A stretch of DNA of 59,719 nucleotides from a virus. Positions 1 to 59,719 of this stretch are shown here, in pieces; the stretch's first letter is position 1, and every line of letters begins with the position of its first letter. The notes beneath the pieces were generated by a model, which saw only the letters and a program-made list of their open reading frames with translations, was not told where the DNA came from and did no database searches. The DNA lies in IMG/VR virus record IMGVR_UViG_3300025000_000111, positions 1 to 59,719 of that record. The stretch is one strand, 5' to 3'. The position numbers were made by a program, and so were the translations under genes.

Positions 1-113
1 CAAATACTTATACCAACCCCCCCAGCCTGTGACATAACATAACCATCTGGTTGTGATAATATAACATACTCTAACGAGTCGTATATAAACTTGACATTAT
101 CATACTTTTTCAT
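1..113 (-). CDS. Partial duplicate of the small gene at 59504-59686
   Basis: This is the N-terminal 37 codons of the gene that appears complete at 59504-59686, cut by the window edge. The C at base 20 changes a Trp codon of the complete copy to Gly. In the circular genome it is a single gene. It overlaps the end of the gene at 100-501 by 14 bases. Confidence 0.8.
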   Translation of the reverse strand, partial: MKKYDNVKFIYDSLEYVILSQPDGYVMSQAGGVGISI

Positions 114-146
114 TGCGTTCGACTATTGCTTGTTTAAGATACTGAC
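1..146. repeat. Terminal direct repeat, left copy
   Basis: Bases 1-146 match 59574-59719 except at base 20 (C here, A at 59593). The repeat carries no phage-terminus hallmark, and its length is close to an assembler k-mer, so it most likely marks circular closure of the contig rather than a physical terminal repeat. The mismatch lies in a C-run at the extreme contig end and looks like an end-of-contig error. Confidence 0.95.
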
Positions 147-501
147 ATAAATCCATTGCTTCCTCATAAGCATCTTGTAAGGCATCCCTGCCGTTATTAG
201 CATAAAGGTATGTGCCATATTTAGTTCTGCCAAATTCTTTCCTGACATTCATGTCTTCAATGACTAAATCGGTTATGGACTTGGTTGGGTTGATTTCTTC
301 GGGAGTAGCTTTTCTTTTAATAGTTGACCAAACATTATAATCATATTTAGAAATATAAACTCTATATGGATATTTGTAGTCTAAATCAATTTCAGTAATA
401 TGCCCAATAGAGCCATTATAACTACTTCCATCTTCTTGTCGTATATTTCCGTCTTCAACGACAACCAGATCACCTAATTGTAACTCTTTGTGGTCTTTCA
501 T
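100..501 (-). CDS. Hypothetical protein, 133 aa
   Basis: I do not recognise a named family. The protein is acidic and soluble. Its N-terminal half (LQLGDLVVVEDG, then IGHITEI) resembles the small beta-barrel openings of many Bacteroidota phage proteins that set up a property and then a position-dependent strand. The C-terminal third looks helical. It is the last gene before the junction in the left early operon: its start overlaps the stop of 498-779 by 4 bases and its end overlaps the next gene by 14, so translation is probably coupled. Confidence 0.7.
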   Translation of the reverse strand: MKDHKELQLGDLVVVEDGNIRQEDGSSYNGSIGHITEIDLDYKYPYRVYISKYDYNVWSTIKRKATPEEINPTKSITDLVIEDMNVRKEFGRTKYGTYLYANNGRDALQDAYEEAMDLCQYLKQAIVERNEKV

Positions 502-779
502 ATCTTAAATAAATGTTTTTTAGTGGGTTTTTCTTTATTAGGTAGGCTAATCTTGCCTCCTTTAAACGACTTGAAGGAAGCTAAGTATGTCTGCTTAACC
601 ATTATATAGCCACCAAGTAAAATAATGTATGGTAACTTAATGATAAACCAAATTACACTTGGCACTAACCGAGGATGAAAATGAATATAGTATTCCGTCT
701 TTGCCGGACTGATACTGGCTACCTTCTGGAAAGTAACATCGAACAGTAATGCGTAAAAAATGGTTCTTAGTTTTTTCAT
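498..779 (-). CDS. Small membrane protein, 93 aa
   Basis: Function unknown. A hydrophobic stretch at about residues 41-62 (VIWFIIKLPYIILLGGYIMV) predicts one transmembrane helix, followed by a Lys-rich tail (KEKPTKKH) that would face the cytoplasm. It starts on the last base of the upstream gene at 779 and overlaps the downstream start by 4 bases, so it sits inside a coupled early operon. Confidence 0.65.
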   Translation of the reverse strand: MKKLRTIFYALLFDVTFQKVASISPAKTEYYIHFHPRLVPSVIWFIIKLPYIILLGGYIMVKQTYLASFKSFKGGKISLPNKEKPTKKHLFKI

Positions 780-1261
780 TAGTCTTTAATTCTTAATAGT
801 TTAATATCAATTCCAAGCGCTTTAGCAACATCTTCCATAGTGACTTCAACAGGTTGTTCTACCTCTTTAGCAAAACGGTAACATACGTGTGATATTTTAC
901 CATCTTCAAAGCCATCATCCACAACATACGGTTCGATAAAGTCATCACCAAGGTAAGCCAGTACAGTTTTTTTCATCCAATACTCATACTCACGGTCTCT
1001 TACCATCATAACCTTGGGGTACTCTGATTTCTTGGGATATTTAGTAAAGAACATATCAAAGTTTTTACTTTCAATTACTTTATTCCAAAAATAAACTCCA
1101 TCATTTGTTTTGTACCAAACGAATCCTTTGTTACTATTTCCTGATGTTTTATTTCTTTCAAACACGGTAATATCTCTTGGATAACCTTGTTTTACTTGTT
1201 CATTCAGCATAGCTTCAACCACTTCTTGTGGGAAACCTTCTAATTGTCCTTTGTAATTCAT
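779..1261 (-). CDS. Conserved phage hypothetical protein, 160 aa
   Basis: The start at 1261 (MNYKGQLEGFPQ) is preferred over the longer frame to 1417, because the extra 52 codons would be translated from the structured leader at 1298-1556 and are unlike protein. The opening EGFPQEVVEAMLNEQVKQG followed by DITVFERN is a pattern I know from uncharacterised proteins of Bacteroidota phages. No catalytic motif is visible. It is the first gene downstream of the promoter at 1572-1602 and heads the short operon that runs to the junction. Confidence 0.8.
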   Translation of the reverse strand: MNYKGQLEGFPQEVVEAMLNEQVKQGYPRDITVFERNKTSGNSNKGFVWYKTNDGVYFWNKVIESKNFDMFFTKYPKKSEYPKVMMVRDREYEYWMKKTVLAYLGDDFIEPYVVDDGFEDGKISHVCYRFAKEVEQPVEVTMEDVAKALGIDIKLLRIKD

Positions 1262-1297
1262 ATTAAATAGTTTTAGTACAACAAAATAAAATAGTAA

Positions 1298-1556
1298 AAA
1301 TCTTCTGACCGTATGCCTACGGAATAACAACTTAGTTAGCCCACCGTATTCACGGTACTTCTCTATGTTCCTGTTATCTATCCACAAACAACGACCCTTG
1401 CAAGGGGTCTTATACAATCGTGATATAACACCCTCACTGGGTCATATTAGCAATCTTTCGGATTGCATCCTCTTTCACGCTATATACTCGATACATACTT
1501 GTAACCAGAGAACTACCTTAGTTCCCATGTATTTGTTTGCTTCAATCAGAAGATTT
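1298..1556 (-). ncRNA. Candidate multi-hairpin structured RNA (leader or independent ncRNA)
   Basis: The minus-strand RNA from the promoter at 1572-1602 is closed by a perfect 11-bp stem (1546-1556 with 1298-1308). Inside are six hairpins: GAACT/AGTTC (1510-1524), GCAATC/GATTGC (1450-1466), ACCC/GGGT (1430-1442), a 7-bp stem around GACCC/GGGTC (1393-1409), ACCGT/ACGGT (1343-1356), and CCGTA/TACGG (1309-1322), the last directly stacked on the closing stem. There is no good ORF. It could be a regulatory leader of the gene at 779-1261 or a separate noncoding RNA. I do not recognise it as tRNA, tmRNA, RNase P RNA or a group I or II intron. Confidence 0.6.
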
Positions 1557-1571
1557 CAAAGAACTATGATG

Positions 1572-1602
1572 CAAATATACAACATTAAAATGCGTTTGTC
1601 AA
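1572..1602 (-). promoter_or_regulatory. Early promoter, Bacteroidota type
   Basis: On the minus strand, TTGACAA begins at 1602 and TATATTTG at 1579, 23 bases apart, matching the -33 TTG / -7 TAnnTTTG consensus of the Bacteroidota primary sigma factor. It would start transcription near 1565, just before the structured RNA. Confidence 0.85.
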
Positions 1603-1610
1603 GTAAAAAG

Positions 1611-2090
1611 TTAATTAAATTCGTTTAAACAGGCAAATTCTCCAAAGTATTTAATGGCGGCGGTGTTGTAGGCAATGGCAGCTTCGGTTTCAGAAGTAAA
1701 GCAACCTAAATCAATAAGTTTTTTAGAAACTCTTATGGAACTTCTCCATTTTTTACTACCATTTCTTAAATGAACGCCCTTATATTTACTTGTTCCGTTT
1801 TTACTTCGTTTATTTTGTTGATTTTCTGACTGTGTGCAAGTACGTAAGTTTCCTCTCGTATTATCTAATCCGTCATGGTTAATATGGTCTACTTGTGTAC
1901 CAATATTCACACCAGTAATCAGCCTATGCATTCTTAATGTAGTTCTTTTTCCATTAACCGTTTTACTATGTGCAATGGCATAATAACAATAACATACTTT
2001 TTGAACATACCATTTATAACGACTAACAAGTTCATAATCATCGTCATCTATTAAAGCAGTAAATCCTTTGTTTAATTCAATTGTTTTCAT
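1611..2090 (-). CDS. HNH homing endonuclease with AP2 DNA-binding domain
   Basis: The protein (159 aa) has an HNH nuclease core (HRLITG, then VDHINHDGLDNTRGNLR at about residues 54-82) and a C-terminal AP2-type DNA-binding domain (SKYKGVHLR to GEFACLNE). The start at 2090 gives MKTIELNKGFTALIDDDD, which aligns with the second copy at 41590; the longer frame to 2153 runs through the RNA leader. Free-standing HNH-AP2 enzymes in phages usually act as selfish homing elements that nick intronless alleles. It lies between the phosphoesterase and the structured RNA, with its own promoter and a pseudoknot leader. Confidence 0.9.
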   Translation of the reverse strand: MKTIELNKGFTALIDDDDYELVSRYKWYVQKVCYCYYAIAHSKTVNGKRTTLRMHRLITGVNIGTQVDHINHDGLDNTRGNLRTCTQSENQQNKRSKNGTSKYKGVHLRNGSKKWRSSIRVSKKLIDLGCFTSETEAAIAYNTAAIKYFGEFACLNEFN

Positions 2091-2101
2091 AATAAAAAGT
2101 G

Positions 2102-2217
2102 CTGCTACCAAAAGGTAAAGGCTGTCCGATTTGTCCGATATGGACTTTGGCAATACCTAATGGTGGCAGACTTATTTTATTTTTTAGTTAATATTATCAA
2201 ACAGCAAAACAAAAATA
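2102..2217 (-). promoter_or_regulatory. Promoter plus pseudoknot leader of the HNH endonuclease gene
   Basis: TATTTTTG (2217-2210) is a -7 element. Four bases later the RNA begins a 10-bp stem P1 (2205-2196 with 2130-2121, two G-U pairs). P1 encloses a GTCC/GGAC hairpin (2145-2133). A second pairing of 7 of 8 bases (2169-2162 with 2109-2102) crosses P1, making a pseudoknot whose 3' strand ends 11 bases before the start codon. The strings ATTGCCAAAG, AATCGGA and AGCCTTT are shared with the leader at 41485-41580, with compensating changes in the stems. The likely role is translational control of the endonuclease. Confidence 0.65.
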
Positions 2218-2253
2218 CTATATACTGATGCTTATTAAAATAATGGATAATAA

Positions 2254-2976
2254 TTATAAATCCATATATTCAAGAATAGGAAGCCTTCCGTTTTCTAATA
2301 CCACACCACAGTTAATGTGCATTTTCTTGAAGTTTTTACCGTATGCACTTGCGTATGATTTATCGTGAAGTCCAGTACCTACCTGTAAAGCAAATAATAG
2401 ATCATTCCTTCCAACAGAGTAATCTATGTAACTATCTGAGTGCCAGTGTCCTTGTACTACTGATGTCATATCGTTTATCATTCTTGAACTTGCTTTTCTT
2501 CCTGTCCCGTGCGTGTAAAGTACATCGTCAATAACAAATTCTTCTGAGTATTCCCAGTTAGGAGTATCAAGAACTTCACTTATAGACTTAACCCAAGATT
2601 TACTGAGTCCTGCATTAAAAGCCTTACGCACTGGTATTAAATCATGGTTTCCGATACACACTTTAGCAACAGGGAATGATTTATACCACAAAGCGATCTG
2701 CTCTTTAGCCAATCTTAACTCTTCTCCGGCAGAATGTCCATCAGGATCGGTATCATAAAAACTGCTGAAATGCGAATCAATCAGGTCTCCAATTAGCACT
2801 GTATGAGTGCATTGGTATTTATTGTATATAGACTTACAGAAGTCAAGATACTCAGGTCTCGTAAAAGGAGTGTGTAAATCCACGACAACCAGTATATTAC
2901 GATTGCTTTGTTTGCGTATAGACTTGATGTATTCATATTCTTCTGCTGTCAACCTTGGTCGAAATTGAATATTCAT
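2254..2976 (-). CDS. Calcineurin-like metallophosphoesterase
   Basis: At 240 aa it carries all the two-metal phosphoesterase motifs in order: VVVDLHTPF (D-x-H, residues 31-39), GDLIDSH, GNHDLIP, THG and GHWHSDS. Family members hydrolyse phosphomonoesters or diesters (protein phosphatase, cyclic nucleotide or nucleic-acid substrates), and the substrate cannot be read from sequence. A few phage homologues are lambda-type protein phosphatases; others are nuclease-like repair factors. It sits downstream of small replication-region genes in the early operon. Confidence 0.88.
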   Translation of the reverse strand: MNIQFRPRLTAEEYEYIKSIRKQSNRNILVVVDLHTPFTRPEYLDFCKSIYNKYQCTHTVLIGDLIDSHFSSFYDTDPDGHSAGEELRLAKEQIALWYKSFPVAKVCIGNHDLIPVRKAFNAGLSKSWVKSISEVLDTPNWEYSEEFVIDDVLYTHGTGRKASSRMINDMTSVVQGHWHSDSYIDYSVGRNDLLFALQVGTGLHDKSYASAYGKNFKKMHINCGVVLENGRLPILEYMDL

Positions 2977-2999
2977 TTACTTGTTTTTAGTTAATAATT

Positions 3000-3377
3000 T
3001 TAATACTGTTTAGTGAATCTCTGCGCCAACCAATTATTGAGCGTCATATATAGGCTTTTCTTTCCTTTAGTGTACTTAGCGTCATTCTCCATCGTAATCA
3101 ATATATCAGAAAACTTCTTACCTGTCTTGTTAGATATTTCAACCAACTTCTCGAATTGACTGAATGATAATTGGTATTCAAGGCTTAAGACCGAATCGAA
3201 TGGATGACCAAATATGTTATTCCCGAACAGGAAGTCTACAAGCTGCTGATAGTAACTATGCAACGGCTTTCCTTCATTACCAACTAATTCATCCTGATAA
3301 AACTTCCTCGCATCCCTCTTTTCGTACAAGGTTACGATCTTTTTAGCAGCTTTGTAGTCCTGTTCAGAAATAACCAT
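3000..3377 (-). CDS. Hypothetical replication-region protein, 125 aa
   Basis: No named family is recognised. The protein is mostly helical and ends in KKSLYMTLNNWLAQRF, a closing motif (hydrophobic, then NWL) that resembles the C-termini of replisome organisers and helicase-loader partners in other phages. Its position between the metallophosphoesterase and the ssDNA-binding candidate suits a replication accessory role, but that is inference. Confidence 0.7.
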   Translation of the reverse strand: MVISEQDYKAAKKIVTLYEKRDARKFYQDELVGNEGKPLHSYYQQLVDFLFGNNIFGHPFDSVLSLEYQLSFSQFEKLVEISNKTGKKFSDILITMENDAKYTKGKKSLYMTLNNWLAQRFTKQY

Positions 3378-3379
3378 AA

Positions 3380-3553
3380 CTAATCCTGCTTTGCCATGTA
3401 CTCAGCCAACTTCACAAACTCATCGTAATTGATATTGATTAAGTCATAACTACCATTCTGATTATCCTGATGAAGCCACATAACCGTGTCAGTAAATGTA
3501 CAAGTAGTGGTCTCGTTAATTCTGAATGTTTCTTCGATTATAGGTGTATCCAT
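3380..3553 (-). CDS. Small hypothetical protein, 57 aa
   Basis: A short acidic protein starting MDTPIIEETFRINET and ending KLAEYMAKQD. It is supported by tight spacing: its stop lies 2 bases before the start of the gene at 3000-3377, and its start lies 16 bases inside the upstream small gene. No motif is recognised. Confidence 0.6.
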   Translation of the reverse strand: MDTPIIEETFRINETTTCTFTDTVMWLHQDNQNGSYDLININYDEFVKLAEYMAKQD

Positions 3554-3714
3554 TTTTTAAATGTTTCTGTATTCATTTCAACAACGTAACTTTCACTTGT
3601 CGGGGCATACCTGTTTTTCAATATTATCAGGTTTTCAGCTATCTCAGCCATTATGGGATAATCCTTTGAATTGTCATGCAACCATTGTATCTGGTGCTTA
3701 ATAGTGGTTTTCAT
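3538..3714 (-). CDS. Small hypothetical protein, 58 aa
   Basis: The frame opens MKTTIKHQIQWLHDNSKDYP, a pattern like an N-terminal helix with a conserved WLHDN, and runs to 3538, overlapping the next small gene by 16 bases. It is the first gene after a 67-base gap from the ssDNA-binding candidate. No function can be given. Confidence 0.6.
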   Translation of the reverse strand: MKTTIKHQIQWLHDNSKDYPIMAEIAENLIILKNRYAPTSESYVVEMNTETFKKWIHL

Positions 3715-3781
3715 AAAATATAGTCCACCCCGTTATACCCTCAGCCCCCAACCGGCACGATAGTATGGACTTTATTAGTTA

Positions 3782-4387
3782 TTAAAATGGAAGGTCATCA
3801 GACGGTGCATCGTTTGTAGCATCTGTTTCTATTGGTTTATCTTTCATCTCTTCAGATTCCATTATTTCGGTCTTTATGAAGTCCGGTAATGTATCGAAGA
3901 TTTCCTTATTAAAGCTGCTGACACTAAAAAGCAATGTATCATTGTATAGTCCGTCAACCACGTAACCTTTAGGGATAGAGCCAATTGCACTGATGTTGGC
4001 ATACACATTGTCATCTACCTTGTTATGAATGATCTGTAACATGCAGGGTGTGTTGATAAGTTTACTGACATCAAAGCCTTTTAACTCTTCATCTGTGAAT
4101 GTTTTACCTCTGTATGATTCAAGGTCTTTCCTGAGTGTAGCCTTTTCTCCGAGAGATAGGTTATATTTCTTATTAACCACGAATGGTTTCTCCGGTTCGC
4201 CATCTTTGAATACGGCTTTCTCTGTTACTAACTCCCATGATACCCTCAGGATGTCTTTCATTTTACCATACTTTTGGTCGAAGTGGTGTCCGGTGTGAAT
4301 TACCTGAAAACATCTGGCTGGAAAGTTACCTGATGGTGGGAGAAGTCTTGTTGATCCTCCGCCCGTTGCTGATGCGATGATTTTCAT
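3782..4387 (-). CDS. DUF669-like putative single-stranded DNA-binding protein
   Basis: The 201-aa protein opens with a Gly/Ser/Thr-rich strand and then shows the ARCFQVIHTGHH, SLGEKATLRKDLESYRGK, FTDEELKGFDVSKL and NTPCMLQIIHN blocks that I associate with the DUF669-type phage proteins thought to bind ssDNA. The C-terminus is acidic and ends DDLPF, like the acidic tails ending in phenylalanine that recruit partners in SSB and gp2.5. It would coat ssDNA next to the primase-helicase encoded in the same early block. Confidence 0.7.
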   Translation of the reverse strand: MKIIASATGGGSTRLLPPSGNFPARCFQVIHTGHHFDQKYGKMKDILRVSWELVTEKAVFKDGEPEKPFVVNKKYNLSLGEKATLRKDLESYRGKTFTDEELKGFDVSKLINTPCMLQIIHNKVDDNVYANISAIGSIPKGYVVDGLYNDTLLFSVSSFNKEIFDTLPDFIKTEIMESEEMKDKPIETDATNDAPSDDLPF

Positions 4388-4418
4388 AATTAATTAATTA
4401 AATTAGTGTTAATGAATA

Positions 4419-4646
4419 TTACTCTGTTTCTGCTATTTTTTCCCAGAAATCCTGTTTTTCTGGAGAATTATACCAAGTAAAAGCTCTGGCTATAAATCTA
4501 AACCATGTTGTATCTTCCTCGTTTAACTTTTCCAGCATACGGGTATTGTCGTCATCATCATGATTAAGAATGTTATTAATGAATTGTTCCTTGACACCGA
4601 GTTTATTGAGTTTATCTTCAAACTCTTTTTTGAATGTAAATTCCAT
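4419..4646 (-). CDS. Small protein, tandem paralogue of 4859-5083
   Basis: The 75-aa acidic protein opens MEFTFKKEFEDKLNKLGVKE and ends DFWEKI. It is clearly paralogous to the gene at 4859-5083 (MEYTFKQEFEDKLNQLGVKE, DFWENI), so the pair arose by tandem duplication and divergence. An unrelated broken frame separates them. Function unknown. Confidence 0.75.
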   Translation of the reverse strand: MEFTFKKEFEDKLNKLGVKEQFINNILNHDDDDNTRMLEKLNEEDTTWFRFIARAFTWYNSPEKQDFWEKIAETE

Positions 4647-4649
4647 TGT

Positions 4650-4862
4650 TTATTCCTCCTCTTCTGTTAATGGCTGGTAAATATCCAGCAGTGATTCATT
4701 GATTTCGTTGATAATATCGTCATTATTTTCGATAAGTTCAACTATGTCTGTTTTCCCAACATAGATTCCCATAAGTGTAAACTCAATAGTATCCTGATCT
4801 TCTGATTCCTAGTACTGAACTTCCAGTTCAATGTTACGTATGATTACTGTGGCTGTTTTCAT
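4650..4862 (-). pseudogene. Small gene interrupted by an in-frame TAG
   Basis: A 71-codon frame starts at 4862 (MKTATVIIRNIELEVQY), meets TAG at 4811-4809 as codon 18, then continues in the same frame through TIEFTLMGIYVGKTDI to a TAA at 4652-4650. Its borders fit its neighbours exactly: the start overlaps the gene at 4859 by 4 bases and the stop lies 3 bases before the start at 4646. It is either a recent nonsense mutation, a read error or a readthrough gene. Confidence 0.6.
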
Positions 4863-5083
4863 TGTTTTGATATGTTTTCCCAAAAATCAATTCCTTCTGT
4901 CGATTTACCCCAAATAAATGCTGCCATAATAAACTCTTCAAAGGTTTCTTTTTCATTTAGTTTATTAAACGATTCTACTGCCGTTTCTTCGCCTTCCTCT
5001 TGGACAATATTAGCAATAAACTGTTCCTTAACCCCAAGCTGATTCAGCTTATCTTCAAATTCCTGTTTAAATGTGTATTCCAT
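4859..5083 (-). CDS. Small protein, tandem paralogue of 4419-4646
   Basis: The 74-aa protein has the same opening (F-T-F/Y, EFEDKLN, LGVKEQFI) and closing (DFWEN) blocks as the gene at 4419-4646. It overlaps the stop of the upstream gene by one base. The conserved pattern suggests a small helical regulator or inhibitor, but no partner is evident. Confidence 0.75.
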   Translation of the reverse strand: MEYTFKQEFEDKLNQLGVKEQFIANIVQEEGEETAVESFNKLNEKETFEEFIMAAFIWGKSTEGIDFWENISKQ

Positions 5084-5307
5084 TAGTTTAATATTGTATA
5101 TTGATAAATTGAATTAAGTGTTTGGAAAGTGTTATCATCCAGTATTTTTGTTACCACACTTGTTGACCAGTAGTAATCTGGTGGATACCTTTCACTGGTA
5201 ATAGGCTTTGGGTATCTTGTTTCTACTTCAATCTCAAATCCTGATTCTATGTGATTTGGATGTTTAGTATTATCACAATCCTGTAACTTTCTGATTAATA
5301 CTTTCAT
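5083..5307 (-). CDS. Hypothetical protein, 74 aa
   Basis: A soluble protein with repeated beta-type hydrophobic patterns (FEIEVETRYP, YYWSTSVVTKI). No family is recognised. It is transcribed with its neighbours from the promoter at 5737-5767; the gap to the upstream gene is 5 bases and the stop overlaps the next start by one base. Confidence 0.65.
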   Translation of the reverse strand: MKVLIRKLQDCDNTKHPNHIESGFEIEVETRYPKPITSERYPPDYYWSTSVVTKILDDNTFQTLNSIYQYTILN

Positions 5308-5312
5308 AATAA

Positions 5313-5561
5313 TTACTTTGTTAGATAGTGTTCAATTACTTTTCTTGTTCCTTCTTTGTCATATTCAACCTGAGCCACTCTCTTGTATTTTAGTAATGGG
5401 GTTACTGTTAAGTGGTAGTTCTTACCGTTACCAAATAGGCGTGCTTGGTTTAAGTATGCCCGTCTTGCCTTCCTGTTTGGGAACTCAGTTATTAATGCTT
5501 TACCGAAGTCGTTTATGCAACTTCCCGTTGAATCAAATTGTTTGACGTATGGTTTATTCAT
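5313..5561 (-). CDS. Conserved phage hypothetical protein, 82 aa
   Basis: The arrangement YVKQFDSTGSCIN, EFPNRKARRAYL, FGNGKNYHLTV and LKYKRVAQVEY matches a small basic protein seen across Bacteroidota phages. The NRKARR run suggests nucleic-acid contact, but function is not known. It overlaps the upstream gene in an ATGA arrangement. Confidence 0.75.
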   Translation of the reverse strand: MNKPYVKQFDSTGSCINDFGKALITEFPNRKARRAYLNQARLFGNGKNYHLTVTPLLKYKRVAQVEYDKEGTRKVIEHYLTK

Positions 5562-5713
5562 TTTGTTATTTCTTTTCTGTGATAATTATTAACTGCATCT
5601 GATGTAGCGAAATCCAGTAAAAAACTGGTCAAAACTGGTAATATTTCAGATAGGTCAAATCCGACATACCTTTCTTCAATAAACTTTACTGCTTCTTTTG
5701 TTAGTTCTTCCAT
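5558..5713 (-). CDS. Small hypothetical protein, 51 aa
   Basis: The frame starts at 5713 (MEELTKEAVKFIEERYVG) just downstream of a strong early promoter and ends in a 4-base ATGA overlap with the gene at 5313-5561. The opening KEAVKFIEER resembles an acidic N-terminal helix of small phage regulators. Nothing more can be said. Confidence 0.65.
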   Translation of the reverse strand: MEELTKEAVKFIEERYVGFDLSEILPVLTSFLLDFATSDAVNNYHRKEITK

Positions 5714-5736
5714 TGTTTCTGTTTTAAATTGTTTTA

Positions 5737-5767
5737 CAAATGTACAACATTAAAAAGCCTTTGTCAA
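5737..5767 (-). promoter_or_regulatory. Early promoter, Bacteroidota type
   Basis: Minus-strand TTGACAA from 5767 and TACATTTG from 5744, 23 bases apart, with GTTG just upstream of the -7 box as in the other early promoters. It would drive the block 5713 to about 3540. Confidence 0.88.
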
Positions 5768-5779
5768 GTAAAAAGTGAA

Positions 5780-5860
5780 TTATTTTTTATCATTCATACG
5801 TCCCAGTAAAAACATAGCAATAGAGAACGCTACAAATAATATAACTATATTCTGTATCAT
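5780..5860 (-). CDS. Very small membrane protein, 26 aa
   Basis: The frame MIQNIVILFVAFSIAMFLLG, ending in a short charged tail, forms one transmembrane helix. It shares bases with the stop of the gene at 5860-6141 (TAATG overlap), which supports coupled translation. It may be a small membrane effector; the short length keeps confidence modest. Confidence 0.5.
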   Translation of the reverse strand: MIQNIVILFVAFSIAMFLLGRMNDKK

Positions 5861-6141
5861 TATTCAATGTTTTTCTGGAAGATACTTCTTTTCTTATTAC
5901 CTTTAACGGCAACCAGCTTATCTGTCAGTATAGTACCGTAGTAATGGCAGTATGGAAACGTGTACTTATCATACATAGTGTTTATCTCTTCAATTCTAAT
6001 ACTACCAAGCACATCTTTTATAATATCACCAACTTTATGCGGATTGTTCTCTGCAATATACTGGTCGGCTAATTCCTTTTCAGCAACAGATAGTGCCTTT
6101 AGTAGGGCTATCGTTCTTTCCCTGTATTCTTCTTTGGTCAT
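5860..6141 (-). CDS. Hypothetical protein, 93 aa
   Basis: The start at 6141 (MTKEEYRERTIALLKALSV) overlaps the upstream stop in an ATGA arrangement and is preferred over the Met 5 codons earlier. The N-terminal half is helical (LLKALSVAEKELADQYI); the C-terminal half (YCHYYGTILTDKLVAVKGN) looks like a small beta domain. No function is known. Confidence 0.7.
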   Translation of the reverse strand: MTKEEYRERTIALLKALSVAEKELADQYIAENNPHKVGDIIKDVLGSIRIEEINTMYDKYTFPYCHYYGTILTDKLVAVKGNKKRSIFQKNIE

Positions 6142-6326
6142 AACTTCTCCTGCCACTTCTTATTCCCAAGGAACTTTTTGCATCCTAATGTTTTACCATC
6201 ATCCTCTTCGTAAAACGGAGGAGTTACAAAATAAGATTGCTGATATACAGATGGTTCTGATGTGAAGCGATAGCAGTATTCTTTTAACGGACATTCAAGT
6301 CCTTTACATAGGACTGTATTAGGCAT
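6138..6326 (-). CDS. Small Cys-rich, probably zinc-binding protein
   Basis: A 62-aa protein with CKGLECPLKEYC near the N-terminus and a later GCKKF: four cysteines arranged to hold a metal (C-x4-C-x5-C and C). It resembles short Cys-rich proteins widespread in Bacteroidota phages, whose function is not established. It is chained by small overlaps to both neighbours. Confidence 0.7.
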   Translation of the reverse strand: MPNTVLCKGLECPLKEYCYRFTSEPSVYQQSYFVTPPFYEEDDGKTLGCKKFLGNKKWQEKL

Positions 6327-6837
6327 TGGCTTCGTTTTTAATCCAGTAAGACAAACTAACTGTTTCCAGTCCTAACATTGCCAAATCCAATGTAGTCCAA
6401 TACCAAGCGTATAAGGTATCAAACGGTACTTCATTGTCAACCACGTATTTAACGGTTGTGAAGTCCAGATACATGTCGGCTGCCTCTATTCCGGCAAATA
6501 AGTCGTAGTCAAACATAAAACTTGGTTCTGTGTTCGTCTGCTTTGCAAACGCTGTCAGGTATTTAACAGCTAACCTGTCTGCTTTTTCCTGCAATGTACG
6601 CTTCTTTGGTTCTGGGCTTGTTAATTTCTTCCAGTCATTGAATTGGATTATAGGCAAACCAACTGCTTTACCATTAATGTCATCATTAATACGTGAAGAG
6701 TCTGAAAACTCAGAGTTTGTTACATATTTCCAATGATTGTAAAAAGTAGTTTCTTCATTATTAACATAACTACAAACTTCGTTTGTTTGTTCTTTGTTGT
6801 TACATTCAACAACGTAAAATTCTGGTAACTTTTTCAT
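6319..6837 (-). CDS. Hypothetical protein, 172 aa
   Basis: No named family. The first third (FYVVECNNKEQTNEVCSYVN) looks like a small alpha-beta module. The middle holds a Lys/Arg-rich linker (EPKKRTLQEKADRLAVKYL), and the rest is aromatic-rich and helical. It starts on the last base of the next gene upstream (6837) and belongs to the operon driven from 7479-7509. Confidence 0.7.
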   Translation of the reverse strand: MKKLPEFYVVECNNKEQTNEVCSYVNNEETTFYNHWKYVTNSEFSDSSRINDDINGKAVGLPIIQFNDWKKLTSPEPKKRTLQEKADRLAVKYLTAFAKQTNTEPSFMFDYDLFAGIEAADMYLDFTTVKYVVDNEVPFDTLYAWYWTTLDLAMLGLETVSLSYWIKNEANA

Positions 6838-7100
6838 TATTTTTTTATATTAGGTGCGCAATTAAGATAAATCATTCCCCAGCCTTTCTCTATGTAAGAC
6901 TTTGAGTGTTTGGTTACATGTTTGATATAAGCTTTCGCTTCTGTAACCCATGTATCATGCTGTTCTTGGCTGACCGGATATAAGTTATACCAGTCTTTCA
7001 ATTCTTCTTCTGTATGCCTGATAACCAGTTCATTAACAGTAGTGTTGTGGTATTTCAGCCATAAGTTTATCAAGTCTTCTCGGCTAAGTGGTTTTTTCAT
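6837..7100 (-). CDS. Hypothetical protein, 87 aa
   Basis: A mainly helical protein. The block LINLWLKYHNTTVNELV followed by KDWYNLYPVSQEQHDTW resembles short adaptor-like proteins of early phage operons. It overlaps its upstream neighbour by 4 bases. No enzymatic motif is visible. Confidence 0.68.
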   Translation of the reverse strand: MKKPLSREDLINLWLKYHNTTVNELVIRHTEEELKDWYNLYPVSQEQHDTWVTEAKAYIKHVTKHSKSYIEKGWGMIYLNCAPNIKK

Positions 7101-7462
7101 AACTTCTCTATTTTAGTGATGTATTTATCAACTATTGAAGTTGATATTGTGATGTGGAAGTATTCTCCCATTCTAAAACAGAAATGACATTCTTCATCCA
7201 CGCCAAAAAATGTGGTAATCTTATATTGGTTATCTGGACAATACCTTGCATAAAACGCTGCCGAATCATCATGTTCTGTTGGGTTGAACGAATAACTCTT
7301 TTGTATCCATTCAAACAGTTTATCAACTTCATCTTTGGTCATTTGATAGTAATACTTATTTACCACATCTTGAAAGAACATTGTTCTTGCTATTGGTCTG
7401 TGTGGGATACAGGCTTCCACAAGGAACGCAAACTCTGTGAAATCTATTTCAAACTTACTCAT
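7097..7462 (-). CDS. Hypothetical protein, 121 aa
   Basis: The start at 7462 (MSKFEIDFTEFAFLVEACIP) lies 17 bases downstream of the early promoter -7 box; the longer frame would begin inside that box. The motif HRPIARTMFFQDVVNKYYY followed by a conserved ARYCP suits a compact helical protein. It is the first gene of the operon 7462 to about 5860. Function unknown. Confidence 0.72.
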   Translation of the reverse strand: MSKFEIDFTEFAFLVEACIPHRPIARTMFFQDVVNKYYYQMTKDEVDKLFEWIQKSYSFNPTEHDDSAAFYARYCPDNQYKITTFFGVDEECHFCFRMGEYFHITISTSIVDKYITKIEKL

Positions 7463-7478
7463 ATCACTTATTTTTTTA

Positions 7479-7509
7479 CAAATGTACAACAATTATTTTC
7501 GTTTGTCAA
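7479..7509 (-). promoter_or_regulatory. Early promoter, Bacteroidota type
   Basis: Minus-strand TTGACAA from 7509 and TACATTTG from 7486, 23 bases apart. It sits between the end of the primase-helicase gene and the start at 7462. Confidence 0.88.
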
Positions 7510-7517
7510 GGAAAATA

Positions 7518-9326
7518 TTAAAAATCAAGACTTAATTTATTTAACCGTTCTCCTGTGTCACTCATAATCAATGAAATTGGGTCAAGTTTATACACTATAT
7601 CAATAACATTTCCGCTACCACGTTTGTTTACTGTCCTTATAAACCCTCTGTTTTGTTCGTACATAGTATCACCAAGACTGTTCTGCATCTGTATCTTACT
7701 AAATGATGAATAGAAATCTGCGTTATCTCGAATTTTTTCTGAGTCTCTTGCCATTCCTGATAAATCCCTTGTTGTTTCATCCTCCCCTCTTTTACTGTGA
7801 ACGATAACAAGAACGAATAAATTGTATTTTTTAGCCAACTCCTTTAATTCCTTACTATGTCTTTCTGCTCTTCGTGTGGAATCCTCAATTCCACCCATCA
7901 TCGAAAGACCGTCAACAACAAGCATATCAACAGAGCCTATTGTATTAGCAACATAGTCAACTACTTCCGAATAGGTTGAACTTTCCATAGATGAATCCTC
8001 GGTAACCAACAGTTTATCACCGTATAACTTAGCCACTTTTTCATCATATACTCTCTTGGCGTATCCAGTTTCTTCAATTTCCTTATCAATCAATACTTGC
8101 TCAGGGTTTTTATCGTATCCATTTCCTAAAGCCATATTAACAAACCTACCATTACAATCAGCGGCAGAACTTTCCATTGAACTATATACGACCCTAAGCC
8201 CTTTATCAACAACATTGTGGTATGCAAGATTCTGCCCATACATCGACTTCTTACTTCCGGCATATCCTATCATCACACCAACTTTACCTCTGAGTTTACC
8301 ACAAAACTCCTCATCAAGCCTTGGAAACAATAATGAAATCTTACTGTTTTCTGGAAGGATATTTTGATACCATTCCATGTTCCATTCGCCTATTGACTTA
8401 ACAGTAAACTTACTCTTCTTAACTTCTTCTTCCGTCTTCCCAGTAGTCTTGATAGCATGTTTGATAATAGTATCCACCTCATAATCAGGCAGTGGCGGTT
8501 TGTATTCCGAGTTAAGTAACCTTGCCAACTTATTAATAGTAGCGAAATCAAACTCTGACTTGTTTATCAGGATACAGACACTTTTAAAAAGTTGCTCATT
8601 CCTACTACCCTGCACTACTGGTTCAAACAGTTCACTGCTGTTAGTGGCTGATGCTATGATACCAGTCTTAGCTTCATAGAATGCTTTACGTAGCTTCTCC
8701 GATGGCATGATGGCTGACAGCATCTTAGGTCGCTTGAAGTCTGTTCGTGGGTTTAAAGCCAGTTTCTGTATCTCAAAGATATGTAAAGACAATTCAGCCA
8801 GTGATAGCGGTATCTTATACATATTACCTTTAGTGTTCAGGCTGTTCTCAACACGGATGACAGATGTGACAGTGTAAATCTTTGTATCTATACTGTCTAT
8901 ATCCAGTTTAGCTTTAACAGAATCTACAAAGTTACGCACAAGACTAATATTATTATCAGATAGTTCTATGCCTCCAAACAGTTTTTCTGGAAGATAAACA
9001 TGATAGCCTTTTTTTCCACTGAAATAGATTTCAAGGTCATTTGGGCTTATACCATAGTTTACAACTAAGCCATTTATTAATTCTATTGTATGTTTTTGAG
9101 CTATAAATAGATCGCTATTATCAATATCAAATATTAAATACGGAACAAACCTTGCGCCATTGTAGCCAGAAACACTTCCGGTACTCTTAACATATTCTGT
9201 AATACTATTTGTATAAGGAAAGACGGAAGTATATCTTTCAAAGTTAGACGGTTTATTAGACACGTCACTTAACTGTACAATCTTATTACGGTTGGTTAAT
9301 GAGCGTTCGATTAATTCTACAAGCAT
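7518..9326 (-). CDS. Bifunctional primase-helicase (AEP-type primase fused to RecA-fold helicase)
   Basis: The 602-aa protein has an archaeo-eukaryotic primase N-terminus (metal motif IFDIDNSD at residues 65-72 and SGKKGYH at 103-109), a primase C-terminal-type helical segment (about 240-292: GSRNEQLF to PPLPDYEVDTII), then a DnaB/KaiC-like ATPase with GYAGSKKS (354-361) and Walker B LVVDGLSMMGG. It would prime and unwind at the phage fork. The P-loop has Lys where the usual GKS glycine stands. No phage DNA polymerase was found, so host polymerase is presumably recruited. Confidence 0.9.
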   Translation of the reverse strand: MLVELIERSLTNRNKIVQLSDVSNKPSNFERYTSVFPYTNSITEYVKSTGSVSGYNGARFVPYLIFDIDNSDLFIAQKHTIELINGLVVNYGISPNDLEIYFSGKKGYHVYLPEKLFGGIELSDNNISLVRNFVDSVKAKLDIDSIDTKIYTVTSVIRVENSLNTKGNMYKIPLSLAELSLHIFEIQKLALNPRTDFKRPKMLSAIMPSEKLRKAFYEAKTGIIASATNSSELFEPVVQGSRNEQLFKSVCILINKSEFDFATINKLARLLNSEYKPPLPDYEVDTIIKHAIKTTGKTEEEVKKSKFTVKSIGEWNMEWYQNILPENSKISLLFPRLDEEFCGKLRGKVGVMIGYAGSKKSMYGQNLAYHNVVDKGLRVVYSSMESSAADCNGRFVNMALGNGYDKNPEQVLIDKEIEETGYAKRVYDEKVAKLYGDKLLVTEDSSMESSTYSEVVDYVANTIGSVDMLVVDGLSMMGGIEDSTRRAERHSKELKELAKKYNLFVLVIVHSKRGEDETTRDLSGMARDSEKIRDNADFYSSFSKIQMQNSLGDTMYEQNRGFIRTVNKRGSGNVIDIVYKLDPISLIMSDTGERLNKLSLDF

Positions 9327-9344
9327 AGATTATTATTTAGGAAG

Positions 9345-9376
9345 CGAAAGTACAACAATAAAAAGTGGATTGTCAA
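9345..9376 (-). promoter_or_regulatory. Probable early promoter, degenerate
   Basis: TTGACAA from 9376 and TACTTTCG from 9352 on the minus strand, 24 bases apart. The last bases of the -7 box depart from TAnnTTTG, so it may be weaker. It directly precedes the primase-helicase gene. Confidence 0.6.
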
Positions 9377-9390
9377 GGGAAATTACAAAA

Positions 9391-9573
9391 TTAATATTCT
9401 AATTCCACTTCATACCCAAGAAATGTTAATATCTGTTCAATCTGAATATAAATATCTTGGTTATGGAATGGCAGTTCATTACCGTTTACTCTGATAATAG
9501 TGCCATAATTTGTACAGCATCCATCACCACATTCATAACTGTAATCTTCAAAACTTATAACAACTTTTTTCAT
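9391..9573 (-). CDS. Small hypothetical protein, 60 aa
   Basis: The protein has a CGDGCCTNYGTIIRVNG segment and ends in an acidic, aliphatic tail. The three closely spaced cysteines may bind metal. This short protein with YECGDGCC followed by a hydrophobic VNG core is familiar from Bacteroidota phages but uncharacterised. It overlaps the nuclease gene upstream by 4 bases. Confidence 0.7.
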   Translation of the reverse strand: MKKVVISFEDYSYECGDGCCTNYGTIIRVNGNELPFHNQDIYIQIEQILTFLGYEVELEY

Positions 9574-10364
9574 ATTATTCTATGCTGACATTCTAAACTA
9601 CATCTCTTACATCTTAACGTATTTGGAATTTCCTCCCACACTTTAGACTTAATCCTATCAGTCAGCATTGACTTAACGGCACTAACCCTCATTTCCGTGA
9701 GTTCAAGATTAGATTTAGCAAAATATATTCTATTTCTAAGCAACTTACTTGACTCAAATACAAAATATACAAATTCCACATCCTCATCATACACCTTCTT
9801 TACAAGGCTCTTATAGAAGTCAGCCTGAATACTATCTATGGTAAAGGGCGTTCCATAATAGTACTGTATTCCAGTATCTTCATCAACCATCAGTTCACAG
9901 TTATCATCCAAACCCCAGCCAAAAGGATGAATAGTACTATCAAGGTTTGCTGTCATTTTAAGGTCGATAATGACTTTCCTACCGAATAGTGTCACCGGAT
10001 ACCAGTCAAGTACTCCACGTCTGATGAAACCGTTATCACCGTGTTGTATGGCGTGCTGTGTGTTCTCTGCCGGATTGATATTCAGCTTCTTACACATATC
10101 ATGGAAGATAACTACTTGCTGGTTGATTCTTTCGGTAGCCACACTAAGTTTACCTCTGGCTAACGGTAGTTCTGTGATGACATCACCGTGAGCAGTAGAG
10201 CCAATACAAGCAGATTCAAAGTATGATCCCTGTGACATAGCTAAAGACGGTATAAACTCACAGTCCTTCAAGATATACTTATGGTAAATCTGTTTCCAAC
10301 AGGCACTGACCTCAAGGCTATCGCTTATAATGGCTTTCACCAATGACTGGCTTATTTTTAGCAT
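9570..10364 (-). CDS. PD-(D/E)XK nuclease with Cas4/AddB-like iron-sulphur cysteines
   Basis: The 264-aa protein shows the nuclease core GVLDW (residues 117-121) and IIDLKMT (132-138), with the downstream QADFYKSLV helix typical of RecB/Cas4 nucleases. Cys22 and the C-terminal set Cys252, Cys255 and Cys259 match the split arrangement that holds a [4Fe-4S] cluster in AddB and Cas4. Such enzymes resect DNA ends, so a role in phage recombination, replication or host DNA degradation is likely. The gene is in the replication block. Confidence 0.82.
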   Translation of the reverse strand: MLKISQSLVKAIISDSLEVSACWKQIYHKYILKDCEFIPSLAMSQGSYFESACIGSTAHGDVITELPLARGKLSVATERINQQVVIFHDMCKKLNINPAENTQHAIQHGDNGFIRRGVLDWYPVTLFGRKVIIDLKMTANLDSTIHPFGWGLDDNCELMVDEDTGIQYYYGTPFTIDSIQADFYKSLVKKVYDEDVEFVYFVFESSKLLRNRIYFAKSNLELTEMRVSAVKSMLTDRIKSKVWEEIPNTLRCKRCSLECQHRII

Positions 10365-10810
10365 CCAGAATGTGTATGTGATAAATGGTGTAAAACGAGC
10401 TTCTGGTTAAGTGTAGATATTTCAGCAAACACCATACTTGCTATAACATCATTTTTACTATATAATGGCTCTCTATCCTTTAAATACATCAACCCGTCTT
10501 CTTCTGTTAAGAAGAATTTCCAGTGATTAAAATCTGTATTTACAACGGCCTCCATCTTTTTAAATTCGGCTATTGTTGGGGATGACCCCCGTGTTGTGTA
10601 TTGAAGCCTATATATGGTGTCTCCTTCAAATATATCTTTCCCATCTTCTGTATTAGATATTGGTCTAACCTCAACCCAATCTTCCGAGTCTTCTAATAAG
10701 ACTAATGGATAAGCCCCGACATAAGAACCATCAAGTTTCTCAATCCATAATTTAGAACTACCTTTATCGGATGCAGTCCATCCCGTTTTTTTATGTTTGT
10801 ATTTTTTCAT
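10358..10810 (-). CDS. YopX-like / beta-barrel phage protein, 150 aa
   Basis: The start at 10810 (MKKYKHKKTGWTASDKG) is chosen because the longer frame runs into the neighbouring gene. The middle block VEVRPISNTEDGKDIFEGDTI resembles the YopX fold signature (D-I-FEGD) common in phages of Firmicutes and Bacteroidota, whose function is unknown. The C-terminal part (ASMVFAEISTLNQKLVLHHLSH) is helical. Confidence 0.62.
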   Translation of the reverse strand: MKKYKHKKTGWTASDKGSSKLWIEKLDGSYVGAYPLVLLEDSEDWVEVRPISNTEDGKDIFEGDTIYRLQYTTRGSSPTIAEFKKMEAVVNTDFNHWKFFLTEEDGLMYLKDREPLYSKNDVIASMVFAEISTLNQKLVLHHLSHTHSGC

Positions 10811-10814
10811 AGTT

Positions 10815-11033
10815 TTAACATTTACAATCCATATTATTATTTTGTTCATATTCTTCACAGTTTCTTAACCATCCAGACACCTCTTCTGTGATATAGGATG
10901 CCTTGTTAGTCCTGAATAACACCCTTTTACCTTTAGTACACTCTGGATTCTTGTAGAACAGTGTGCTGTCAGAGAAGTATGTAGGAGGGACAAAGTTCTG
11001 ACAGAATGTGCAGTCAACTAATGTTTTAGTCAT
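10815..11033 (-). CDS. Small Cys-rich protein, 72 aa
   Basis: The layout CTFCQNF at the N-terminus, PECTKG in the middle, NCEEYE and a final CKC provides two or more metal-ligand pairs, suggesting a zinc-binding fold. Other phages carry similar small proteins of unknown function. The stop lies 4 bases before the start at 10810 of the YopX-like gene. Confidence 0.7.
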   Translation of the reverse strand: MTKTLVDCTFCQNFVPPTYFSDSTLFYKNPECTKGKRVLFRTNKASYITEEVSGWLRNCEEYEQNNNMDCKC

Positions 11034-11038
11034 AATAA

Positions 11039-11239
11039 TTAGTCTTTAATAAATTCAAATTGATCCGGTTTATCTAAACAGCTTTCCTTTTCAATATACA
11101 TGGTTAACGTGCTATTTTTACCAATTCCAAGCATAGACTCAAAATTATCAGAGGCGTAATTTACTGACAAACCGTCACAACATTCAAATATTGTCCCAGC
11201 TGGAATAATAAAGTCCTTTTTTAAAATTACTTTTTTCAT
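11039..11239 (-). CDS. Small hypothetical protein, 66 aa
   Basis: The opening ILKKDFIIPAGTIFECCDG is a pattern known from many phage proteins that begin with a short beta hairpin (KDF-x2-PAGT-x-F). The rest is acidic and ends in EFIKD. Role unknown. It is spaced 5 bases from the next gene. Confidence 0.7.
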   Translation of the reverse strand: MKKVILKKDFIIPAGTIFECCDGLSVNYASDNFESMLGIGKNSTLTMYIEKESCLDKPDQFEFIKD

Positions 11240-11241
11240 TG

Positions 11242-11466
11242 CTATTGTATATTTAGTTTTGTTTTCAATTCTTCAACTGTACGAACGTAGTATGTAAACC
11301 GTAACCCATTCATTAAATATCCTTTACTTGGATGGTCACGACCAAACTTGTTCACCTCAATTATTCTATTCAGTACTACTGGCTCATCGTGTAACAGCAT
11401 ATACATCATACCTGAGTGTAACTCAATGAAACCCAGTTCTTTGGCTTGTTCACGGGTTATTGACAT
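11242..11466 (-). CDS. Hypothetical protein, 74 aa
   Basis: It opens MSITREQAKELGFIELH and continues with a strand-rich middle (YLMNGLRFTYYVRTVEEL). The opening resembles short winged or ribbon proteins in phage early operons. Overlaps the upstream gene by 10 bases. No function assigned. Confidence 0.68.
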   Translation of the reverse strand: MSITREQAKELGFIELHSGMMYMLLHDEPVVLNRIIEVNKFGRDHPSKGYLMNGLRFTYYVRTVEELKTKLNIQ

Positions 11467-11813
11467 ATTAACTCCTGTCCGGTAAGTGCGAAGTAAAGGT
11501 TTTGTAGTTGGTGGACGTGTTCTACTATAACCGTTTTATCTAAATTTACGGCTAATATTATTTTCCCAAGTGTTTCATCTGTTTCTCCTATAAGAAAATG
11601 AATTGTATTATTTACATAATATCCATACTTATTTTTCTTAAATCCAAACCTAACTATCCAATCTTCGGTTAGTGGGATTGGCTTAATATCAATTAAGTTG
11701 TTAAGAATCATTTCAAAATATCCCTCATTAATCAAAACAGGACTTTCATAAATATACTTTTCAAGACTTTTAGCTTGAACATAATTCCCGATTCTCAATT
11801 CACTTGCTTTCAT
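11457..11813 (-). CDS. Conserved Bacteroidota-phage protein (LRIGNYV family)
   Basis: The 118-aa protein has the family hallmarks ELRIGNYVQ at the start, IKPIPLTEDWIVRFGF in the middle and VHQLQNLYFALTGQEL at the end. This family is widespread in Bacteroidota phages and prophages and has no established function. A distant paralogue lies at 39582-39899 (IKPVEITNETIELLGL, HYIHEIQAVIYAI). Overlaps both neighbours by about 10 bases. Confidence 0.78.
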   Translation of the reverse strand: MKASELRIGNYVQAKSLEKYIYESPVLINEGYFEMILNNLIDIKPIPLTEDWIVRFGFKKNKYGYYVNNTIHFLIGETDETLGKIILAVNLDKTVIVEHVHQLQNLYFALTGQELICQ

Positions 11814-12261
11814 ACAGTTCCTCCATTAAATTACTTTTATCTTTTTCCAGCATCTTTTGAATATGGCTATATATCTCAACGGTAGCAGGATATTTAATCA
11901 TATTATCCCTCATCTTGTGTCTGTAATAGTTACTCTGACCTTTAATGTTTTTCTTTAGCCCGAACAGTTTTATTATGTTTGCATCTGTGTGTCCAAATTG
12001 TGTCAGTATCACCCAAGCAATAGGTTTTAACAGGCTTTTACCAGCTTTCAACGTAACTTCACTATGACTAACTCCGGCAATATCACAAATCCTTGTTAAC
12101 AGTGTCCTTGGGTTAAGGTAGTATTCAAGCACGTTACAGTGTTTCGGGATGTACTGTATGATTGTTTCATGGTTTTCGATAGCCATCACAGCCAACCGTA
12201 AGTCTGCCATTGCTTCCAGTCCCATACGGACTGATGATATGTTCCGGCTATCGAGGATCAT
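11800..12261 (-). CDS. Helix-turn-helix protein, DnaA C-terminal-like
   Basis: A 153-aa helical protein. The segment LLTRICDIAGVSHSEVTLKA followed by KPIAWVILTQFGHTDANIIKLFG resembles the DNA-binding domain IV of DnaA (V-C-x6-V-x-x-E-I pattern, then a helix-turn-helix before FG). The tail YYRHKMRDNM is basic. It may bind the phage origin or act as a regulator. The DnaA match is only by pattern. Confidence 0.55.
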   Translation of the reverse strand: MILDSRNISSVRMGLEAMADLRLAVMAIENHETIIQYIPKHCNVLEYYLNPRTLLTRICDIAGVSHSEVTLKAGKSLLKPIAWVILTQFGHTDANIIKLFGLKKNIKGQSNYYRHKMRDNMIKYPATVEIYSHIQKMLEKDKSNLMEELYESK

Positions 12262-12551
12262 TACTCTGTGGATTTCTTGATGGCTAATTTTGCTTTTTCA
12301 AATGCTTTAACACCAGTTTTATCATGCTGATCAATTAAATACAAGCAATCAATCAGTGCTTTAAGCAATTCAGGTGCGGCTGCGATTAATTTGGCGTTGG
12401 CCTCTCGTTCATCTTCGGTAGCGTCATTGAAACCTTCTCCGTATGACTTACATTCACAGATTCGTTTACCGTCTTGTGTCTGTATATCTGAATAAAGTTC
12501 GCTTGCGGATGGTTTAATAATCCATTCTCCCTTTGTGTGTTTTGTTTCCAT
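12261..12551 (-). CDS. Conserved phage protein with HTKGEW opening, 96 aa
   Basis: The start at 12551 (METKHTKGEWIIKPS) lies 15 bases after the promoter -7 box. The HT-x-GEW opening and the motif EREANAKLIAAAPELLKALI define a common uncharacterised phage protein. Its C-terminal part is a long helix. It heads the operon read down to the primase region. Confidence 0.8.
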   Translation of the reverse strand: METKHTKGEWIIKPSASELYSDIQTQDGKRICECKSYGEGFNDATEDEREANAKLIAAAPELLKALIDCLYLIDQHDKTGVKAFEKAKLAIKKSTE

Positions 12552-12565
12552 GTCTTTTTTTTTAA

Positions 12566-12596
12566 CAAAGGTAATGCTATTAAAACTATTTGTCAA
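12566..12596 (-). promoter_or_regulatory. Early promoter, Bacteroidota type
   Basis: Minus-strand TTGACAA from 12596 and TACCTTTG from 12573, 23 bases apart. The promoter overlaps the last codons of the resolvase-like gene. Confidence 0.85.
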
Positions 12597-12942
12597 GTGT
12601 TTTCTGTAATAAATCGAAAAAAACTGAGGCGTCTAATACGGCCACTGGTTTATATCTGTTCTTGGATATAATTAACAACCAATTTCTTCCTGCTTTTGTA
12701 TTTGCCTTCGCTTGTTCAATATATGATGGTAAAGCCCAGCTTTCTTGGCATTTGTTCTCAATATCAAACTGTATCAATTCCCTTGCTTTCCCAACTAACA
12801 CTACATCTGTACCATTTTGGCCGCCTGCTCTGGATGATATTAATTGTTCGTCTCCCCACTCAATACCTGTAATGTCTGATATTTTCTGGCAAGTCCATTG
12901 TTGAAGACGTCTTCCTTTAGATTTAGCACTACTTGTTTTCAA
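12586..12942 (-). CDS. PD-(D/E)XK nuclease, Holliday-junction-resolvase-like
   Basis: The 118-aa protein opens SSAKSKGRRLQQW and holds the restriction-type core: GTDVVL (Asp46) and FDIENKCQESW (Glu62-x-Lys64), followed by IEQAKANT and a terminal FFDLL. The pattern fits small phage nucleases proposed to resolve branched DNA during replication or before packaging. The 4-base overlap with the gene upstream supports co-expression. Confidence 0.78.
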   Translation of the reverse strand: MKTSSAKSKGRRLQQWTCQKISDITGIEWGDEQLISSRAGGQNGTDVVLVGKARELIQFDIENKCQESWALPSYIEQAKANTKAGRNWLLIISKNRYKPVAVLDASVFFDLLQKTLDK

Positions 12943-13286
12943 AATAATAAGTATTGAAGGGTTTTTAAATATGACCTTAGTTCCGTAATACCTGTATCTT
13001 TTTCAAACATAGGTCTAATGGCATTTACCTTTATACCTTGTTTCGACTTATCGGCCTTGTACTGTTTCCAGTAAGTTTCCTTCATTTCCATCTTTCTAAC
13101 CGTCTCACTAAGCCTGTCTTGCAGGATAATTTCTTTCGGGTTGGTTAATAGAAATGAACGTAATAACCTTAGTTCGGCAATAGCCTTTTCTAACTTCTTT
13201 AAGGTAGCTGTTTTCTCCGGTGAAGTCTTTCCGTATTCTTCCAATAATGGCTGAATATCTAAATCAATCTGTTCTACTGTTTTCAT
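12939..13286 (-). CDS. Hypothetical coiled-coil protein, 115 aa
   Basis: Mostly charged and helical with heptad-like spacing (TLKKLEKAIAELRLLRSFL, then RLSETVRKMEMKETYWKQ). Could be an adaptor for the neighbouring resolvase-like nuclease, with which it overlaps by 4 bases. No family is recognised. Confidence 0.65.
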   Translation of the reverse strand: MKTVEQIDLDIQPLLEEYGKTSPEKTATLKKLEKAIAELRLLRSFLLTNPKEIILQDRLSETVRKMEMKETYWKQYKADKSKQGIKVNAIRPMFEKDTGITELRSYLKTLQYLLF

Positions 13287-13555
13287 TTATCATCCTCTAT
13301 ATAAGCTGTTACTTTCATTCCTAATGCTATCATCAGTGTATCAAGATGGTGCATATTTATAACCTTTAACTTCAACAGGTTGTATGCTGGTGCATAGTTT
13401 ATACCCAGAAGTTGAGCCACTGTATTAGTTGACATTTTTCGTCTTGCTAATTCCAAGTTACAGAACGTCAGTGACTTTATGTATGTTTCTGATATACAGT
13501 TTGCTGCTTCTCTCATTTCCTTACTCTTATTGTTCTTGGTTCTTGTCCGTTCCAC
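13283..13555 (-). CDS. Helix-turn-helix (XRE-like) regulator, 90 aa
   Basis: Residues about 36-80 (LARRKMSTNTVAQLLGINYA and LKVINMHHLDTLMIALGMKV) fit an XRE/Cro-type helix-turn-helix: T-V-A-x-L-L-G in helix 2 and L-x-T-L-M-I-A-L-G in helix 5. It could bind operators in the early region. The N-terminus is basic. An in-frame Met at codon 14 is an alternative start. Confidence 0.65.
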   Translation of the reverse strand: MERTRTKNNKSKEMREAANCISETYIKSLTFCNLELARRKMSTNTVAQLLGINYAPAYNLLKLKVINMHHLDTLMIALGMKVTAYIEDDK

Positions 13556-13689
13556 TCCCAGTACAGGCAGTATCCTTTATCTAAATTATATGGTATCACA
13601 CTAAAAAACTTGCCGAATTTACTCATATCATTGGTCTTACAGATAGTCCGTAATGGACATCCAGTACCTTGACATATCAGTCTTTCCAT
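13513..13689 (-). CDS. Small Cys-containing protein, 58 aa
   Basis: The frame opens MERLICQGTGCPLRTICKTN and later has KGYCLYWEWNG: cysteines arranged C-x4-C-x5-C plus one more, as in small zinc-binding phage proteins and like the gene at 6138-6326. It overlaps the start of the XRE-like gene by 43 bases and the gene upstream by 13. Confidence 0.6.
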   Translation of the reverse strand: MERLICQGTGCPLRTICKTNDMSKFGKFFSVIPYNLDKGYCLYWEWNGQEPRTIRVRK

Positions 13690-13859
13690 TTAGTCTTCCT
13701 TATCTTAGTGTAGTTTTCATTGAATGAAAAGAAATGATTGGGATTGACCGCGTGGATGAGATACCAATACTCCTTAATCACTTCCATGTCAGATGCTGTA
13801 ACATTGTATGTCTGATTATCAATCATTTTACAGCACTTATCGAGAATAGTTTTAACCAT
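13677..13859 (-). CDS. Small hypothetical protein, 60 aa
   Basis: The start at 13859 shares its ATG with the stop region of the upstream gene; a Met four codons earlier (13871) is also possible. The protein has ILDKCCKMIDN and then an aromatic helix (IKEYWYLIHAVNPNHFF). No function is evident. Confidence 0.6.
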   Translation of the reverse strand: MVKTILDKCCKMIDNQTYNVTASDMEVIKEYWYLIHAVNPNHFFSFNENYTKIRKTKWKD

Positions 13860-14070
13860 TGAATCCACCAAAAAACTGATCTTCTGCCAATTCCTCCGTT
13901 AACTCCCTGTCAATTTCCATCAAGCTGATTTCATTTAACAGTACCCTATTATTACCTTCATCGAACACATCCGAACAGGCCGCAAAAGACATACCATCCA
14001 CTCCGTCTTCAAATTCGTATTTCACATTAATAATGTGACCTAATGATACTGAATAAAATGAATATTTCAT
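13852..14070 (-). CDS. Hypothetical protein, 72 aa
   Basis: Beta-rich opening (MKYSFYSVSLGHIINVKYEF), acidic middle and a DQFFGGFNG tail. It overlaps its upstream neighbour by 4 bases. Not recognised. Confidence 0.62.
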   Translation of the reverse strand: MKYSFYSVSLGHIINVKYEFEDGVDGMSFAACSDVFDEGNNRVLLNEISLMEIDRELTEELAEDQFFGGFNG

Positions 14071-14756
14071 AGTCCCATTGCAGTTTTAATAGTTTCCTCA
14101 CCAAGGATGGTATAGGCTTTTTCGGCTAATTCTTTGGTTTTGAAATAGAATAATGAAACAATGTGACCCACACTCCAATCAATCTCTTTATATTCTCCGT
14201 TTTCCATTTCAAACCTCCACTTATACTGATTGGTTTTCCAATCCGGCTTCCACCCATCATTCAATGCTTCCATCACTACCATACATTTCATAATGGCTTG
14301 GATTTGTTCACAATGTTTTCTTGATGGGAGATTGGTCATTTGCTCACTATCAAATCTAAATTGATTAATGCGAAGGGTATCTATTTCGCTATTTTCGTCA
14401 ATGTAATATAAAGGCTTAACCTTATTATAACAATCTTCCAACGTTTCCAATGGTTCTGGCTGTTTTTGCAATTCCTCAATCTGCTTTCTTGCGGTTTCAA
14501 TTGTAGCCTGTAATTCCTGTAATTGTTCTTCTTTAGTTTTCATTGTTTCTTGTTTTAAAATGTATTTCTTAAATTCTTCAAAAGTTATTTCGGTGTATCC
14601 ATATGGAACAAATACAACCGAGTTGTTACCGTTTTTATCACACGGATAATAGTAATAATCCGTCTTATAAATTAAGTGCCCATTTTTTTCGGCATTCTTT
14701 TGAATCCATTTTAACGCTTCTGGATAATGTGCAATACACCATTTTTCTGGTATCAT
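14067..14756 (-). CDS. Conserved phage hypothetical protein with coiled coil, 229 aa
   Basis: The first 70 residues (EKWCIAHYPEALKWIQKNAE, then YTEITFEEFKKYILKQE) match a widespread Bacteroidota-phage module with a T-x-I-T/S-F-E-E-F signature. Residues 75-100 form a Glu/Gln-rich coiled coil (QELQATIETARKQIEELQKQ). The C-terminal half, with a KTKELAEKAYTIL motif, resembles a second copied module found at the ends of such proteins. Function is not established. Confidence 0.72.
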   Translation of the reverse strand: MIPEKWCIAHYPEALKWIQKNAEKNGHLIYKTDYYYYPCDKNGNNSVVFVPYGYTEITFEEFKKYILKQETMKTKEEQLQELQATIETARKQIEELQKQPEPLETLEDCYNKVKPLYYIDENSEIDTLRINQFRFDSEQMTNLPSRKHCEQIQAIMKCMVVMEALNDGWKPDWKTNQYKWRFEMENGEYKEIDWSVGHIVSLFYFKTKELAEKAYTILGEETIKTAMGL

Positions 14757-14762
14757 AGTTAT

Positions 14763-15446
14763 TTATTTTAAAATTGTTACTAATGTACTTCCAATTACTA
14801 TTCCGGTTACACCACTTACTAATATAGTCTTAAATATTCGTTTCTTGGCTATTTTCCGTTCGTTTAAGATACTTTTGTTGAGTTCCGATATAATCTTATT
14901 ATCAGTATCCGATAGTGTCTTAAAACGGCTTATTTCACTTCTATTAGTTTCGATTACCTTTTTAGCATCAGTTAAACTGTTGTTCAGGTCAATAACCATT
15001 GTCCGGCTTATTCTTAATTCCGATACGGAATAAACCAGTTCATTGTATGTTAAGTTAACCGTTTGAATATCAGGTATTGTCAGGATGACTGCCGTATCTT
15101 TGTCTATTGTCAGTAGTTCAACACTGTTGTTGATATTAGTTTCCAGTAGTTCAACCTGTTCTGTCAACGGTAATTGCCGGATACGTGTTTTATCCCTATT
15201 GTAGTCTGCTTTTACCTTATCTAACTGCTTAAGGTGTTTCAGGCTGTCAAAACTGATTTTGGCGTACAAAGCATTTTCCTGTGCCATAGCAAGGCTGTCT
15301 AAAGTAGTAATAGATTTTACCAGTTGTTCCTTGTCTGCTTTCAGTTGTTGTAAGTTACTGCTGTACTGCTTTTTCTGGTTATTGAACAGTATTATCGCCA
15401 GAAACACAAGTAATGCCAGTAATAATATGTAAATCAGGTTTTTCAT
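14763..15446 (-). CDS. Coiled-coil protein with membrane segments at both ends
   Basis: The 227-aa protein has an N-terminal membrane helix (LIYILLLALLVFLAIILF) followed by about 180 residues of charged helical repeats and a second hydrophobic helix at the C-terminus (TILVSGVTGIVIGSTLVTIL). This shape resembles Rz/spanin or membrane-scaffold proteins, but it lies in the early block rather than beside the endolysin, so a spanin role is unproven. Confidence 0.68.
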   Translation of the reverse strand: MKNLIYILLLALLVFLAIILFNNQKKQYSSNLQQLKADKEQLVKSITTLDSLAMAQENALYAKISFDSLKHLKQLDKVKADYNRDKTRIRQLPLTEQVELLETNINNSVELLTIDKDTAVILTIPDIQTVNLTYNELVYSVSELRISRTMVIDLNNSLTDAKKVIETNRSEISRFKTLSDTDNKIISELNKSILNERKIAKKRIFKTILVSGVTGIVIGSTLVTILK

Positions 15447-15730
15447 AATGCCTCAATCTCCTTTCTGACTTGTTGCCAATAAACAACCTTATCAGTCTTA
15501 TAAATCCAATTCACTAAATCAGAATTTAATGTAGTGTATTGAAACAATATTTCATCAACCGCAATAAGTGCGCATTGTTTGGCTGAATGGTAAGTCATAT
15601 TATCTGTTACCAACAAAGACTCATTATTCTCGTTTATGAAAATCAATGTAATATCCTGTTTTTTAAACTTTTCAATCAGTTCACGCATTTTTTCTTTTGG
15701 TGTCATTTTAATGCTATTTGTAATAATCAT
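15443..15730 (-). CDS. Hypothetical protein, 95 aa
   Basis: The start at 15730 lies shortly after the promoter -7 box; a Met eight codons later (MTPKEKMREL) is also plausible. The sequence MRELIEKFKKQDITLIFIN and SAKQCALIAVDEIL suits a small alpha-beta protein of the type often seen in phage early operons. No function is known. Overlaps the next gene by 4 bases. Confidence 0.68.
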   Translation of the reverse strand: MIITNSIKMTPKEKMRELIEKFKKQDITLIFINENNESLLVTDNMTYHSAKQCALIAVDEILFQYTTLNSDLVNWIYKTDKVVYWQQVRKEIEAL

Positions 15731-15753
15731 TCTTGATTTACGATTTTTTTTTA

Positions 15754-15784
15754 CAAATGTACAACAATAAAAACTGTTTGTCAA
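15754..15784 (-). promoter_or_regulatory. Early promoter, Bacteroidota type
   Basis: Minus-strand TTGACAA from 15784 and TACATTTG from 15761, 23 bases apart. Confidence 0.88.
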
Positions 15785-15803
15785 GTATTATTTTGAAATA
15801 TTT

Positions 15804-16188
15804 TTAATCAGGAATTAAAGTGTGTGCATCGTAATGACATTTTTCACACAAAGTTAGCAAGTCTTCAAGATGGTCAAGTTCTTTACCTCTATGTTTATAT
15901 GTAGTATGGTGTACGTTTAAAGATTCATCAGAGCCACAAACAGTACATTTATAGTTATCCCTTTTCAACACGGTAGCCCTTACTTTAAGCCAGTACGGTG
16001 TTTTAAGGTAATCACTGTAATTAGGATACCAAGTTTTAACCTTAACGGCCTTTTTATTTACTATTACTTTTTTTTTTCTTTGGTTTCCTTATTTTACGAG
16101 CCCTTAAAGCATTTCTTTCCTTTTCAACATAGTCTTTGTCCTTGATTGTACTTGCATACATTTCTATTAGTTTATCTGTTGATTTCAT
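15804..16188 (-). pseudogene. HNH endonuclease gene with frame break at an A10 run
   Basis: From 16188 a basic protein is encoded (MKSTDKLIEMYASTIK to RKIRKPKKKK). After ten A residues (complement of 16068-16077) the frame stops within five codons, but the +1 frame continues with YLKTPYWLKVRATVLKRDN, YKCTVCGS, NVHHTTYKHRG and LLTLCEKCHYDAH: a complete HNH nuclease with two CxxC pairs. One base fewer in the run would restore a 127-aa enzyme. The ATGA overlap with the upstream gene shows that the start is genuine. This is either a read error, slippage-controlled expression or a fresh mutation. Confidence 0.78.
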
Positions 16189-16718
16189 TTTCTTGGGCAA
16201 AAGTATCTTGAAATTAAAGTATCCCTGAATAACTCTATAATGTCTGATTTAGTCTTAGTTCCTTTGTGGGCAATAATAGGGTTTAATATCCAAAACTTTT
16301 TATATTCCTCACCGTTATCCCAATATTCAAACTTACCATAGATACCAAGTTGAAAAAATTTATCTAAGATATTCTTAACCTCTCGCCTGTTTACTTTGAA
16401 CATTTCTTCAAGCATTAAAGAGGTACAATCATCATCCAATGGTTTAAGTGAGTTGGTTTCAAACTCTATCATATTACACATTTTATACACAAACCTAAAT
16501 TCAATAGGCGTCAATACTTTAGATAAGTAGTTGGATACTTCTGTGTTTATTTTGTAAAATATTGGAATCTTGTATGGGACAAATCCTTTTTTTAATGGCT
16601 TATGTCCTGTTGGTAATTGTCTTACTTCTCCTGTTGTCTGAGAAATGGCTTGTAATACCTCATCGTGATTGATTGCTGATGTTACTCGATAGTCTTTTTT
16701 CATAAGTTTTTTCTGCAA
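16185..16718 (-). CDS. RepL-like winged-helix protein
   Basis: The 177-aa protein contains KVLTPIEFRFVYKMCNMIE, then EEMFKVNRREVKNILDKFF and a closing FWILNPIIAHKG. The order (helical lead, winged helix, then W-x-x-NP) resembles RepL-type plasmid initiators and related phage DNA-binding proteins. It is the first early gene after the lysis block, with its own promoter, so it could be a replication initiator or an early regulator. Confidence 0.62.
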   Translation of the reverse strand: MQKKLMKKDYRVTSAINHDEVLQAISQTTGEVRQLPTGHKPLKKGFVPYKIPIFYKINTEVSNYLSKVLTPIEFRFVYKMCNMIEFETNSLKPLDDDCTSLMLEEMFKVNRREVKNILDKFFQLGIYGKFEYWDNGEEYKKFWILNPIIAHKGTKTKSDIIELFRDTLISRYFCPRK

Positions 16719-16746
16719 ATATACAACAAAAAAAGCTCTGTGTCAA
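16716..16746 (-). promoter_or_regulatory. Early promoter, Bacteroidota type
   Basis: Minus-strand TTGACAC from 16746 and TATATTTG from 16723, 23 bases apart, just before the RepL-like gene. Confidence 0.82.
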
Positions 16747-16989
16747 TAACAAATGGTAAGTAGTTACCAAAATACTGTATAGTTCTTACCAAAACACATC
16801 TGCAACTTATTGATTATCAGTACCCAAAAATCGTCTTCTTTCTTAATCTAAGAGACCTATAAAGTATTATAAAGGGATAAAAGATTTAGAGTCGGTTTCA
16901 ACCATCTTTGCGTTCTAAGAGGACTTTGCTTTTGGCTTAGGTTGGCAAAATATAAATCTAATTTTTTGAATGTTTAACAATAACCATTG
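16747..16989. other. Non-coding gap between lysis and early blocks
   Basis: No ORF is convincing here. The gap holds a GGTAA/TTACC hairpin near 16753-16767, two TTACCAAAA strings, and two similar TCTAAGAG strings (near 16847 and 16914). It may hold the end of the late transcript or an operator for the early promoter, but no clear terminator was found. Confidence 0.5.
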
Positions 16990-17400
16990 TTATTTTAACT
17001 GGAAGTGCATTCCATCAGGATACGACCAATCAGCCCCACATTCAAATCCATGTTTTCTCCATATAGATAAGAATGGCTTACTGAATTTACAAGGCTGACC
17101 CATAGGATTTTCAAAGGCATTAATGTCAACAGCCAGTCCCCAACTATGTAATGACATTGACTTGCTGGTACGTTTTGGTCTGATATTGAAACATCCATCC
17201 CATGATTTAATTTCCTTAACCAATCCTGTCTGGATAAGATCAATGAATACAAGCATTAACGGTTCTACAATGTCTTTATTGCAGTATATCTTCTTAGGAA
17301 TGTAACCAATCTCTAACTCAGTAGGGACATCAAACACGGTTAAATGTCTGCTACCGTTAACAGGTTCACCATATTTTTTAAATGCTTCTGCACTGGTCAT
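16990..17400 (-). CDS. Endolysin, peptidase M15 family
   Basis: The 136-aa protein has the M15 zinc-peptidase motifs SLHSWGLAVDIN (S-x-H-x2-G-x-A-x-D, about residues 82-93) and DGMHFQLK at the C-terminus. Such enzymes (VanY/D-Ala-D-Ala carboxypeptidase or L-Ala-D-Glu endopeptidase type) cleave peptidoglycan stem peptides and are common phage endolysins. It lacks a signal peptide, so it would need the holin candidates immediately upstream to reach the wall. Confidence 0.9.
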   Translation of the reverse strand: MTSAEAFKKYGEPVNGSRHLTVFDVPTELEIGYIPKKIYCNKDIVEPLMLVFIDLIQTGLVKEIKSWDGCFNIRPKRTSKSMSLHSWGLAVDINAFENPMGQPCKFSKPFLSIWRKHGFECGADWSYPDGMHFQLK

Positions 17401-17402
17401 AA

Positions 17403-17693
17403 TTAGTCTCCTTCCTGATTTTTATCGTAAAACATTTCGTTACCCTCCGCCTTAACCTTTCCAAAGAATACAGCAGCACACAAGCCACCAACAGCCGTTA
17501 TAACAGCAGCAAGACCAAGAAGGTCACTATCTATGGTATAAGTTGAGAACAGGTCTATAAACAGCATTAAAATGAACGATAATGTAGTAATACCTCCAAC
17601 AATGGATGCTATCACTAAAGCAAAGTTCTTTGATGATATTCCAGTATTGGAAGTTATTAAAGACATAAAGACGTTCATCTTTTTTTGAACCAT
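17403..17693 (-). CDS. Small membrane protein, holin candidate
   Basis: The start at 17693 (MVQKKMNVFMSLI) overlaps the previous small gene by 19 bases. The 96-aa protein has two hydrophobic helices (FALVIASIVGGITTLSFILM and LLGLAAVITAVGGLCAAVFF) and a charged C-terminus (KNQEGD), the usual class II holin shape. Its stop lies 2 bases before the endolysin start. Confidence 0.72.
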   Translation of the reverse strand: MVQKKMNVFMSLITSNTGISSKNFALVIASIVGGITTLSFILMLFIDLFSTYTIDSDLLGLAAVITAVGGLCAAVFFGKVKAEGNEMFYDKNQEGD

Positions 17694-17899
17694 CGTCTTG
17701 TACCGTTTACAATTGACACTAACCCAGCAATAATGGCTACCGACCAAGCAGTATGTTGAAAGGCTGTATTAATAATTTCAAGTGATGCTATATGAAAAAT
17801 ACCAGAAACATCTGATGTAATCTGCCCTGTCATAGCAGCGATAATACTTGTAACAGCAGCCTTGCCACCATTAAAACTGTTCATAATGTCATCTATCAT
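17675..17899 (-). CDS. Small membrane protein, second holin candidate
   Basis: A 74-aa protein with AAVTSIIAAMTG and TAWSVAIIAGLVSIVNG hydrophobic segments and a strongly basic end (TRRWFKKR). It could be a holin, antiholin or chaperone of the neighbouring membrane protein. The two genes overlap by 19 bases and precede the endolysin. Confidence 0.65.
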   Translation of the reverse strand: MIDDIMNSFNGGKAAVTSIIAAMTGQITSDVSGIFHIASLEIINTAFQHTAWSVAIIAGLVSIVNGTRRWFKKR

Positions 17900-17938
17900 G
17901 TTTTAATCTTTCTTGAACCACACTTACACATTATTTTA

Positions 17939-18436
17939 TTACTTATATATTACATCAAATGCTAAATTAAATCCACTGGTATAAGCTAAGTAGTAACACC
18001 CAGCCTCCACTACATATTGTTTCCAGTTCTTCTTACTACCTATCGGTATAACTATTGCAGTAATCATTGTAACATTCCTTACCATTCTTATCATATGATA
18101 ACCATCAGTTGCAAAAGATAAAGCGGTAGAACTATATGGAAATTTCTCAGCATACTTAGGGTTATAACCAAGATAATACCAGTTGTTGTCTGATGGTCTT
18201 AAAGGCATTTTCCATTTGTTTTCCCAGCTTTCAGCTGGATTCCAATACTTCCTGTTAGCATTAGGAAACACGTTCTCAAACTCATCATAATGAACCCTTA
18301 GTGTTTCTGCCGTACCATCACAAAAGCCTGACACAACCATTAGACTGGATTTAACCGCAATAGTTTTCCAATCTAATTTCTGTGTATAGCCTGACAAACA
18401 GGATACTATCAGTAATATGGTTAACAGCCTCCTCAC
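17939..18436 (-). CDS. Exported hypothetical protein, 165 aa
   Basis: An N-terminal signal peptide (MRRLLTILLIVSCLSGYTQ) suggests export; the Cys could even be a lipobox, though no clear L-x-x-C alignment is present. The mature part is aromatic-rich (WNPAESWENKWKMPLRP, NNWYYLGYNP). Proteins of this type appear in lysis regions of Bacteroidota phages, so a spanin-like or envelope role is possible but not shown. Confidence 0.65.
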   Translation of the reverse strand: MRRLLTILLIVSCLSGYTQKLDWKTIAVKSSLMVVSGFCDGTAETLRVHYDEFENVFPNANRKYWNPAESWENKWKMPLRPSDNNWYYLGYNPKYAEKFPYSSTALSFATDGYHMIRMVRNVTMITAIVIPIGSKKNWKQYVVEAGCYYLAYTSGFNLAFDVIYK

Positions 18437-18723
18437 TATTGTTCTGTTGTTTCTTGGATTGGAATACTATCAAGCAATACACAATCAGTAAACAACCCAG
18501 CTTCTTGAAACTCTGGTTTAGCCTCCATATAATAGAACCCATCGAATTGCTGTTCTGGTTCAGGTGTGTAGTAATGTTCTGTTTCAGTCCGTGTGAACTC
18601 ACTATTAGTTAATTGATTCTTCCAAGTAACTATCTTAGCGTCCTGAGCAAGATAGGATTTAAGGGTTTTAAATTGTGCGTATTTTGTTGGAGGCAATACT
18701 ACCTCAGGTGTTAGTTCTTCCAT
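18436..18723 (-). CDS. Hypothetical protein downstream of the adhesin, 95 aa
   Basis: An acidic protein rich in Thr, Glu and aromatic residues (ETEHYYTPEPEQQFDGFYYM). It starts 2 bases after the adhesin gene, where phages often keep a fibre-assembly chaperone. It overlaps the exported protein gene by one base. No family identified. Confidence 0.6.
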   Translation of the reverse strand: MEELTPEVVLPPTKYAQFKTLKSYLAQDAKIVTWKNQLTNSEFTRTETEHYYTPEPEQQFDGFYYMEAKPEFQEAGLFTDCVLLDSIPIQETTEQ

Positions 18724-18725
18724 TG

Positions 18726-20381
18726 TTATGATTTTATTAAGCGTAATGATATACCTATTTTTTTACTCTCCACAATTGAAAACGGTAATGTTGCTGAATC
18801 ATAAGCAAGTTGAAATGATTTAATTAATGTTGCACTTTGTTCATCACTACACCCAAATAAACCGTATTGTTTTGTATAAGCAAACACCCCAGCAGCAGCA
18901 TTACGAATACCATTACCCAACCCAGTAAACCCACTCGTATTATCAGCCCCTGTATTCGGTGTATTCCAATAGTCTGTACCTGTCATTTTCATCTTACCAC
19001 CAGCCACAACAGCACCGCCTAAAGCAGTTTGTAAGGTTGTAAACTCAGTTGATGTAGGTACGTGCCATCCAAATGAAGCAGAAGCCATATCAAGGTCAAA
19101 CAGTTTTACAGCATACCAATTATATAGTTTACCATATATCGCACCATTAGCAGCATCGTTATTGTAGTAGCACCACATACCTGATTCCTTCAAAGCAGCA
19201 TAAGTCTTTGCAGTTGCATCACCAGCCGTTGCAGCATAAACAGCATCATATATCTCGGTTGCGTTTGCCCAGCCGAGTTCTGAAATACTGCATGAATCAA
19301 TTGTAGCACTTAAACCAACCGCATTTAGCCCGACTGTTGTATTTACTGCTGTTGCCTTTAAAATTATAGTTTGAGTTCCTGCCGCTGTTATATTAGCACC
19401 CGAAACACCACCTAATAAAATATTGGCAGTACCACCAGTTAATGCACTTACAACGGTAACACATTTGTAATATTTACCAGCTGTCAATGTCTTTGTTTGT
19501 GTTGCTGTTGCCGTTGCTGCTGTTGCTATGATATTATCAGTATCATAGGCAATCCCAACTCCTAAAGTCCAGCCTGTTGCACTTCCTGTTATCGTAGGAT
19601 TGTCAAGTTTCTCCACAGCAGCAGCCGTTTGCATCTCAGGTATAACATTCCCCATCGGAGTGCATACAGCCTCAAAGTTACGTGTTGCCCATGTTTGAGT
19701 ACCTATAACGGTTGATTCAATTGCACTGTATAAAGTAGCAATAAAAGCCGTTTCACTTGTAATTTGATCAGTTGTTAATTCAGTATTTTGAAGCCTATAA
19801 TAGTTTATTTTAGCAGATAAGGCAGTGAATAGGGTATTGAATTTTGCTACCGTTGAAACTGTCAGCGTATCGAATAACGTACCATCTGCATAAATCTTTA
19901 AAGAAGTTCCATTTGCGACAAACATCCATTTTGTAAACTTACCGATGTAAGCAGAATTATTTACAGTCCCGTCAACCGTTGCACCCGCTGAATTAGTGAA
20001 TGAGAATACGTTTGTTGTAGTCTTATTTTTTAATAATGTTGACCCTGTCGAATCCGATGCGATTGTACGGTTTGTTTCAGAGTTACCATTAAAATTGATC
20101 ATTGAACTGATTGACCAAATGCCAGTCGCTGATAAGTCGATTAAGGTATGAATAAATAGACGTGCCTCACCATTCTGATTCGATGCAGTGTATTTCGACA
20201 AAGGCGCAATACCTCCAACGAGGCGAGGTTGAACTGTTGCTGTTGCTGATCCGTCTAAATTGTTATGGGCTGTACCCATATCATAAGCTGTACGTACATA
20301 TTTCAGTACACCATCAACTCTTTCAAATAATCCTGCATTTGCATCAAACAAAAGCAGTGTTGTGTCATATAATGTTGCCAT
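18726..20381 (-). CDS. Tail adhesin with LamG-like and FISUMP domains
   Basis: The 551-aa protein has an N-terminal concanavalin/LamG-like half (VANGTSLKIYADGTLFDTL near residue 170) and a C-terminal FISUMP domain (TIGR02145 type: IGTQTWATRNFE, GKLYNWYAVKLF, FGWHVPTSTEFTTLQTALGG, GLGNGIRN, near the terminus SLRLIKS). FISUMP domains are known from surface proteins of Fibrobacteres and Bacteroidota. Its place after the fibre genes and before lysis suits the host-recognition tip protein. Confidence 0.82.
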   Translation of the reverse strand: MATLYDTTLLLFDANAGLFERVDGVLKYVRTAYDMGTAHNNLDGSATATVQPRLVGGIAPLSKYTASNQNGEARLFIHTLIDLSATGIWSISSMINFNGNSETNRTIASDSTGSTLLKNKTTTNVFSFTNSAGATVDGTVNNSAYIGKFTKWMFVANGTSLKIYADGTLFDTLTVSTVAKFNTLFTALSAKINYYRLQNTELTTDQITSETAFIATLYSAIESTVIGTQTWATRNFEAVCTPMGNVIPEMQTAAAVEKLDNPTITGSATGWTLGVGIAYDTDNIIATAATATATQTKTLTAGKYYKCVTVVSALTGGTANILLGGVSGANITAAGTQTIILKATAVNTTVGLNAVGLSATIDSCSISELGWANATEIYDAVYAATAGDATAKTYAALKESGMWCYYNNDAANGAIYGKLYNWYAVKLFDLDMASASFGWHVPTSTEFTTLQTALGGAVVAGGKMKMTGTDYWNTPNTGADNTSGFTGLGNGIRNAAAGVFAYTKQYGLFGCSDEQSATLIKSFQLAYDSATLPFSIVESKKIGISLRLIKS

Positions 20382-20383
20382 AA

Positions 20384-20779
20384 TTAATTATTTATAATAT
20401 AACAGTAAATTGTTTCGGTGTTACCACCATTTTTAATCGTTCCACCTAAACCTATTACATACAAATTGTAATCGTAATATAATTGTTGACAAGCGGTTAA
20501 TACTTCTCCAACTAAGAAACAGATAATATCTGTTGTTATTTCTGGATTCTTTACAGTTCCACCAGCAGCTATAACCATATCTCTATAAGGAGGATACAGG
20601 TCTGAACAGAAACCACCTTGACCACTTTCAACTATCAATCTTATAGCAGGAAAACCATCATCAGCCATGACAATGGATTCCCGAAATAAGTCAAGTAAAG
20701 AGGAAGAAGTATTTGTACAGTTTAACTGTATTATTCCATTATCAAAGAAAAGTTGTCTAAAGATTTCACTGTTCTGCAT
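20384..20779 (-). CDS. Tail-tip associated small protein, repeat family
   Basis: The 131-aa protein has LLDLFRESIVMADDGFPAIR (residues 27-46), a block also present in the next two genes upstream, and two Y-x-x-Y-V/M-x-x-x-GGT motifs (YPPYRDMVIAAGGTVKN, YDYNLYVIGLGGTIKN) common in virion proteins of Bacteroidota phages. It probably forms part of the tail tip or carries a surface-exposed loop. It overlaps its neighbour by 14 bases. Confidence 0.65.
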   Translation of the reverse strand: MQNSEIFRQLFFDNGIIQLNCTNTSSSLLDLFRESIVMADDGFPAIRLIVESGQGGFCSDLYPPYRDMVIAAGGTVKNPEITTDIICFLVGEVLTACQQLYYDYNLYVIGLGGTIKNGGNTETIYCYIINN

Positions 20780-20963
20780 ATACTCTTAGTGCATAATTTC
20801 CGCTGTCATCCAAGCCGATAAGTAATCGCAACAACTCATCAAGCGACATATCTTTGTTTAAGCAAGTGAAATAAGGGCTTCCATCGCTGTTAACGACCAT
20901 AACCCTTATCAATGCCTCAGCAGATAAATCTGTGTTTGTACAGTTAATTGCTAATTCTGCCAT
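20766..20963 (-). CDS. Tail-tip associated small protein, repeat family
   Basis: A 65-aa protein with LDELLRLLIGLDDSGNYALR, the shared block of this three-gene family (L-x-x-L-x-R-x-x-I-x-L-D-D-x-G-x-x-A-L-R). Opening CTNTDLSAEALIRVMVVNSD resembles the neighbours' CTNTSSS and related starts. Likely virion-associated, function unknown. Confidence 0.62.
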   Translation of the reverse strand: MAELAINCTNTDLSAEALIRVMVVNSDGSPYFTCLNKDMSLDELLRLLIGLDDSGNYALRVYAEQ

Positions 20964-20964
20964 G

Positions 20965-21333
20965 TTACTGTGGTGCTGGTTCGTTAGACATTAACATTAA
21001 ACAGACATCACCGGATTCATTACGGGCAAAACACATTCTTAAAGCATCTTCCAGTTGTTCACCAACATTACAAACATCATCGTCTGCATCTGCTGTCTGT
21101 AAGATAATTCTTAAAGAAGGTCTTCCATCTGTATCCAGTTCCAATGCTCTCTGAAATAACTCATAGAATGAATCTTTGGTTGAACATGAGATAGGTTCTG
21201 TTCTGTCGTTAGCCAGATATACAGTTACGTTGATGAAGTTATTAGCTGACAGGGTATCATTACGGACAATTAAAGCCCCTAAGAGTGTTTCAAAAGAAAT
21301 CCCTGCTTTTCCGCATGTTACGTAGTTGCTCAT
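20965..21333 (-). CDS. Tail-tip associated small protein, repeat family
   Basis: The 122-aa protein carries FYELFQRALELDTDGRPSLR, the same block as the two genes downstream, and a first copy-like part (FETLLGALIVRNDTLSANNF). It probably arose by local duplication. Its start overlaps the stop of the putative tail structural gene by one base. Confidence 0.65.
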   Translation of the reverse strand: MSNYVTCGKAGISFETLLGALIVRNDTLSANNFINVTVYLANDRTEPISCSTKDSFYELFQRALELDTDGRPSLRIILQTADADDDVCNVGEQLEDALRMCFARNESGDVCLMLMSNEPAPQ

Positions 21334-21887
21334 TATACTAGAGGATTAGCTGTACGTTCAGGAGAGAATTTTGATTCCCAAGTGGCTGTTCCAACCAGTT
21401 TCTTGATTGACTTGTTACCACGAAGAATAACCTCTTTCATTGATATTGTTGCCAATACCCCGCCTTCTCCACCGTATAAATGTGTCTGGTCTGCAAACCA
21501 TAATCTCATGGTTGTGTTGCATTCCATGTTACGCATAAATTCGTAGTTCAGGTCAGTGTTATCGTCAATATCAATATTGATAGTGAAGGTTGACGGTGTG
21601 TACACTTTACGTCTCATACTGATTTCAACCATCTCATTAACACCAGCAGGCATGTCGGCAGATACAGTCAGTTCCCTGATGGTATCGGTGCTGGCTACAT
21701 CTGTGTTACTGATTCTCAATAACCAATCTGTTGCGGTTGTCCAGTTTGCAACAATAGCAGCATCCTGAGAAGCAAGATATATTTTCTCTATCTCACCAAA
21801 CACAACTGCTGGGTCGCAAGGATCAAAATCGACCACTGGAAGGTAATCACTGCACCCTGTCGGGCAAGTAGGATTAATTACACTCAT
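21333..21887 (-). CDS. Putative tail structural protein, 184 aa
   Basis: A mostly beta protein with ATDWLLRISNTD, ELTVSADMPAGVNEMVEISM and STFTINIDIDDNTDLNYEFM. The pattern suits a tail-tube or baseplate component with a long beta hairpin. It sits after a late promoter-like element (21914-21921) and before the tail-tip repeats, so it may be produced in high amounts. Assignment as major tail protein is possible but unproven. Confidence 0.55.
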   Translation of the reverse strand: MSVINPTCPTGCSDYLPVVDFDPCDPAVVFGEIEKIYLASQDAAIVANWTTATDWLLRISNTDVASTDTIRELTVSADMPAGVNEMVEISMRRKVYTPSTFTINIDIDDNTDLNYEFMRNMECNTTMRLWFADQTHLYGGEGGVLATISMKEVILRGNKSIKKLVGTATWESKFSPERTANPLV

Positions 21888-21913
21888 TTTTTCAAAGTTT
21901 TTAAATTATTAAA

Positions 21914-21957
21914 CAAAAATAGATAAACAACAAGCCAATTAAAATCATATATAATTA
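21914..21957 (-). promoter_or_regulatory. Possible late promoter
   Basis: Minus-strand TATTTTTG (21921-21914) with an AT-rich block AATTAAAATCATATATAATT upstream at 21938-21957; nearly the same block lies beside the element at 30641. It fits the late promoter pattern seen more clearly at 33619 and 45344. Confidence 0.45.
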
Positions 21958-22761
21958 AACAGCAAACTCCCAAACAGTACTCTCAACAGCCGTACAACCC
22001 CACCTGTTAGCAGCAACCTTGAAATATATACTCTGTGCATAACCACATTCCTCTGTATAGATAGACGCCTTCACACCAGAGCCGTTGTATATTGATGATG
22101 AAATAGTACCCTGTGATACCCAAGCACCACCGCCAACTTTCATAAATACCTCAACAAAAGTGTTATCATCCGTTGTTCCACCTGTTATGATATAGGTGTA
22201 AAGTGTTCCAACACCAAGTTCTTCATAGATGTCTCTGGTAGCCTGTTCATCAATAATAGTGCCGCCCAAGCCTGTTACGTATTCTTCATAGTCACAATAG
22301 GCTACCGTTCCACTGACAGACATTGCTGTTAAGGTAGGTGCATTAATATCACAATCTATGGCTGTTGAACAAGAGTTGTTGCTTATTTCTGTGTAAATAA
22401 CAAATGTCATTACCACTTTTGCAAGTCCTTCTGCTTCATCCCATTCAGGATCAGATACCCGAAACTCATCCACAATAAGGTTAGTGCCATTGGATAGCAG
22501 TACTTCCACGTTATCATGTAGCTGTAAAGCAAACACAGCATCAACCATATACTCCTGTAAATAGGTTTCAATAGTGTACTGCTTTTCAATCCTCGCAAAA
22601 CTGCGGATGAAATCACCGCTTAAATCCTCATCACCATCTTCGCTGTAAATGTATTTAGGCTTACCCACATCCACATCAAGATAGAACTCCACAATAAGTC
22701 CATCGGCATAACAGATACCAGCCGTTAGGTCTTTACTGCTTGAATACCTTATTTTTATCAT
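21955..22761 (-). CDS. Putative virion (tail/baseplate) protein, 268 aa
   Basis: An acidic, beta-rich protein. The motif YCDYEEYVTGLGGTIIDEQA (about residues 154-173) is the Y-x-x-Y-V-x-G-L-G-G-T module of Bacteroidota phage virion proteins. The C-terminal half (YTYIITGGTTDDNTFVEVFM and CGYAQSIYFKVAANRWGC) looks like an Ig-like or fibronectin-like domain. It is part of the fibre-baseplate block. Confidence 0.6.
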   Translation of the reverse strand: MIKIRYSSSKDLTAGICYADGLIVEFYLDVDVGKPKYIYSEDGDEDLSGDFIRSFARIEKQYTIETYLQEYMVDAVFALQLHDNVEVLLSNGTNLIVDEFRVSDPEWDEAEGLAKVVMTFVIYTEISNNSCSTAIDCDINAPTLTAMSVSGTVAYCDYEEYVTGLGGTIIDEQATRDIYEELGVGTLYTYIITGGTTDDNTFVEVFMKVGGGAWVSQGTISSSIYNGSGVKASIYTEECGYAQSIYFKVAANRWGCTAVESTVWEFAV

Positions 22762-23963
22762 AACTTAGTTAGTATTGCTTGGTATATTTCTAAACTATTG
22801 GGGACAATCTCACCACCTGTATCCGTAGTCCAATTAAACTTTAAGTAAATGGTGTTACTTGCCGTAGTATCAACCACAAACACATCCTGAACACCTCTTG
22901 AATAGAACTTATCGTATGATGCACTATCATCAATTCTCTCAATGTAATTAACATAGACGCTACCCGTAGCACCAATAGTCCTTACGGTCATATAAATATT
23001 GACGTTAAACAAATGGTTAATGCTAACAGGAACGGTAGCAACATTAGAAAAATCATCACCAAGATAAAAGGCTAAAGTACGCTCTGTGTTGGATGCACCT
23101 GTTATAATCTTACCAAACACCTCAAGTTTAATAACATCACCAACAGCAAGTGTGTTAGCACTAATAGTCAAACTACCTACACCCGTTCCCAGAATATTTG
23201 TGAGTGTAGTAATTGCACCACCAATTGTTACCGTGTTGGTTTGTTTAAATAATACCGTAGGACTATCGGCTATTTGAGCATCTAATAAACCAAGTGCATC
23301 TACAATAGACTCAGCACCGTCAAGATAATTATATCCTGAGAAGGGTATAAGTTGTCCATCTGTACCTAATCCAACTGCTGTTATTACATCACCCAAAACA
23401 AAGTCAAGCTCACCAAGACCTTCTGTAATACTTAGTGTCGGGTTAAGGAAGTTGGTCGAAACAAAAGGAATAAAATCACCGTTACTATCAAGACCTATTG
23501 CTATTGCTATTGGTTGTGAAATATCGTTATTCCATTCTGTATGTAACCCAGCCTCATCTGTATATTGTATAAGATAAGCAACACCACTCGCCATTACACC
23601 TGCAACATCAACAATATCAGGTTTAACCAATGCGTTTGATATTACCAATTGACCCTCAACGGTGAAAGGTGGGTAATTACTTTCTATGGCTACATCTAAC
23701 AACTCTTCTGCTTCTCTATGTGTAGTAGCAGTATCCATAAAGTTAGTTCCTGAAAACGGAATAAAAGTGCCATCCACGTTAAGACCGATAGCAGCCTCAA
23801 TAACATTATCCTGTGCTTCTCTTTCGGCTTTTTCAACGGCTCTTAACTGTGCGCCTGTAAACTTCCTGCTCTCAACACCAGTAATCAGTTGTCCTTCCAT
23901 TTCATCAACGTCTTGGAAATCAGTACTTGATGGTGTTAACTGGCTTATCTTCTTGTTTGACAT
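22758..23963 (-). CDS. Tail fibre protein with three internal repeats
   Basis: The 401-aa protein opens with KKISQLTPSS, a start motif typical of Bacteroidota phage fibres. About 40-residue repeats follow at roughly 57-97, 145-190 and 193-235, sharing IGL-x3-G-x-FIPF-x-x-x-NFL-x-x-x-x-S. The last third (TVTIGGAITTLTNILGTGVG onward) is a beta-rich head. It overlaps the virion protein gene at 21955 by 4 bases. Confidence 0.72.
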   Translation of the reverse strand: MSNKKISQLTPSSTDFQDVDEMEGQLITGVESRKFTGAQLRAVEKAEREAQDNVIEAAIGLNVDGTFIPFSGTNFMDTATTHREAEELLDVAIESNYPPFTVEGQLVISNALVKPDIVDVAGVMASGVAYLIQYTDEAGLHTEWNNDISQPIAIAIGLDSNGDFIPFVSTNFLNPTLSITEGLGELDFVLGDVITAVGLGTDGQLIPFSGYNYLDGAESIVDALGLLDAQIADSPTVLFKQTNTVTIGGAITTLTNILGTGVGSLTISANTLAVGDVIKLEVFGKIITGASNTERTLAFYLGDDFSNVATVPVSINHLFNVNIYMTVRTIGATGSVYVNYIERIDDSASYDKFYSRGVQDVFVVDTTASNTIYLKFNWTTDTGGEIVPNSLEIYQAILTKL

Positions 23964-23964
23964 A

Positions 23965-24471
23965 TTAGATTATTCTTAAATTAGTTCCATCAATAGTTCT
24001 TAAATCCGTGTTGCTGTCTGACCATGCACGATATGTTCCTATAAACTCAACCTCACTTGTTACTTGTATGTTTTCTGAATACCTTGTAGTTACACCATCA
24101 GACCATACAGCATAATAGTTTCCAATAGGTAAGTCAATGGTTTCTAAGTCGGGATTGATACCTAAGAATGTGATATAATCAACACTACCTATACTCCTTA
24201 TTCTGAAATACTTATTAATAGCAGCACTGAAATCATAGTCATCTAATGTATTGATACAGTAGAAGATAAGAGTGAAGTCTGCAATAGGTATAGCACTGAA
24301 TGCCCTAACAACCTGAAATGGTAGTATCGTACCATAAGGCATAATCAAAAACTCACTCTTTGGTATTGATAGTTTCCTACCGTAGTCAGTGGCTTCGCTT
24401 ATCTTGTTCCTATCATCGTAAAACCTGAATGGTAGGTGTAGTCCGTGTTCTAAGTAGTATGTGTTATCCAT
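23965..24471 (-). CDS. Putative baseplate/tail protein, 168 aa
   Basis: Beta-rich protein with aromatic core (YYLEHGLHLPFRFYDDRNKI, ADFTLIFYCINTLDDYDFS). It lies immediately between the large baseplate protein and the fibre, separated by 1 and 4 bases, so it probably joins them. No family recognised. Confidence 0.6.
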   Translation of the reverse strand: MDNTYYLEHGLHLPFRFYDDRNKISEATDYGRKLSIPKSEFLIMPYGTILPFQVVRAFSAIPIADFTLIFYCINTLDDYDFSAAINKYFRIRSIGSVDYITFLGINPDLETIDLPIGNYYAVWSDGVTTRYSENIQVTSEVEFIGTYRAWSDSNTDLRTIDGTNLRII

Positions 24472-24475
24472 TATT

Positions 24476-26245
24476 TTATGTATCGCTTAGTAATAATATC
24501 AGTTTAAAGTTAGCATTCTTAACCGAATAAGACGCTGATTCTATTTCTGCTATTCCAATTCTTGTGTTTAGTAACCTGTATGGATTAAATAGGTTATATC
24601 TTGTGTTATAGGTATATCTGCTTCTTTGCTTAACCCTTCTGGTATAACTAAAGTTAACAGCATTGCCAAATACTGTACCCGTATCTGTTGGTGTTCCATA
24701 TATCCAATAGTTAGTCTGAATATTATAGATAGCCACATCACCGTTTATTGCAGTTAATCCCTCGTTATTTACAACAGCACCATAAATCAAATAGTAATAT
24801 TGCGTTTTCATTGGTTGTCCGGCAATCAATATGATACCGTCATTAGGTGCATCTAATTGATTCTCCCACACGTACATATAGTCAGTAGTCAATGGTGTTA
24901 CTGATATACTGTTAGTCAGTTCACCGTTAGTACATCCTTCTGAGTAAATAATATCTTGTGGTATAAAACCTTCATATTCAGCAGAACCCATCACAAAATT
25001 GGTAGCCTTTTCAAGTTTATCTTTGTTTGGTTTAATAACTGCCCTGTTAACTTCATTTACATCACTATCAACAAACTGGGTAAAATATGCACCTCCATTA
25101 TCGTAGTACTTTCTGTGTTCTATAACAAGGTTCATATTAGTTCCATCCCATTCAATGTGCCAACCAGTGTTGAATAGTCTTAGATAATCAAGTATAGCCT
25201 TTACACTGGTGTCCTGTCTTCTTGCTGGGTCAACCCTTGTTTTAGCATCCGATTGTTGCAGTAAAAGAAGCCCCGTAAGACGGTTTGGTAAGTTTGTGAT
25301 AGGATTTACCATACTCTTAAAGAAGGTGCTTTTAAACACTCCGTAATCAATATCAAACAGCTTTTTATTCAACAGGTATTCTACCGGAATACACCTTGTG
25401 TTGATTATATCATCTTCACCCCGTAACGGTAATGAATAAGTTATTGTCAAGGCATCAACCTGTTCAATGTCGTAACCATTCACAACAGTAGGATCAACCG
25501 GATACCTTACCCATTTATAGAATCCACCAACCAATCCAAGACCATACCAAGTTCCGGATGGTGATACATTTATTGTGGTATATTGCACCTCTCTGACATA
25601 TTCCCTACTTACAAACCATTCAGTGGGGTTTTCAATTAAGTCAGCCTGTACTTCCATTACCTTTAGAATGCTGTAAGGGAAACTTCCTGTTCCATCCTGA
25701 AAGAAACTACCATCAACAAAAGGGTCAACGGGTTCAACTACTTCGTGTGGTGAAATGACTATATCTGTTTCGATCTCAAACTCAAACATCTGAGTGGTTG
25801 TATGGCTTGCAATCTTGTAATTTATCAGATTGAATACTGTATCGTAAGTCCTTAAAAATCTTGAATATACGTCAAATGTTTCTACGTTAATAGCAATAGT
25901 GCATCTGTCTAAATCAACTGTTACACCATCTTTCTTTATCATCCCAATGTAGTCAGCTAATCCCCAAAAGTTATTGGTTACGAAATCGCCACGTTCACAA
26001 CTATCATTATACACCAATAAGAATGGTTCACAGCTATCAATAATCCCTGAAAGTAAAGTATAATCCGTCTTGTTAAAAATGTATTCACCTGATGCGTTAA
26101 CCCTGTAATAAAAGTTATTTTCGGCTCTGATAATATCCAGTGTGATGCCGGAATCATTCGGGGTAGCATCCTGTAAATAGGCATAACTACCTATGTCGTA
26201 GAAATCACCTACACCATTATAACTCCATATTTGATAACTACCCAT
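24476..26245 (-). CDS. Large tail/baseplate protein, 589 aa
   Basis: This long beta-rich protein follows the tape measure gene, where siphoviruses encode distal-tail or tail-associated hub proteins. Segments such as VNGYDIEQVDALTITYSLPL, LFNTGWHIEWDGTNMNLVIE and QSDAKTRVDPARRQDTSV point to a structural fold, not an enzyme. It overlaps the tape measure end by 8 bases. Confidence 0.68.
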   Translation of the reverse strand: MGSYQIWSYNGVGDFYDIGSYAYLQDATPNDSGITLDIIRAENNFYYRVNASGEYIFNKTDYTLLSGIIDSCEPFLLVYNDSCERGDFVTNNFWGLADYIGMIKKDGVTVDLDRCTIAINVETFDVYSRFLRTYDTVFNLINYKIASHTTTQMFEFEIETDIVISPHEVVEPVDPFVDGSFFQDGTGSFPYSILKVMEVQADLIENPTEWFVSREYVREVQYTTINVSPSGTWYGLGLVGGFYKWVRYPVDPTVVNGYDIEQVDALTITYSLPLRGEDDIINTRCIPVEYLLNKKLFDIDYGVFKSTFFKSMVNPITNLPNRLTGLLLLQQSDAKTRVDPARRQDTSVKAILDYLRLFNTGWHIEWDGTNMNLVIEHRKYYDNGGAYFTQFVDSDVNEVNRAVIKPNKDKLEKATNFVMGSAEYEGFIPQDIIYSEGCTNGELTNSISVTPLTTDYMYVWENQLDAPNDGIILIAGQPMKTQYYYLIYGAVVNNEGLTAINGDVAIYNIQTNYWIYGTPTDTGTVFGNAVNFSYTRRVKQRSRYTYNTRYNLFNPYRLLNTRIGIAEIESASYSVKNANFKLILLLSDT

Positions 26246-29200
26246 TGGTTCTGACCCTCCGTACTCTGTTACCGTTTATGATTATCTTATAGCCATTGTT
26301 ATAGACTACCGTTTCTTTATCTCTGACCTGTTCCAATACAGAATGAATGTCTGAAAGTTTCCTGTCATCCAGTTTAGCGGTGAAATTGTTATTTCCAACT
26401 CTTGTGTTGTTTACAACCAAATCCCTGTCGATACTACCTTTGTTGACAGCATCTGTAAAGGCTGCAAGATTCTTACCGTACTTCTGTGTGGCACGTCTGT
26501 TGAACACAGATACCATTTCACCTTGTTCAGCTTCACCCATTTCACCTAATGATACACCACCTTGACTATGTCTTTTACCACCAAGTATCTTGTAACCACC
26601 TTTTTCAAACTGATTACCTGATGCTGCTATTTCGGCTGACTTGGCTTTCCATCCAGATACTAAGGCTAACAGTCCTGATATACCAACAGCAGCCACGGCA
26701 ATGCCTATAACACCTTTCTTTGCTTCTGAGGCTATTATCTGAATTATAGCAGAAGTCAAGTTAGCTGCATCTGACAAGGCTTGCGCTGCTCTCTGTTTCT
26801 TTAATGCTTCTGCCTGATCTTTTAATGCTTGGTCACGGATTACTTTCTGTTCTTCAAGTTCCTTTCTTTTCAGCGTTACGTTACTTGCGAAACCAGCCTC
26901 CGCCAAGGCTATCTCTGTTTCAAGTGCTTGCTGTAATTCATCCACAGCCCTGTTCTCTGCATCAACTCTTACTTTGGCTGATTGTACTGCTGCATCTGCA
27001 ATCCTTTGGTAGTTATCTATTACGGTATCGAAAGATTGCTGTAACAGTTCCTTATCTTTATCTGACAAGTTCTTACCTATACCAAGTAATGAATAGATGT
27101 CTTTATTGGCTGGTGATTGTACCTCTGGGGTGATAAGTCCCATCCGTTTCATCTTTATGATTAACTGTTTTTCAAGTTCATCCATTGAATCAAGGTCAAT
27201 ACCTAAGAAAGCAGCAGCCTCTTCAACCGTCTTACCCTTATTAACCTCACTGTCAATAAGGTCACGTCTCGCCTTAATGGTATTGAATATCTGGTCTATT
27301 TCATCCTGAGCTACTTTTAACTCTAATTCATACTCAGCACCAAAGATTAAATCAGTTATCCTTCTTTTTTCATTGGGGTCTATCTCTTCGTTTAACTGTT
27401 TTTTAAGGTTGTCAATAGTTACACGTAGTAATTCCTGCTCAAACTTATCTGTACGTTTCTGGCTTTCAAGAAGTTTGTTATCATTCTTTTGTTGTATCTT
27501 TAATCTTTCAGTACCATACTTCTCGTAAATATCAAGTAATTCCTTACTTAATAACTGCTCTTGCTGTTTAGCCAGTTCACCGTATTGTTCCTTTAACCGT
27601 AATGATTCAGCCTCGTTAGCGTCAAGCATATATAGTCTTTCCTTGTATGTGGAATTTTCTATTGCCAACTTCATTTCACGCTGTTCATTAGTTAAAGCCC
27701 TATCAGCATTTATAGCATTAAGCCTTATTTGATGTTCAAGGTCATACTGTTTCTTTAAGTCTGATATTCTCTTTGACTTTTCTTCCGGTGTTTCTTCTAC
27801 TTTCTTTTTATCAACAGCCCTATTATCAAGAATTTTATTTATCTCATCCCTGATAATCTTTTCTTTCCTTAACTCTACTTCAAACTTTGATTCTTCCAGT
27901 GACATTCTTGTAATATTGTCAACGGTAGTTTTATATATCATATTCAACTCATCATTAGTCTTCTTACTTAAAGATGTGGATAAGTTAGCCTGATTAGTTA
28001 ATATGGCCGTATTGTATGCAAGTAGTTCTTCTGCTGCACGAACATAAGATTCTGATTTGCTTTTTAAACTTGATTCTATTTCAAGGTTTAATTGTGTCCT
28101 TAAATTACTTTCAAGTAAAGCAGATGAAGATTTAAACAGTTTATCATTAAGTTCATTATGTTTATTTAACCTTACACTATCAAACTGTTCCTGTGTTATT
28201 TCTTTCTTTAACAATGATTCACGTAACGCAGCTATATCATCCTCATAACTTTTCTTTGCAAGGGTATTACTTTCAGATATATTACGTTCTACATTCTTTA
28301 TGATATTAGCCTTATCCTGAATAATCCTTTGAGTAAAGGTTCTTGAAAGGTCAAACCCATATTTTTCCTGTAATGATAACTCGTTCAGTTTATCCGTTAA
28401 TACATCAAGGCTTGATTTAAATATATTAGATACAGTTCCGTTTCCTTGGTCAAATTCAAGTATCAATGCTTTCCAAGATGCAGACAATATATCAATTTTT
28501 GAAGATAGTGTAACAAGGTTTATTTCAGCCATTTGCTTAATCGAACCGTTTACATCATCAAACGCAAGTCTTGTACTTTTTAATGTTTCAACACCACTTT
28601 CTAATATTGCAAAGGCTGTTGATGTTCTTACGTCCGTAGCTTTTAGAATCTCGTTCAGTGTTATTCCTGATTCTTTCATTCTTTCAAGCCCACCAATAAA
28701 ATCTTGGAATGTGGTTATATTACCACCCATTGCCTTTTGTAAGTTTGAACCACTATCAGCAAGTTTCAGCATCATCTGCCTCATAGCTGTACCAGCCATA
28801 GAGCCTTTAATACCGTTATTAGCAAGTAAAGCCATCATTGACGCAACATCTTCAATACTCCATCCCAGTTGTGCGGCAACTGATGTTGAATACTTTGCAG
28901 CTTCATTCCAACTGGATATATCTAAGGCTGAAATATTCATAGCCTTACCCATTACATCAATTACTTTTGTGAGGTCTGATGCTGTCAGTCCAAAGTTACG
29001 CATTGCAGCAGTACTAATTTCTGTTGCCTGTGTTAAGTCTTCACCAGTTGCAATAGCTAAGTCATTGATTGGTTTAATCATCACTGCTATTTCATTGGCT
29101 GTAAAACCTAATTTAGATAGTTCTACTTCTGCATCTGCAATGGTTTTTGGATCGAATATACTTCCCGACCTTACTAAGTCTCGTGTGATATTTGAAAGTG

Positions 29201-29726
29201 CTTTAAACTCTTCCGCAGTGGCATTGGTTACAGCCTTAACCATTGTCATTGACTTCTCAAACTCTTTGATGGTATTGAATGTGGCTTTGATACCGTTCAA
29301 TACAGCATACGCACCAAATGTAGAAAGCAGTAAACTACGGAAATTTGACATCACTTGTGACATACTTAAAAAGGATATCTTGGTCTGTGCTACTAAATCC
29401 TTGGGTGCTTTGGTTAACTTATTGTATTCAATATTTAAACGCTTTAACTCTAAGGTAGCTTTCTTAATATCCTCAGTAGAAGCGGTATTGCTATGCTGTA
29501 ACTCCTTCTGAATCTTCATCTGGGCTGTAATCTGTGCTAACACACCCAGTTCACCACTTAACGCTTTCTGTTGTTTAGCGTACTGATTAGCAATATTCTC
29601 TGTAGTCATATTATTAACCCGTTCAATAGTCTTTTCCAGTTTAGCTGATGATTCATTCAACTTGTTTAAACCGTCAAGATATTGCTTGTATTTTAGGGTT
29701 AATGATTGTTCTATGTTATTTGCCAT
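26238..29726 (-). CDS. Tail tape measure protein (TP901 type)
   Basis: At 1162 aa it is the longest gene. The N-terminal part has the TP901-type signature (KVIDVMGKAMNISALDISSW, WSIEDVASMMALLANNGIKG, MAGTAMRQMMLKLADSG). Long charged coiled coils follow, then a C-terminal hydrophobic stretch (GVIGIAVAAVGISGLLALVS) that may insert into the host membrane during DNA entry. The length would set the tail length at roughly 160-175 nm by the usual rule. The start overlaps the tail chaperone extension. Confidence 0.93.
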   Translation of the reverse strand: MANNIEQSLTLKYKQYLDGLNKLNESSAKLEKTIERVNNMTTENIANQYAKQQKALSGELGVLAQITAQMKIQKELQHSNTASTEDIKKATLELKRLNIEYNKLTKAPKDLVAQTKISFLSMSQVMSNFRSLLLSTFGAYAVLNGIKATFNTIKEFEKSMTMVKAVTNATAEEFKALSNITRDLVRSGSIFDPKTIADAEVELSKLGFTANEIAVMIKPINDLAIATGEDLTQATEISTAAMRNFGLTASDLTKVIDVMGKAMNISALDISSWNEAAKYSTSVAAQLGWSIEDVASMMALLANNGIKGSMAGTAMRQMMLKLADSGSNLQKAMGGNITTFQDFIGGLERMKESGITLNEILKATDVRTSTAFAILESGVETLKSTRLAFDDVNGSIKQMAEINLVTLSSKIDILSASWKALILEFDQGNGTVSNIFKSSLDVLTDKLNELSLQEKYGFDLSRTFTQRIIQDKANIIKNVERNISESNTLAKKSYEDDIAALRESLLKKEITQEQFDSVRLNKHNELNDKLFKSSSALLESNLRTQLNLEIESSLKSKSESYVRAAEELLAYNTAILTNQANLSTSLSKKTNDELNMIYKTTVDNITRMSLEESKFEVELRKEKIIRDEINKILDNRAVDKKKVEETPEEKSKRISDLKKQYDLEHQIRLNAINADRALTNEQREMKLAIENSTYKERLYMLDANEAESLRLKEQYGELAKQQEQLLSKELLDIYEKYGTERLKIQQKNDNKLLESQKRTDKFEQELLRVTIDNLKKQLNEEIDPNEKRRITDLIFGAEYELELKVAQDEIDQIFNTIKARRDLIDSEVNKGKTVEEAAAFLGIDLDSMDELEKQLIIKMKRMGLITPEVQSPANKDIYSLLGIGKNLSDKDKELLQQSFDTVIDNYQRIADAAVQSAKVRVDAENRAVDELQQALETEIALAEAGFASNVTLKRKELEEQKVIRDQALKDQAEALKKQRAAQALSDAANLTSAIIQIIASEAKKGVIGIAVAAVGISGLLALVSGWKAKSAEIAASGNQFEKGGYKILGGKRHSQGGVSLGEMGEAEQGEMVSVFNRRATQKYGKNLAAFTDAVNKGSIDRDLVVNNTRVGNNNFTAKLDDRKLSDIHSVLEQVRDKETVVYNNGYKIIINGNRVRRVRTNG

Positions 29727-29913
29727 CTTCTGTACTTGTATTGGTAACTATTGTAAAGAACTCAAACACGTCAAGTCCTTTTAAATCATTGTATTGTATT
29801 CCAGTGTTCTTACTTATGTTTATCAATGTCTTAGCCCAAAATTCATTTAACTTCCTTATCGTAGTGTCGTAGTATTCTACTATTTCACTGCCACCAGCTT
29901 TGAAATATTTTCC
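29716..29913 (-). CDS. Frameshift extension of the tail assembly chaperone (gpGT part)
   Basis: This frame lies -1 relative to the gene at 29880-30356 and runs from about the slippery heptamer GGAAAAT (29913-29907) to 29716, adding about 63 residues (KYFKAGGSEIVEYYDTTIRK to TEDGK). It lacks a sensible independent start, since the open frame that reaches upstream to 30003 overlaps the first gene by 124 bases. It matches the known G/GT arrangement before tape measure genes, where the long form recruits tail tube subunits. Confidence 0.72.
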   Translation of the reverse strand, partial: GKYFKAGGSEIVEYYDTTIRKLNEFWAKTLINISKNTGIQYNDLKGLDVFEFFTIVTNTSTEDGK

Positions 29914-30356
29914 GTGAACTCTTCGTAGGCGGTTGTAAAACCTTGTACTAAGCTGATGGCTAATGTAAAAAAATCCTGCATATCGTAACCATCTTTCTTC
30001 CAAGCATCTATCTTGGATTTAGCCATTTCTTTATTCCAAGTAGTTCCGTCTTCACCTTCTTCATTTACGAACAAGGCACATATTTCCAGTGCCGGATGAA
30101 TCTTACCATCAACCCTCTCAGCAATACCGTTCATCAGGTTGTACAGTTTGATACCACTATCAAGAAACTTGTTACTATTCTGTAATGCGTATATTTCGTT
30201 CAGCTTGTCAAATACCTGTTTGAATGATAGGTTAAAACCCATTGAGTTCTGTAACCGTTCATACTCCATGAACCTTTCAATACACAGGCTCTCGCCCATG
30301 TAGAACTTTCTTCCATCTGCTTCAAAATACGAAGCCTCAAAATCAATCTTCTTCAT
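29880..30356 (-). CDS. Tail assembly chaperone (gpG-like)
   Basis: The 158-aa protein lies just upstream of the tape measure gene and overlaps a -1 frame, as in lambda G/GT. It is helical (IERFMEYERLQNSMGFNLSF, KLYNLMNGIAERVDGK) and ends SKLVAVK before two stop codons. A -1 slip on GGAAAAT would give a fusion of about 211 aa. Confidence 0.8.
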   Translation of the reverse strand: MKKIDFEASYFEADGRKFYMGESLCIERFMEYERLQNSMGFNLSFKQVFDKLNEIYALQNSNKFLDSGIKLYNLMNGIAERVDGKIHPALEICALFVNEEGEDGTTWNKEMAKSKIDAWKKDGYDMQDFFTLAISLVQGFTTAYEEFTENISKLVAVK

Positions 30357-30636
30357 CCCTTAAAAATGTGTTAAATATATGTATAAAAAATATTGTCAAA
30401 GAAATATAACCAATGTGCCAAAATAAATTATAGTCATCAGTGATAAATGGATAAGCCCATAACATTGTGAAGCCAGACAAACAGTATTCACACGACACTA
30501 ACTTATTTAACTTGGACACTTTTCTTGTCCAACTGTCCAACTTCAAATAAAATCCATTCATAATCATATCGGGCTCTGACGTGATATGGATGTAAACCCA
30601 CATTGTAATGGCTATGAATAACGATTCTAATATCAT
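30343..30636 (-). CDS. Small membrane protein with CEYC motif, 97 aa
   Basis: Two or three hydrophobic segments (LFIAITMWVYIHI, FTMLWAYPFI, LFWHIGYISLTIFFIHIF) flank KLVSCEYCLSGF. The C-x2-C next to a membrane helix recalls DUF1360-type small membrane proteins. In the tail block it could be an inner-membrane effector or virion assembly factor. It overlaps the next gene by 14 bases. Confidence 0.65.
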   Translation of the reverse strand: MILESLFIAITMWVYIHITSEPDMIMNGFYLKLDSWTRKVSKLNKLVSCEYCLSGFTMLWAYPFITDDYNLFWHIGYISLTIFFIHIFNTFLRDEED

Positions 30637-30640
30637 AATG

Positions 30641-30683
30641 CAAAAATAAACAATGAATAACTAATTAAAAATCATATACAATT
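30641..30683 (-). promoter_or_regulatory. Possible late promoter
   Basis: Minus-strand TATTTTTG (30648-30641), preceded on its upstream side by an AT-rich block at 30663-30683 nearly identical to that at 21938-21957. It lies directly before the membrane protein gene at 30343-30636. Confidence 0.45.
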
Positions 30684-31260
30684 AACAAACTAAAGGGTTA
30701 TCATTAACCGTTACGCAAAATGGTTTAAGCCTATACACTATATTCAATCCTATACTAACATAGTCATACGGGTACTTAGTGTACTGCATTCCATCCTTAT
30801 AGTCGTATTTATCGAATACAGAGCCATCTTTAATATCTTTACTTGTTACAGTAATATATACACTATTATCTGATGAAAGTCGCTGTGGTAGATTGTCAAG
30901 TATGTCAGCGAAGATGTATTCAGCGTTCTTCATCTCCTGATCTATCTTCTTATAGTTGAACCAGCATATAAGTGTAAGGCTGGCTTCCATTTCAGCGCCT
31001 CTGGTCTTATTGTATTCGTTACAGACATTGCTTTCTAATTCAAAGTATATCATTGACTTCTTGGATGAATCCGGTATCATATTAATGTAATCACCTGTTA
31101 CACAGGAAAGTTCATCCTTTAACAGATACACAGGGAAAGTAATCTCATTGCCGTCTTTATCCATTATCTTCATTTCGGTCACTATACCAACCGATACATC
31201 ACCCCAAGCCAAGTTTGCCTTTAAAGTGGCTGCTAAACTGTCAACTATTGTTTCAATCAT
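30682..31260 (-). CDS. Tail completion/connector protein, 192 aa
   Basis: Predicted alpha-beta protein starting MIETIVDSLAATLKANLAWG and ending YRLKPFCVTVNDNPLVC. It sits between a gp10-like neck gene and the tail chaperones, where tail-terminator proteins occur. A start helix followed by beta strands suits that fold, but the sequence alone does not prove it. It overlaps its upstream neighbour by 4 bases. Confidence 0.58.
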   Translation of the reverse strand: MIETIVDSLAATLKANLAWGDVSVGIVTEMKIMDKDGNEITFPVYLLKDELSCVTGDYINMIPDSSKKSMIYFELESNVCNEYNKTRGAEMEASLTLICWFNYKKIDQEMKNAEYIFADILDNLPQRLSSDNSVYITVTSKDIKDGSVFDKYDYKDGMQYTKYPYDYVSIGLNIVYRLKPFCVTVNDNPLVC

Positions 31261-31751
31261 TTTGCAAGTATTTTTTTTAATTCTCTGTTTACTCTTTTGT
31301 CAATTCGTTTCATTGTATCGGACAGTTCCCTTTCTGTTGGATTTGTTATAAAGTCTTCACCAAGTTGTTCCTGTTGTGTCAGTTTCCTTACAATGGTTTC
31401 ATAAGTCTTACCGTCTTTATTCCGACCGTCCAGTTTAACTGACTGGAATACTGTTACCGATTCTGGTGTAGTTTCAGACCGTTGTGGGGATAAGGAATTA
31501 AACAGACCACCGCTAAAGGTTAAGTCCTTGAATCCTATTTGTAGCCCAGCACGTTCCCTTTTACCTTTCCAGTTTCTTGGATGTCCTTTCTCTGAGTAGT
31601 TTGAAAACTTATCATTCTTGGCATTCTTTCCAGTTACACGTACTCTTTTCCTTATCCTATCTGTCAGTGTTACAGATTCTTCCCAAAGTATTTGTTCAAT
31701 AACACTTGGTAAATCATTGATAGTAGCACTGAATTTATCAGATAATTTCAT
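31257..31751 (-). CDS. Head-tail joining protein, gp10-like
   Basis: The 164-aa basic protein starts KFSATINDLPSVIEQILWEE, and has RIRKRVRVTGKNAKN and GRNKDGKTYETIVRKLTQQE. The layout resembles HK97 gp10-type neck proteins that sit between the connector and the tail. It precedes the tail terminator candidate with a 4-base overlap. Confidence 0.65.
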   Translation of the reverse strand: MKLSDKFSATINDLPSVIEQILWEESVTLTDRIRKRVRVTGKNAKNDKFSNYSEKGHPRNWKGKRERAGLQIGFKDLTFSGGLFNSLSPQRSETTPESVTVFQSVKLDGRNKDGKTYETIVRKLTQQEQLGEDFITNPTERELSDTMKRIDKRVNRELKKILAK

Positions 31752-31756
31752 ACCGC

Positions 31757-31800
31757 CAAAAATAGAATATAGTGGCTAATAATAAAAATATGATAAATTA
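31757..31800 (-). promoter_or_regulatory. Possible late promoter
   Basis: Minus-strand TATTTTTG (31764-31757) with an AT-rich block at 31781-31800. It lies just before the neck gene, back-to-back with the plus-strand promoter at 31802. Confidence 0.5.
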
Positions 31801-31801
31801 C

Positions 31802-31832
31802 TTGACAAAAGCAATAGGATGTGTTATCTTTG
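31802..31832 (+). promoter_or_regulatory. Plus-strand cassette promoter 1
   Basis: TTGACA at 31802 and TATCTTTG at 31825, 23 bases apart. It drives the three-gene cassette ending at 32507. Confidence 0.88.
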
Positions 31833-31852
31833 TAACCTAAACAATTAATAAA

Positions 31853-32023
31853 ATGAAAAAGGATAATATTTTCTACGATGATTTCACATTGGAAAGAATA
31901 TCCAATAATGCCCAATGGATTTACGAACATTTGTCAACAGGGGAAAAAATCGTGTTTAATGAACAATGGCTTGCAGTTATAAAAAATCTATGTTTACAAG
32001 CATCAACTAAAAATAAATTATAA
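31853..32023 (+). CDS. Small hypothetical protein, 56 aa
   Basis: The ATG lies 20 bases after the -7 box of a strong promoter. The frame MKKDNIFYDDFTLERISNNA runs through EQWLAVIKNLCLQAST to a stop 2 bases before the next gene. It is the lead gene of the first plus-strand cassette. No family is recognised. Confidence 0.72.
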   Translation: MKKDNIFYDDFTLERISNNAQWIYEHLSTGEKIVFNEQWLAVIKNLCLQASTKNKL

Positions 32024-32025
32024 TT

Positions 32026-32229
32026 ATGACTAAAGAAAGATACCGTTTTGGGATTAGCTGCAAAAGCCAGTTCGACATCTGTAATGATGTATACATCTAT
32101 GCCGCAACAGCAGAAGAGGCTTGGGATAAGTTTATAGCCGATAAAGGCAAAGCAAGATATACCTTCGTAACAATCAAGAAGTTAACTAAGAACCTGTGGC
32201 ATCCGTATGATGCTTGTAACAATCAGTAG
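32026..32229 (+). CDS. Small hypothetical protein, 67 aa
   Basis: A basic protein with IYAATAEEAWDKFIADKGK, a pattern of short A-x-x-EEA-W-x-x-F helices common in small phage proteins. Second gene of the cassette, separated by 2 bases from each neighbour. Function unknown. Confidence 0.7.
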   Translation: MTKERYRFGISCKSQFDICNDVYIYAATAEEAWDKFIADKGKARYTFVTIKKLTKNLWHPYDACNNQ

Positions 32230-32231
32230 AT

Positions 32232-32507
32232 ATGGTAAAGTTAAAAAGCAGTATAAACAAGACTGATGTTTTACGTAAATTACGTAAAGAAGCTGAAATA
32301 GGTTATGAAAAATCATGGGAGAAAGAATATGCCTTAGAGTACTTCATGAAAGGAGTTGAACGTACTTTCAAAGAATTAACCTTACAAAGACAGCTTCCAT
32401 ATATAGAATCTCCTGTTAAAGATTTTGGGGATGCAAATCCACACTTATTACTTAAATTTTATACCGAGGAAACTACTTATGGTGGGTCAATTCCTGATAC
32501 CGCCTAA
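32232..32507 (+). CDS. Small hypothetical protein, 91 aa
   Basis: Helical, charged N-terminal two thirds (TDVLRKLRKEAEIGYEKSWE), then a neutral tail. It is the last gene of cassette 1, and its end overlaps the convergent minus-strand virion gene at 32487 by 21 bases, so there is no room for an internal terminator. Confidence 0.68.
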   Translation: MVKLKSSINKTDVLRKLRKEAEIGYEKSWEKEYALEYFMKGVERTFKELTLQRQLPYIESPVKDFGDANPHLLLKFYTEETTYGGSIPDTA

Positions 32508-33599
32508 TCGCATTCCCCACTTGTCTTTACACATATAACAGTCATTGAACTTAAATTCAAGGTTCTCTATAATGTACTGTATCATAGTGCTGTAACGCTC
32601 ATTGTAGTAAAGTATAACGGCTGCTTTTTCTTCCCTGTTAATCATTGTGGGTCTATTTATAATATCAGCCCTCAATAATTTATTTATAACCATAGAGGCA
32701 GCCTTATACCTGATTGCATGGGCAATAGCCATTGCAAGCGGGTTATCATCAAAGCTGATTACATTTTGGCATACTATGTCATTCGATACACAGCCAAACT
32801 CTACTGACAGCGTTAAGCCATTCATATAGTTGTTTGTGGTTGTATTTATATCAGTCCAATCAACGTCACTGGCTACATTCAATCCTCCAACCATCACCCA
32901 TTCCGCCCATCCCATCTGTCCACCTGTCTGGCTGTTGAAGTATGGGTTCATTGTGTTATAGATGGCTCTGAAACTTCCACAAGTACTGCATTTAACCTGA
33001 TTGTCTTTTGGTATCATTCCGGCTACTTTAGTGTAGTAGATAAAGTATTCTAAGTTCTCTGCATACTCATTGTGTAACGGCAGTGTCAGGTTAACAGTTG
33101 TTAAAGTATGTTGGTTGGCAATAGCAGCCACTGTAACGGTATCTACAATTTCTCCGAGGTTATTTACAATAGTCAAATCAACATTACCGGATTGTCCGAA
33201 CAGTGTACCTATCTTATTAATCTTCATATAGCCTGATACAATGTCAGCACAGAATATCCGTAGTCCTGCATACCTTCCGTCAGCAATATTCAAAGCTGTC
33301 TTGTAGGTTGGTTTACCGATAGCACCATTGAAGTGTTTTCTCTTTACAGTGAAGTCATTCAGTATCGTACTATTGAAGTCCGCAAGAAATTCAATATTTG
33401 CATCATCTAAACTCCGTAAGGCTATCTCAGACACATCATCACCGTTTTGACAGTCTATCAGCCCGAATATATCTGACATTTCTACCAGTCCATCCAAGTA
33501 TAATCCAGAACTGGATTCCGTTGCTTCCGTTCCAAGACAATCGCATGCTTTAGGGGTGACTCCAATTATACCATCAAGGCAATAAGTAATAGTAGACAT
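32487..33599 (-). CDS. Putative virion protein downstream of the capsid gene, 370 aa
   Basis: The sequence contains several cysteines arranged in pairs (KACDCLG, KCSTCGSF, DCYMCKD) and a central beta region (GNVDLTIVNNLGEIVDTVTV). Proteins of this kind follow the major capsid gene in many Bacteroidota siphoviruses. It may be a capsid decoration or connector protein. The late promoter at 33619 drives it directly. Confidence 0.62.
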   Translation of the reverse strand: MSTITYCLDGIIGVTPKACDCLGTEATESSSGLYLDGLVEMSDIFGLIDCQNGDDVSEIALRSLDDANIEFLADFNSTILNDFTVKRKHFNGAIGKPTYKTALNIADGRYAGLRIFCADIVSGYMKINKIGTLFGQSGNVDLTIVNNLGEIVDTVTVAAIANQHTLTTVNLTLPLHNEYAENLEYFIYYTKVAGMIPKDNQVKCSTCGSFRAIYNTMNPYFNSQTGGQMGWAEWVMVGGLNVASDVDWTDINTTTNNYMNGLTLSVEFGCVSNDIVCQNVISFDDNPLAMAIAHAIRYKAASMVINKLLRADIINRPTMINREEKAAVILYYNERYSTMIQYIIENLEFKFNDCYMCKDKWGMRLGGIRN

Positions 33600-33618
33600 A
33601 TTTTATATTTTTATGTCG

Positions 33619-33663
33619 CAAAAATAGGATATATGTGGAACAGATAAAATAATTATAGATTTT
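33619..33663 (-). promoter_or_regulatory. Late promoter with AT-rich upstream box
   Basis: Minus-strand TATTTTTG (33626-33619) is the -7 element. No TTG lies 23 bases upstream; instead a 17-base AT block (33663-33647, AAATAATTATAGATTTT on the plus strand) starts 20 bases away. The same block and spacing recur at 40682, 45344 and 50577. Confidence 0.65.
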
Positions 33664-33739
33664 ATCATTCACTAACTGCCATTATACCTGTTAACGTATA
33701 ATATGTTATTCACTAATGGATTTATATGTTATAGGGTAT

Positions 33740-33773
33740 AAAAAAACCACTACCCCAGTTAAGGAATAGTGGT
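33740..33773 (-). terminator. Rho-independent terminator after the major capsid gene
   Basis: On the minus strand, ACCACTA and TAGTGGT form a 7-bp stem with a 14-base loop, followed by seven T residues. It closes the capsid transcript before the next late promoter. Confidence 0.88.
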
Positions 33774-33793
33774 CTCTGTTATTTAGAATGGTT

Positions 33794-34798
33794 CTATCCA
33801 CACACGTATTTTAGGATTCCCGTGTTGGTAGCCAGACATCCAGCTGGATTAAGGAATAGGTCAGCCTTGAGTTTCATCTTAAAGTTATGGATAACCTTAT
33901 CGTTAGTACCGCATTCTGGTTTGTAAAATACGTCATAAACTAATCCACTGAACTTACTACGCATAGTGTAACGTGTGAATACTCCGTTGACAACCTGTGG
34001 GGTGTCAGGGTTATAAGCCTTGTTAGCAAATGCGATAGCACCAGTGTTAATCATATAGGTTGTTGGCTCACCATTGACAGTGTCGATATTGAACAAATCA
34101 AAGTATGTTGGGATAGTACCGAACAATACTGGGTCACCTTTACCATTAGCGTTACCAGCTTTAGCGGCAGCTAAGAAGATTTGCTCATACAGGTTAAATC
34201 CAGACAACAGGATAGGGTTATCAAACTTGTTAATAACGGCTGCTGTGTTAAAGTAAGCCATTAAGTCTGCATTCCAGTAAGCGGCTGCAATGGATGTTTC
34301 AGTTCCGGCAACAACACCTTTACCACCAGTGTATTCATTCACACCAAGGAAAGTGTTAACACGGGAAATAGCGTATGTAGCAAGGTTTTCTGTGAGTTTC
34401 TTATCACCAGTCAAAAGTAACTTAGCAATAGACTCTTCCATATCAAAACGGTTGTCAACGAAATCGCTTTCATCAACAGTGAATCCCCATGATCTTTCAT
34501 AGGTAAGTGCGTACTCTTCTACGTTGGTTGACGATTTAATGCCGCCTAATTCGCAGGATGTGTTTTCTTCAATAGTCCCTTCACACACATTCATCCATTC
34601 AACTACAACATCAAAATCCTTTTTAGAGGCTGACATCTGTGAAAAAACTCTTGCGTTCTGAATGTTCTGTAATACCGTTAAGACCTCTGCACGAGGAATA
34701 AATTGCTGTTTGATACGATCATCAAACATAATCTGGTCGGCTCTAACGATTTGATCCAATAATAGGGTCTCATCGAAGCTCCCTGAAACTGTACTCAT
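33794..34798 (-). CDS. Major capsid protein (probable)
   Basis: The 334-aa protein lies downstream of the scaffold gene and is followed by a strong terminator, as expected of the most expressed virion gene. The sequence (IMFDDRIKQQFIPRAEVLTV, EYALTYERSWGFTVDESDF, KADLFLNPAGCLATNTGILK) resembles the P22/HK97-like capsid proteins of Bacteroidota phages. It ends with TAG. Assignment rests on context and size. Confidence 0.78.
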   Translation of the reverse strand: MSTVSGSFDETLLLDQIVRADQIMFDDRIKQQFIPRAEVLTVLQNIQNARVFSQMSASKKDFDVVVEWMNVCEGTIEENTSCELGGIKSSTNVEEYALTYERSWGFTVDESDFVDNRFDMEESIAKLLLTGDKKLTENLATYAISRVNTFLGVNEYTGGKGVVAGTETSIAAAYWNADLMAYFNTAAVINKFDNPILLSGFNLYEQIFLAAAKAGNANGKGDPVLFGTIPTYFDLFNIDTVNGEPTTYMINTGAIAFANKAYNPDTPQVVNGVFTRYTMRSKFSGLVYDVFYKPECGTNDKVIHNFKMKLKADLFLNPAGCLATNTGILKYVCG

Positions 34799-34897
34799 AA
34801 TATTTTAGTTTATTTAAAGGGTTAAAATCCGCATCTACTTTTATACAGGAAGTAGCAAACCCCTCATTCCATTTAAGATATGGACAACTTTGAAAAG

Positions 34898-34941
34898 CAA
34901 AAATAACTAATTGAATAAGCGAAAAAAAATATTAATAAAAA
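34898..34941 (-). promoter_or_regulatory. Possible late promoter of the major capsid gene
   Basis: Minus-strand TATTTTTG (34905-34898), with an AT-rich block upstream at 34921-34940 that is less conserved than at 33619. A plus-strand promoter starts five bases beyond. Confidence 0.5.
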
Positions 34942-34945
34942 AGAC

Positions 34946-34976
34946 TTGACAAAGCTGGCATAATGTTGTATGTTTG
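34946..34976 (+). promoter_or_regulatory. Plus-strand cassette promoter 2
   Basis: TTGACA at 34946 and TATGTTTG at 34969, 23 bases apart. Confidence 0.86.
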
Positions 34977-34992
34977 TGAGAAAAAAAATAAA

Positions 34993-35238
34993 ATGAAACA
35001 CAGATTATCACCCTTCGACATTACGTCTAACACTCCTCATTTTTTTTATAATAAAGAGTTGTGTGATACCATTAGGGATATTGTAATAAATAGCGTAACA
35101 TCAATTGAAGATGCTGAGTTATATATGGAACACTCAAAAAATTACGAGAGAGATTGTTTTATAATTAAAAAACTATCCAACGTAGGAATGAGTAGGTCTA
35201 ATATCCTGCGTATTATTATAGCGTTAAATCTTGATTAA
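34993..35238 (+). CDS. Small hypothetical protein, 81 aa
   Basis: The ATG at 34993 (MKHRLSPFDITSNTPHFFYN) lies 17 bases after the -7 box; an earlier ATG would lie inside it. The rest is helical and charged, ending NILRIIIALNLD. It is the first gene of cassette 2 lodged between the scaffold and capsid genes. Function unknown. Confidence 0.7.
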   Translation: MKHRLSPFDITSNTPHFFYNKELCDTIRDIVINSVTSIEDAELYMEHSKNYERDCFIIKKLSNVGMSRSNILRIIIALNLD

Positions 35239-35242
35239 TATA

Positions 35243-35425
35243 ATGAAAAAACCACTATTAGACGAATATGACAGGATGCTTATGAGGTTTCATCCACATA
35301 TAATGTACACTGATGGGCTAAGGATATTCCCTGCGAGAAAACGATTACAGAAGGAAATTGATAGATCATTGTCCAGTTTATTAGATAAATTACTGGACAT
35401 AAAAAAAGCCGTAACAGTTAAGTAA
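35243..35425 (+). CDS. Small hypothetical protein, 60 aa
   Basis: Starts at ATG 35243 (MKKPLLDEYDRMLMRFHPHI). It is a basic helical protein ending DKLLDIKKAVTVK. The stop lies inside the minus-strand terminator hairpin. No family recognised. Confidence 0.65.
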   Translation: MKKPLLDEYDRMLMRFHPHIMYTDGLRIFPARKRLQKEIDRSLSSLLDKLLDIKKAVTVK

Positions 35426-35430
35426 CGGCT
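35401..35430 (-). terminator. Terminator after the scaffold gene
   Basis: On the minus strand AGCCGT pairs with ACGGCT (extended by AC/GT past one mismatch) and is followed by seven T residues. It ends the transcript of the scaffold gene before the capsid promoter. Confidence 0.75.
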
Positions 35431-35453
35431 CTTTCATTGTGTTAACCTACTGG

Positions 35454-36314
35454 TTATTTGTTTGCCTGTTCGTATGCAGCCTTTATAGCAACACGCTTCT
35501 GAGGGTCTTTCTCCGCTACAATCATCTTCATGTATTCTTCCTTGTTCCTTGCTATTGGAACTGATACACCACCACTACCACTGTTACCGCTTGACTGTCT
35601 GTAAGTCTGCTGGTTGATAACGAAGTTACCTTCAATGGTATCTTTCACTAAGTTCTCAAATGACAGTGCATTACCGTGTGCATCCTGAACACGTTTACCA
35701 TCTTTCACGGGCACTGGATAATCACCTTCAAATTCATAGTCATATTTATTAAACTCTGATAGGAACGTCTGTTTACGCTTATTAGCAATAACAGGATTAT
35801 CTTCAATCTGTGGCTTAGATTTATCCAGCATTTCAAGTGCCTTGTTGTGAATCTTAGACATCATGTTACTTCTTTCTAAACCAGTCTTAAACTGTTCAAA
35901 ATCAGTGACAACCTTGTTATACTCGTCTTTCTTCACTGTGCTTCTTTCTAATTCCAAGTAAGCCGGATGTTTTCTAACATCATCAATGTTTAGGGTGGTC
36001 TTAGCCTGTTTACCGATAAACTCTTCAATCAGGTCAAGTCCCTGTGCATCTGAGTTATAGTTAAACTTCTGTTTGAACTGTTTCTCAACGTCTGTCATGG
36101 TTTCAGCAGTGCCTTTCTTATAGCCATTGTTAAAACCTGTTCCATCCGCTTCTTTCCTGATACGTCTTACACGGTCAGCATCCTGTGATAGTAAGGCATC
36201 TAAAGCATCACTCTTTAGTTCCCCCGTCTGATCGTAAATGAGTTGCTCTAACTCTTGGTCTGTTTTCACCAACGCTTTCGTCAAAACTCCGAATAACAAA
36301 TCCTTTTCCTTCAT
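35454..36314 (-). CDS. Putative capsid scaffold protein
   Basis: The 286-aa protein is acidic and helical with coiled-coil segments (ADRVRRIRKEADGTGFNNGY, DEYNKVVTDFEQFKTGLER) and a Gly/Ser-rich patch (SSGNSGSGGVSV) before a helical C-terminus. It precedes the major capsid gene, the standard scaffold position. No protease motif is visible. Confidence 0.7.
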   Translation of the reverse strand: MKEKDLLFGVLTKALVKTDQELEQLIYDQTGELKSDALDALLSQDADRVRRIRKEADGTGFNNGYKKGTAETMTDVEKQFKQKFNYNSDAQGLDLIEEFIGKQAKTTLNIDDVRKHPAYLELERSTVKKDEYNKVVTDFEQFKTGLERSNMMSKIHNKALEMLDKSKPQIEDNPVIANKRKQTFLSEFNKYDYEFEGDYPVPVKDGKRVQDAHGNALSFENLVKDTIEGNFVINQQTYRQSSGNSGSGGVSVPIARNKEEYMKMIVAEKDPQKRVAIKAAYEQANK

Positions 36315-36546
36315 CTCGTTTTTCTATTTTTTTAGCTTTAATAATTATTTCATTGACATTAACTTTTTCCTCTTCCCAGATTCTACCATGTCCCATCTGT
36401 TTCAGTTCCTGCCACTTATCGTCACTTAGGCTGACGCTTTCTCCGGTCTGTTTGTTTCTTAACTGGATCACTTTTAATTGGTTTAGGTTTAACAATTCTC
36501 TCAGGGTGTTCAATTGGTTTAACCTCTTTGTATTCAGCCAACTCAA
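36208..36546 (-). CDS. Reading frame with NKQTGESVSL motif, probably the second half of the gene at 36422
   Basis: Residues 27-61 (VIQLRNKQTGESVSLSDDKW, then GHGRIWEE) look like a real conserved segment of capsid-region proteins, but the first 25 residues overlap the neighbouring frame and are low-complexity. The C-terminal part overlaps the scaffold gene by 107 bases. The gene is best read as a continuation of 36422-36703 after a frame change near 36467. Confidence 0.5.
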   Translation of the reverse strand: MSWLNTKRLNQLNTLRELLNLNQLKVIQLRNKQTGESVSLSDDKWQELKQMGHGRIWEEEKVNVNEIIIKAKKIEKRDEGKGFVIRSFDESVGENRPRVRATHLRSDGGTKE

Positions 36547-36703
36547 ACGGAACTACCTTCACCGCTTTAATCTCAATCGGTTCATCAGGTTCTGTAAGAC
36601 TTTTCCAGTCTTTACCCATAGTCTTGGATAAGTGTTCAATCATCTGTGCTGAGAACTTAACTATCCTACCATCTTTTCTATTTATGTATCTACCCTCTTT
36701 CAT
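36422..36703 (-). CDS. Capsid-region hypothetical protein, N-terminal frame
   Basis: The 93-aa frame opens MKEGRYINRKDGRIVKFSAQ and continues to KPIEHPERIVKPKPIK, after which it becomes Lys/Arg-rich low-complexity while the other frame resumes a plausible protein. A single-base change in the AAAA near 36467-36470 would fuse the two. It overlaps its upstream neighbour by 14 bases. Function unknown. Confidence 0.6.
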   Translation of the reverse strand: MKEGRYINRKDGRIVKFSAQMIEHLSKTMGKDWKSLTEPDEPIEIKAVKVVPFELAEYKEVKPIEHPERIVKPKPIKSDPVKKQTDRRKRQPK

Positions 36704-36980
36704 TTACGCTTTTGTTTACGTTGAAAAATTCATATTCTCTAATCTGGATATAGTTGTTATACTTCTCCAAACTTCTGTGGTATGACGCCATTATAATATC
36801 AACAGCCAAATCATCTTCTTCCATTCCGAAATTCTTCTGGAACATCATTGCTACTTCCTGTAACTTGATGGTGGTGATACAATCCCTTACGCCTGTAAAA
36901 TAGGCAAAAATATAATCGTCAAGTTTATCCTGACGGAAAATATCTGGGTACGAATAAAACAACTTCTTTCTCTTAGCCAT
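36690..36980 (-). CDS. Hypothetical protein, 96 aa
   Basis: It starts MAKRKKLFYSYPDIFRQDKL and has LDDYIFAYFTGVRDCITTIK and NFGMEEDDLAVDIIM, a helical protein in the capsid region. It overlaps the glycosyltransferase gene by 8 bases. No family recognised. Confidence 0.62.
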   Translation of the reverse strand: MAKRKKLFYSYPDIFRQDKLDDYIFAYFTGVRDCITTIKLQEVAMMFQKNFGMEEDDLAVDIIMASYHRSLEKYNNYIQIREYEFFNVNKSVNERG

Positions 36981-37647
36981 TATTCCATAGTTTAATTACT
37001 TCATTATTAAATTTCTCCTTTTGTTCCCGTGTCAAAAAGTGTTTATCTTTTGGTCTTCTCTGGTTTAATGTATGTGATAGTAAGTGAGTTACAAAACTGT
37101 TACATACTATACCGTGTTTTATATTTTCTCTTTTAAGTTGTTCTGCATAAATGTTATCTGAATACCAGAACGATACAGCCTCATTTAACTTACCAATACT
37201 GTTCAGTGTTTCTCTTGTCAGGCATATACACCATCCGGCTAATTCGTGTTCTGTTCTGTAACCTGTGTGTATCTTTGAATCCATTTGAAACATATTCTTG
37301 TGATGTCTTATACAGTATGGAGAAAGGCTACCAACACCGTAACTAAATCCGATTATAATCCCAGCCTGCCAGTCTTTATGAAAGATGAGATCATTATTAG
37401 CCAGACATATGAATTCAGCATTCGACTCTTGAAGACCATAGTTTAGGCATTTGTTATAATTGAAATCAAAATCATAATGCAAAGTTAAGGTATTTTCGTA
37501 ATTTACCGTTTCTTGTTTTTCAACCACTATAATCTTCTGCTCAACAGCATCTAACTTATTAAGCAGTAATGATTTAACACACTCTTCCGTAACCGTTTTA
37601 TTACTGTTGTTATAGGCATCGCTAACTATGATAATATCAAATGTCAT
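36973..37647 (-). CDS. Glycosyltransferase family 2 protein
   Basis: The start at 37647 (MTFDIIIVSDAYNNSN) is chosen because the longer frame would run through the divergent promoter. The 224-aa protein has a GT-A fold: FDIIIVSDAY at the start, LANNDLIF (a DxD-like metal site, about residues 105-112), an HELAGWCICLTRETL acceptor loop and FWYSDNIYAEQLKRENIKH near the end. Such enzymes transfer a sugar from a nucleotide sugar to a protein or glycan. The product could be a modified virion protein. Confidence 0.78.
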   Translation of the reverse strand: MTFDIIIVSDAYNNSNKTVTEECVKSLLLNKLDAVEQKIIVVEKQETVNYENTLTLHYDFDFNYNKCLNYGLQESNAEFICLANNDLIFHKDWQAGIIIGFSYGVGSLSPYCIRHHKNMFQMDSKIHTGYRTEHELAGWCICLTRETLNSIGKLNEAVSFWYSDNIYAEQLKRENIKHGIVCNSFVTHLLSHTLNQRRPKDKHFLTREQKEKFNNEVIKLWNNG

Positions 37648-37696
37648 ACCTAAAAATAGATAATCTATGATTATTAAAAAATAATGAATAAAAAAC

Positions 37697-37727
37697 TTGA
37701 CAATGGTTAAATATTGTTGTACATTTG
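37697..37727 (+). promoter_or_regulatory. Plus-strand cassette promoter 3
   Basis: TTGACA at 37697 and TACATTTG at 37720, 23 bases apart. It is back-to-back with a weaker minus-strand start near 37650. Confidence 0.88.
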
Positions 37728-37738
37728 TATAACGTTTT

Positions 37739-37851
37739 GCGTGTATACCCAGTTGGGGATTATTTAGTAGTAACTTGATTAAAAGCAATACAGATGAATA
37801 ACTTACAAAACAATCAAAAAAGCGATGCGCCCCCAATTGGGTATGACACGC
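37739..37851. repeat. Long inverted repeat around the start of the cassette gene
   Basis: The left arm (37739-37758) pairs with the right arm (37831-37851) over about 20 positions with one bulged C and one G-U. The arms enclose the leader and the first 12 codons of the gene at 37794. Such palindromes also mark the junctions of the following small genes. Confidence 0.72.
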
Positions 37852-38189
37852 TGTTACCAGCAGTTTTTGTTGGTCAAATTTTATTCCGAGAAATTAATAC
37901 TCGTTATGAAAAAGCAATTACTGAACATACCGTAACTAAAATTGGTAAAAAATATTTTGAATGCTCTGATTTGAGAGATAAGATTACTATCTCAAATTTA
38001 AAACATGAAGATAATGTTTACTCTCAAAGGAACTATCAAATGTATCGCTCAAAACAAGAAATATTAGATAAAAACGAAATGAATAGTTTATTCCAAAAGA
38101 TTAAACAATCATTTAGCGACTACAACCACAATGGAAATTTCACAATAGAACAACTTCGCAATATTGCGGATATTGTCGGGTGTCGTTAA
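37794..38189 (+). CDS. Hypothetical beta-barrel-like protein, 131 aa
   Basis: After a 30-residue lead, the segment VGQILFREINTRYEKAITEH, TVTKIGKKYFECSD and ISNLKH resembles a small beta-barrel domain used by Bacteroidota accessory proteins. The C-terminal part is helical (FTIEQLRNIADIVG). First of four small plus-strand genes with palindromic spacers. No function known. Confidence 0.68.
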   Translation: MNNLQNNQKSDAPPIGYDTLLPAVFVGQILFREINTRYEKAITEHTVTKIGKKYFECSDLRDKITISNLKHEDNVYSQRNYQMYRSKQEILDKNEMNSLFQKIKQSFSDYNHNGNFTIEQLRNIADIVGCR

Positions 38190-38263
38190 AATGGCTTATA
38201 ACGGTTCTCGGCTAAACTGCGTTGCCGTATAAAATGCAGTTCACTTTCAAAAATACGACAAAC

Positions 38264-38488
38264 ATGGAAAATAGCAATGACGTTCAAAATCCAACTAATG
38301 TAGGCAATGAAGTTTTAGCCGATGTTAGTTGCCGTACTTTCATTGATTTTTTAAGAAAAAACGGATATGAAATTAAAAAGGCAAACCCAAGACATAGACC
38401 AGGAGAAGGTTACTCACCAGCACCATATTACGGTGATGTAAATATTGATAGTGCCATAGAACATTTTGTCAAGCAGTATGGCAACTAA
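38264..38488 (+). CDS. Small hypothetical protein, 74 aa
   Basis: Starts at ATG 38264 (MENSNDVQNPTNVGNEVLAD) rather than the earlier ATG inside the palindromic spacer. The residue pattern CRTFIDFLRKNGYEIKKANP followed by AIEHFVKQYGN suggests a compact helical protein. Second gene of the cassette. Confidence 0.65.
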   Translation: MENSNDVQNPTNVGNEVLADVSCRTFIDFLRKNGYEIKKANPRHRPGEGYSPAPYYGDVNIDSAIEHFVKQYGN

Positions 38489-38530
38489 CGTGCCGAGTGT
38501 AAACGTCAGTAAATTAAAATTATAGCACAA

Positions 38531-38821
38531 ATGACAAAAGAAGAGTTAGCAAAGTGGCTTCACGATAATTATGAAGCTGTTGCAAAAGAACAAGATTGGA
38601 ATACACAACAAAGTTGTAAGGTAGAATTTGACACTTTGCCTAATGCTAATAAACACACAATGATTGAGATAGCAAATAGGCTTCTTAATTTTAATTTATT
38701 GCGTTTACACTTTGTTGTAGGGCGAAGCGAACAGTATTGCGAACACGCAGTAACTGACCAAAAAACACTGAGATGTACTTGCTGCGAAGAATGTGGCGAA
38801 ATACTCGATGTGCTTGATTGA
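38531..38821 (+). CDS. Small hypothetical protein with C-terminal cysteines, 96 aa
   Basis: A helical N-terminal part (EELAKWLHDNYEAVAKEQDW) and a C-terminal RCTCCEECGEILDVL with four closely spaced cysteines, possibly metal-binding. It is preceded by the junction string AGCACAAATG that is repeated before the next gene. Third gene of the cassette. Confidence 0.68.
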   Translation: MTKEELAKWLHDNYEAVAKEQDWNTQQSCKVEFDTLPNANKHTMIEIANRLLNFNLLRLHFVVGRSEQYCEHAVTDQKTLRCTCCEECGEILDVLD

Positions 38822-38879
38822 GCAATATTGCCTACAACATATCGCTATACGCAAGTTGAATATTTTAAACCAGCACAAA

Positions 38880-39106
38880 TGACTGATACAGAATTAAATA
38901 TACTAATATTAATTGAGGAATCAGTATATAAAGGATTACTGTCAATTGATTTCTGGGTTGAAAATATTAAACTCATTGAATGTTATTCTGGTATAAAAAC
39001 CATTAAAAAGTATTCTAAGGATAATGGTATCACACCACAGGCAGTTTATAAGTCTAAAAAGTATATTGAATTACTTGATACTAAATTTGTAATAGACAAT
39101 TATTAA
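38880..39106 (+). CDS. Hypothetical protein with HTH-like pattern, 75 aa
   Basis: The ATG at 38880 (MTDTELNILILIEESVYKGL) follows the same AGCACAAATG junction string as the previous gene; an upstream TTG is less likely. The motif TIKKYSKDNGITPQAVYKSK fits a helix-turn-helix of the YSKDxGVTPQAVY type seen in small DNA-binding proteins. It ends 4 bases inside the convergent gene at 39103. Confidence 0.65.
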
Positions 39107-39585
39107 TTATTATCAGTAGCAAGCAGTACCGAATCAATCTTATATTCAGTGAAGCATACCCGTCTTATACGGTTTGAGTATTGGTCAAACGGATTACTGG
39201 TTGGAAGGAAGTTAACTGATTGAAGTAACATCCGTTTTACGCAGTGGAAGTACTTTGGATTGGTCAGTACAAACTGTTTCTGAAACATTCTATTCATCTG
39301 TAATATGGTATAATCATACCTATCTCCTATTGATGAAACTGTACTGTAAGTTATAACATCCCTATTGCTTCCCAATACGCTTAATATCGTTTCTAAGAAG
39401 TCTTCTGATGGTGTGTCACCGTTTCTAAGTGTGATGACATAAGTGCCGTTAGACATCCTTAAAAGTGTATTCAGGATGAACACTTCCTTGTCCCCATCAT
39501 AGTCCAGTGTGATGTATTCTACACCATCTCGTTTCGGGAAGTGGTTATCACAGTTATACTGTATAATCGTTAAAATTGGTTTCAT
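39103..39585 (-). CDS. Divergent glycosyltransferase-like (GT-A) protein
   Basis: The 160-aa protein begins KPILTIIQYNCDNHFP and has SNGTYVITLRNGDTPSEDFL, where NGDTP stands for the DxD-like loop of GT-A enzymes. It is shorter than a full GT2 enzyme, so it may be a degenerate or accessory transferase. It lies next to the GT2 gene at 39896. Confidence 0.55.
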   Translation of the reverse strand: MKPILTIIQYNCDNHFPKRDGVEYITLDYDGDKEVFILNTLLRMSNGTYVITLRNGDTPSEDFLETILSVLGSNRDVITYSTVSSIGDRYDYTILQMNRMFQKQFVLTNPKYFHCVKRMLLQSVNFLPTSNPFDQYSNRIRRVCFTEYKIDSVLLATDNN

Positions 39586-39899
39586 ACAATTATACCATAG
39601 ATTGCGTAGATGACGGCTTGTATCTCGTGGATGTAGTGGATAGTCTTGTTGGGGACTTCAAACCCATGAATGGTTACCACATAATGATCCTGCTCTCTTG
39701 TGAACAGCACATCACGGAAGTACCAGCCATTGTAAAACTTTAACCCAAGTAACTCAATGGTTTCATTGGTTATCTCTACTGGTTTAATTTCCCATGTTTC
39801 AATTCCGTTTACTTCTATCTCACCATCGAAGCAAGTTGTCCTTCCTACATAATCTCTGAATGTAAAAATGAATCCGTTGTGAATATCTGCTCTTTTCAT
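39582..39899 (-). CDS. Conserved Bacteroidota-phage protein, paralogue of 11457-11813
   Basis: The 105-aa protein shares the IKPVEITNETIELLGLKFYN and HYIHEIQAVIYAIYG blocks with the LRIGNYV family member at 11457. It is inserted between two glycosyltransferase-like genes with 4-base overlaps on both sides. Function unknown. Confidence 0.65.
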   Translation of the reverse strand: MKRADIHNGFIFTFRDYVGRTTCFDGEIEVNGIETWEIKPVEITNETIELLGLKFYNGWYFRDVLFTREQDHYVVTIHGFEVPNKTIHYIHEIQAVIYAIYGIIV

Positions 39900-40546
39900 A
39901 GATCATAGATATTTGGGATATGACATACAACATATCCGGCAATGTTAATTTTTTGGTAATCTTCCGACACGGCCTTTAGTATATTCAAGAACCTGTAATC
40001 GTGGCTGTAATTATCGTTCACGTTCCAATAGCAATTCAATGAAGTCTTGTGGATAATGTTAGAAGTACCGCATTGTCCGTGTACATTAACATTAACGGGT
40101 CTTATAATGGTTTCCCATCCGGCTTTAGTTTTCCTGTAAACAATGTCATCTACTATATACCAATCTCTGTCAGCCACTTCTTTCGATAAGTCAATCAGGT
40201 ATTCTTGGTCGTATATATCATCTGCATCCAAGTAAATGATGTATTTACCCTTAGCGTTCTTTATTCCTATATTGCGTGGAGTGCCTGACCATATCTTGCA
40301 TTTGTCAATCAGGTACATACTAATTCTTTCATCGTTCAGGAATCTATTCTCTTGTATAATGTCCACCGACTTCTGACAGCCATCTGCAATAATTATCAAT
40401 TCCCAGTTCTGATATGATTGATTTATCACAGACTGGACTGCTCTTGACAACTTCATCTCTCTTTCTTTTCCTGCCGTATTGTACTTCCCTAAATATGTCG
40501 GCATTACTATTGTAAACAACGGTGTGCCTGATTGCTCTGTTTGCAT
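39896..40546 (-). CDS. Glycosyltransferase family 2 protein
   Basis: The 216-aa protein has canonical GT2 signatures: LFTIVMPTYLGKYN, SRAVQSVINQSYQNWELIII, SGTPRNIGIKNAKGKYIIYL and DADDIYDQEYL (the DxD metal site near residue 107). It transfers a sugar from an NDP donor. It sits in the second glycosylation cluster, between the capsid region and the portal gene. Confidence 0.9.
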   Translation of the reverse strand: MQTEQSGTPLFTIVMPTYLGKYNTAGKEREMKLSRAVQSVINQSYQNWELIIIADGCQKSVDIIQENRFLNDERISMYLIDKCKIWSGTPRNIGIKNAKGKYIIYLDADDIYDQEYLIDLSKEVADRDWYIVDDIVYRKTKAGWETIIRPVNVNVHGQCGTSNIIHKTSLNCYWNVNDNYSHDYRFLNILKAVSEDYQKINIAGYVVCHIPNIYDL

Positions 40547-40676
40547 TCTCTTCTATGTTAAAAAACCAGCTTCCAACTACCTGATACCCACCGCAGAAAT
40601 TTATTATGTAAGAATTATCCCTCGAAAAATTGGACATCCTTTTAGCATAATCTATCAACGGTTTATACCCTTTCAT
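40344..40676 (-). CDS. Hypothetical small gene overlapping the GT2 start
   Basis: The first 43 codons (40676-40547, MKGYKPLIDYAKRMSNFSRD and FCGGYQVVGSWFFNIEE) look like a real protein start near the late promoter. The remaining frame overlaps the GT2 gene by about 200 bases and looks like its shadow. The true gene probably ended near the GT2 start and has lost its stop, or its frame was shifted. Confidence 0.42.
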   Translation of the reverse strand: MKGYKPLIDYAKRMSNFSRDNSYIINFCGGYQVVGSWFFNIEENANRAIRHTVVYNSNADIFREVQYGRKRKRDEVVKSSPVCDKSIISELGIDNYCRWLSEVGGHYTRE

Positions 40677-40681
40677 ATCAG

Positions 40682-40726
40682 CAAATATAGGTAATGTAAA
40701 AAAAGTTAAAAATAATTATAGATTTT
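40682..40726 (-). promoter_or_regulatory. Late promoter with AT-rich upstream box
   Basis: Minus-strand TATATTTG (40689-40682) with the AT box AAATAATTATAGATTTT (plus-strand text, 40710-40726) 20 bases upstream, identical to that at 33647-33663. A plus-strand promoter starts two bases beyond. Confidence 0.68.
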
Positions 40727-40728
40727 AC

Positions 40729-40759
40729 TTGACAAAGCAAAATTTCTGTTGTACATTTG
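40729..40759 (+). promoter_or_regulatory. Plus-strand cassette promoter 4
   Basis: TTGACA at 40729 and TACATTTG at 40752, 23 bases apart. Confidence 0.88.
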
Positions 40760-40782
40760 CTGAACAAATAACAAATAACACC

Positions 40783-41115
40783 ATGAGATTAAAAGATATT
40801 ACAATTCCTTTTTTTAGAATCAGACCTATCAATACATGAATTTGCTTATAGGGTTGATTTAACGAGACAAAGGATTCACTTCATATTAAAAAAATGATTT
40901 GAGTATTGTTGTTAATTTTCTAAATATAGAAATAGATATAGGTATGGTTACTATAAAAAATAATCGTGATCTTTTTCTTGAGTATGTCAATCAGTATATA
41001 CCAAGTTCTGAATCAGAAGAAAAAAAATAAACTTATACAAATAATTAATGAACATGTTGAAAAATTAAACAGCATGCAACTCAAAGAACTTACTAAAATA
41101 CTCTTTAATAAATAA
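40783..41115 (+). pseudogene. Small gene broken by three homopolymer frame changes
   Basis: Joining frames across T7 (40809-40815), an A7 run (near 40890) and A8 (41020-41027) gives one continuous protein of about 110 aa: MRLKDITIPF, ESDLSIHEFAYRVDLTRQRI, NDLSIVVNFLNIEIDIGMVT, NRDLFLEYVNQYIPSSESEE, and KLIQIINEHVEKLNSMQLKE. Each break needs only a one-base change. It starts 23 bases after a perfect promoter and ends 5 bases before the next gene. Accumulated decay and homopolymer read errors are both possible. Confidence 0.65.
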
Positions 41116-41120
41116 AGGCA

Positions 41121-41435
41121 ATGACAATAACAAATTTAACACCGCACAACATAACCATGTTTAAGAATGGTAAAGTGGACAGGGTTTTCACTTCGGAAGG
41201 ATTGGCAAGAGTGTCGTCCAAAATTAGCCACCATTCATACATTGGCGGTATCAGGATTAACTCCATAGAACGACTTGGACTAATGGGACTACCGGATGAA
41301 ACTACTGACCAGTATTACATTGTTAGTCAGATAGTTAAGATGTATTGTAGTTGTAGGAAAGATTTATTAGTGCCGGATGAGCTTGTCAGAAATGATCAAG
41401 GATTAGTAATTGGATGCCGTGCTTTAAGTTTATAA
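41121..41435 (+). CDS. Conserved small phage protein, 104 aa
   Basis: The opening MTITNLTPHNITMFKNGKV matches a widespread small protein whose members begin with a beta-strand NLTPH-x-I (often annotated only as hypothetical). The middle has GLARVSSKISHHSY and the end is a compact helix with CRALSL. It follows the broken gene in cassette 4. Confidence 0.75.
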   Translation: MTITNLTPHNITMFKNGKVDRVFTSEGLARVSSKISHHSYIGGIRINSIERLGLMGLPDETTDQYYIVSQIVKMYCSCRKDLLVPDELVRNDQGLVIGCRALSL

Positions 41436-41455
41436 ATTTTTAATGATTATTTTAA

Positions 41456-41580
41456 TCGGGTGTGACATTAAGTATTTTTGTCATGCTCATTCGATAACTA
41501 TGAAAATATTAAATCCCACTCTTAACACATTGCCAAAGCACATCGTGTGCAATCGGATGAGCCTTTGTGTTTCGGGTGGG
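41456..41580 (+). promoter_or_regulatory. Promoter and pseudoknot leader of the second HNH gene
   Basis: TCGGGTGTG (41456-41464) precedes a TATTTTTG -7 box (41473-41480). Four bases later stem P1 begins (41485-41495 with 41552-41562; 11 bp, one G-U). P1 encloses a GCACA/TGTGC hairpin (41538-41550). A crossing helix of 7 bp (41515-41521 with 41574-41580) makes a pseudoknot ending 9 bases before the ATG. ATTGCCAAAG, AATCGGA and AGCCTTT are shared with the leader at 2102-2217, while stems differ by compensating changes. Confidence 0.68.
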
Positions 41581-41589
41581 TAACTTTTT

Positions 41590-42063
41590 ATGAAAGAAAT
41601 ACCGTTAACTCAAGGCTATGTGGCTTTAATAGATGATGAAGACTATGAACTTGTTAGTAAATACAAGTGGCATGTTAGGGTTTGTAACACTAATAAATAC
41701 GCTAACTCAAATGTTCAAAAGAAAAGAACAACAATGAGTATGCATCGTTTAATTATGGGATTTCCCGTTGGTTTGCAAATAGACCACTGTGACCACAACG
41801 GATTGAACAATCAGAAAAGTAATTTACGAGTTTGTACTAAGGATGAGAACAACAGAAATAGAATTATAGGTAAAAATAAATCAAGTAAATACAAGGGAGT
41901 ATGTTGGCATAAAGCAACTAAAAAATGGATGTCTAGAATAAAATTAAATAAAAAATATATTCATCTTGGTTTATTTACATTTGAAACAGAAGCTGCATTA
42001 GCGTACAACAACAAGGCTACTGAATTATTTGGTGAATTTGCGTATATAAACGAAATATTATGA
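41590..42063 (+). CDS. HNH homing endonuclease with AP2 domain
   Basis: The 157-aa protein has HRLIMGFPVG, LQIDHCDHNGLNNQKSNLR (HNH core) and the AP2 DNA-binding part SSKYKGVCWHKATKKWMSRI to GEFAYINE. It aligns throughout with the enzyme at 1611-2090. The gene has its own promoter and leader inside cassette 4 and overlaps the following gene by 4 bases. Likely a mobile homing element. Confidence 0.9.
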   Translation: MKEIPLTQGYVALIDDEDYELVSKYKWHVRVCNTNKYANSNVQKKRTTMSMHRLIMGFPVGLQIDHCDHNGLNNQKSNLRVCTKDENNRNRIIGKNKSSKYKGVCWHKATKKWMSRIKLNKKYIHLGLFTFETEAALAYNNKATELFGEFAYINEIL

Positions 42064-42302
42064 AACAAAGAATCATAGAAGTATTAATGGAAAACAAGCC
42101 AATGGCTGACACGGCTGATGCTATATTGGCACTATACAATCCACTTGTTCAGGCAGCTACTAATGTGGCAACATCAAACATATATGTGGCTTCAGGCAAT
42201 ATAATTAAACTACACGAACAATTAGTATATTTTTATAACCAAAACTTAAACCTAACAGATTATGAAATTCTCGATGACAAACCTATTCAACAACAAGAAT
42301 GA
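42060..42302 (+). CDS. Hypothetical protein, 80 aa
   Basis: Helical protein opening MKQRIIEVLMENKPMADTAD, with a conserved Ala-rich centre. It overlaps the HNH stop by 4 bases. No function known. Confidence 0.65.
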   Translation: MKQRIIEVLMENKPMADTADAILALYNPLVQAATNVATSNIYVASGNIIKLHEQLVYFYNQNLNLTDYEILDDKPIQQQE

Positions 42303-42405
42303 TTATTCGTTCTTTGTATTACCAACAATCTCGATTGCCGCTACTGGTGGTTCGGTTGGTATCGCTTTAGTGTGGTTAAATTTTGCAGCTATTGTAGAAT
42401 GGTAG
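42262..42405 (+). CDS. Small membrane protein, 47 aa
   Basis: The frame MKFSMTNLFNNKNDYSFFVL continues into a hydrophobic helix (IAATGGSVGIALVWLNFAAI) and stops at 42405, overlapping the next gene start (ATGGTAG). Overlaps on both sides and a clean transmembrane segment support it, although it overlaps the previous gene by 41 bases. Confidence 0.55.
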   Translation: MKFSMTNLFNNKNDYSFFVLPTISIAATGGSVGIALVWLNFAAIVEW

Positions 42406-42617
42406 CCGAACAATTCATACAGGACATTGCTACATCCATGCGGTTCAAACCAAAGGATGTAGCGGTTTCGGATTGGGTGATGACATTCTTACTCAATCAC
42501 TGGCAGGAAGAACATGGTAGATTAATTGAAACTGAATACGATTGTACAGGAAGGGAAGACCTTGTTCCCGTTACACTAAATAAAGTAATTGATGATTTTT
42601 GGCAATACCCAAACTAA
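42399..42617 (+). CDS. Hypothetical protein, 72 aa
   Basis: The ATG at 42399 (MVAEQFIQDIATSMRFKPKD) shares bases with the preceding stop codon. The sequence SDWVMTFLLNHWQEEHGRL is helical. Its stop is 1 base before the next start. Role unknown. Confidence 0.65.
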   Translation: MVAEQFIQDIATSMRFKPKDVAVSDWVMTFLLNHWQEEHGRLIETEYDCTGREDLVPVTLNKVIDDFWQYPN

Positions 42618-42618
42618 T

Positions 42619-42795
42619 ATGTGGACACCGGAACAAGAAAAAGCAGCAGAAAAGTTGCTTTCAAGATTAAGGCAAATGCCTCTTGCTAAAGAACGTGAAG
42701 AATTTGGAAAAATGCTATTTAGGCATATAAATAGTTACACACCAGAAGAACGTAAACGGTATGATGAACTTAAAGAAATTTTAAAAGATGGCTAA
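42619..42795 (+). CDS. Small charged protein, 58 aa
   Basis: Starts MWTPEQEKAAEKLLSRLRQM, helical and basic, ending EERKRYDELKEILKDG. It is the last gene of cassette 4 and overlaps the convergent minor head gene by 4 bases. Confidence 0.65.
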   Translation: MWTPEQEKAAEKLLSRLRQMPLAKEREEFGKMLFRHINSYTPEERKRYDELKEILKDG

Positions 42796-43556
42796 TCATT
42801 AAGTTGGTCATAACCATATTTATCAGCTACTTCTTTTGATACCCACATAAGGCTGTCCACACAATTATAGCCTCCAAGGGAGATTAAAACATCTGAGCCG
42901 ATTATTTTTCCTTTCCAGTCTTGGTCGTTCCAAGATTGGATTGTTTTTTTACTGAATATCTTCCCCTTGCGTGCTATACAGAAATCTCTGGATGTTTCAA
43001 GCCTTGTACCAAAGTAAAGGGCATAATCAAAGTTTTCTTCTACCGCTATATCCCTGTCAGTTAGCCTTAAAGCCATCATTAGGGCATCTGCCATTTTTTG
43101 ATGTGCCACAGAACTTAACTGGTTATTAGTCAGTATTTTATTGGCAATAGTTTTTTTTTCACTACCAGCTATGTACAATGAAAGTGCATCAGCCTTAATC
43201 CTTGAATTGTAGTTGTATATACCTTTAGTGAATGAATCGAAAAAGGATTCAAGTTTAGCTACTGTGTATTTTGGTGCAGTCACTCCAAAGTAAGCAACAG
43301 ACAATCCTATCATAATAGGTAACTGTCTTTTATACCATACAAGTATCTTGGTTAAGTTCTTATCGTTATCCAGTATCTCTGACAGTGAAATAATCAGATC
43401 ATCAATGTCCTCAAAATCAGAATACAAGGCTTCAATAACCTGACCGTTAATCTTCTTCTGGTACGCTGTTAGCCTGTCTTCCAGTTCTGCCAGTATTTCG
43501 TCTATCACCCTGTCCCGTTCTGCTACCTGTTCCTTGATCGCTGTCAGTGTCTGCAT
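42792..43556 (-). CDS. Minor head protein, SPP1 gp7 / Mu F-like
   Basis: The C-terminal part has the minor head signature TSRDFCIARKGKIFSKKTI, WNDQDWKGKIIG, ISLGGYNCVDSLMWV. The N-terminal 120 residues are helical. It follows the portal gene (110-base overlap), as in other head morphogenesis modules. It probably sits inside the capsid near the portal. Confidence 0.82.
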   Translation of the reverse strand: MQTLTAIKEQVAERDRVIDEILAELEDRLTAYQKKINGQVIEALYSDFEDIDDLIISLSEILDNDKNLTKILVWYKRQLPIMIGLSVAYFGVTAPKYTVAKLESFFDSFTKGIYNYNSRIKADALSLYIAGSEKKTIANKILTNNQLSSVAHQKMADALMMALRLTDRDIAVEENFDYALYFGTRLETSRDFCIARKGKIFSKKTIQSWNDQDWKGKIIGSDVLISLGGYNCVDSLMWVSKEVADKYGYDQLND

Positions 43557-45324
43557 TATCCATATCTTTTAATTCCATTGCTTCTTGTTCTTTCAGTATC
43601 TTATTAACCTTCTTGTCAATCAATACTTTCTGCTGTTCCCTTGTCAGTTCGTAGAAGTTTATCCCACCACTCATCTCGTTTTCAATTTCATCAAATATCC
43701 AAGAGTAGTTCAGGTAAAGTACCTTGATTCTGTCAGGGGTGTAATTGGTTGTCATGGCATACATTATTTCCTTCTCTGATTTACCATTGAAAGGGAAGAA
43801 TGATTTCTGTGTCAGATACCGTGCTTTACCGATGGGGTCTTCTGAGTAAATGATTCCAGCTATATCATTATTGATACCGTCTTTTATGAAACTATCTCCA
43901 TCACTGTTGTTAATTGTTTCCAAGTCAGCGTACAAGTCTGATAACGACTTCATCTTAAAGTCTTTACTGAATGTGTAGAATGCTATCAGGTCTTTCCTCA
44001 TATCTGTGATGGATGCAATGGATTCAACCCCAAACTTCCATTTACGTGAGTATGCGGTAGCCATATTGTACAGACTGTCATACACGTTCTGTAAGTCAAT
44101 GTTCTTGCCTGTTGCAGTTTCTGCTACCTGTTTCTTACTGAACAACTCGGAGTTGTAAAGTGCTTCCTTACACCTGATGGTAAGTTCCTGAATATATCTA
44201 TCCTGCCACTGAACCAGTTCTACCGATGGTGAAACATATTTTACAATGTTGTCAAGGTTAAGGAAGTCATCCTTATCCTTTGGCATCCTCAGGTAGATAA
44301 TATCCTGTGCCGTCTTATGTGTTTCGTATCCTGTTCCATGACATTTACTGCATGAATTACCATCCGGCATAAAACCGTTGTTACAGCCTGTATGACTGCA
44401 TCTGTTGGCATATTGTATCTTCTGTGGGAATACATGCAAAGCAGCAGTTAAGTCCATCTCAGAGTTAGCCTTAACCATCTTTAACAGCAATGGAACGGCA
44501 TCATCAATAACGGAAATCATTGTCTTACCCTCTGTGTAAATATCTCTGTTGAATCCAACCATGAATGCCGGAACAAAACCTAAACTATGGGTATAAGTGT
44601 TAATAGTGAAATAACCTTTCTTGGTCTTTACAACAGTTTCACCATCTACATCTGCAAAAGGAATGTTGTAAGGATTGTTACCAGTAGGGTCGGGTTTCAG
44701 TTCTGTCAAGACTGTTGTATCTTCCTTGCCGTAGATAGTGTATCTCTGTTTAGAGTTTCCACCAAATTCATCCACAACATCATGTAGTGTGACAAGGAAT
44801 TGTAAATCATTCTTTATGTCTTTTGAGTAGTGGATAGCCTCTTCTGAGGATACCTCAAACGGATATGGTGTTGCTCTTTCCTTAGTAACATCGTAATCTT
44901 TCCATTCAAACACGCACCAACTGTTTGGGTCTGAACCATTTAAGTCAATCCACCGTTGGTTGAACCAGTTGTCAAACGAAGCATCACCCCAGAAAACATC
45001 CAGCTTATCTTCCAGTTCCTTTGACCTTTGATTGACTGCATCATCCTTGTAAGCCACCACCCTGTTAACAGAATTGCTTCTTGGCACTTTATACAATGGC
45101 TTCATTAGGTTTCTTGATACTGAGGATGTTATATGCTGTGTAATCCTTCTACGTTGTTTAAACATCTCATCGCTTTCATGCCTGTCAAACTTCCGTAACA
45201 GGTATTCCATATCTTCACCAGTGATAAGTGCGGTGTACAGCCGTTTAAGGTCGCACACTCTGGCATAATATTTATGTCTAATATCTTCGTTGATTACTGT
45301 GAGTAATGTTTTAAGCATATCCAT
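43447..45324 (-). CDS. Portal protein with an internal zinc-finger-like insert
   Basis: The 625-aa protein is placed between terminase and minor head genes and has a portal-like helical and beta mixture (KQVAETATGKNIDLQNVYDS near the stem). Around residues 308-335 an insert CSHTGCNNGF, NSCSKCHGTGYE carries a C-x4-C and a DnaJ-like CxxCxGxG motif, a possible zinc ribbon. The C-terminal tail is Asp/Gly/Arg-rich and overlaps the minor head gene start. Confidence 0.82.
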   Translation of the reverse strand: MDMLKTLLTVINEDIRHKYYARVCDLKRLYTALITGEDMEYLLRKFDRHESDEMFKQRRRITQHITSSVSRNLMKPLYKVPRSNSVNRVVAYKDDAVNQRSKELEDKLDVFWGDASFDNWFNQRWIDLNGSDPNSWCVFEWKDYDVTKERATPYPFEVSSEEAIHYSKDIKNDLQFLVTLHDVVDEFGGNSKQRYTIYGKEDTTVLTELKPDPTGNNPYNIPFADVDGETVVKTKKGYFTINTYTHSLGFVPAFMVGFNRDIYTEGKTMISVIDDAVPLLLKMVKANSEMDLTAALHVFPQKIQYANRCSHTGCNNGFMPDGNSCSKCHGTGYETHKTAQDIIYLRMPKDKDDFLNLDNIVKYVSPSVELVQWQDRYIQELTIRCKEALYNSELFSKKQVAETATGKNIDLQNVYDSLYNMATAYSRKWKFGVESIASITDMRKDLIAFYTFSKDFKMKSLSDLYADLETINNSDGDSFIKDGINNDIAGIIYSEDPIGKARYLTQKSFFPFNGKSEKEIMYAMTTNYTPDRIKVLYLNYSWIFDEIENEMSGGINFYELTREQQKVLIDKKVNKILKEQEAMELKDMDNADTDSDQGTGSRTGQGDRRNTGRTGRQANSVPEED

Positions 45325-45343
45325 GTCTCTTGTGTATTTGTAA

Positions 45344-45387
45344 CAAAAATAGGATATATCTGTTACAGATAAAATAATTATAGATTT
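45344..45387 (-). promoter_or_regulatory. Late promoter with AT-rich upstream box
   Basis: Minus-strand TATTTTTG (45351-45344) and the AT box (45371-45387) upstream, within a 44-base stretch nearly identical to 33619-33663. It drives the portal gene. A plus-strand promoter begins four bases beyond. Confidence 0.7.
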
Positions 45388-45390
45388 CGC

Positions 45391-45421
45391 TTGACAAAGA
45401 TGAAAAGTTGTGTTATCTTTG
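45391..45421 (+). promoter_or_regulatory. Plus-strand cassette promoter 5
   Basis: TTGACA at 45391 and TATCTTTG at 45414, 23 bases apart. Confidence 0.88.
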
Positions 45422-45440
45422 TTGCCTAATACTAATTAAT

Positions 45441-45677
45441 ATGAAAACAAGGAATTTATTACTATCAGTAATTAAAGTATCTTTTATACCACTTATCATG
45501 TGCTGTTTTTTATCGTGTGCTGGTGGCGGTAATGATATTAATCCAGAAAAAACTTATGAAATAAAGGTAATAGATAGTTGTGAATATATCTATGTTTCAA
45601 GAAGACCTTGGGGTGCTGAATTTTCACTAACCCACAAAGGTAATTGTAAATATTGTGATGACCGTAAATATAAGTAG
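45441..45677 (+). CDS. Small lipoprotein
   Basis: The ATG at 45441 (MKTRNLLLSVIKVSFIPLI) is chosen over one inside the promoter. The protein has a lipoprotein signal peptide ending CCFLSCAGGG, with a lipobox L-S-C at the third Cys, so the mature protein of about 55 aa would be anchored in the outer or inner membrane. A pair CKYCDD sits near the end. Phage-encoded lipoproteins often block superinfection, but this function is inference. Confidence 0.72.
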   Translation: MKTRNLLLSVIKVSFIPLIMCCFLSCAGGGNDINPEKTYEIKVIDSCEYIYVSRRPWGAEFSLTHKGNCKYCDDRKYK

Positions 45678-45682
45678 ATACT

Positions 45683-45886
45683 ATGACAACAATATACACC
45701 ACACAGGGAGTTGTAAAAGTTAAGGAAGACTACAACCTTGTTATGATAAGAATTGAGACTGGAAAAAAATTCCTTGAGTTAACGGAAGAAATAATTATTC
45801 ATTTAAGAGATGGTATCTTTGATGAACGGAAAATTAGCGCTTTAATACAAGTATCTCATATAGTACGAATTGTTGGTGATAAGTAG
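45683..45886 (+). CDS. Small hypothetical protein, 67 aa
   Basis: Beta-rich protein (TTIYTTQGVVKVKEDYNLVM) with an acidic helix. It ends exactly where the convergent terminase gene ends (next base), leaving no spacer. Second and last gene of cassette 5. Function unknown. Confidence 0.65.
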   Translation: MTTIYTTQGVVKVKEDYNLVMIRIETGKKFLELTEEIIIHLRDGIFDERKISALIQVSHIVRIVGDK

Positions 45887-47212
45887 TTATCTATCAGTAA
45901 TTGCTTCGTATGTTTCGTAGTATCCTTTAAAACATTCTATGATGAAATAGCAGAACGAATCACTGAGATGGCCATGTTTTTCGTAGGATGTTCCTGTTTC
46001 TTTATCTCTTTTGATAACTTTTAATGGTTTACCATCTTTATCTTCAAGTACATTTTCAAAATCCTCAATCAAATTTACACATTTTTTATCAATGTAAATA
46101 TCAATCGGATATTCCCCCCTAAGCACCCGATTAATCCACTGTCTTCGTTTAAGTAATTGAGGATTGGCTTTAGGTACTCTTATACTGTTTGCATTAAGAT
46201 ATGGTGCTAAAATAGCCTCTATTATTTCATAGTTGTTTAAGTTATTTAAAGGGTTTCTCGCCCTTCCAGAAGCATCACCATAAATAAACAACGGCGGCTG
46301 TATCAGGTCTTTGTATCTGTTGAGAAATTCATCAGTACAGGCTTCGGTAGTATTTAGAGGATTACGCATTGTTATTTCATCCAGTACATAAACCTTCCAT
46401 CTACCGTCAATACCTTTTACTACCTGTGATACAAGTGCCGGACTAAAGGGTCGTGCGTTAAAATCGTAGCTGAGATGAATGGTATCTTCCGTATGGAATG
46501 ATAAGCTATCCTTACAATGTTTTTGGAAGTTAAACCCAGAGTAAAATTCAGCCCCAGTCACAACCCGACCCCATTCTCCAAGAATATATACTCTTTTTAC
46601 ATTAGGATCATCTGAGTACCTTTTAATAAGTTCTTCCTTATAAGCCTCATCAATAAACTTGTTATCCATAAATGTACTCTGCATTGTGAATACAGATGGA
46701 CTTTTCTTATCGAAGAACTCTTTTTTTAGCCAATGTAATTCAGATATAGGATTGAACGTAAGGATAATCTGTTTGTACAGCCCCTTATTACCTCTTAGAC
46801 GAAGGTTTAACTGTGTGATGTCCATTTTATCATACTCAGTGGCTTCCTCTGCCCAGATGCTTACAACTTCAGTCAATGACTTAATCTTTTCGTGGTCATC
46901 TAAGCCGGATGTAATGATTTCACTTCCGTTAAAAAACGTGAAAGACATATCGGTTGAATTAGTTTTAACATAAGGCATTAAATCTGAATCCAAAATAATC
47001 TGCTTCATGTTTTTGAATACAGATTCCTTGATTGTAGATTTAAGTTTCCTTGTTATTAAATGTCTGGTATTCGGTTCGTTAACAGCCCTCATCAACATCT
47101 TCTGTGCGGCTGCAACTGATTTTCCAGACCCCGAACCCCCAAATAACACAGCAAACCTTGCTCTGGTTTTAAAGAAATCCTCAAAGGTTTCGTTATATAT
47201 TACATTAGCCAT
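45887..47212 (-). CDS. terL: Terminase large subunit (TerL, PBSX type)
   Basis: The 441-aa protein has Walker A FGGSGSGKS (residues 24-32), Walker B SIWAEEATE, LRGNKGLYKQIILTFNP (coupling motif region) and the RNase H-like nuclease FIYGDASGRA with a late Asp in HLSDSFCYF. It translocates and cuts DNA during packaging. Size and motifs match the PBSX/terminase_3 family. It overlaps the small subunit candidate by 8 bases. Confidence 0.92.
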   Translation of the reverse strand: MANVIYNETFEDFFKTRARFAVLFGGSGSGKSVAAAQKMLMRAVNEPNTRHLITRKLKSTIKESVFKNMKQIILDSDLMPYVKTNSTDMSFTFFNGSEIITSGLDDHEKIKSLTEVVSIWAEEATEYDKMDITQLNLRLRGNKGLYKQIILTFNPISELHWLKKEFFDKKSPSVFTMQSTFMDNKFIDEAYKEELIKRYSDDPNVKRVYILGEWGRVVTGAEFYSGFNFQKHCKDSLSFHTEDTIHLSYDFNARPFSPALVSQVVKGIDGRWKVYVLDEITMRNPLNTTEACTDEFLNRYKDLIQPPLFIYGDASGRARNPLNNLNNYEIIEAILAPYLNANSIRVPKANPQLLKRRQWINRVLRGEYPIDIYIDKKCVNLIEDFENVLEDKDGKPLKVIKRDKETGTSYEKHGHLSDSFCYFIIECFKGYYETYEAITDR

Positions 47213-47546
47213 CTATCTGCATATCAGTTATATCAATCACTTCACTCTCATTGGATAGTAATTTAACGCCATCCATAACACCGTTACTTGCCGATGACAG
47301 GAAGTTAATCTGTATCGGATTAGTATTTTCCCCAGTCTTCTCAACCCTTGACAACTTAGGGACAGAGTACTCAATCAATTGTAAATATCTGTCAATATAG
47401 TCTTTCCCCTGCATGGACATCATCTCCCTGCGGAACTTAGACTCACCATCCTTCAACACCCTTTCTATAACTGCCCCAATATCAACCTCTTTGAAGTTCT
47501 TTCTTGTGGCTTTTATTGACTTTAGTAATACTTTTCTACCTGCCAT
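47205..47546 (-). CDS. Terminase small subunit candidate
   Basis: The 113-aa protein lies immediately upstream of TerL. The centre has KFRREMMSMQGKDYIDRYLQ and LIEYSVPKLSRVE, helical blocks typical of TerS proteins of Bacteroidota phages. It lacks the common N-terminal winged-helix, so assignment rests mainly on position. Confidence 0.65.
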   Translation of the reverse strand: MAGRKVLLKSIKATRKNFKEVDIGAVIERVLKDGESKFRREMMSMQGKDYIDRYLQLIEYSVPKLSRVEKTGENTNPIQINFLSSASNGVMDGVKLLSNESEVIDITDMQIDG

Positions 47547-48282
47547 TGTTTATATATTTTCCCACCATCCAACTTCTCCTAATACAAGTATCTACATACC
47601 GTTTACCCCACTTACTTATTAAATCAGGTAATGCTGTTTTAACGTGGTCTGCTCTTACTTTTTCCTTGTAGCTAACATTATTCTTGTGCTTGACCAAAAC
47701 ATTACAGGCTATCACATTTCTGAATCCAGCTTTAATGGATTTAAGGGAGTAGTCATCTTCACTACCGTAATGTGGAAACTTTTCTTGATCCATTAATCCA
47801 ATCTTATCTATCAGGTTCTTGCTGATGAAATAGCAGAAGCCATGAACAAACACAAGACCCATCGCCTGTCTGTTGTTGATGTTTTGTAAATAGGATTCAA
47901 CATTATTAACCGTTTGACTTAGTGCATTATCGCTAACTACACCAGCCACACCTATCTGCCTGTCAATATGCTTTTCTACTTTATCATACCAATCTGGTGT
48001 AACAACCTCAGCATCACTGTTTAACAGACATAACGACTTAAACTCATAGTTATCCAAAGCAAATTGGATTCCGTTGTTACAGGCTGTCGTGAAGCCGTAA
48101 GCCTTATCGCTACGTAGCACTATATGACCAGATTTATCTATGTAGTCAATGGTTGCCTTGTCTGTGCTACCATCATCCACTAAGATTATAACAGGGTCTG
48201 TTGTATGCTTTATAACTGACTCAACACATCTTTTCAGGTAGTCAACCTGATTATGTATTGGAATGATTATTATTTTACTCAT
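47536..48282 (-). CDS. Glycosyltransferase family 2 protein
   Basis: The 248-aa enzyme has KIIIIPIHNQVDYLKRCVES, IILVDDGSTD (the DxD-containing nucleotide-sugar site), LCLLNSDAEVV and a late HYGSEDDYSLKSIKAGF (acceptor/ED motif), characteristic of GT2. It could build the first sugars onto a virion or host glycan. Last gene of the four-gene glycan block, overlapping the terminase small subunit by 11 bases. Confidence 0.9.
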   Translation of the reverse strand: MSKIIIIPIHNQVDYLKRCVESVIKHTTDPVIILVDDGSTDKATIDYIDKSGHIVLRSDKAYGFTTACNNGIQFALDNYEFKSLCLLNSDAEVVTPDWYDKVEKHIDRQIGVAGVVSDNALSQTVNNVESYLQNINNRQAMGLVFVHGFCYFISKNLIDKIGLMDQEKFPHYGSEDDYSLKSIKAGFRNVIACNVLVKHKNNVSYKEKVRADHVKTALPDLISKWGKRYVDTCIRRSWMVGKYINNGR

Positions 48283-49012
48283 AACTCTTATTCTGTCCTA
48301 TTTCCATCCCGTATTGCAGATGGTGAATGTTAAGTATTTTCAGTGCTATCATTTCTTTCACATCTTCATCCTTTAAGCCGGATATATTCACCCTGTTAGG
48401 ATGCCTTGATGATATTGCGCCAGCCCACACCCAAGACCATGCCGTTCTGCCTGTTGTGGCTATCACATCATATCCATCCATAGCTGCTTCTCTTGATCCA
48501 ATCACTTCAAAGTCCCAAGGACTCCAATCATGGTTCAGTTGTTTAAGCAGATAATCTTTACGCCATACGGAGAATTGTGTTGAAATTTTATACAGTGCGT
48601 CAGGCGCATACTTGTACACGTCAAACCCGTCACACTTTTCAATGACAGTTGGCGGTGTTATGTGGTATTGATGTCCTGCTCCAAGTTCAAACCTTCCTAT
48701 CCTATCGTTGGCTATCATCAGTTCTAAGCCTTTATTCAGTACTTCATAGTCAAATCCTGCTGTCGGGATGAAGTCATCCAGTCCGAAGATAACAAACTCA
48801 TCTTCAATTCCATGTATGTAACTATATAAATCTTTACACCAATTACCTATATGTAACTGTGTGTCTGATAGTGATATACATGGAAAGTTTATCTGTGGGA
48901 AGTGACTATAACCTAAAACGTCAATAGGCTCATCACAGTACTTATTATACTGATGTGCAAAGGCTTCAAGTATATAGCTTGTCTTATCTGATGTCGCTAT
49001 AATTATTCTCAT
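48275..49012 (-). CDS. Putative glycosyltransferase-like protein
   Basis: The 245-aa protein starts with a Rossmann-like strand (MRIIIATSDKTSYILEAFAH) and contains FVIFGLDDFIPTAG, which looks like a D-D metal site of a GT-A enzyme. The late block WSPWDFEVIGSREA resembles the acceptor loop of GT enzymes from surface polysaccharide clusters. The family is not clear. Confidence 0.62.
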   Translation of the reverse strand: MRIIIATSDKTSYILEAFAHQYNKYCDEPIDVLGYSHFPQINFPCISLSDTQLHIGNWCKDLYSYIHGIEDEFVIFGLDDFIPTAGFDYEVLNKGLELMIANDRIGRFELGAGHQYHITPPTVIEKCDGFDVYKYAPDALYKISTQFSVWRKDYLLKQLNHDWSPWDFEVIGSREAAMDGYDVIATTGRTAWSWVWAGAISSRHPNRVNISGLKDEDVKEMIALKILNIHHLQYGMEIGQNKSYE

Positions 49013-49839
49013 ATCATATCCATTATTTCGGTAATCGAGTACAGTGTTACTTCATTAGAGTATTTACCACCCTCAATTATCTTCTCGTGCATATTCTCAC
49101 CTTTCTGTAATCCGATAGTCTTGATTTTTAATTCACCAACTCCGTATTTTTGATGTGTTGCAGAAAGCAAATCACCCAGTTTCATTCCCTTCATTTCAGG
49201 ACAGAATGGTGTGCTATCTTTAGCTTCTTTCATACACTTGAATATCAGGTCAATAGCCTGTTCAACAGTCCAATAGAATCTGGTTGCTTCCGTATCTGTG
49301 ACGATAACTTCTTTCCCCTGTTTCATCAGGTCAATCCATTTAGTCAAGACACTGCCAGTTGAATACAGGACATTACCGTAACGGACAATTCTATACTCCG
49401 TATCTGGATTAATCTGTTCAAACTGTTTAAACATAGTCTCCATCAACATCTTGGATGCACCATACACACCGTTAACCTGCGCGGCTTTATCTGTGGATAT
49501 TCCTAATATAAACTTGATGTTACTTGATAATGTCTCTTCCAGTAAATTTAATGATCCTATGGTATTGCTTCTGATACATTCAACCGACTGTGTTTCAGCC
49601 ATTCCAACATGCTTAAAGGCTGCAAGGTGGAAGATACCGTCAACTCCGAAACAAGCCTGATGACAGGAAAACCTATCAGCAATATCACCCGTAAGTATCT
49701 CTATATCAGGAAACTTCTGTTTTAGTTTCACTAAGTTACCTTCATTGCGTGACATCACTCGTATATCACAAGTTCCGTACAGCCGTTTAATTAAATGTTC
49801 ACCAAAGAATCCACTTCCTCCTGTTATTAAATACTTCAT
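49009..49839 (-). CDS. NDP-sugar dehydratase/epimerase (extended SDR, CapD/PseB-like)
   Basis: The 276-aa protein has the NAD(P)-binding ITGGSGFFGEHL (residues 5-16), GIFHLAAFKHVG (substrate region), ISTDKA and the YGASK catalytic Tyr-Lys. The VGMAETQSVECIRSNTIGS segment fits the short UDP-GlcNAc 4,6-dehydratase group. It would supply an activated sugar for the neighbouring transferases. An enzyme from this family in a phage genome is unusual. Confidence 0.88.
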   Translation of the reverse strand: MKYLITGGSGFFGEHLIKRLYGTCDIRVMSRNEGNLVKLKQKFPDIEILTGDIADRFSCHQACFGVDGIFHLAAFKHVGMAETQSVECIRSNTIGSLNLLEETLSSNIKFILGISTDKAAQVNGVYGASKMLMETMFKQFEQINPDTEYRIVRYGNVLYSTGSVLTKWIDLMKQGKEVIVTDTEATRFYWTVEQAIDLIFKCMKEAKDSTPFCPEMKGMKLGDLLSATHQKYGVGELKIKTIGLQKGENMHEKIIEGGKYSNEVTLYSITEIMDMI

Positions 49840-50558
49840 CCTAATTTCTTTCTTGTATATGGTTGAAACTTACTAAATCCTTGCCACTTCATATTATCCC
49901 TACTCATCCTACCGCAATAAGGGTCTAAGGCACTACCTATATCAATGAGGAATGAATCTTGTCCGATAATAGGGAACAACTCGTCAATCAATATCTTAGT
50001 GGTATATCCAGTACTAAACAGGAACATTCGGCTTCCGGCTGCATACTGTTCCAGTATAACCTGTTTAATCCAATCAAACACCAAGAATGAATCCTTGTCT
50101 GGTGTTTCTATATGGATAATGTCTTTCATTCCGTCAAGTGCGATAACGTGTTGTAAATGGCTTCCACCAACAAACACAGGCACATAACAGGATACAGCCT
50201 CAGCAAACTCCTTTATCCTGCCGTTGAATGACAGGTCTTGCCACACTTCACCGTTATAGAAGTCCATATCGGGACAGACCTCGTTCAGAAACTGTTTAAA
50301 CCACTCTACATCCTGTTTAAATGCTGGTTCAAAGGTACAATCCAGTAAACAATGATAGTAGTGGTGTTTGTTCCTGAATACATTCTTCATTGGCTCTACC
50401 AGTTGAGGTAGGAACGTACTTCCATCACAATTTTCTGATAGTGTAGAATGGTTCGACATACAAAGCACTTCACCGTCTCCGAAGCGGCTGAAACTGAACG
50501 GCTTATTGTCTTTGATTAATTGCAGATAATGGTCTGCTGGTAAGTTAATTATTTCCAT
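49836..50558 (-). CDS. GT-D fold glycosyltransferase
   Basis: The start at 50558 (MEIINLPADHYLQLIKDNKP) is chosen because the earlier frame crosses the late promoter. The signature FSFSRFGDGEVLCMSN near residue 20-37 and the later VFVGGSHLQH and RMFLFSTGYTTKILIDELF match the GT-D (DUF1792) domain of bacterial glycosyltransferases. It is the first gene of the four-gene glycan block ending at 47536. Confidence 0.8.
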   Translation of the reverse strand: MEIINLPADHYLQLIKDNKPFSFSRFGDGEVLCMSNHSTLSENCDGSTFLPQLVEPMKNVFRNKHHYYHCLLDCTFEPAFKQDVEWFKQFLNEVCPDMDFYNGEVWQDLSFNGRIKEFAEAVSCYVPVFVGGSHLQHVIALDGMKDIIHIETPDKDSFLVFDWIKQVILEQYAAGSRMFLFSTGYTTKILIDELFPIIGQDSFLIDIGSALDPYCGRMSRDNMKWQGFSKFQPYTRKKLG

Positions 50559-50576
50559 ATATCCCTTGTTAATAGC

Positions 50577-50620
50577 CAAAAATAGGTAATAACCAGAAAT
50601 ATAAAAATAATTATAGGTTT
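50577..50620 (-). promoter_or_regulatory. Late promoter with AT-rich upstream box
   Basis: Minus-strand TATTTTTG (50584-50577) with AT box AAATAATTATAGG (50606-50620 plus-strand text) 21 bases upstream. It drives the glycan block. A plus-strand promoter starts five bases beyond. Confidence 0.65.
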
Positions 50621-50624
50621 TTAC

Positions 50625-50655
50625 TTGACAAATCCAGTACAATTTCTTATATTTG
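50625..50655 (+). promoter_or_regulatory. Plus-strand cassette promoter 6
   Basis: TTGACA at 50625 and TATATTTG at 50648, 23 bases apart. Confidence 0.86.
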
Positions 50656-50675
50656 CACAATAAATACAATGAATT

Positions 50676-51011
50676 ATGCATAAAGCAAGAAGAATTGGTA
50701 GTGGTGAATGGGTTAAGGGGTATTTATTTCAATCAGAAAAAGAAAGTTGGATTACAGATTCAATAAACATTAATCTTTCAACTCATAGAAACTTTGCTTG
50801 GTGGCAAGTCATTCCAGAAACAGTCTGCCGACCAACATATCTAACAGATAAACTTAGTATAGATATTTACGAACACGATATCCTTGATGACGGCAGTGAA
50901 GTACTATGGGAAGATGGTGGGTTTGTTGTATATCCGCCTTACAAACAGGTATCAAACAGGTTCAATCAGGCAAGAGCATCAAGACAGGAAGTTGTTGGTA
51001 ATAGCAGATAA
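50676..51011 (+). CDS. YopX-like protein, 111 aa
   Basis: The protein has HKARRIGSGEWVKGYLFQSE and IDIYEHDILDDGSEVLWEDG, the W-x-x-G-Y and I-Y-E-x-D-I of YopX proteins. It is short for the family and ends overlapping the convergent GT4 gene by 33 bases, perhaps trimmed by insertion. Single gene of cassette 6. Confidence 0.75.
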   Translation: MHKARRIGSGEWVKGYLFQSEKESWITDSININLSTHRNFAWWQVIPETVCRPTYLTDKLSIDIYEHDILDDGSEVLWEDGGFVVYPPYKQVSNRFNQARASRQEVVGNSR

Positions 51012-51872
51012 CACATTGTCAGCCACTGTTTTAATGGTATATGGCTGTACAATATTCTCCATTCTTTCCTGATATATTGGCGCAATCATGTCGTAATTAT
51101 CTATCATAGCCTCAATATGCTCTGTGCCAATGGTTACGTTATACCTATCGTAGAACAGTTCACCTATTGCCCCATCCAAGATTATAGCTGGACAACCACA
51201 CAAAGTACTCTCAATCGGAGTCAGGTTCAGTCCTTCTGAGGTACTTGGCATTAAATAGCACTTACATTGATTAAACACCTCATTAATCTGGCTTCTATTG
51301 GCATTATAGTACGATTTAACCATACTTTTTGGTTTTAACGGGTGTTTCTGCCCGAAAATCACCGTACCTTCTATAACACCATCATTATATAGGTTGTCAG
51401 CAGTTCTGGCAGCAAAGGCATATTGCTTGGATGGCATATCGTGAGCCATAATCGCCAGATATCTTTTTCTATCTCTGTTTTCATTCTTTAATCCTGTTGT
51501 GTTTATATCAAATCCTACTCTTATCGGGTTTCCACCGTTTTTTCTGATGGAATCTTCTATCTTTTTAGTGCTACACATCACTTTCCAACCTGTTTTTAGG
51601 GCATTCCTGCGTTCCTGTGCAATACTCATACCATAACTTAACATCATCACCGCATCTGTCTTAGGATGAACAAATGGATTGTCTGAATAAGTTATCCAGT
51701 GGTCAAAGTTGACAGGCGGTGTGCCTACCGTGTATCTACAAGTAGTTACAGGTTTATGTCCTGTCAGCCGTTGGAAATGCAGATCAGCACCCATTTGTTC
51801 AGCCAGACGGACAGTAGCCATCACACCACCACAAATACTACTGAAAAACGGGAGTTCAAAGACTATTTTCAT
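50979..51872 (-). CDS. Glycosyltransferase family 4 (GT-B) protein
   Basis: The start at 51872 (MKIVFELPFFSSICGGVMAT) gives a 297-aa GT-B enzyme: GGVMATVRLAEQMG at the N-terminus, YLAIMAHDMPSKQYA, and CYLMPSTSEGLNLTPIESTL with GCPAIILDG, the classic GT4 E-x7-E region. It transfers an activated sugar to an acceptor glycan. It is a separate transcription unit directly upstream of cassette 6. Confidence 0.88.
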   Translation of the reverse strand: MKIVFELPFFSSICGGVMATVRLAEQMGADLHFQRLTGHKPVTTCRYTVGTPPVNFDHWITYSDNPFVHPKTDAVMMLSYGMSIAQERRNALKTGWKVMCSTKKIEDSIRKNGGNPIRVGFDINTTGLKNENRDRKRYLAIMAHDMPSKQYAFAARTADNLYNDGVIEGTVIFGQKHPLKPKSMVKSYYNANRSQINEVFNQCKCYLMPSTSEGLNLTPIESTLCGCPAIILDGAIGELFYDRYNVTIGTEHIEAMIDNYDMIAPIYQERMENIVQPYTIKTVADNVLSAITNNFLS

Positions 51873-51932
51873 AGTTTTTTTATGTAAAAATACATTATTT
51901 TCAGTTATTTTTAAATTATTATTCATTTTTAC

Positions 51933-51963
51933 TTGACAAATCCGAAATAAGGTTGTACATTTG
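51933..51963 (+). promoter_or_regulatory. Plus-strand cassette promoter 7
   Basis: TTGACA at 51933 and TACATTTG at 51956, 23 bases apart. It lies near a TATTTTTA-like minus-strand box at 51886-51893. Confidence 0.88.
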
Positions 51964-51976
51964 TAGAAAAAAAGAT

Positions 51977-52156
51977 ATGGTAACACGAGTAGATGAAAAC
52001 ATACAAAAAGCAAAGGAATACTTAAATAGTGCCTATTGTGAGTTATTAACAGTTATTGATCCAAGTACAAATGGACAGGATTATCTTAACAAAGATTATG
52101 TTAATGATGTATATGAAATTATTGGTCAATTATTAAAAATACAAGGCAGGTTATGA
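51977..52156 (+). CDS. Small hypothetical protein, 59 aa
   Basis: The ATG at 51977 (MVTRVDENIQKAKEYLNSAY) follows the promoter by 13 bases. A helical acidic protein ending YEIIGQLLKIQGRL. It overlaps the next gene by 4 bases. First gene of cassette 7. Confidence 0.68.
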   Translation: MVTRVDENIQKAKEYLNSAYCELLTVIDPSTNGQDYLNKDYVNDVYEIIGQLLKIQGRL

Positions 52157-52389
52157 AAGAAAAATTAGGACAAGAATCAGCATTTCCTGAACCATTTTTA
52201 AATGATCCCCATCTTTCTCTTAGTTGTGAGAAAGGAATGAATAAACGCTTTTATGCAGCTTGTGCGGCGATGCGGGGAATTTTAGCTTCTGGAATTAAAA
52301 TTGATGGAAGTAATCCCAGACCATGTAATACAGCATATGCAGCTTATAATTTTGCAGACGAACTTTTAAGACAGGAAAATGAAAACTAA
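52153..52389 (+). CDS. Conserved phage hypothetical protein, 78 aa
   Basis: Contains KGMNKRFYAACAAMRGILAS and NTAYAAYNFADELLRQEN, the hallmarks of a small Ala-rich protein frequent in phages (G-M-x-x-R-x-Y-x-A-A-x-A-M-x-G-x-L). Function unknown. Confidence 0.8.
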   Translation: MKEKLGQESAFPEPFLNDPHLSLSCEKGMNKRFYAACAAMRGILASGIKIDGSNPRPCNTAYAAYNFADELLRQENEN

Positions 52390-52594
52390 TCTCATAAAAC
52401 TCAGGCTTATTGACAGGATGGTTGTGAGCATTGATAATTTTTATTCAATAACCATCAGTGAATACGATATTAAACTACAAGGAGGGTATGATTCAAAAAT
52501 TACCCTAAAACTGAATAAGTTGTTCCATTTTACTATTGACAGTAATGGATATATGTCAGGTACGAAAGGAAATGTTAATATTACACTAACTTAA
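52379..52594 (+). CDS. Hypothetical protein, 71 aa
   Basis: Beta-rich protein (RMVVSIDNFYSITISEYDIK) resembling small ImmA-like or YopX-like folds only loosely. It overlaps the upstream gene by 11 bases. No family assigned. Confidence 0.62.
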   Translation: MKTNLIKLRLIDRMVVSIDNFYSITISEYDIKLQGGYDSKITLKLNKLFHFTIDSNGYMSGTKGNVNITLT

Positions 52595-52600
52595 ACTATT

Positions 52601-53095
52601 ATGAAACTAACAATTGAACACTTAGCGCCTTATTTGCCTTATGGATTGAAGGTAATTGTTGAGTATTACGGTATTGAAACAATGATTGGATTAAATAAAG
52701 GTTGTATTATTACCGATGTTGATGATTGTGATTTTATTGGAATTAAACCAATACTTAGAAATCTTTCAGACCTTACAAAAAAGATTGAAGTCAATGGTGA
52801 AAAGTTTGTGCCAATTAATCATCTTTTAGATATTCATTCGAAATGTAATTGGAGTGCATCTGACTATTTAGTTATATCAAATGGAGTTGGAGAATGGTGG
52901 ACATCTATAAAAGGCGGATATTCAATATTTGGGTATAATGAAAAAAATGGATTTTATCAAGTTACTCAAAACGGAGTATTTAATATTGTGAAAAATCAAA
53001 TTAAATTATATCAAAAACTCTTTTCATGGCACTTCGATGTATTCAACCTCATTGAAAACGGATTAGCAATTGATATTAACACAATTAAGATATGA
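52601..53095 (+). CDS. Hypothetical protein, 164 aa
   Basis: It opens MKLTIEHLAPYLPYGLKVIV, a start I know from Bacteroidota-phage proteins that pair with the LRIGNYV family (they share the I-x-PILRNLSDL block, here IKPILRNLSDLTKKIEVNGE). The C-terminal part is variable. It may belong to the same broad family as 11457-11813. Overlaps the lipoprotein gene by 4 bases. Confidence 0.72.
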   Translation: MKLTIEHLAPYLPYGLKVIVEYYGIETMIGLNKGCIITDVDDCDFIGIKPILRNLSDLTKKIEVNGEKFVPINHLLDIHSKCNWSASDYLVISNGVGEWWTSIKGGYSIFGYNEKNGFYQVTQNGVFNIVKNQIKLYQKLFSWHFDVFNLIENGLAIDINTIKI

Positions 53096-53403
53096 AAAAG
53101 CTACTAATCATCATCCTACTATTGTCAGGATGTAAAAAAGAACAGCCAATACCTGTAGTGTACTCTATGGATGTCACCTGTCTAATCTGTGTTGTTGGTA
53201 TAACCATTAACGACAGCATCTATCCAGACGAAACCGTTACTTGGGATAAACACTTCGTATTCAATACAAAGACAGGTGATACTATTGATATATCGGTTGT
53301 TGGGGAAAAACCTAAGCAAGTTGACCTGTTTATAGATGGTGTACTGTTTGAAACAACAGGGGTTACTAAGGAGAATTACTTTAAAATAATTATAGCGGAG
53401 TAA
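53092..53403 (+). CDS. Putative lipoprotein, 103 aa
   Basis: The signal MKKLLIIILLLSGCKKEQ has a clear lipobox (L-L-S-G-C). The mature protein is beta-rich (YSMDVTCLICVVGITINDSI, KPKQVDLFIDGVLFE). Its position in a plus-strand accessory cassette suggests superinfection exclusion or another surface effect; this is inference. Confidence 0.78.
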   Translation: MKKLLIIILLLSGCKKEQPIPVVYSMDVTCLICVVGITINDSIYPDETVTWDKHFVFNTKTGDTIDISVVGEKPKQVDLFIDGVLFETTGVTKENYFKIIIAE

Positions 53404-53419
53404 TCATTGATATTATTTT

Positions 53420-53522
53420 TCGGGTGTGGTATTTGGTATATTTGTATCAGTATCAGAGTCGCACCTGAATTAAGAATTTAAACAGGGAGAGTAGGGTAGT
53501 GCGACACCCGAAATTCCTGTTT
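53420..53522 (+). promoter_or_regulatory. Promoter and pseudoknot leader of the DUF559 endonuclease gene
   Basis: TCGGGTGTG (53420-53428) followed by a TATATTTG -7 box (53437-53444) aligns with 41456-41481 without gaps at 21 of 26 positions. The RNA then forms a 7-bp stem (53458-53464 with 53499-53505) crossed by a 9-bp helix (53480-53488 with 53514-53522, one G-U) that ends 7 bases before the ATG. In DNA, TTTCGGGTGT (53418-53427) is also the exact complement of 53504-53513. Confidence 0.6.
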
Positions 53523-53529
53523 TTTTATT

Positions 53530-54303
53530 ATGAAGAAAAGAACAAAAATTACTCTTGCAGAACAATTTAGAAAAGAGGCCTTGGAACATCCAACACCATC
53601 AGAGTTAATCGCAAAAGAACTGCTTATTAAGGCTGGTGTAAATTTCAATCGTGAGCATATATTTTATCATGATGGTGGTAAGTCTTTCCGTGTTGATTTC
53701 TTTCTACCAAGACATAATGTTGTGATAGAAATTGATGGTGGATACCACGATACCGTAAGTCAAAAAAGACAGGATAAAAAAAGAGAAGATATTTTAATTA
53801 ACCAAAACGGTGTAAAAAAAATACTGAGATTCACTAACGATGAAATGCTGAATCCAAAACAATTCCTTGAAAAAGTTTCTGAGTATGCTACATCTATACC
53901 CATTCCTATATCAAGTAAGAAAATAGATTGGGAAGTAGTAACCAAGCAAATAAAGGATGAGGGTAGAACAAGCCTGTACTTCGCTAAAATGAAAGGTATC
54001 CTAACGTTATCCAAGATTAAATTCAAACACAAGCACGAGTTTATAAAAGATGACAAGCCAATTATAGCCGACTTCTACATACCTGAATATGGACTTGTTA
54101 TTGAGATAGATGATAATAAAGACAAGAACATCACTACCAGTAGTAAAATACGAACAGAAATGCTTAAACGCATTAACGGTGTAAAAGTGGTAAAACGGTT
54201 CAATAGCAAAACAATGATAGATACCATAGCAGTGGAAAGAACAATCAAAGAAATAATTAGAAACATCAAAAACGGAGACACTTATTCATATAAACTCAAC
54301 TAA
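53530..54303 (+). CDS. Tandem DUF559 (Vsr-like) endonuclease, 257 aa
   Basis: Two very-short-patch-repair-like PD-(D/E)XK domains lie in tandem. Domain 1 (about residues 15-115) has HPTPSELIAKELL, FRVDFFLPRHNVVIEIDGGY and a late LRFTNDEML. Domain 2 (about 140-240) repeats RTSLYFAKMKGI, PIIADFYIPEYGLVIEIDDN and VVKRFNS. The family includes DNA-nicking repair and homing enzymes. With its own promoter and leader, a selfish role is likely. Domain 2 has lost the H of the EIDGGYH block and may be structural. Confidence 0.82.
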   Translation: MKKRTKITLAEQFRKEALEHPTPSELIAKELLIKAGVNFNREHIFYHDGGKSFRVDFFLPRHNVVIEIDGGYHDTVSQKRQDKKREDILINQNGVKKILRFTNDEMLNPKQFLEKVSEYATSIPIPISSKKIDWEVVTKQIKDEGRTSLYFAKMKGILTLSKIKFKHKHEFIKDDKPIIADFYIPEYGLVIEIDDNKDKNITTSSKIRTEMLKRINGVKVVKRFNSKTMIDTIAVERTIKEIIRNIKNGDTYSYKLN

Positions 54304-54460
54304 ATCATTATTGATTATTTTTTTTTACCGATTTTTGTATTATTTTAGCTAAATGGAATTGTCAGGATATACAAGTAACCTTTATAAATAAATGTGATGA
54401 TTTTAGGATAAAATTTTTTTTCTAAATTTTAGCCGCCAAAACTTAAACTAACTACAAACT

Positions 54461-54664
54461 TTGAAAAAACATATCCCAGTATCAGACTTAATGCTTACTG
54501 CTAAATACAGATGGTATATCAAGGATATATACAGTATCTACCAGTTAAAGCATATTAGGAATGCTAAGAATGTTAATCCTGCTGTAAAGAAGGCTATAAA
54601 GATTAAAATAGCTGAACTGTCTGGTAAACCACTTAGACCAAGGAAATCCAGGTTAATATGGTAA
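54461..54664 (+). CDS. Hypothetical basic protein, TTG start, 67 aa
   Basis: The frame begins at TTG 54461 and reads KKHIPVSDLMLTAKYRWYIK, then a helical Lys/Arg-rich C-terminus (GKPLRPRKSRLIW). There is no nearby ATG. The basic character suggests nucleic-acid contact. Confidence is limited by the unusual start. Confidence 0.5.
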   Translation: MKKHIPVSDLMLTAKYRWYIKDIYSIYQLKHIRNAKNVNPAVKKAIKIKIAELSGKPLRPRKSRLIW

Positions 54665-54751
54665 AATAGGTTAAGGATAACTATGTTCAGTTGTGAACAG
54701 GTTAAATTAACCAACAGAAAAGCCCGTAAATTACAGGCCTATAGACTCTGG

Positions 54752-55042
54752 CTATTTCTGATATTGTTTATGGCTTCTTGCTGGCTTTACCTTAGTCATC
54801 CCATCGGTTACCTTATAACTACTTTGAGGGCTGTTAAATGGCTCTAAACAACCTTCCTCCAATTCACCCTCATCATACAGCCATTCAAACTCATCTAATA
54901 TGGCATCTGTTAGTAACACGGCTACCCTACCGGATATACCGTTAACACCTGTATCTACTATGATTCCTTCACATCCAACTGACTGGATAGGTGCTTTGCA
55001 AATATGGTTACTGATTACAACAACCTGATCTCCTACTTTCAT
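54752..55042 (-). CDS. KOW-like small protein, 96 aa
   Basis: The ATG at 55042 (MKVGDQVVVISNHICKAPIQ) follows a promoter by 11 bases. The opening K-V-G-D-x-V-V-V and the G-C-E-G-I-I-V-D-T-G block suggest a small beta barrel (KOW or SH3 type). The rest is acidic and then basic. Monocistronic and convergent to cassette 7. Confidence 0.7.
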   Translation of the reverse strand: MKVGDQVVVISNHICKAPIQSVGCEGIIVDTGVNGISGRVAVLLTDAILDEFEWLYDEGELEEGCLEPFNSPQSSYKVTDGMTKVKPARSHKQYQK

Positions 55043-55053
55043 AACTTTTCTTA

Positions 55054-55084
55054 CAAAGATAATACATATTTTACCAGATGTCAA
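55054..55084 (-). promoter_or_regulatory. Early promoter, Bacteroidota type
   Basis: Minus-strand TTGACAT from 55084 and TATCTTTG from 55061, 23 bases apart. Confidence 0.85.
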
Positions 55085-55323
55085 TAGGTCAAATAAAGAT
55101 AATTTGGTTAATCCTGATTATCAAGCAGTTATATATATTGGAAAATGGGGGAAAAATTTCAGGTGATTACCCCACCCCTCCTTCATCCTCCAAATTTCTG
55201 GTACACCCCTATCTTTCTGATTATCAATTAGTTAACTGTATATGACTGTGTATCAATGGGTTATAGTTAGGTAACAATGTAAACCACTGTAAATATGTAT
55301 CATTACAGGAATCTGTCCAAATT

Positions 55324-55440
55324 TGGGAAACAGTGTATAGGTGGGGAGACCCTTCCCAATATTAGAACATTGTACCTTCTTTCCCAGAATAAAACACCGT
55401 CTTATTTACGGAAAGCAGAATAATATTCTATATCTGGGAA
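55324..55440. repeat. Cluster of TGGGAA/TTCCCA boxes (possible iterons or operators)
   Basis: Within a gene-free stretch (55085-55672), TGGGAA occurs at 55324 and 55435 and its complement TTCCCA at 55353 and 55381. Spacings are 29, 28 and 54 bases, close to multiples of one unit. Three more boxes lie at 56751-56782. Short boxes in a strand-switch region suit binding sites for a replication initiator or repressor. Nothing else is recognised in the gap. Confidence 0.55.
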
Positions 55441-55672
55441 ACTGGTTACTGTCATGTTGTCACAGTCAAACTGTCATACCTTTATTACGCAATATAAACA
55501 CGTTTAAAGATAGGCAAAAGGTTAGTTATATCTTAGTACTACTTTGCACCTGATCGTATAATATAGCTACCTTGTAGTGATATCAAATGATACAAAGGTA
55601 TAAATGTAAATAACTTTAATTTAAGTAATGAAGTACCATAATAACTAAATAAAGGTAGGTAACAATAGGCAA

Positions 55673-55705
55673 TAAAAAAAACCCTTGTAAATTAATACAA
55701 AGGTT
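55673..55705 (-). terminator. Rho-independent terminator
   Basis: On the minus strand AACCTTTGTA pairs with TACAAGGGTT (10 bp, one G-U, 6-base loop) followed by an eight-T tract. It ends the short operon 56474-55731. Confidence 0.9.
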
Positions 55706-55730
55706 TTAATGTGATTAAATAGGGTAGTTA

Positions 55731-56084
55731 TTAATCTGGTATTTTACTCGTTTCAGTCAGATTAATGAAGTACTCATCATTGTATCCAATCTGTTCGCCC
55801 ACAAAGTTAAGCGGATAGATTAACCCCGTTTCGCTATTATCGGAACTTTTAAAGGATATACAATTTTGAGATAATAACACGCAATAGGTTTTAAACATGC
55901 AAACTAACATACTTTTGTCATATGCATTAATTACGGCCACAATGGTACGTTCTTTTTTGCCGTTAAACATACCTTTGTCAATCCGGTAGTAAATAGGCTT
56001 AACTACTTCCAAAGTAAGTTTTTTTTTTTTTTTTGGCTCAATGTTTCCTACATTCAAACCAATGTTTAATACATATTGTTTCAT
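55731..56084 (-). CDS. Hypothetical protein with poly-lysine tract, 117 aa
   Basis: After NIGLNVGNIEP a run of 16 A bases (complement of 56019-56034) encodes five lysines, then LTLEVVKPIYYRIDKGMFNG. The rest (TIVAVINAYDKSMLVCMFKT) is alpha-beta. The long A-run makes frame changes by slippage likely in the phage or in the reads. Last gene of a minus-strand operon closed by a terminator. Function unknown. Confidence 0.68.
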   Translation of the reverse strand: MKQYVLNIGLNVGNIEPKKKKKLTLEVVKPIYYRIDKGMFNGKKERTIVAVINAYDKSMLVCMFKTYCVLLSQNCISFKSSDNSETGLIYPLNFVGEQIGYNDEYFINLTETSKIPD

Positions 56085-56114
56085 AATAATTTGTTTTAAA
56101 TTGTCTTAATTGTT

Positions 56115-56303
56115 TTAATACGTTGGCAATATTGCTGAAATTGTACGCTCTGTAAAACCCGCAAAAACCGGATATATTTGGCGGGCTTGTTTCATCGCCT
56201 CAATTGATGATGGTTTATCTAAATTGATAATAGTTGAAACCTGTTCGTTTCTTTCATTCTTTGCGGTGCAATAAAATGGATAATTTTTAAATCTGTTTTT
56301 CAT
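56115..56303 (-). CDS. Small hypothetical protein, 62 aa
   Basis: A basic protein opening MKNRFKNYPFYCTAKNERNE and ending GFTERTISAILPTY. No family is recognised. It is the middle gene of the operon. Confidence 0.65.
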   Translation of the reverse strand: MKNRFKNYPFYCTAKNERNEQVSTIINLDKPSSIEAMKQARQIYPVFAGFTERTISAILPTY

Positions 56304-56306
56304 GGT

Positions 56307-56474
56307 TTAAATGTTTATAGGATTAATTAAAGGTAAAATGTTAATTTTTTCGTGCTTATACTTTATACACATTGAACCGATACAATCATCTAATTCAGAT
56401 AGTGTAATTTTTTTAAGGTCATATAAATATATAAGACCATTACAAACACTAATTAAAGTTTTTAAGTTTTCCAT
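56307..56474 (-). CDS. Small hypothetical protein, 55 aa
   Basis: The frame MENLKTLISVCNGLIYLYDL continues to CIGSMCIKYKHEKINILPLI and stops 3 bases before the next start. Two cysteines and a helical shape. First gene of this operon. Confidence 0.6.
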   Translation of the reverse strand: MENLKTLISVCNGLIYLYDLKKITLSELDDCIGSMCIKYKHEKINILPLINPINI

Positions 56475-56750
56475 TTTTTTACTTATTTAATTGATTATCA
56501 ATGTTTTAACTACTTTTTAGCCTATTTTTTGTCGTTTGGCATTGGGTAAAATTACTACTTTTTTTTACTTGTCAAGAATTATTTTTAACCAAAACAACTA
56601 ATTAACTACAAATCAATTAATTAAGTATAGTAATTTATAATCATTCTTAATAGTGTACTTGTTTCGCTTATCTGATAGTAAAGTATTATAACCTTTGCCA
56701 ATGAATAAAGAGAGCAAAATAATGAATGAACAACACCACAACAGACTATT

Positions 56751-56782
56751 TTCCCAATATGAGACTTTTCCCAATCTGGGAA
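56751..56782. repeat. TTCCCA/TGGGAA boxes with a 15-base palindrome
   Basis: TTCCCA occurs at 56751 and 56768, and TGGGAA at 56777. The last two form the perfect palindrome TTCCCAATCTGGGAA (56768-56782). The rest of the gap 56475-56851 is AT-rich with no convincing ORF. The box lies 70 bases upstream of the plus-strand promoter at 56852 and could be an operator or part of an origin. Confidence 0.6.
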
Positions 56783-56851
56783 ATAGCAAAAGTTACATTA
56801 TTCCGGCTACTTATGCAATTTATTCCATATAAACTCAGGGCAAAAATAAAT

Positions 56852-56882
56852 TTGACAAATTATAAAATTGAATGTACATTTG
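56852..56882 (+). promoter_or_regulatory. Promoter of the plus-strand small-gene operon
   Basis: TTGACA at 56852 and TACATTTG at 56875, 23 bases apart, 27 bases before the first gene. Confidence 0.88.
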
Positions 56883-56908
56883 TGAAATAATTAAAACAAA
56901 TTGAAAAA

Positions 56909-57133
56909 ATGAAATACTTTAAAGTTAAACCAGAAAATGATCAGTTACAAAAATTCTACAAAAGAAAATGTACTGGCATATTAATTGCCAATGAATTGTA
57001 CACAAGCAAAGAGGTTGAAAAAATATTTATATCAATTTCATTTGATAAATGTTTTGATATTATAAACGTTAATCCAAAGAAAACCCTTTTCTTTTTCGGG
57101 GCAAGGTTTGAAAGTAAATTAAATAATTATTAA
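56909..57133 (+). CDS. Conserved small phage/plasmid protein, 74 aa
   Basis: The pattern MKYFKVKPENDQ, GILIANELYTSKEVEK and FFFGARFES is common in Bacteroidota phages and mobile elements (Y-F-K-V-K-P-E-x-D at the start). Function unknown. First gene of the operon. Confidence 0.78.
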   Translation: MKYFKVKPENDQLQKFYKRKCTGILIANELYTSKEVEKIFISISFDKCFDIINVNPKKTLFFFGARFESKLNNY

Positions 57134-57151
57134 CACTAATAACAAATTACA

Positions 57152-57565
57152 ATGAAAACAATTCACACAGACAAAAGGGAAATTATCAGATTATGGCTTA
57201 ATCAGTCCCAACCATTTGCAGCCAATCCGTCAAGGAATTTTTACTTCGAGGGCAAATCAATTTACAGTTATGGAAAGCACTTTGTAATTGCTGAAATATT
57301 GGATAATGGAAGTATTTTACTGAATGAAGATAAATACAGTGTTACAACTGCAAAACATAAATTAGCAGTTGAGCAAATGTTATCCGGTAAAGATATTATC
57401 TTTTGCGCCTCATTACCTAACTCAATTCACAGAAACATTGAAATGTATAACTATCAAATTTATGTGTTATCTGACAAGTTGACAAGGGCAAGAAACAAGG
57501 ACAAATATATCACAGCTATTACAGCCATACAATTCAAGATCAATCGTTTACAGTCATTAATATAA
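57152..57565 (+). CDS. Conserved hypothetical protein, 137 aa
   Basis: Contains EIIRLWLNQSQPFAANPSRN and FYFEGKSIYSYGKHFVIAEI, a recognisable uncharacterised module of Bacteroidota mobile DNA in which a short helical lead precedes an S-Y-G-x-H-F-x-I-A motif. The C-terminus is helical and basic (DKLTRARNKDKYITAI). Likely DNA or RNA associated, by charge only. Confidence 0.75.
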   Translation: MKTIHTDKREIIRLWLNQSQPFAANPSRNFYFEGKSIYSYGKHFVIAEILDNGSILLNEDKYSVTTAKHKLAVEQMLSGKDIIFCASLPNSIHRNIEMYNYQIYVLSDKLTRARNKDKYITAITAIQFKINRLQSLI

Positions 57566-57577
57566 TATTTTAAGACA

Positions 57578-57946
57578 ATGGAAACAATAGAAATTTTAGA
57601 GGGTAATAAATTGATTGCCGAATTTATGGGGTATGAAAAATATACTATTAAAGGAAAATCAGACGGTTATAGAATAGTTAAAATTAATACGGGTATAACC
57701 TTTGATAGTTGTGTAGGTAGCTTAGAATTTCATTCATCATGGGACTGGTTAATGCCTGTTGTTGAAAAGATTGAACTTAGTGGATATGTAGTAAACATAA
57801 AAGGAATTTCCGTCTCAATTAGTAGATTATTAGCGGACGACTCAATAGTTCAGTATGTTTGTGGTAATTTGAGTAAAAAAATAGAATTGGTATATATTAC
57901 AGTTATCGAGTTTATAAAATGGTACAATTCACAAAACAATAACTAA
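57578..57946 (+). CDS. Hypothetical protein, 122 aa
   Basis: It has KLIAEFMGYEKYTIKGKSDG and LEFHSSWDWLMPVVEKIELS, the second block known from small Bacteroidota-phage proteins (Y-H-x-S-W-D-W-L-M-P-V-V-E-K-I). No biochemical function is established. Confidence 0.78.
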   Translation: METIEILEGNKLIAEFMGYEKYTIKGKSDGYRIVKINTGITFDSCVGSLEFHSSWDWLMPVVEKIELSGYVVNIKGISVSISRLLADDSIVQYVCGNLSKKIELVYITVIEFIKWYNSQNNN

Positions 57947-57960
57947 TAACAAATTAAATC

Positions 57961-58290
57961 ATGGAAACAAAAACATTTGAGAATTTTATGTTTGTTAATA
58001 CAGCCGGAAACACAAGAAACGGGTTTTATCATAAGTCTAATTTATTTCACAATGATATAAATATCAGTGAGGCAAAATGTAATTATTTAAATAGGACTTG
58101 GGAGGCATATACATATCAGTCAGCAATGCAGCAGGCGGTAAGTAATGCAATTTCACAGGAAGAATACAATCTACTTCAAAATTACCGTTACCAGAATAAC
58201 ATTAAAAAAGTTAAAACTGAAGTAAGGGAATTACTATATGCCAATAGTGCAAAAATCATTGAACTGAATGAACTGTATAAAAAACTGTAA
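57961..58290 (+). CDS. Hypothetical protein, 109 aa
   Basis: Opening METKTFENFMFVNTAGNTRN and a middle ISEAKCNYLNRTWEAYTYQS, a pattern seen in short Bacteroidota mobile-element proteins (CNYLNRTWE-x-Y-x-Y-Q-S). C-terminal helix KTEVRELLYANSAKIIELN. Unknown function. Confidence 0.76.
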   Translation: METKTFENFMFVNTAGNTRNGFYHKSNLFHNDINISEAKCNYLNRTWEAYTYQSAMQQAVSNAISQEEYNLLQNYRYQNNIKKVKTEVRELLYANSAKIIELNELYKKL

Positions 58291-58294
58291 AGCT

Positions 58295-58489
58295 ATGACA
58301 ATAGGACAAGCGTTAGCAAAAACACACAAAGAGAAAAGAAAATCAGATACTGAATCATCTAAAATGAGTCCATTAATGTATTATCTTGAATTTAATTACA
58401 ATGAAAGATATGTAACTCTTTGTGAAAGAGTTGGAATTACTCCAGTATCATTCCCAAAATGGTTATTAAGAGACATTAACACAATTTAA
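58295..58489 (+). CDS. Small hypothetical protein, 64 aa
   Basis: Starts at ATG 58295 (MTIGQALAKTHKEKRKSDTE), because the earlier start at 58268 overlaps the previous gene. Ends FPKWLLRDINTI. Basic and helical at the start. Fifth gene of the operon. Confidence 0.62.
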   Translation: MTIGQALAKTHKEKRKSDTESSKMSPLMYYLEFNYNERYVTLCERVGITPVSFPKWLLRDINTI

Positions 58490-58501
58490 AAACTGTAAAT
58501 C

Positions 58502-58702
58502 ATGTATCAGATAATAGTAAAGAAAGGTAAAAGCACTGCACAAGTATTCAGTATATTTCAGGCTGAAAATACTTTTTACAGCTATTTAAATAACACTGAG
58601 TCCGGCAAATTAGTAAAAAAAGGGAAATTAATTTATACGGGCAAAAGTAAGTTTAAGGCAATTGAATCGGTAAAAGAATTAATTTTAGATAATAACGCAT
58701 AA
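58502..58702 (+). CDS. Small hypothetical protein, 66 aa
   Basis: Beta-rich and basic (MYQIIVKKGKSTAQVFSIFQ, KKGKLIYTGKSKFKAIESVK). Unrecognised. Closely spaced in the operon. Confidence 0.68.
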   Translation: MYQIIVKKGKSTAQVFSIFQAENTFYSYLNNTESGKLVKKGKLIYTGKSKFKAIESVKELILDNNA

Positions 58703-58715
58703 ACAAATTAAGACA

Positions 58716-58937
58716 ATGAAAACATATAAAGAAACAGATTTAGAGGATTTTGATGCTTGGAGTGGCGCAAAAGACACAAAACAAACTATCATTGATAATG
58801 ATAAATGTGAAGAGTTTGAAGCATTTATAGAGGACTTATATCCAGATGGTTTAAGTGAAACACAATTGAATGATATTCTTTGGTTCGATTCTGAATGGAT
58901 ATTTGAATCTTTAGGAATAGAAGCGGGTAAAGAATAA
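58716..58937 (+). CDS. Acidic small protein, 73 aa
   Basis: Highly acidic (MKTYKETDLEDFDAWSGAKD; IEDLYPDGLSETQLNDILWF). The second half is of the LYPxGLxETQLNDILWFD type common in Bacteroidota phages and mobile elements. Last gene before the terminator. It could mimic DNA charge, but that is inference. Confidence 0.78.
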   Translation: MKTYKETDLEDFDAWSGAKDTKQTIIDNDKCEEFEAFIEDLYPDGLSETQLNDILWFDSEWIFESLGIEAGKE

Positions 58938-58960
58938 TAAGTAATTAAACAATATTTAAT

Positions 58961-58990
58961 AGAGGTGCATTAATTTGTACCTCTTTTTTT
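58961..58990 (+). terminator. Rho-independent terminator of the plus-strand operon
   Basis: AGAGGTGCA pairs with TGTACCTCT (9 bp, one G-U, loop TTAATT) followed by T7. It lies 24 bases after the last gene. Confidence 0.92.
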
Positions 58991-59254
58991 ATGCCTATCA
59001 TTTTGGTAAGCTTTTTACTTTCTGAATAATTACAATAGACACTATTTTAAAGCGATTTTAGACACTATCTACCTATGACAAGTACTAATTATCCAGACAG
59101 TAACAAATAGCAGTAAAACGAATTTAATGAGTTTTGTAACATTTGTGGCAGATGTGGTATTTTTCAGGCTCTTATAGCCTTTATCGGATATAGACTCAGC
59201 CGTTTTTCAATATTCTATTTCTAAAAAGCATATAGACTCAGGCATTCTGGAAAT
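58991..59254. other. Non-coding gap between convergent terminators
   Basis: No ORF is supported. The gap has direct repeats: TAGACACTAT twice (near 59035 and 59062) and ATATAGACTCAG twice (near 59178 and 59230). No origin or attachment site is evident. Confidence 0.6.
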
Positions 59255-59285
59255 AAAAAATCCACACAGTTTTTGGCTGTATGGA
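59255..59285 (-). terminator. Rho-independent terminator of the minus-strand early block
   Basis: On the minus strand TCCATACAG pairs with CTGTGTGGA (9 bp with one G-U, 7-base loop) followed by T6. It ends the early transcript that crosses the junction. Confidence 0.85.
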
Positions 59286-59310
59286 CTTGACAATTCTGTA
59301 TGGACTTGGA

Positions 59311-59511
59311 CTACATTACTCCGGTCAGTTCTGTCTGTACGATTTCGATAGCATAGTGAGTGCTAATCATATCACCATAGGTAAGTTGATATAGTATGCA
59401 CTCAGGGGTGATGACGTAGGCAATAACCATCCTATCAACTAAGTCTGGGTCTGTTGCCAGTTGTACAATATCACCATGTTTAAAAACAGGTTTCATCCAT
59501 TCATTAGTCAT
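59311..59511 (-). CDS. Hypothetical protein, 66 aa
   Basis: The opening MTNEWMKPVFKHGDIVQLAT and later DRMVIAYVITPECILYQLTY suit a small beta-barrel protein of the P-x-F-K-x-G-D-x-V kind common in phages (the KPVFKHGDIVQL start resembles the gene at 100-501). It is the last gene of the early operon before the terminator and overlaps its neighbour by 8 bases. Confidence 0.72.
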   Translation of the reverse strand: MTNEWMKPVFKHGDIVQLATDPDLVDRMVIAYVITPECILYQLTYGDMISTHYAIEIVQTELTGVM

Positions 59512-59686
59512 TAGTTCCTCCTACTTTTATCCATTTACCATCTTTAAAACACTGATCTATTTCATCTTCTGTCCAAATACTTATACCAACCCACCCAGCC
59601 TGTGACATAACATAACCATCTGGTTGTGATAATATAACATACTCTAACGAGTCGTATATAAACTTGACATTATCATACTTTTTCAT
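59504..59686 (-). CDS. Small hypothetical protein, 60 aa, spanning the contig junction
   Basis: A complete copy of the gene truncated at window bases 1-113. It reads MKKYDNVKFIYDSLEYVILS and ends KWIKVGGTND. In the circular genome it follows the gene at 100-501 with a 14-base overlap. Residues YVMSQAGWVGIS cover the base that differs between the two ends. Unknown function. Confidence 0.75.
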   Translation of the reverse strand: MKKYDNVKFIYDSLEYVILSQPDGYVMSQAGWVGISIWTEDEIDQCFKDGKWIKVGGTND

Positions 59687-59719
59687 TGCGTTCGACTATT
59701 GCTTGTTTAAGATACTGAC
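59574..59719. repeat. Terminal direct repeat, right copy
   Basis: Matches bases 1-146 with one difference (A at 59593 here, C at 20). The right copy encodes Trp in the gene at 59504 and is likely to be the correct version. Confidence 0.95.

What the first reader, a model, noticed from the sequence alone, without database searches (positions are those of the whole stretch)
2102..2217. Covarying pseudoknot leader shared by two HNH endonuclease genes
The leaders at 2102-2217 (minus) and 41485-41580 (plus) keep ATTGCCAAAG, AATCGGA and AGCCTTT while both helices and the hairpin change with compensation: P1 GCTGTTTGAT/ATCGGACAGC versus GCTCATTCGAT/ATCGGATGAGC, hairpin GTCC/GGAC versus GCACA/TGTGC, and a crossing helix in each that ends 9-11 bases before the start codon. 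P1 begins exactly four bases after the -7 box in both, so it would form from the 5' end of the RNA. A shared leader with covariation beside free-standing homing endonucleases suggests a cis-regulatory RNA that limits or times nuclease synthesis, or an RNA that travels with the mobile element. I cannot match it to a known riboswitch or ribozyme class.
Basis: partly seen in the sequence, partly recalled or inferred. Interest (0 to 1): 0.82.

Follow-up and report, generated by a model that had tools for sequence, protein, structure and literature searches.

The report
Pseudoknot RNA leader before phage nucleases
Two selfish DNA-cutting genes in one unclassified phage each start their messenger RNA with the same knotted RNA fold, kept by matched mutations, which probably throttles how much nuclease is made; no third copy was found anywhere searched.

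Summary
Of 27 pairs, 98% of cells pair, and 9 pairs change on both sides; sliding the strands gives 0-1. Only 1 of 3000 column permutations reached the covariation of an unrestricted helix search. Fourfold-degenerate sites of the two genes agree at only 10 of 25, so the invariant ATTGCCAAAG, AATCGGA and AGCCTTT look selected.

No Rfam family matches. No further homologue was found in IMG/VR pattern scans, about 850 Bacteroidota genomes screened by covariance model, or about 150 related HNH loci. The element is known from two copies in one phage.

Best explanation: a cis-acting leader that limits translation of the nuclease. A shared U-rich tract at the start codon can pair with the A-rich linker, possibly in competition with P1. 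This is inferred. Closest precedent: T4-type homing-endonuclease mRNA hairpins. In passing: int-alpA RNAs precede other phages' HNH genes, and a 270-nt structured RNA lies beside gene A.

The parts
2210..2241 (-). promoter of leader A, ATTTTAAT-N15-GTATTTTTG (phage promoter class)
   Evidence: exact match in A and B, other copies before other phage genes
2196..2205 (-). leader A, P1 5' strand GCTGTTTGAT, at the predicted RNA 5' end
   Evidence: pairs with 2121-2130
2170..2195 (-). leader A, A-rich linker (L1), can pair with the U-rich tract at the start codon
   Evidence: folds
2161..2169 (-). leader A, P2 5' strand CTGCCACCA
2154..2158 (-). leader A, P2b 5' strand AGGTA
   Evidence: three compensatory pairs against B
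2145..2154 (-). leader A, invariant ATTGCCAAAG (mostly unpaired)
2133..2145 (-). leader A, hairpin P3 GTCC-ATATC-GGAC
   Evidence: two compensatory pairs against B
2121..2130 (-). leader A, P1 3' strand ATCGGACAGC (crossing helix)
2113..2117 (-). leader A, P2b 3' strand TACCT
2102..2110 (-). leader A, P2 3' strand TGGTAGCAG
2091..2100 (-). leader A, invariant ACUUUUUAU(U) tract touching the start codon
1611..2090 (-). HNH endonuclease A (159 aa)
   Evidence: PF13392 27 bits over cut-off
41449..41480 (+). promoter of leader B
41485..41495 (+). leader B, P1 5' strand GCTCATTCGAT
41496..41514 (+). leader B, A-rich linker (L1) with ATGAAAA
   Evidence: folds
41515..41521 (+). leader B, P2 5' strand CCCACTC
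41525..41529 (+). leader B, P2b 5' strand ACACA
41529..41538 (+). leader B, invariant ATTGCCAAAG
41538..41550 (+). leader B, hairpin P3 GCACA-TCG-TGTGC
41552..41562 (+). leader B, P1 3' strand ATCGGATGAGC
41566..41570 (+). leader B, P2b 3' strand TGTGT
41574..41580 (+). leader B, P2 3' strand GGGTGGG
41583..41591 (+). leader B, invariant ACUUUUUAU tract running into the start codon
41590..42063 (+). HNH-AP2 endonuclease B (157 aa)
   Evidence: PF13392 31.5 bits, AP2 31.5 bits

Best explanation
A roughly 105-115 nt cis-acting mRNA leader belonging to a promoter-leader-nuclease cassette. Shown by comparison: transcription from a phage promoter class would place P1 at or one base from the RNA 5' end; P2, P2b and P3 form a nested stem, and P1 pairs the 5' end into the 3' side of that stem's internal loop, making an H-type pseudoknot with an embedded hairpin; the unpaired ATTGCCAAAG is under selection. 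Inferred: the structure limits initiation at the nuclease start codon. The stem ends only 9-11 nt before AUG, and the shared U-rich tract at the start codon can pair with the A-rich linker, extending the stem over the start site. In B only about 4 nt of linker would remain between P1 and that extension, so P1 and start-site closure should exclude each other, giving a possible two-state switch. Whether a ligand, a protein (for instance the nuclease itself) or only folding kinetics sets the balance is unknown.
For: Covariation and controls; near-saturated synonymous divergence of the genes (10/25 fourfold sites equal) against a fully invariant 10-nt unpaired block; the conserved AATCGGA falls in different reading frames in A and B and an upstream ATG exists only in B, which argues against a conserved leader peptide; other genes with the same promoter class that were examined (45324, 33599, 21887, 30636) have leaders of about 25 nt or less with weak folding, the two nuclease leaders have 105-115 nt and a paired -20..-1 region (mean unpaired probability 0.14 and 0.36 against 0.61-0.95); free-energy minima pair the linker with the start-codon region in both; T4-like phages control homing endonucleases through mRNA structure at the start site (PMC2988022).
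Against: Only two sequences, in one genome; no homologue in any collection searched, so covariation cannot be tested with R-scape-like power. P1 is supported mostly by invariant pairs. Start-site pairing uses A-U pairs in an A+T-rich sequence, a weak basis (duplex about -1.1 kcal/mol). The accessibility figures come from nested folding that ignores the pseudoknot. No expression data; promoter and start of transcription are inferred.
Confidence: 0.55

Rival explanations
1. Ligand- or protein-sensing element: the conserved unpaired ATTGCCAAAG and the P1/P2 pseudoknot form a binding pocket (riboswitch-like, or bound by the nuclease for autoregulation), rather than a merely inhibitory fold.
For: Conservation of unpaired bases exceeds what a blocking stem needs; compact pseudoknot with embedded hairpin; I-TevI autoregulates, though on DNA (PMC2988022).
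Against: No Rfam class; present at only two genes of one phage; nothing ties it to a metabolite.
Confidence: 0.2
2. mRNA 5'-end stabiliser: P1 buries the RNA 5' end and the pseudoknot protects the message from decay, raising nuclease yield.
For: P1 starts at or next to the predicted 5' end in both copies.
Against: Does not explain the conserved loop or the U-rich start region; start site not mapped.
Confidence: 0.12
3. RNA or DNA element of the mobile cassette, acting in homing or as nuclease operator rather than in expression.
For: Promoter, leader and ORF recur as a unit; the downstream flanks are unrelated; I-TevI binds an operator next to its ORF (PMC2988022).
Against: Compensatory changes point to RNA pairing, not a DNA site; no empty site or target was identified.
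Confidence: 0.08
4. Plain homology: two duplicated cassettes share leftover sequence, and the structure is coincidental.
For: Genes are homologous; leader identity (66/106) is similar to that of the ORF.
Against: 9 double-sided pair changes against 0-1 in slid controls; 1 in 3000 permutations.
Confidence: 0.05

Closest known systems
mRNA hairpins that control T-even homing endonucleases (I-TevI/II/III, segB, mobE; seg43(25) of Aeromonas phage 25)
   Same: Structured RNA directly upstream of a phage homing-endonuclease start codon; as in seg43(25), the stable stem ends just upstream of the start region instead of covering a Shine-Dalgarno (PMC2988022).
   Different: Those are simple hairpins that form on read-through transcripts and are bypassed by a late promoter inside them; here the promoter puts the whole structure into its own transcript, the fold is a pseudoknot with an invariant unpaired block, and no Shine-Dalgarno is seen.
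int-alpA RNA (RF02996)
   Same: Found here about 30 nt upstream of HNH endonuclease genes in other phages; outer stem, conserved (C)GAAAAG before a hairpin, CCU before the outer 3' strand, loosely like GCCAAAG-hairpin and GCCUUU here.
   Different: int-alpA has two hairpins in a three-way junction and no P1 pseudoknot; neither leader matches its model even at E 10.
Pseudoknotted riboswitches and HDV-like ribozymes
   Same: From general knowledge: P1-P2-hairpin-P1'-P2' strand order is shared with the HDV fold; short pseudoknots are common in riboswitches.
   Different: No Rfam match; P1 begins at the transcript start, leaving nothing to cleave 5' of it; long linker and no P4 hairpin.

Membership tests
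Any Rfam 15 family | covariance-model match at gathering score | tested here: not met
   0 matches in the window; only chance-level scores at E<=10 on each leader
int-alpA RNA (RF02996) | model match | tested here: not met
   none, while HNH-linked loci L325 and L143 score 45.7 and 44.5 bits
int-alpA RNA (RF02996) | three-way junction with two hairpins | tested here: not met
   leaders have one hairpin (P3) plus a pseudoknot
T4-type translational control of homing endonucleases | gene is an HNH or GIY-YIG endonuclease of a phage | tested here: met
   PF13392 over cut-off in both; virus record
T4-type translational control of homing endonucleases | RNA structure sequesters the start region | tested here: inconclusive
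   minimum-energy folds pair the U-rich tract at AUG with the linker in both, by A-U pairs only
T4-type translational control of homing endonucleases | a promoter inside the hairpin gives transcripts that lack it | tested here: not met
   the conserved promoter lies upstream of the whole leader
T4-type translational control of homing endonucleases | structure reduces translation | not testable with these tools
   needs reporter assays
Group I intron or other HNH-associated ribozyme | intron core or ribozyme model match | tested here: not met
   no Rfam match
Free-standing homing endonuclease | demonstrated homing or an empty allele | not tested
   no close relative of this phage was found in which to look for an empty site

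The most novel reading that the evidence does not exclude
A new class of two-state pseudoknot switch dedicated to phage homing endonucleases: the RNA 5' end (P1) and the start codon compete for the same leader, so the nuclease is made only when P1 forms, possibly on binding of a ligand or protein to the invariant AUUGCCAAAG; together with int-alpA leaders elsewhere this would make elaborate leader RNAs a recurrent feature of HNH-AP2 nucleases.
Probability: 0.2. Interest if true: 0.7.

Novelty: new variant of a known kind. Interest (0 to 1): 0.45.

Why it matters
Selfish nucleases must limit the damage they do to the phage that carries them. Control by mRNA hairpins is known from T4-like phages; a covarying pseudoknot that moves as one cassette with promoter and nuclease would show a more elaborate, independently evolved solution, and the conserved unpaired block offers a direct target for binding tests. 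The int-alpA observation, if it holds in a wider survey, gives a described but unexplained RNA family a new genomic context.

Tried and rejected
IMG/VR scans for the conserved core: TTGCCAAAG-N6-26-AATCGGA (stopped at 120 rows), ATTGCCAAAG-N8-20-ATCGGA-N0-5-AGCC (6 hits, none leader-like), ATTGCCAAAG-N17-27-AGCCTTT (114) and GCCAAAG-N9-16-AATCGGA-N0-3-AGCC (39); a structural filter for P3 plus P1 returned no convincing new leader beside the window's own two. Genome contigs pattern scan (stopped at 118 rows) gave none with a full P1. HNH relatives from IMG/VR show no such leader by eye or by models R1, R2. Model R2 over 395 Bacteroidota and two orders (231 and 226 genomes, partly overlapping) gave one 24.8-bit hit, antisense to a coding gene and at chance level; the tool notes that stricter filters applied and that an empty answer is weak. 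An exact-looking core in phage MT836056 lies just 5' of a terminator-like hairpin, not before a nuclease, and is taken as chance. Conserved leader peptide: rejected, since AATCGGA changes frame and the upstream ATG is in B only. Close phage relatives through the terminase: none in IMG/VR, about 29-42% identity in named phages, the best-covered being Flavobacterium phages. A first, cruder permutation test gave P=0.012 because it could not count P2, which has one mismatch in A.

Full report
Setting. The window is a 59,719-base virus record of IMG/VR. Its terminase has only distant named relatives, with Flavobacterium phages the best covered, and the promoters carry a TAnnTTTG-type box; a Bacteroidota host is therefore inferred, not shown. 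Two HNH endonuclease genes, A (1611-2090 minus, 159 aa) and B (41590-42063 plus, 157 aa), are 54% identical and match HNH_3; B also matches AP2 just under its cut-off.

Observation. Both leaders were read directly. After correcting the alignment by one base in A (the extra A of A's AAATCGGA was removed to keep register), four helices can be written: P1 (11 columns), P2 (7), P2b (5) and P3 (4). Counting pairs gives 98.1% of cells paired and nine pairs changed on both sides; when the 3' strands are slid by one to three columns, 31-38% of cells pair and zero or one pair changes on both sides. Because the structure was chosen with these sequences in view, I also permuted the variable columns 3000 times and let the script find the best helices each time: one permutation reached the real score. 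P1 does not enter that score, since it has a single compensatory pair and one matched inserted pair; its support is the near-perfect 10-11 bp complementarity in both copies.

Selection. Between the two genes only 10 of 25 shared fourfold-degenerate sites agree, so neutral sites are close to saturated, while the ten bases ATTGCCAAAG, most of which are unpaired in the model, are identical. The conserved AATCGGA is shifted by one base relative to the upstream open frame in A and B, and an upstream ATG is present only in B; protein-level conservation does not explain the leader.

Surroundings. The promoter ATTTTAAT-N15-GTATTTTTG is a phage promoter class with 11 near matches in the window against 1.6 expected; genes at 45324, 33599, 21887 and 30636 that follow it have leaders of about 25 nt or less with weak folding, unlike the two nuclease genes. 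Promoter, leader and ORF are shared between A and B; downstream flanks are not similar beyond chance, and the upstream 300 bases score slightly above shuffles (33 against a maximum of 29), probably through common A+T-rich and promoter-adjacent sequence. The unit is thus a promoter-leader-nuclease cassette.

Homologues. None was found. Patterns on IMG/VR and genome contigs, about 150 HNH loci from three protein scans, covariance models on those loci and on Bacteroidota genomes all gave chance matches only.

Mechanism. With a structure ending 9-11 nt upstream of AUG and no Shine-Dalgarno, I consider a limit on translation initiation most likely. Free-energy minima of both leaders, taken through the start codon, pair the A-rich linker with the invariant ACUUUUUAU at the start. 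In B that pairing would leave about four linker bases to span P1, P2b and P2, so P1 formation and start-site closure should compete. P1 duplex energies are -11.9 and -15.2 kcal/mol; the nested core compatible with P1 and without linker pairing gives -16.9 and -21.2, against -29.1 and -25.2 for unrestricted nested folds. Allowing a pseudoknot penalty, which I did not compute, the two states are of comparable stability. This is inference; start-site pairing in an A+T-rich leader is weak evidence by itself.

Comparison. T4-like phages sequester homing-endonuclease start sites in mRNA hairpins, and seg43(25) has a stable hairpin immediately upstream of its ribosome binding site, of untested role (PMC2988022). 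The present element works like these in setting and presumed effect, but differs in fold and in that the promoter precedes the whole structure. It does not belong to int-alpA RNA or any Rfam family.

Verdict. A real, selected RNA structure, new as a sequence family, documented from two copies in one phage; probably a cis-regulator of nuclease synthesis. Interest is moderate because the sample is two and function is untested.

Noticed in passing
window 1285-1575, minus strand (just downstream of HNH gene A): A noncoding stretch of about 270-280 nt with its own promoter-like sequence (TGTATATTTG), GTTCTTTGAAA near its 5' end, a 13-15 bp closing stem (AAATCTTCTGATT/GGTCAGAAGATTT) and several hairpins; folding z-score about -3.6, no Rfam match. 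It may be an undescribed large phage RNA.
   Followed up: partly
L559 1500-1870: A Bacteroidota genome carries a similar start (TATATTTGTACCATCGTTCTTTGAAATA) followed by about 350 nt without an obvious gene, with hairpin-like repeats, before an ORF. GTTCTTTGAAA resembles an rRNA-type antitermination box from memory; not tested.
   Followed up: partly
L325 514-581, L143 1222-1287, L331 503-573, L332 521-584; probably L126 1415-1468 and L394 about 285-340: int-alpA RNA (RF02996) or sequences like it lie about 30-35 nt upstream of HNH endonuclease genes in several IMG/VR phages; two matches exceed the gathering score, L331 and L332 fall just below it, L126 and L394 are by descriptor or motif only.
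   Followed up: partly
window 2210-2241 -, 21914-21945 -, 30641-30672 -, 33619-33650 -, 41449-41480 +, 45344-45375 -, 50577-50608 -: A recurrent phage promoter class, ATTTTA(A/T)(T/C)-N15-(C/G)TATTTTTG, before several genes of the phage.
   Followed up: partly
window 41499-41582, plus strand: Leader B contains a short open frame (ATGAAAATATTA... ending TAA 8 bases before the nuclease ATG) that leader A lacks.
   Followed up: no
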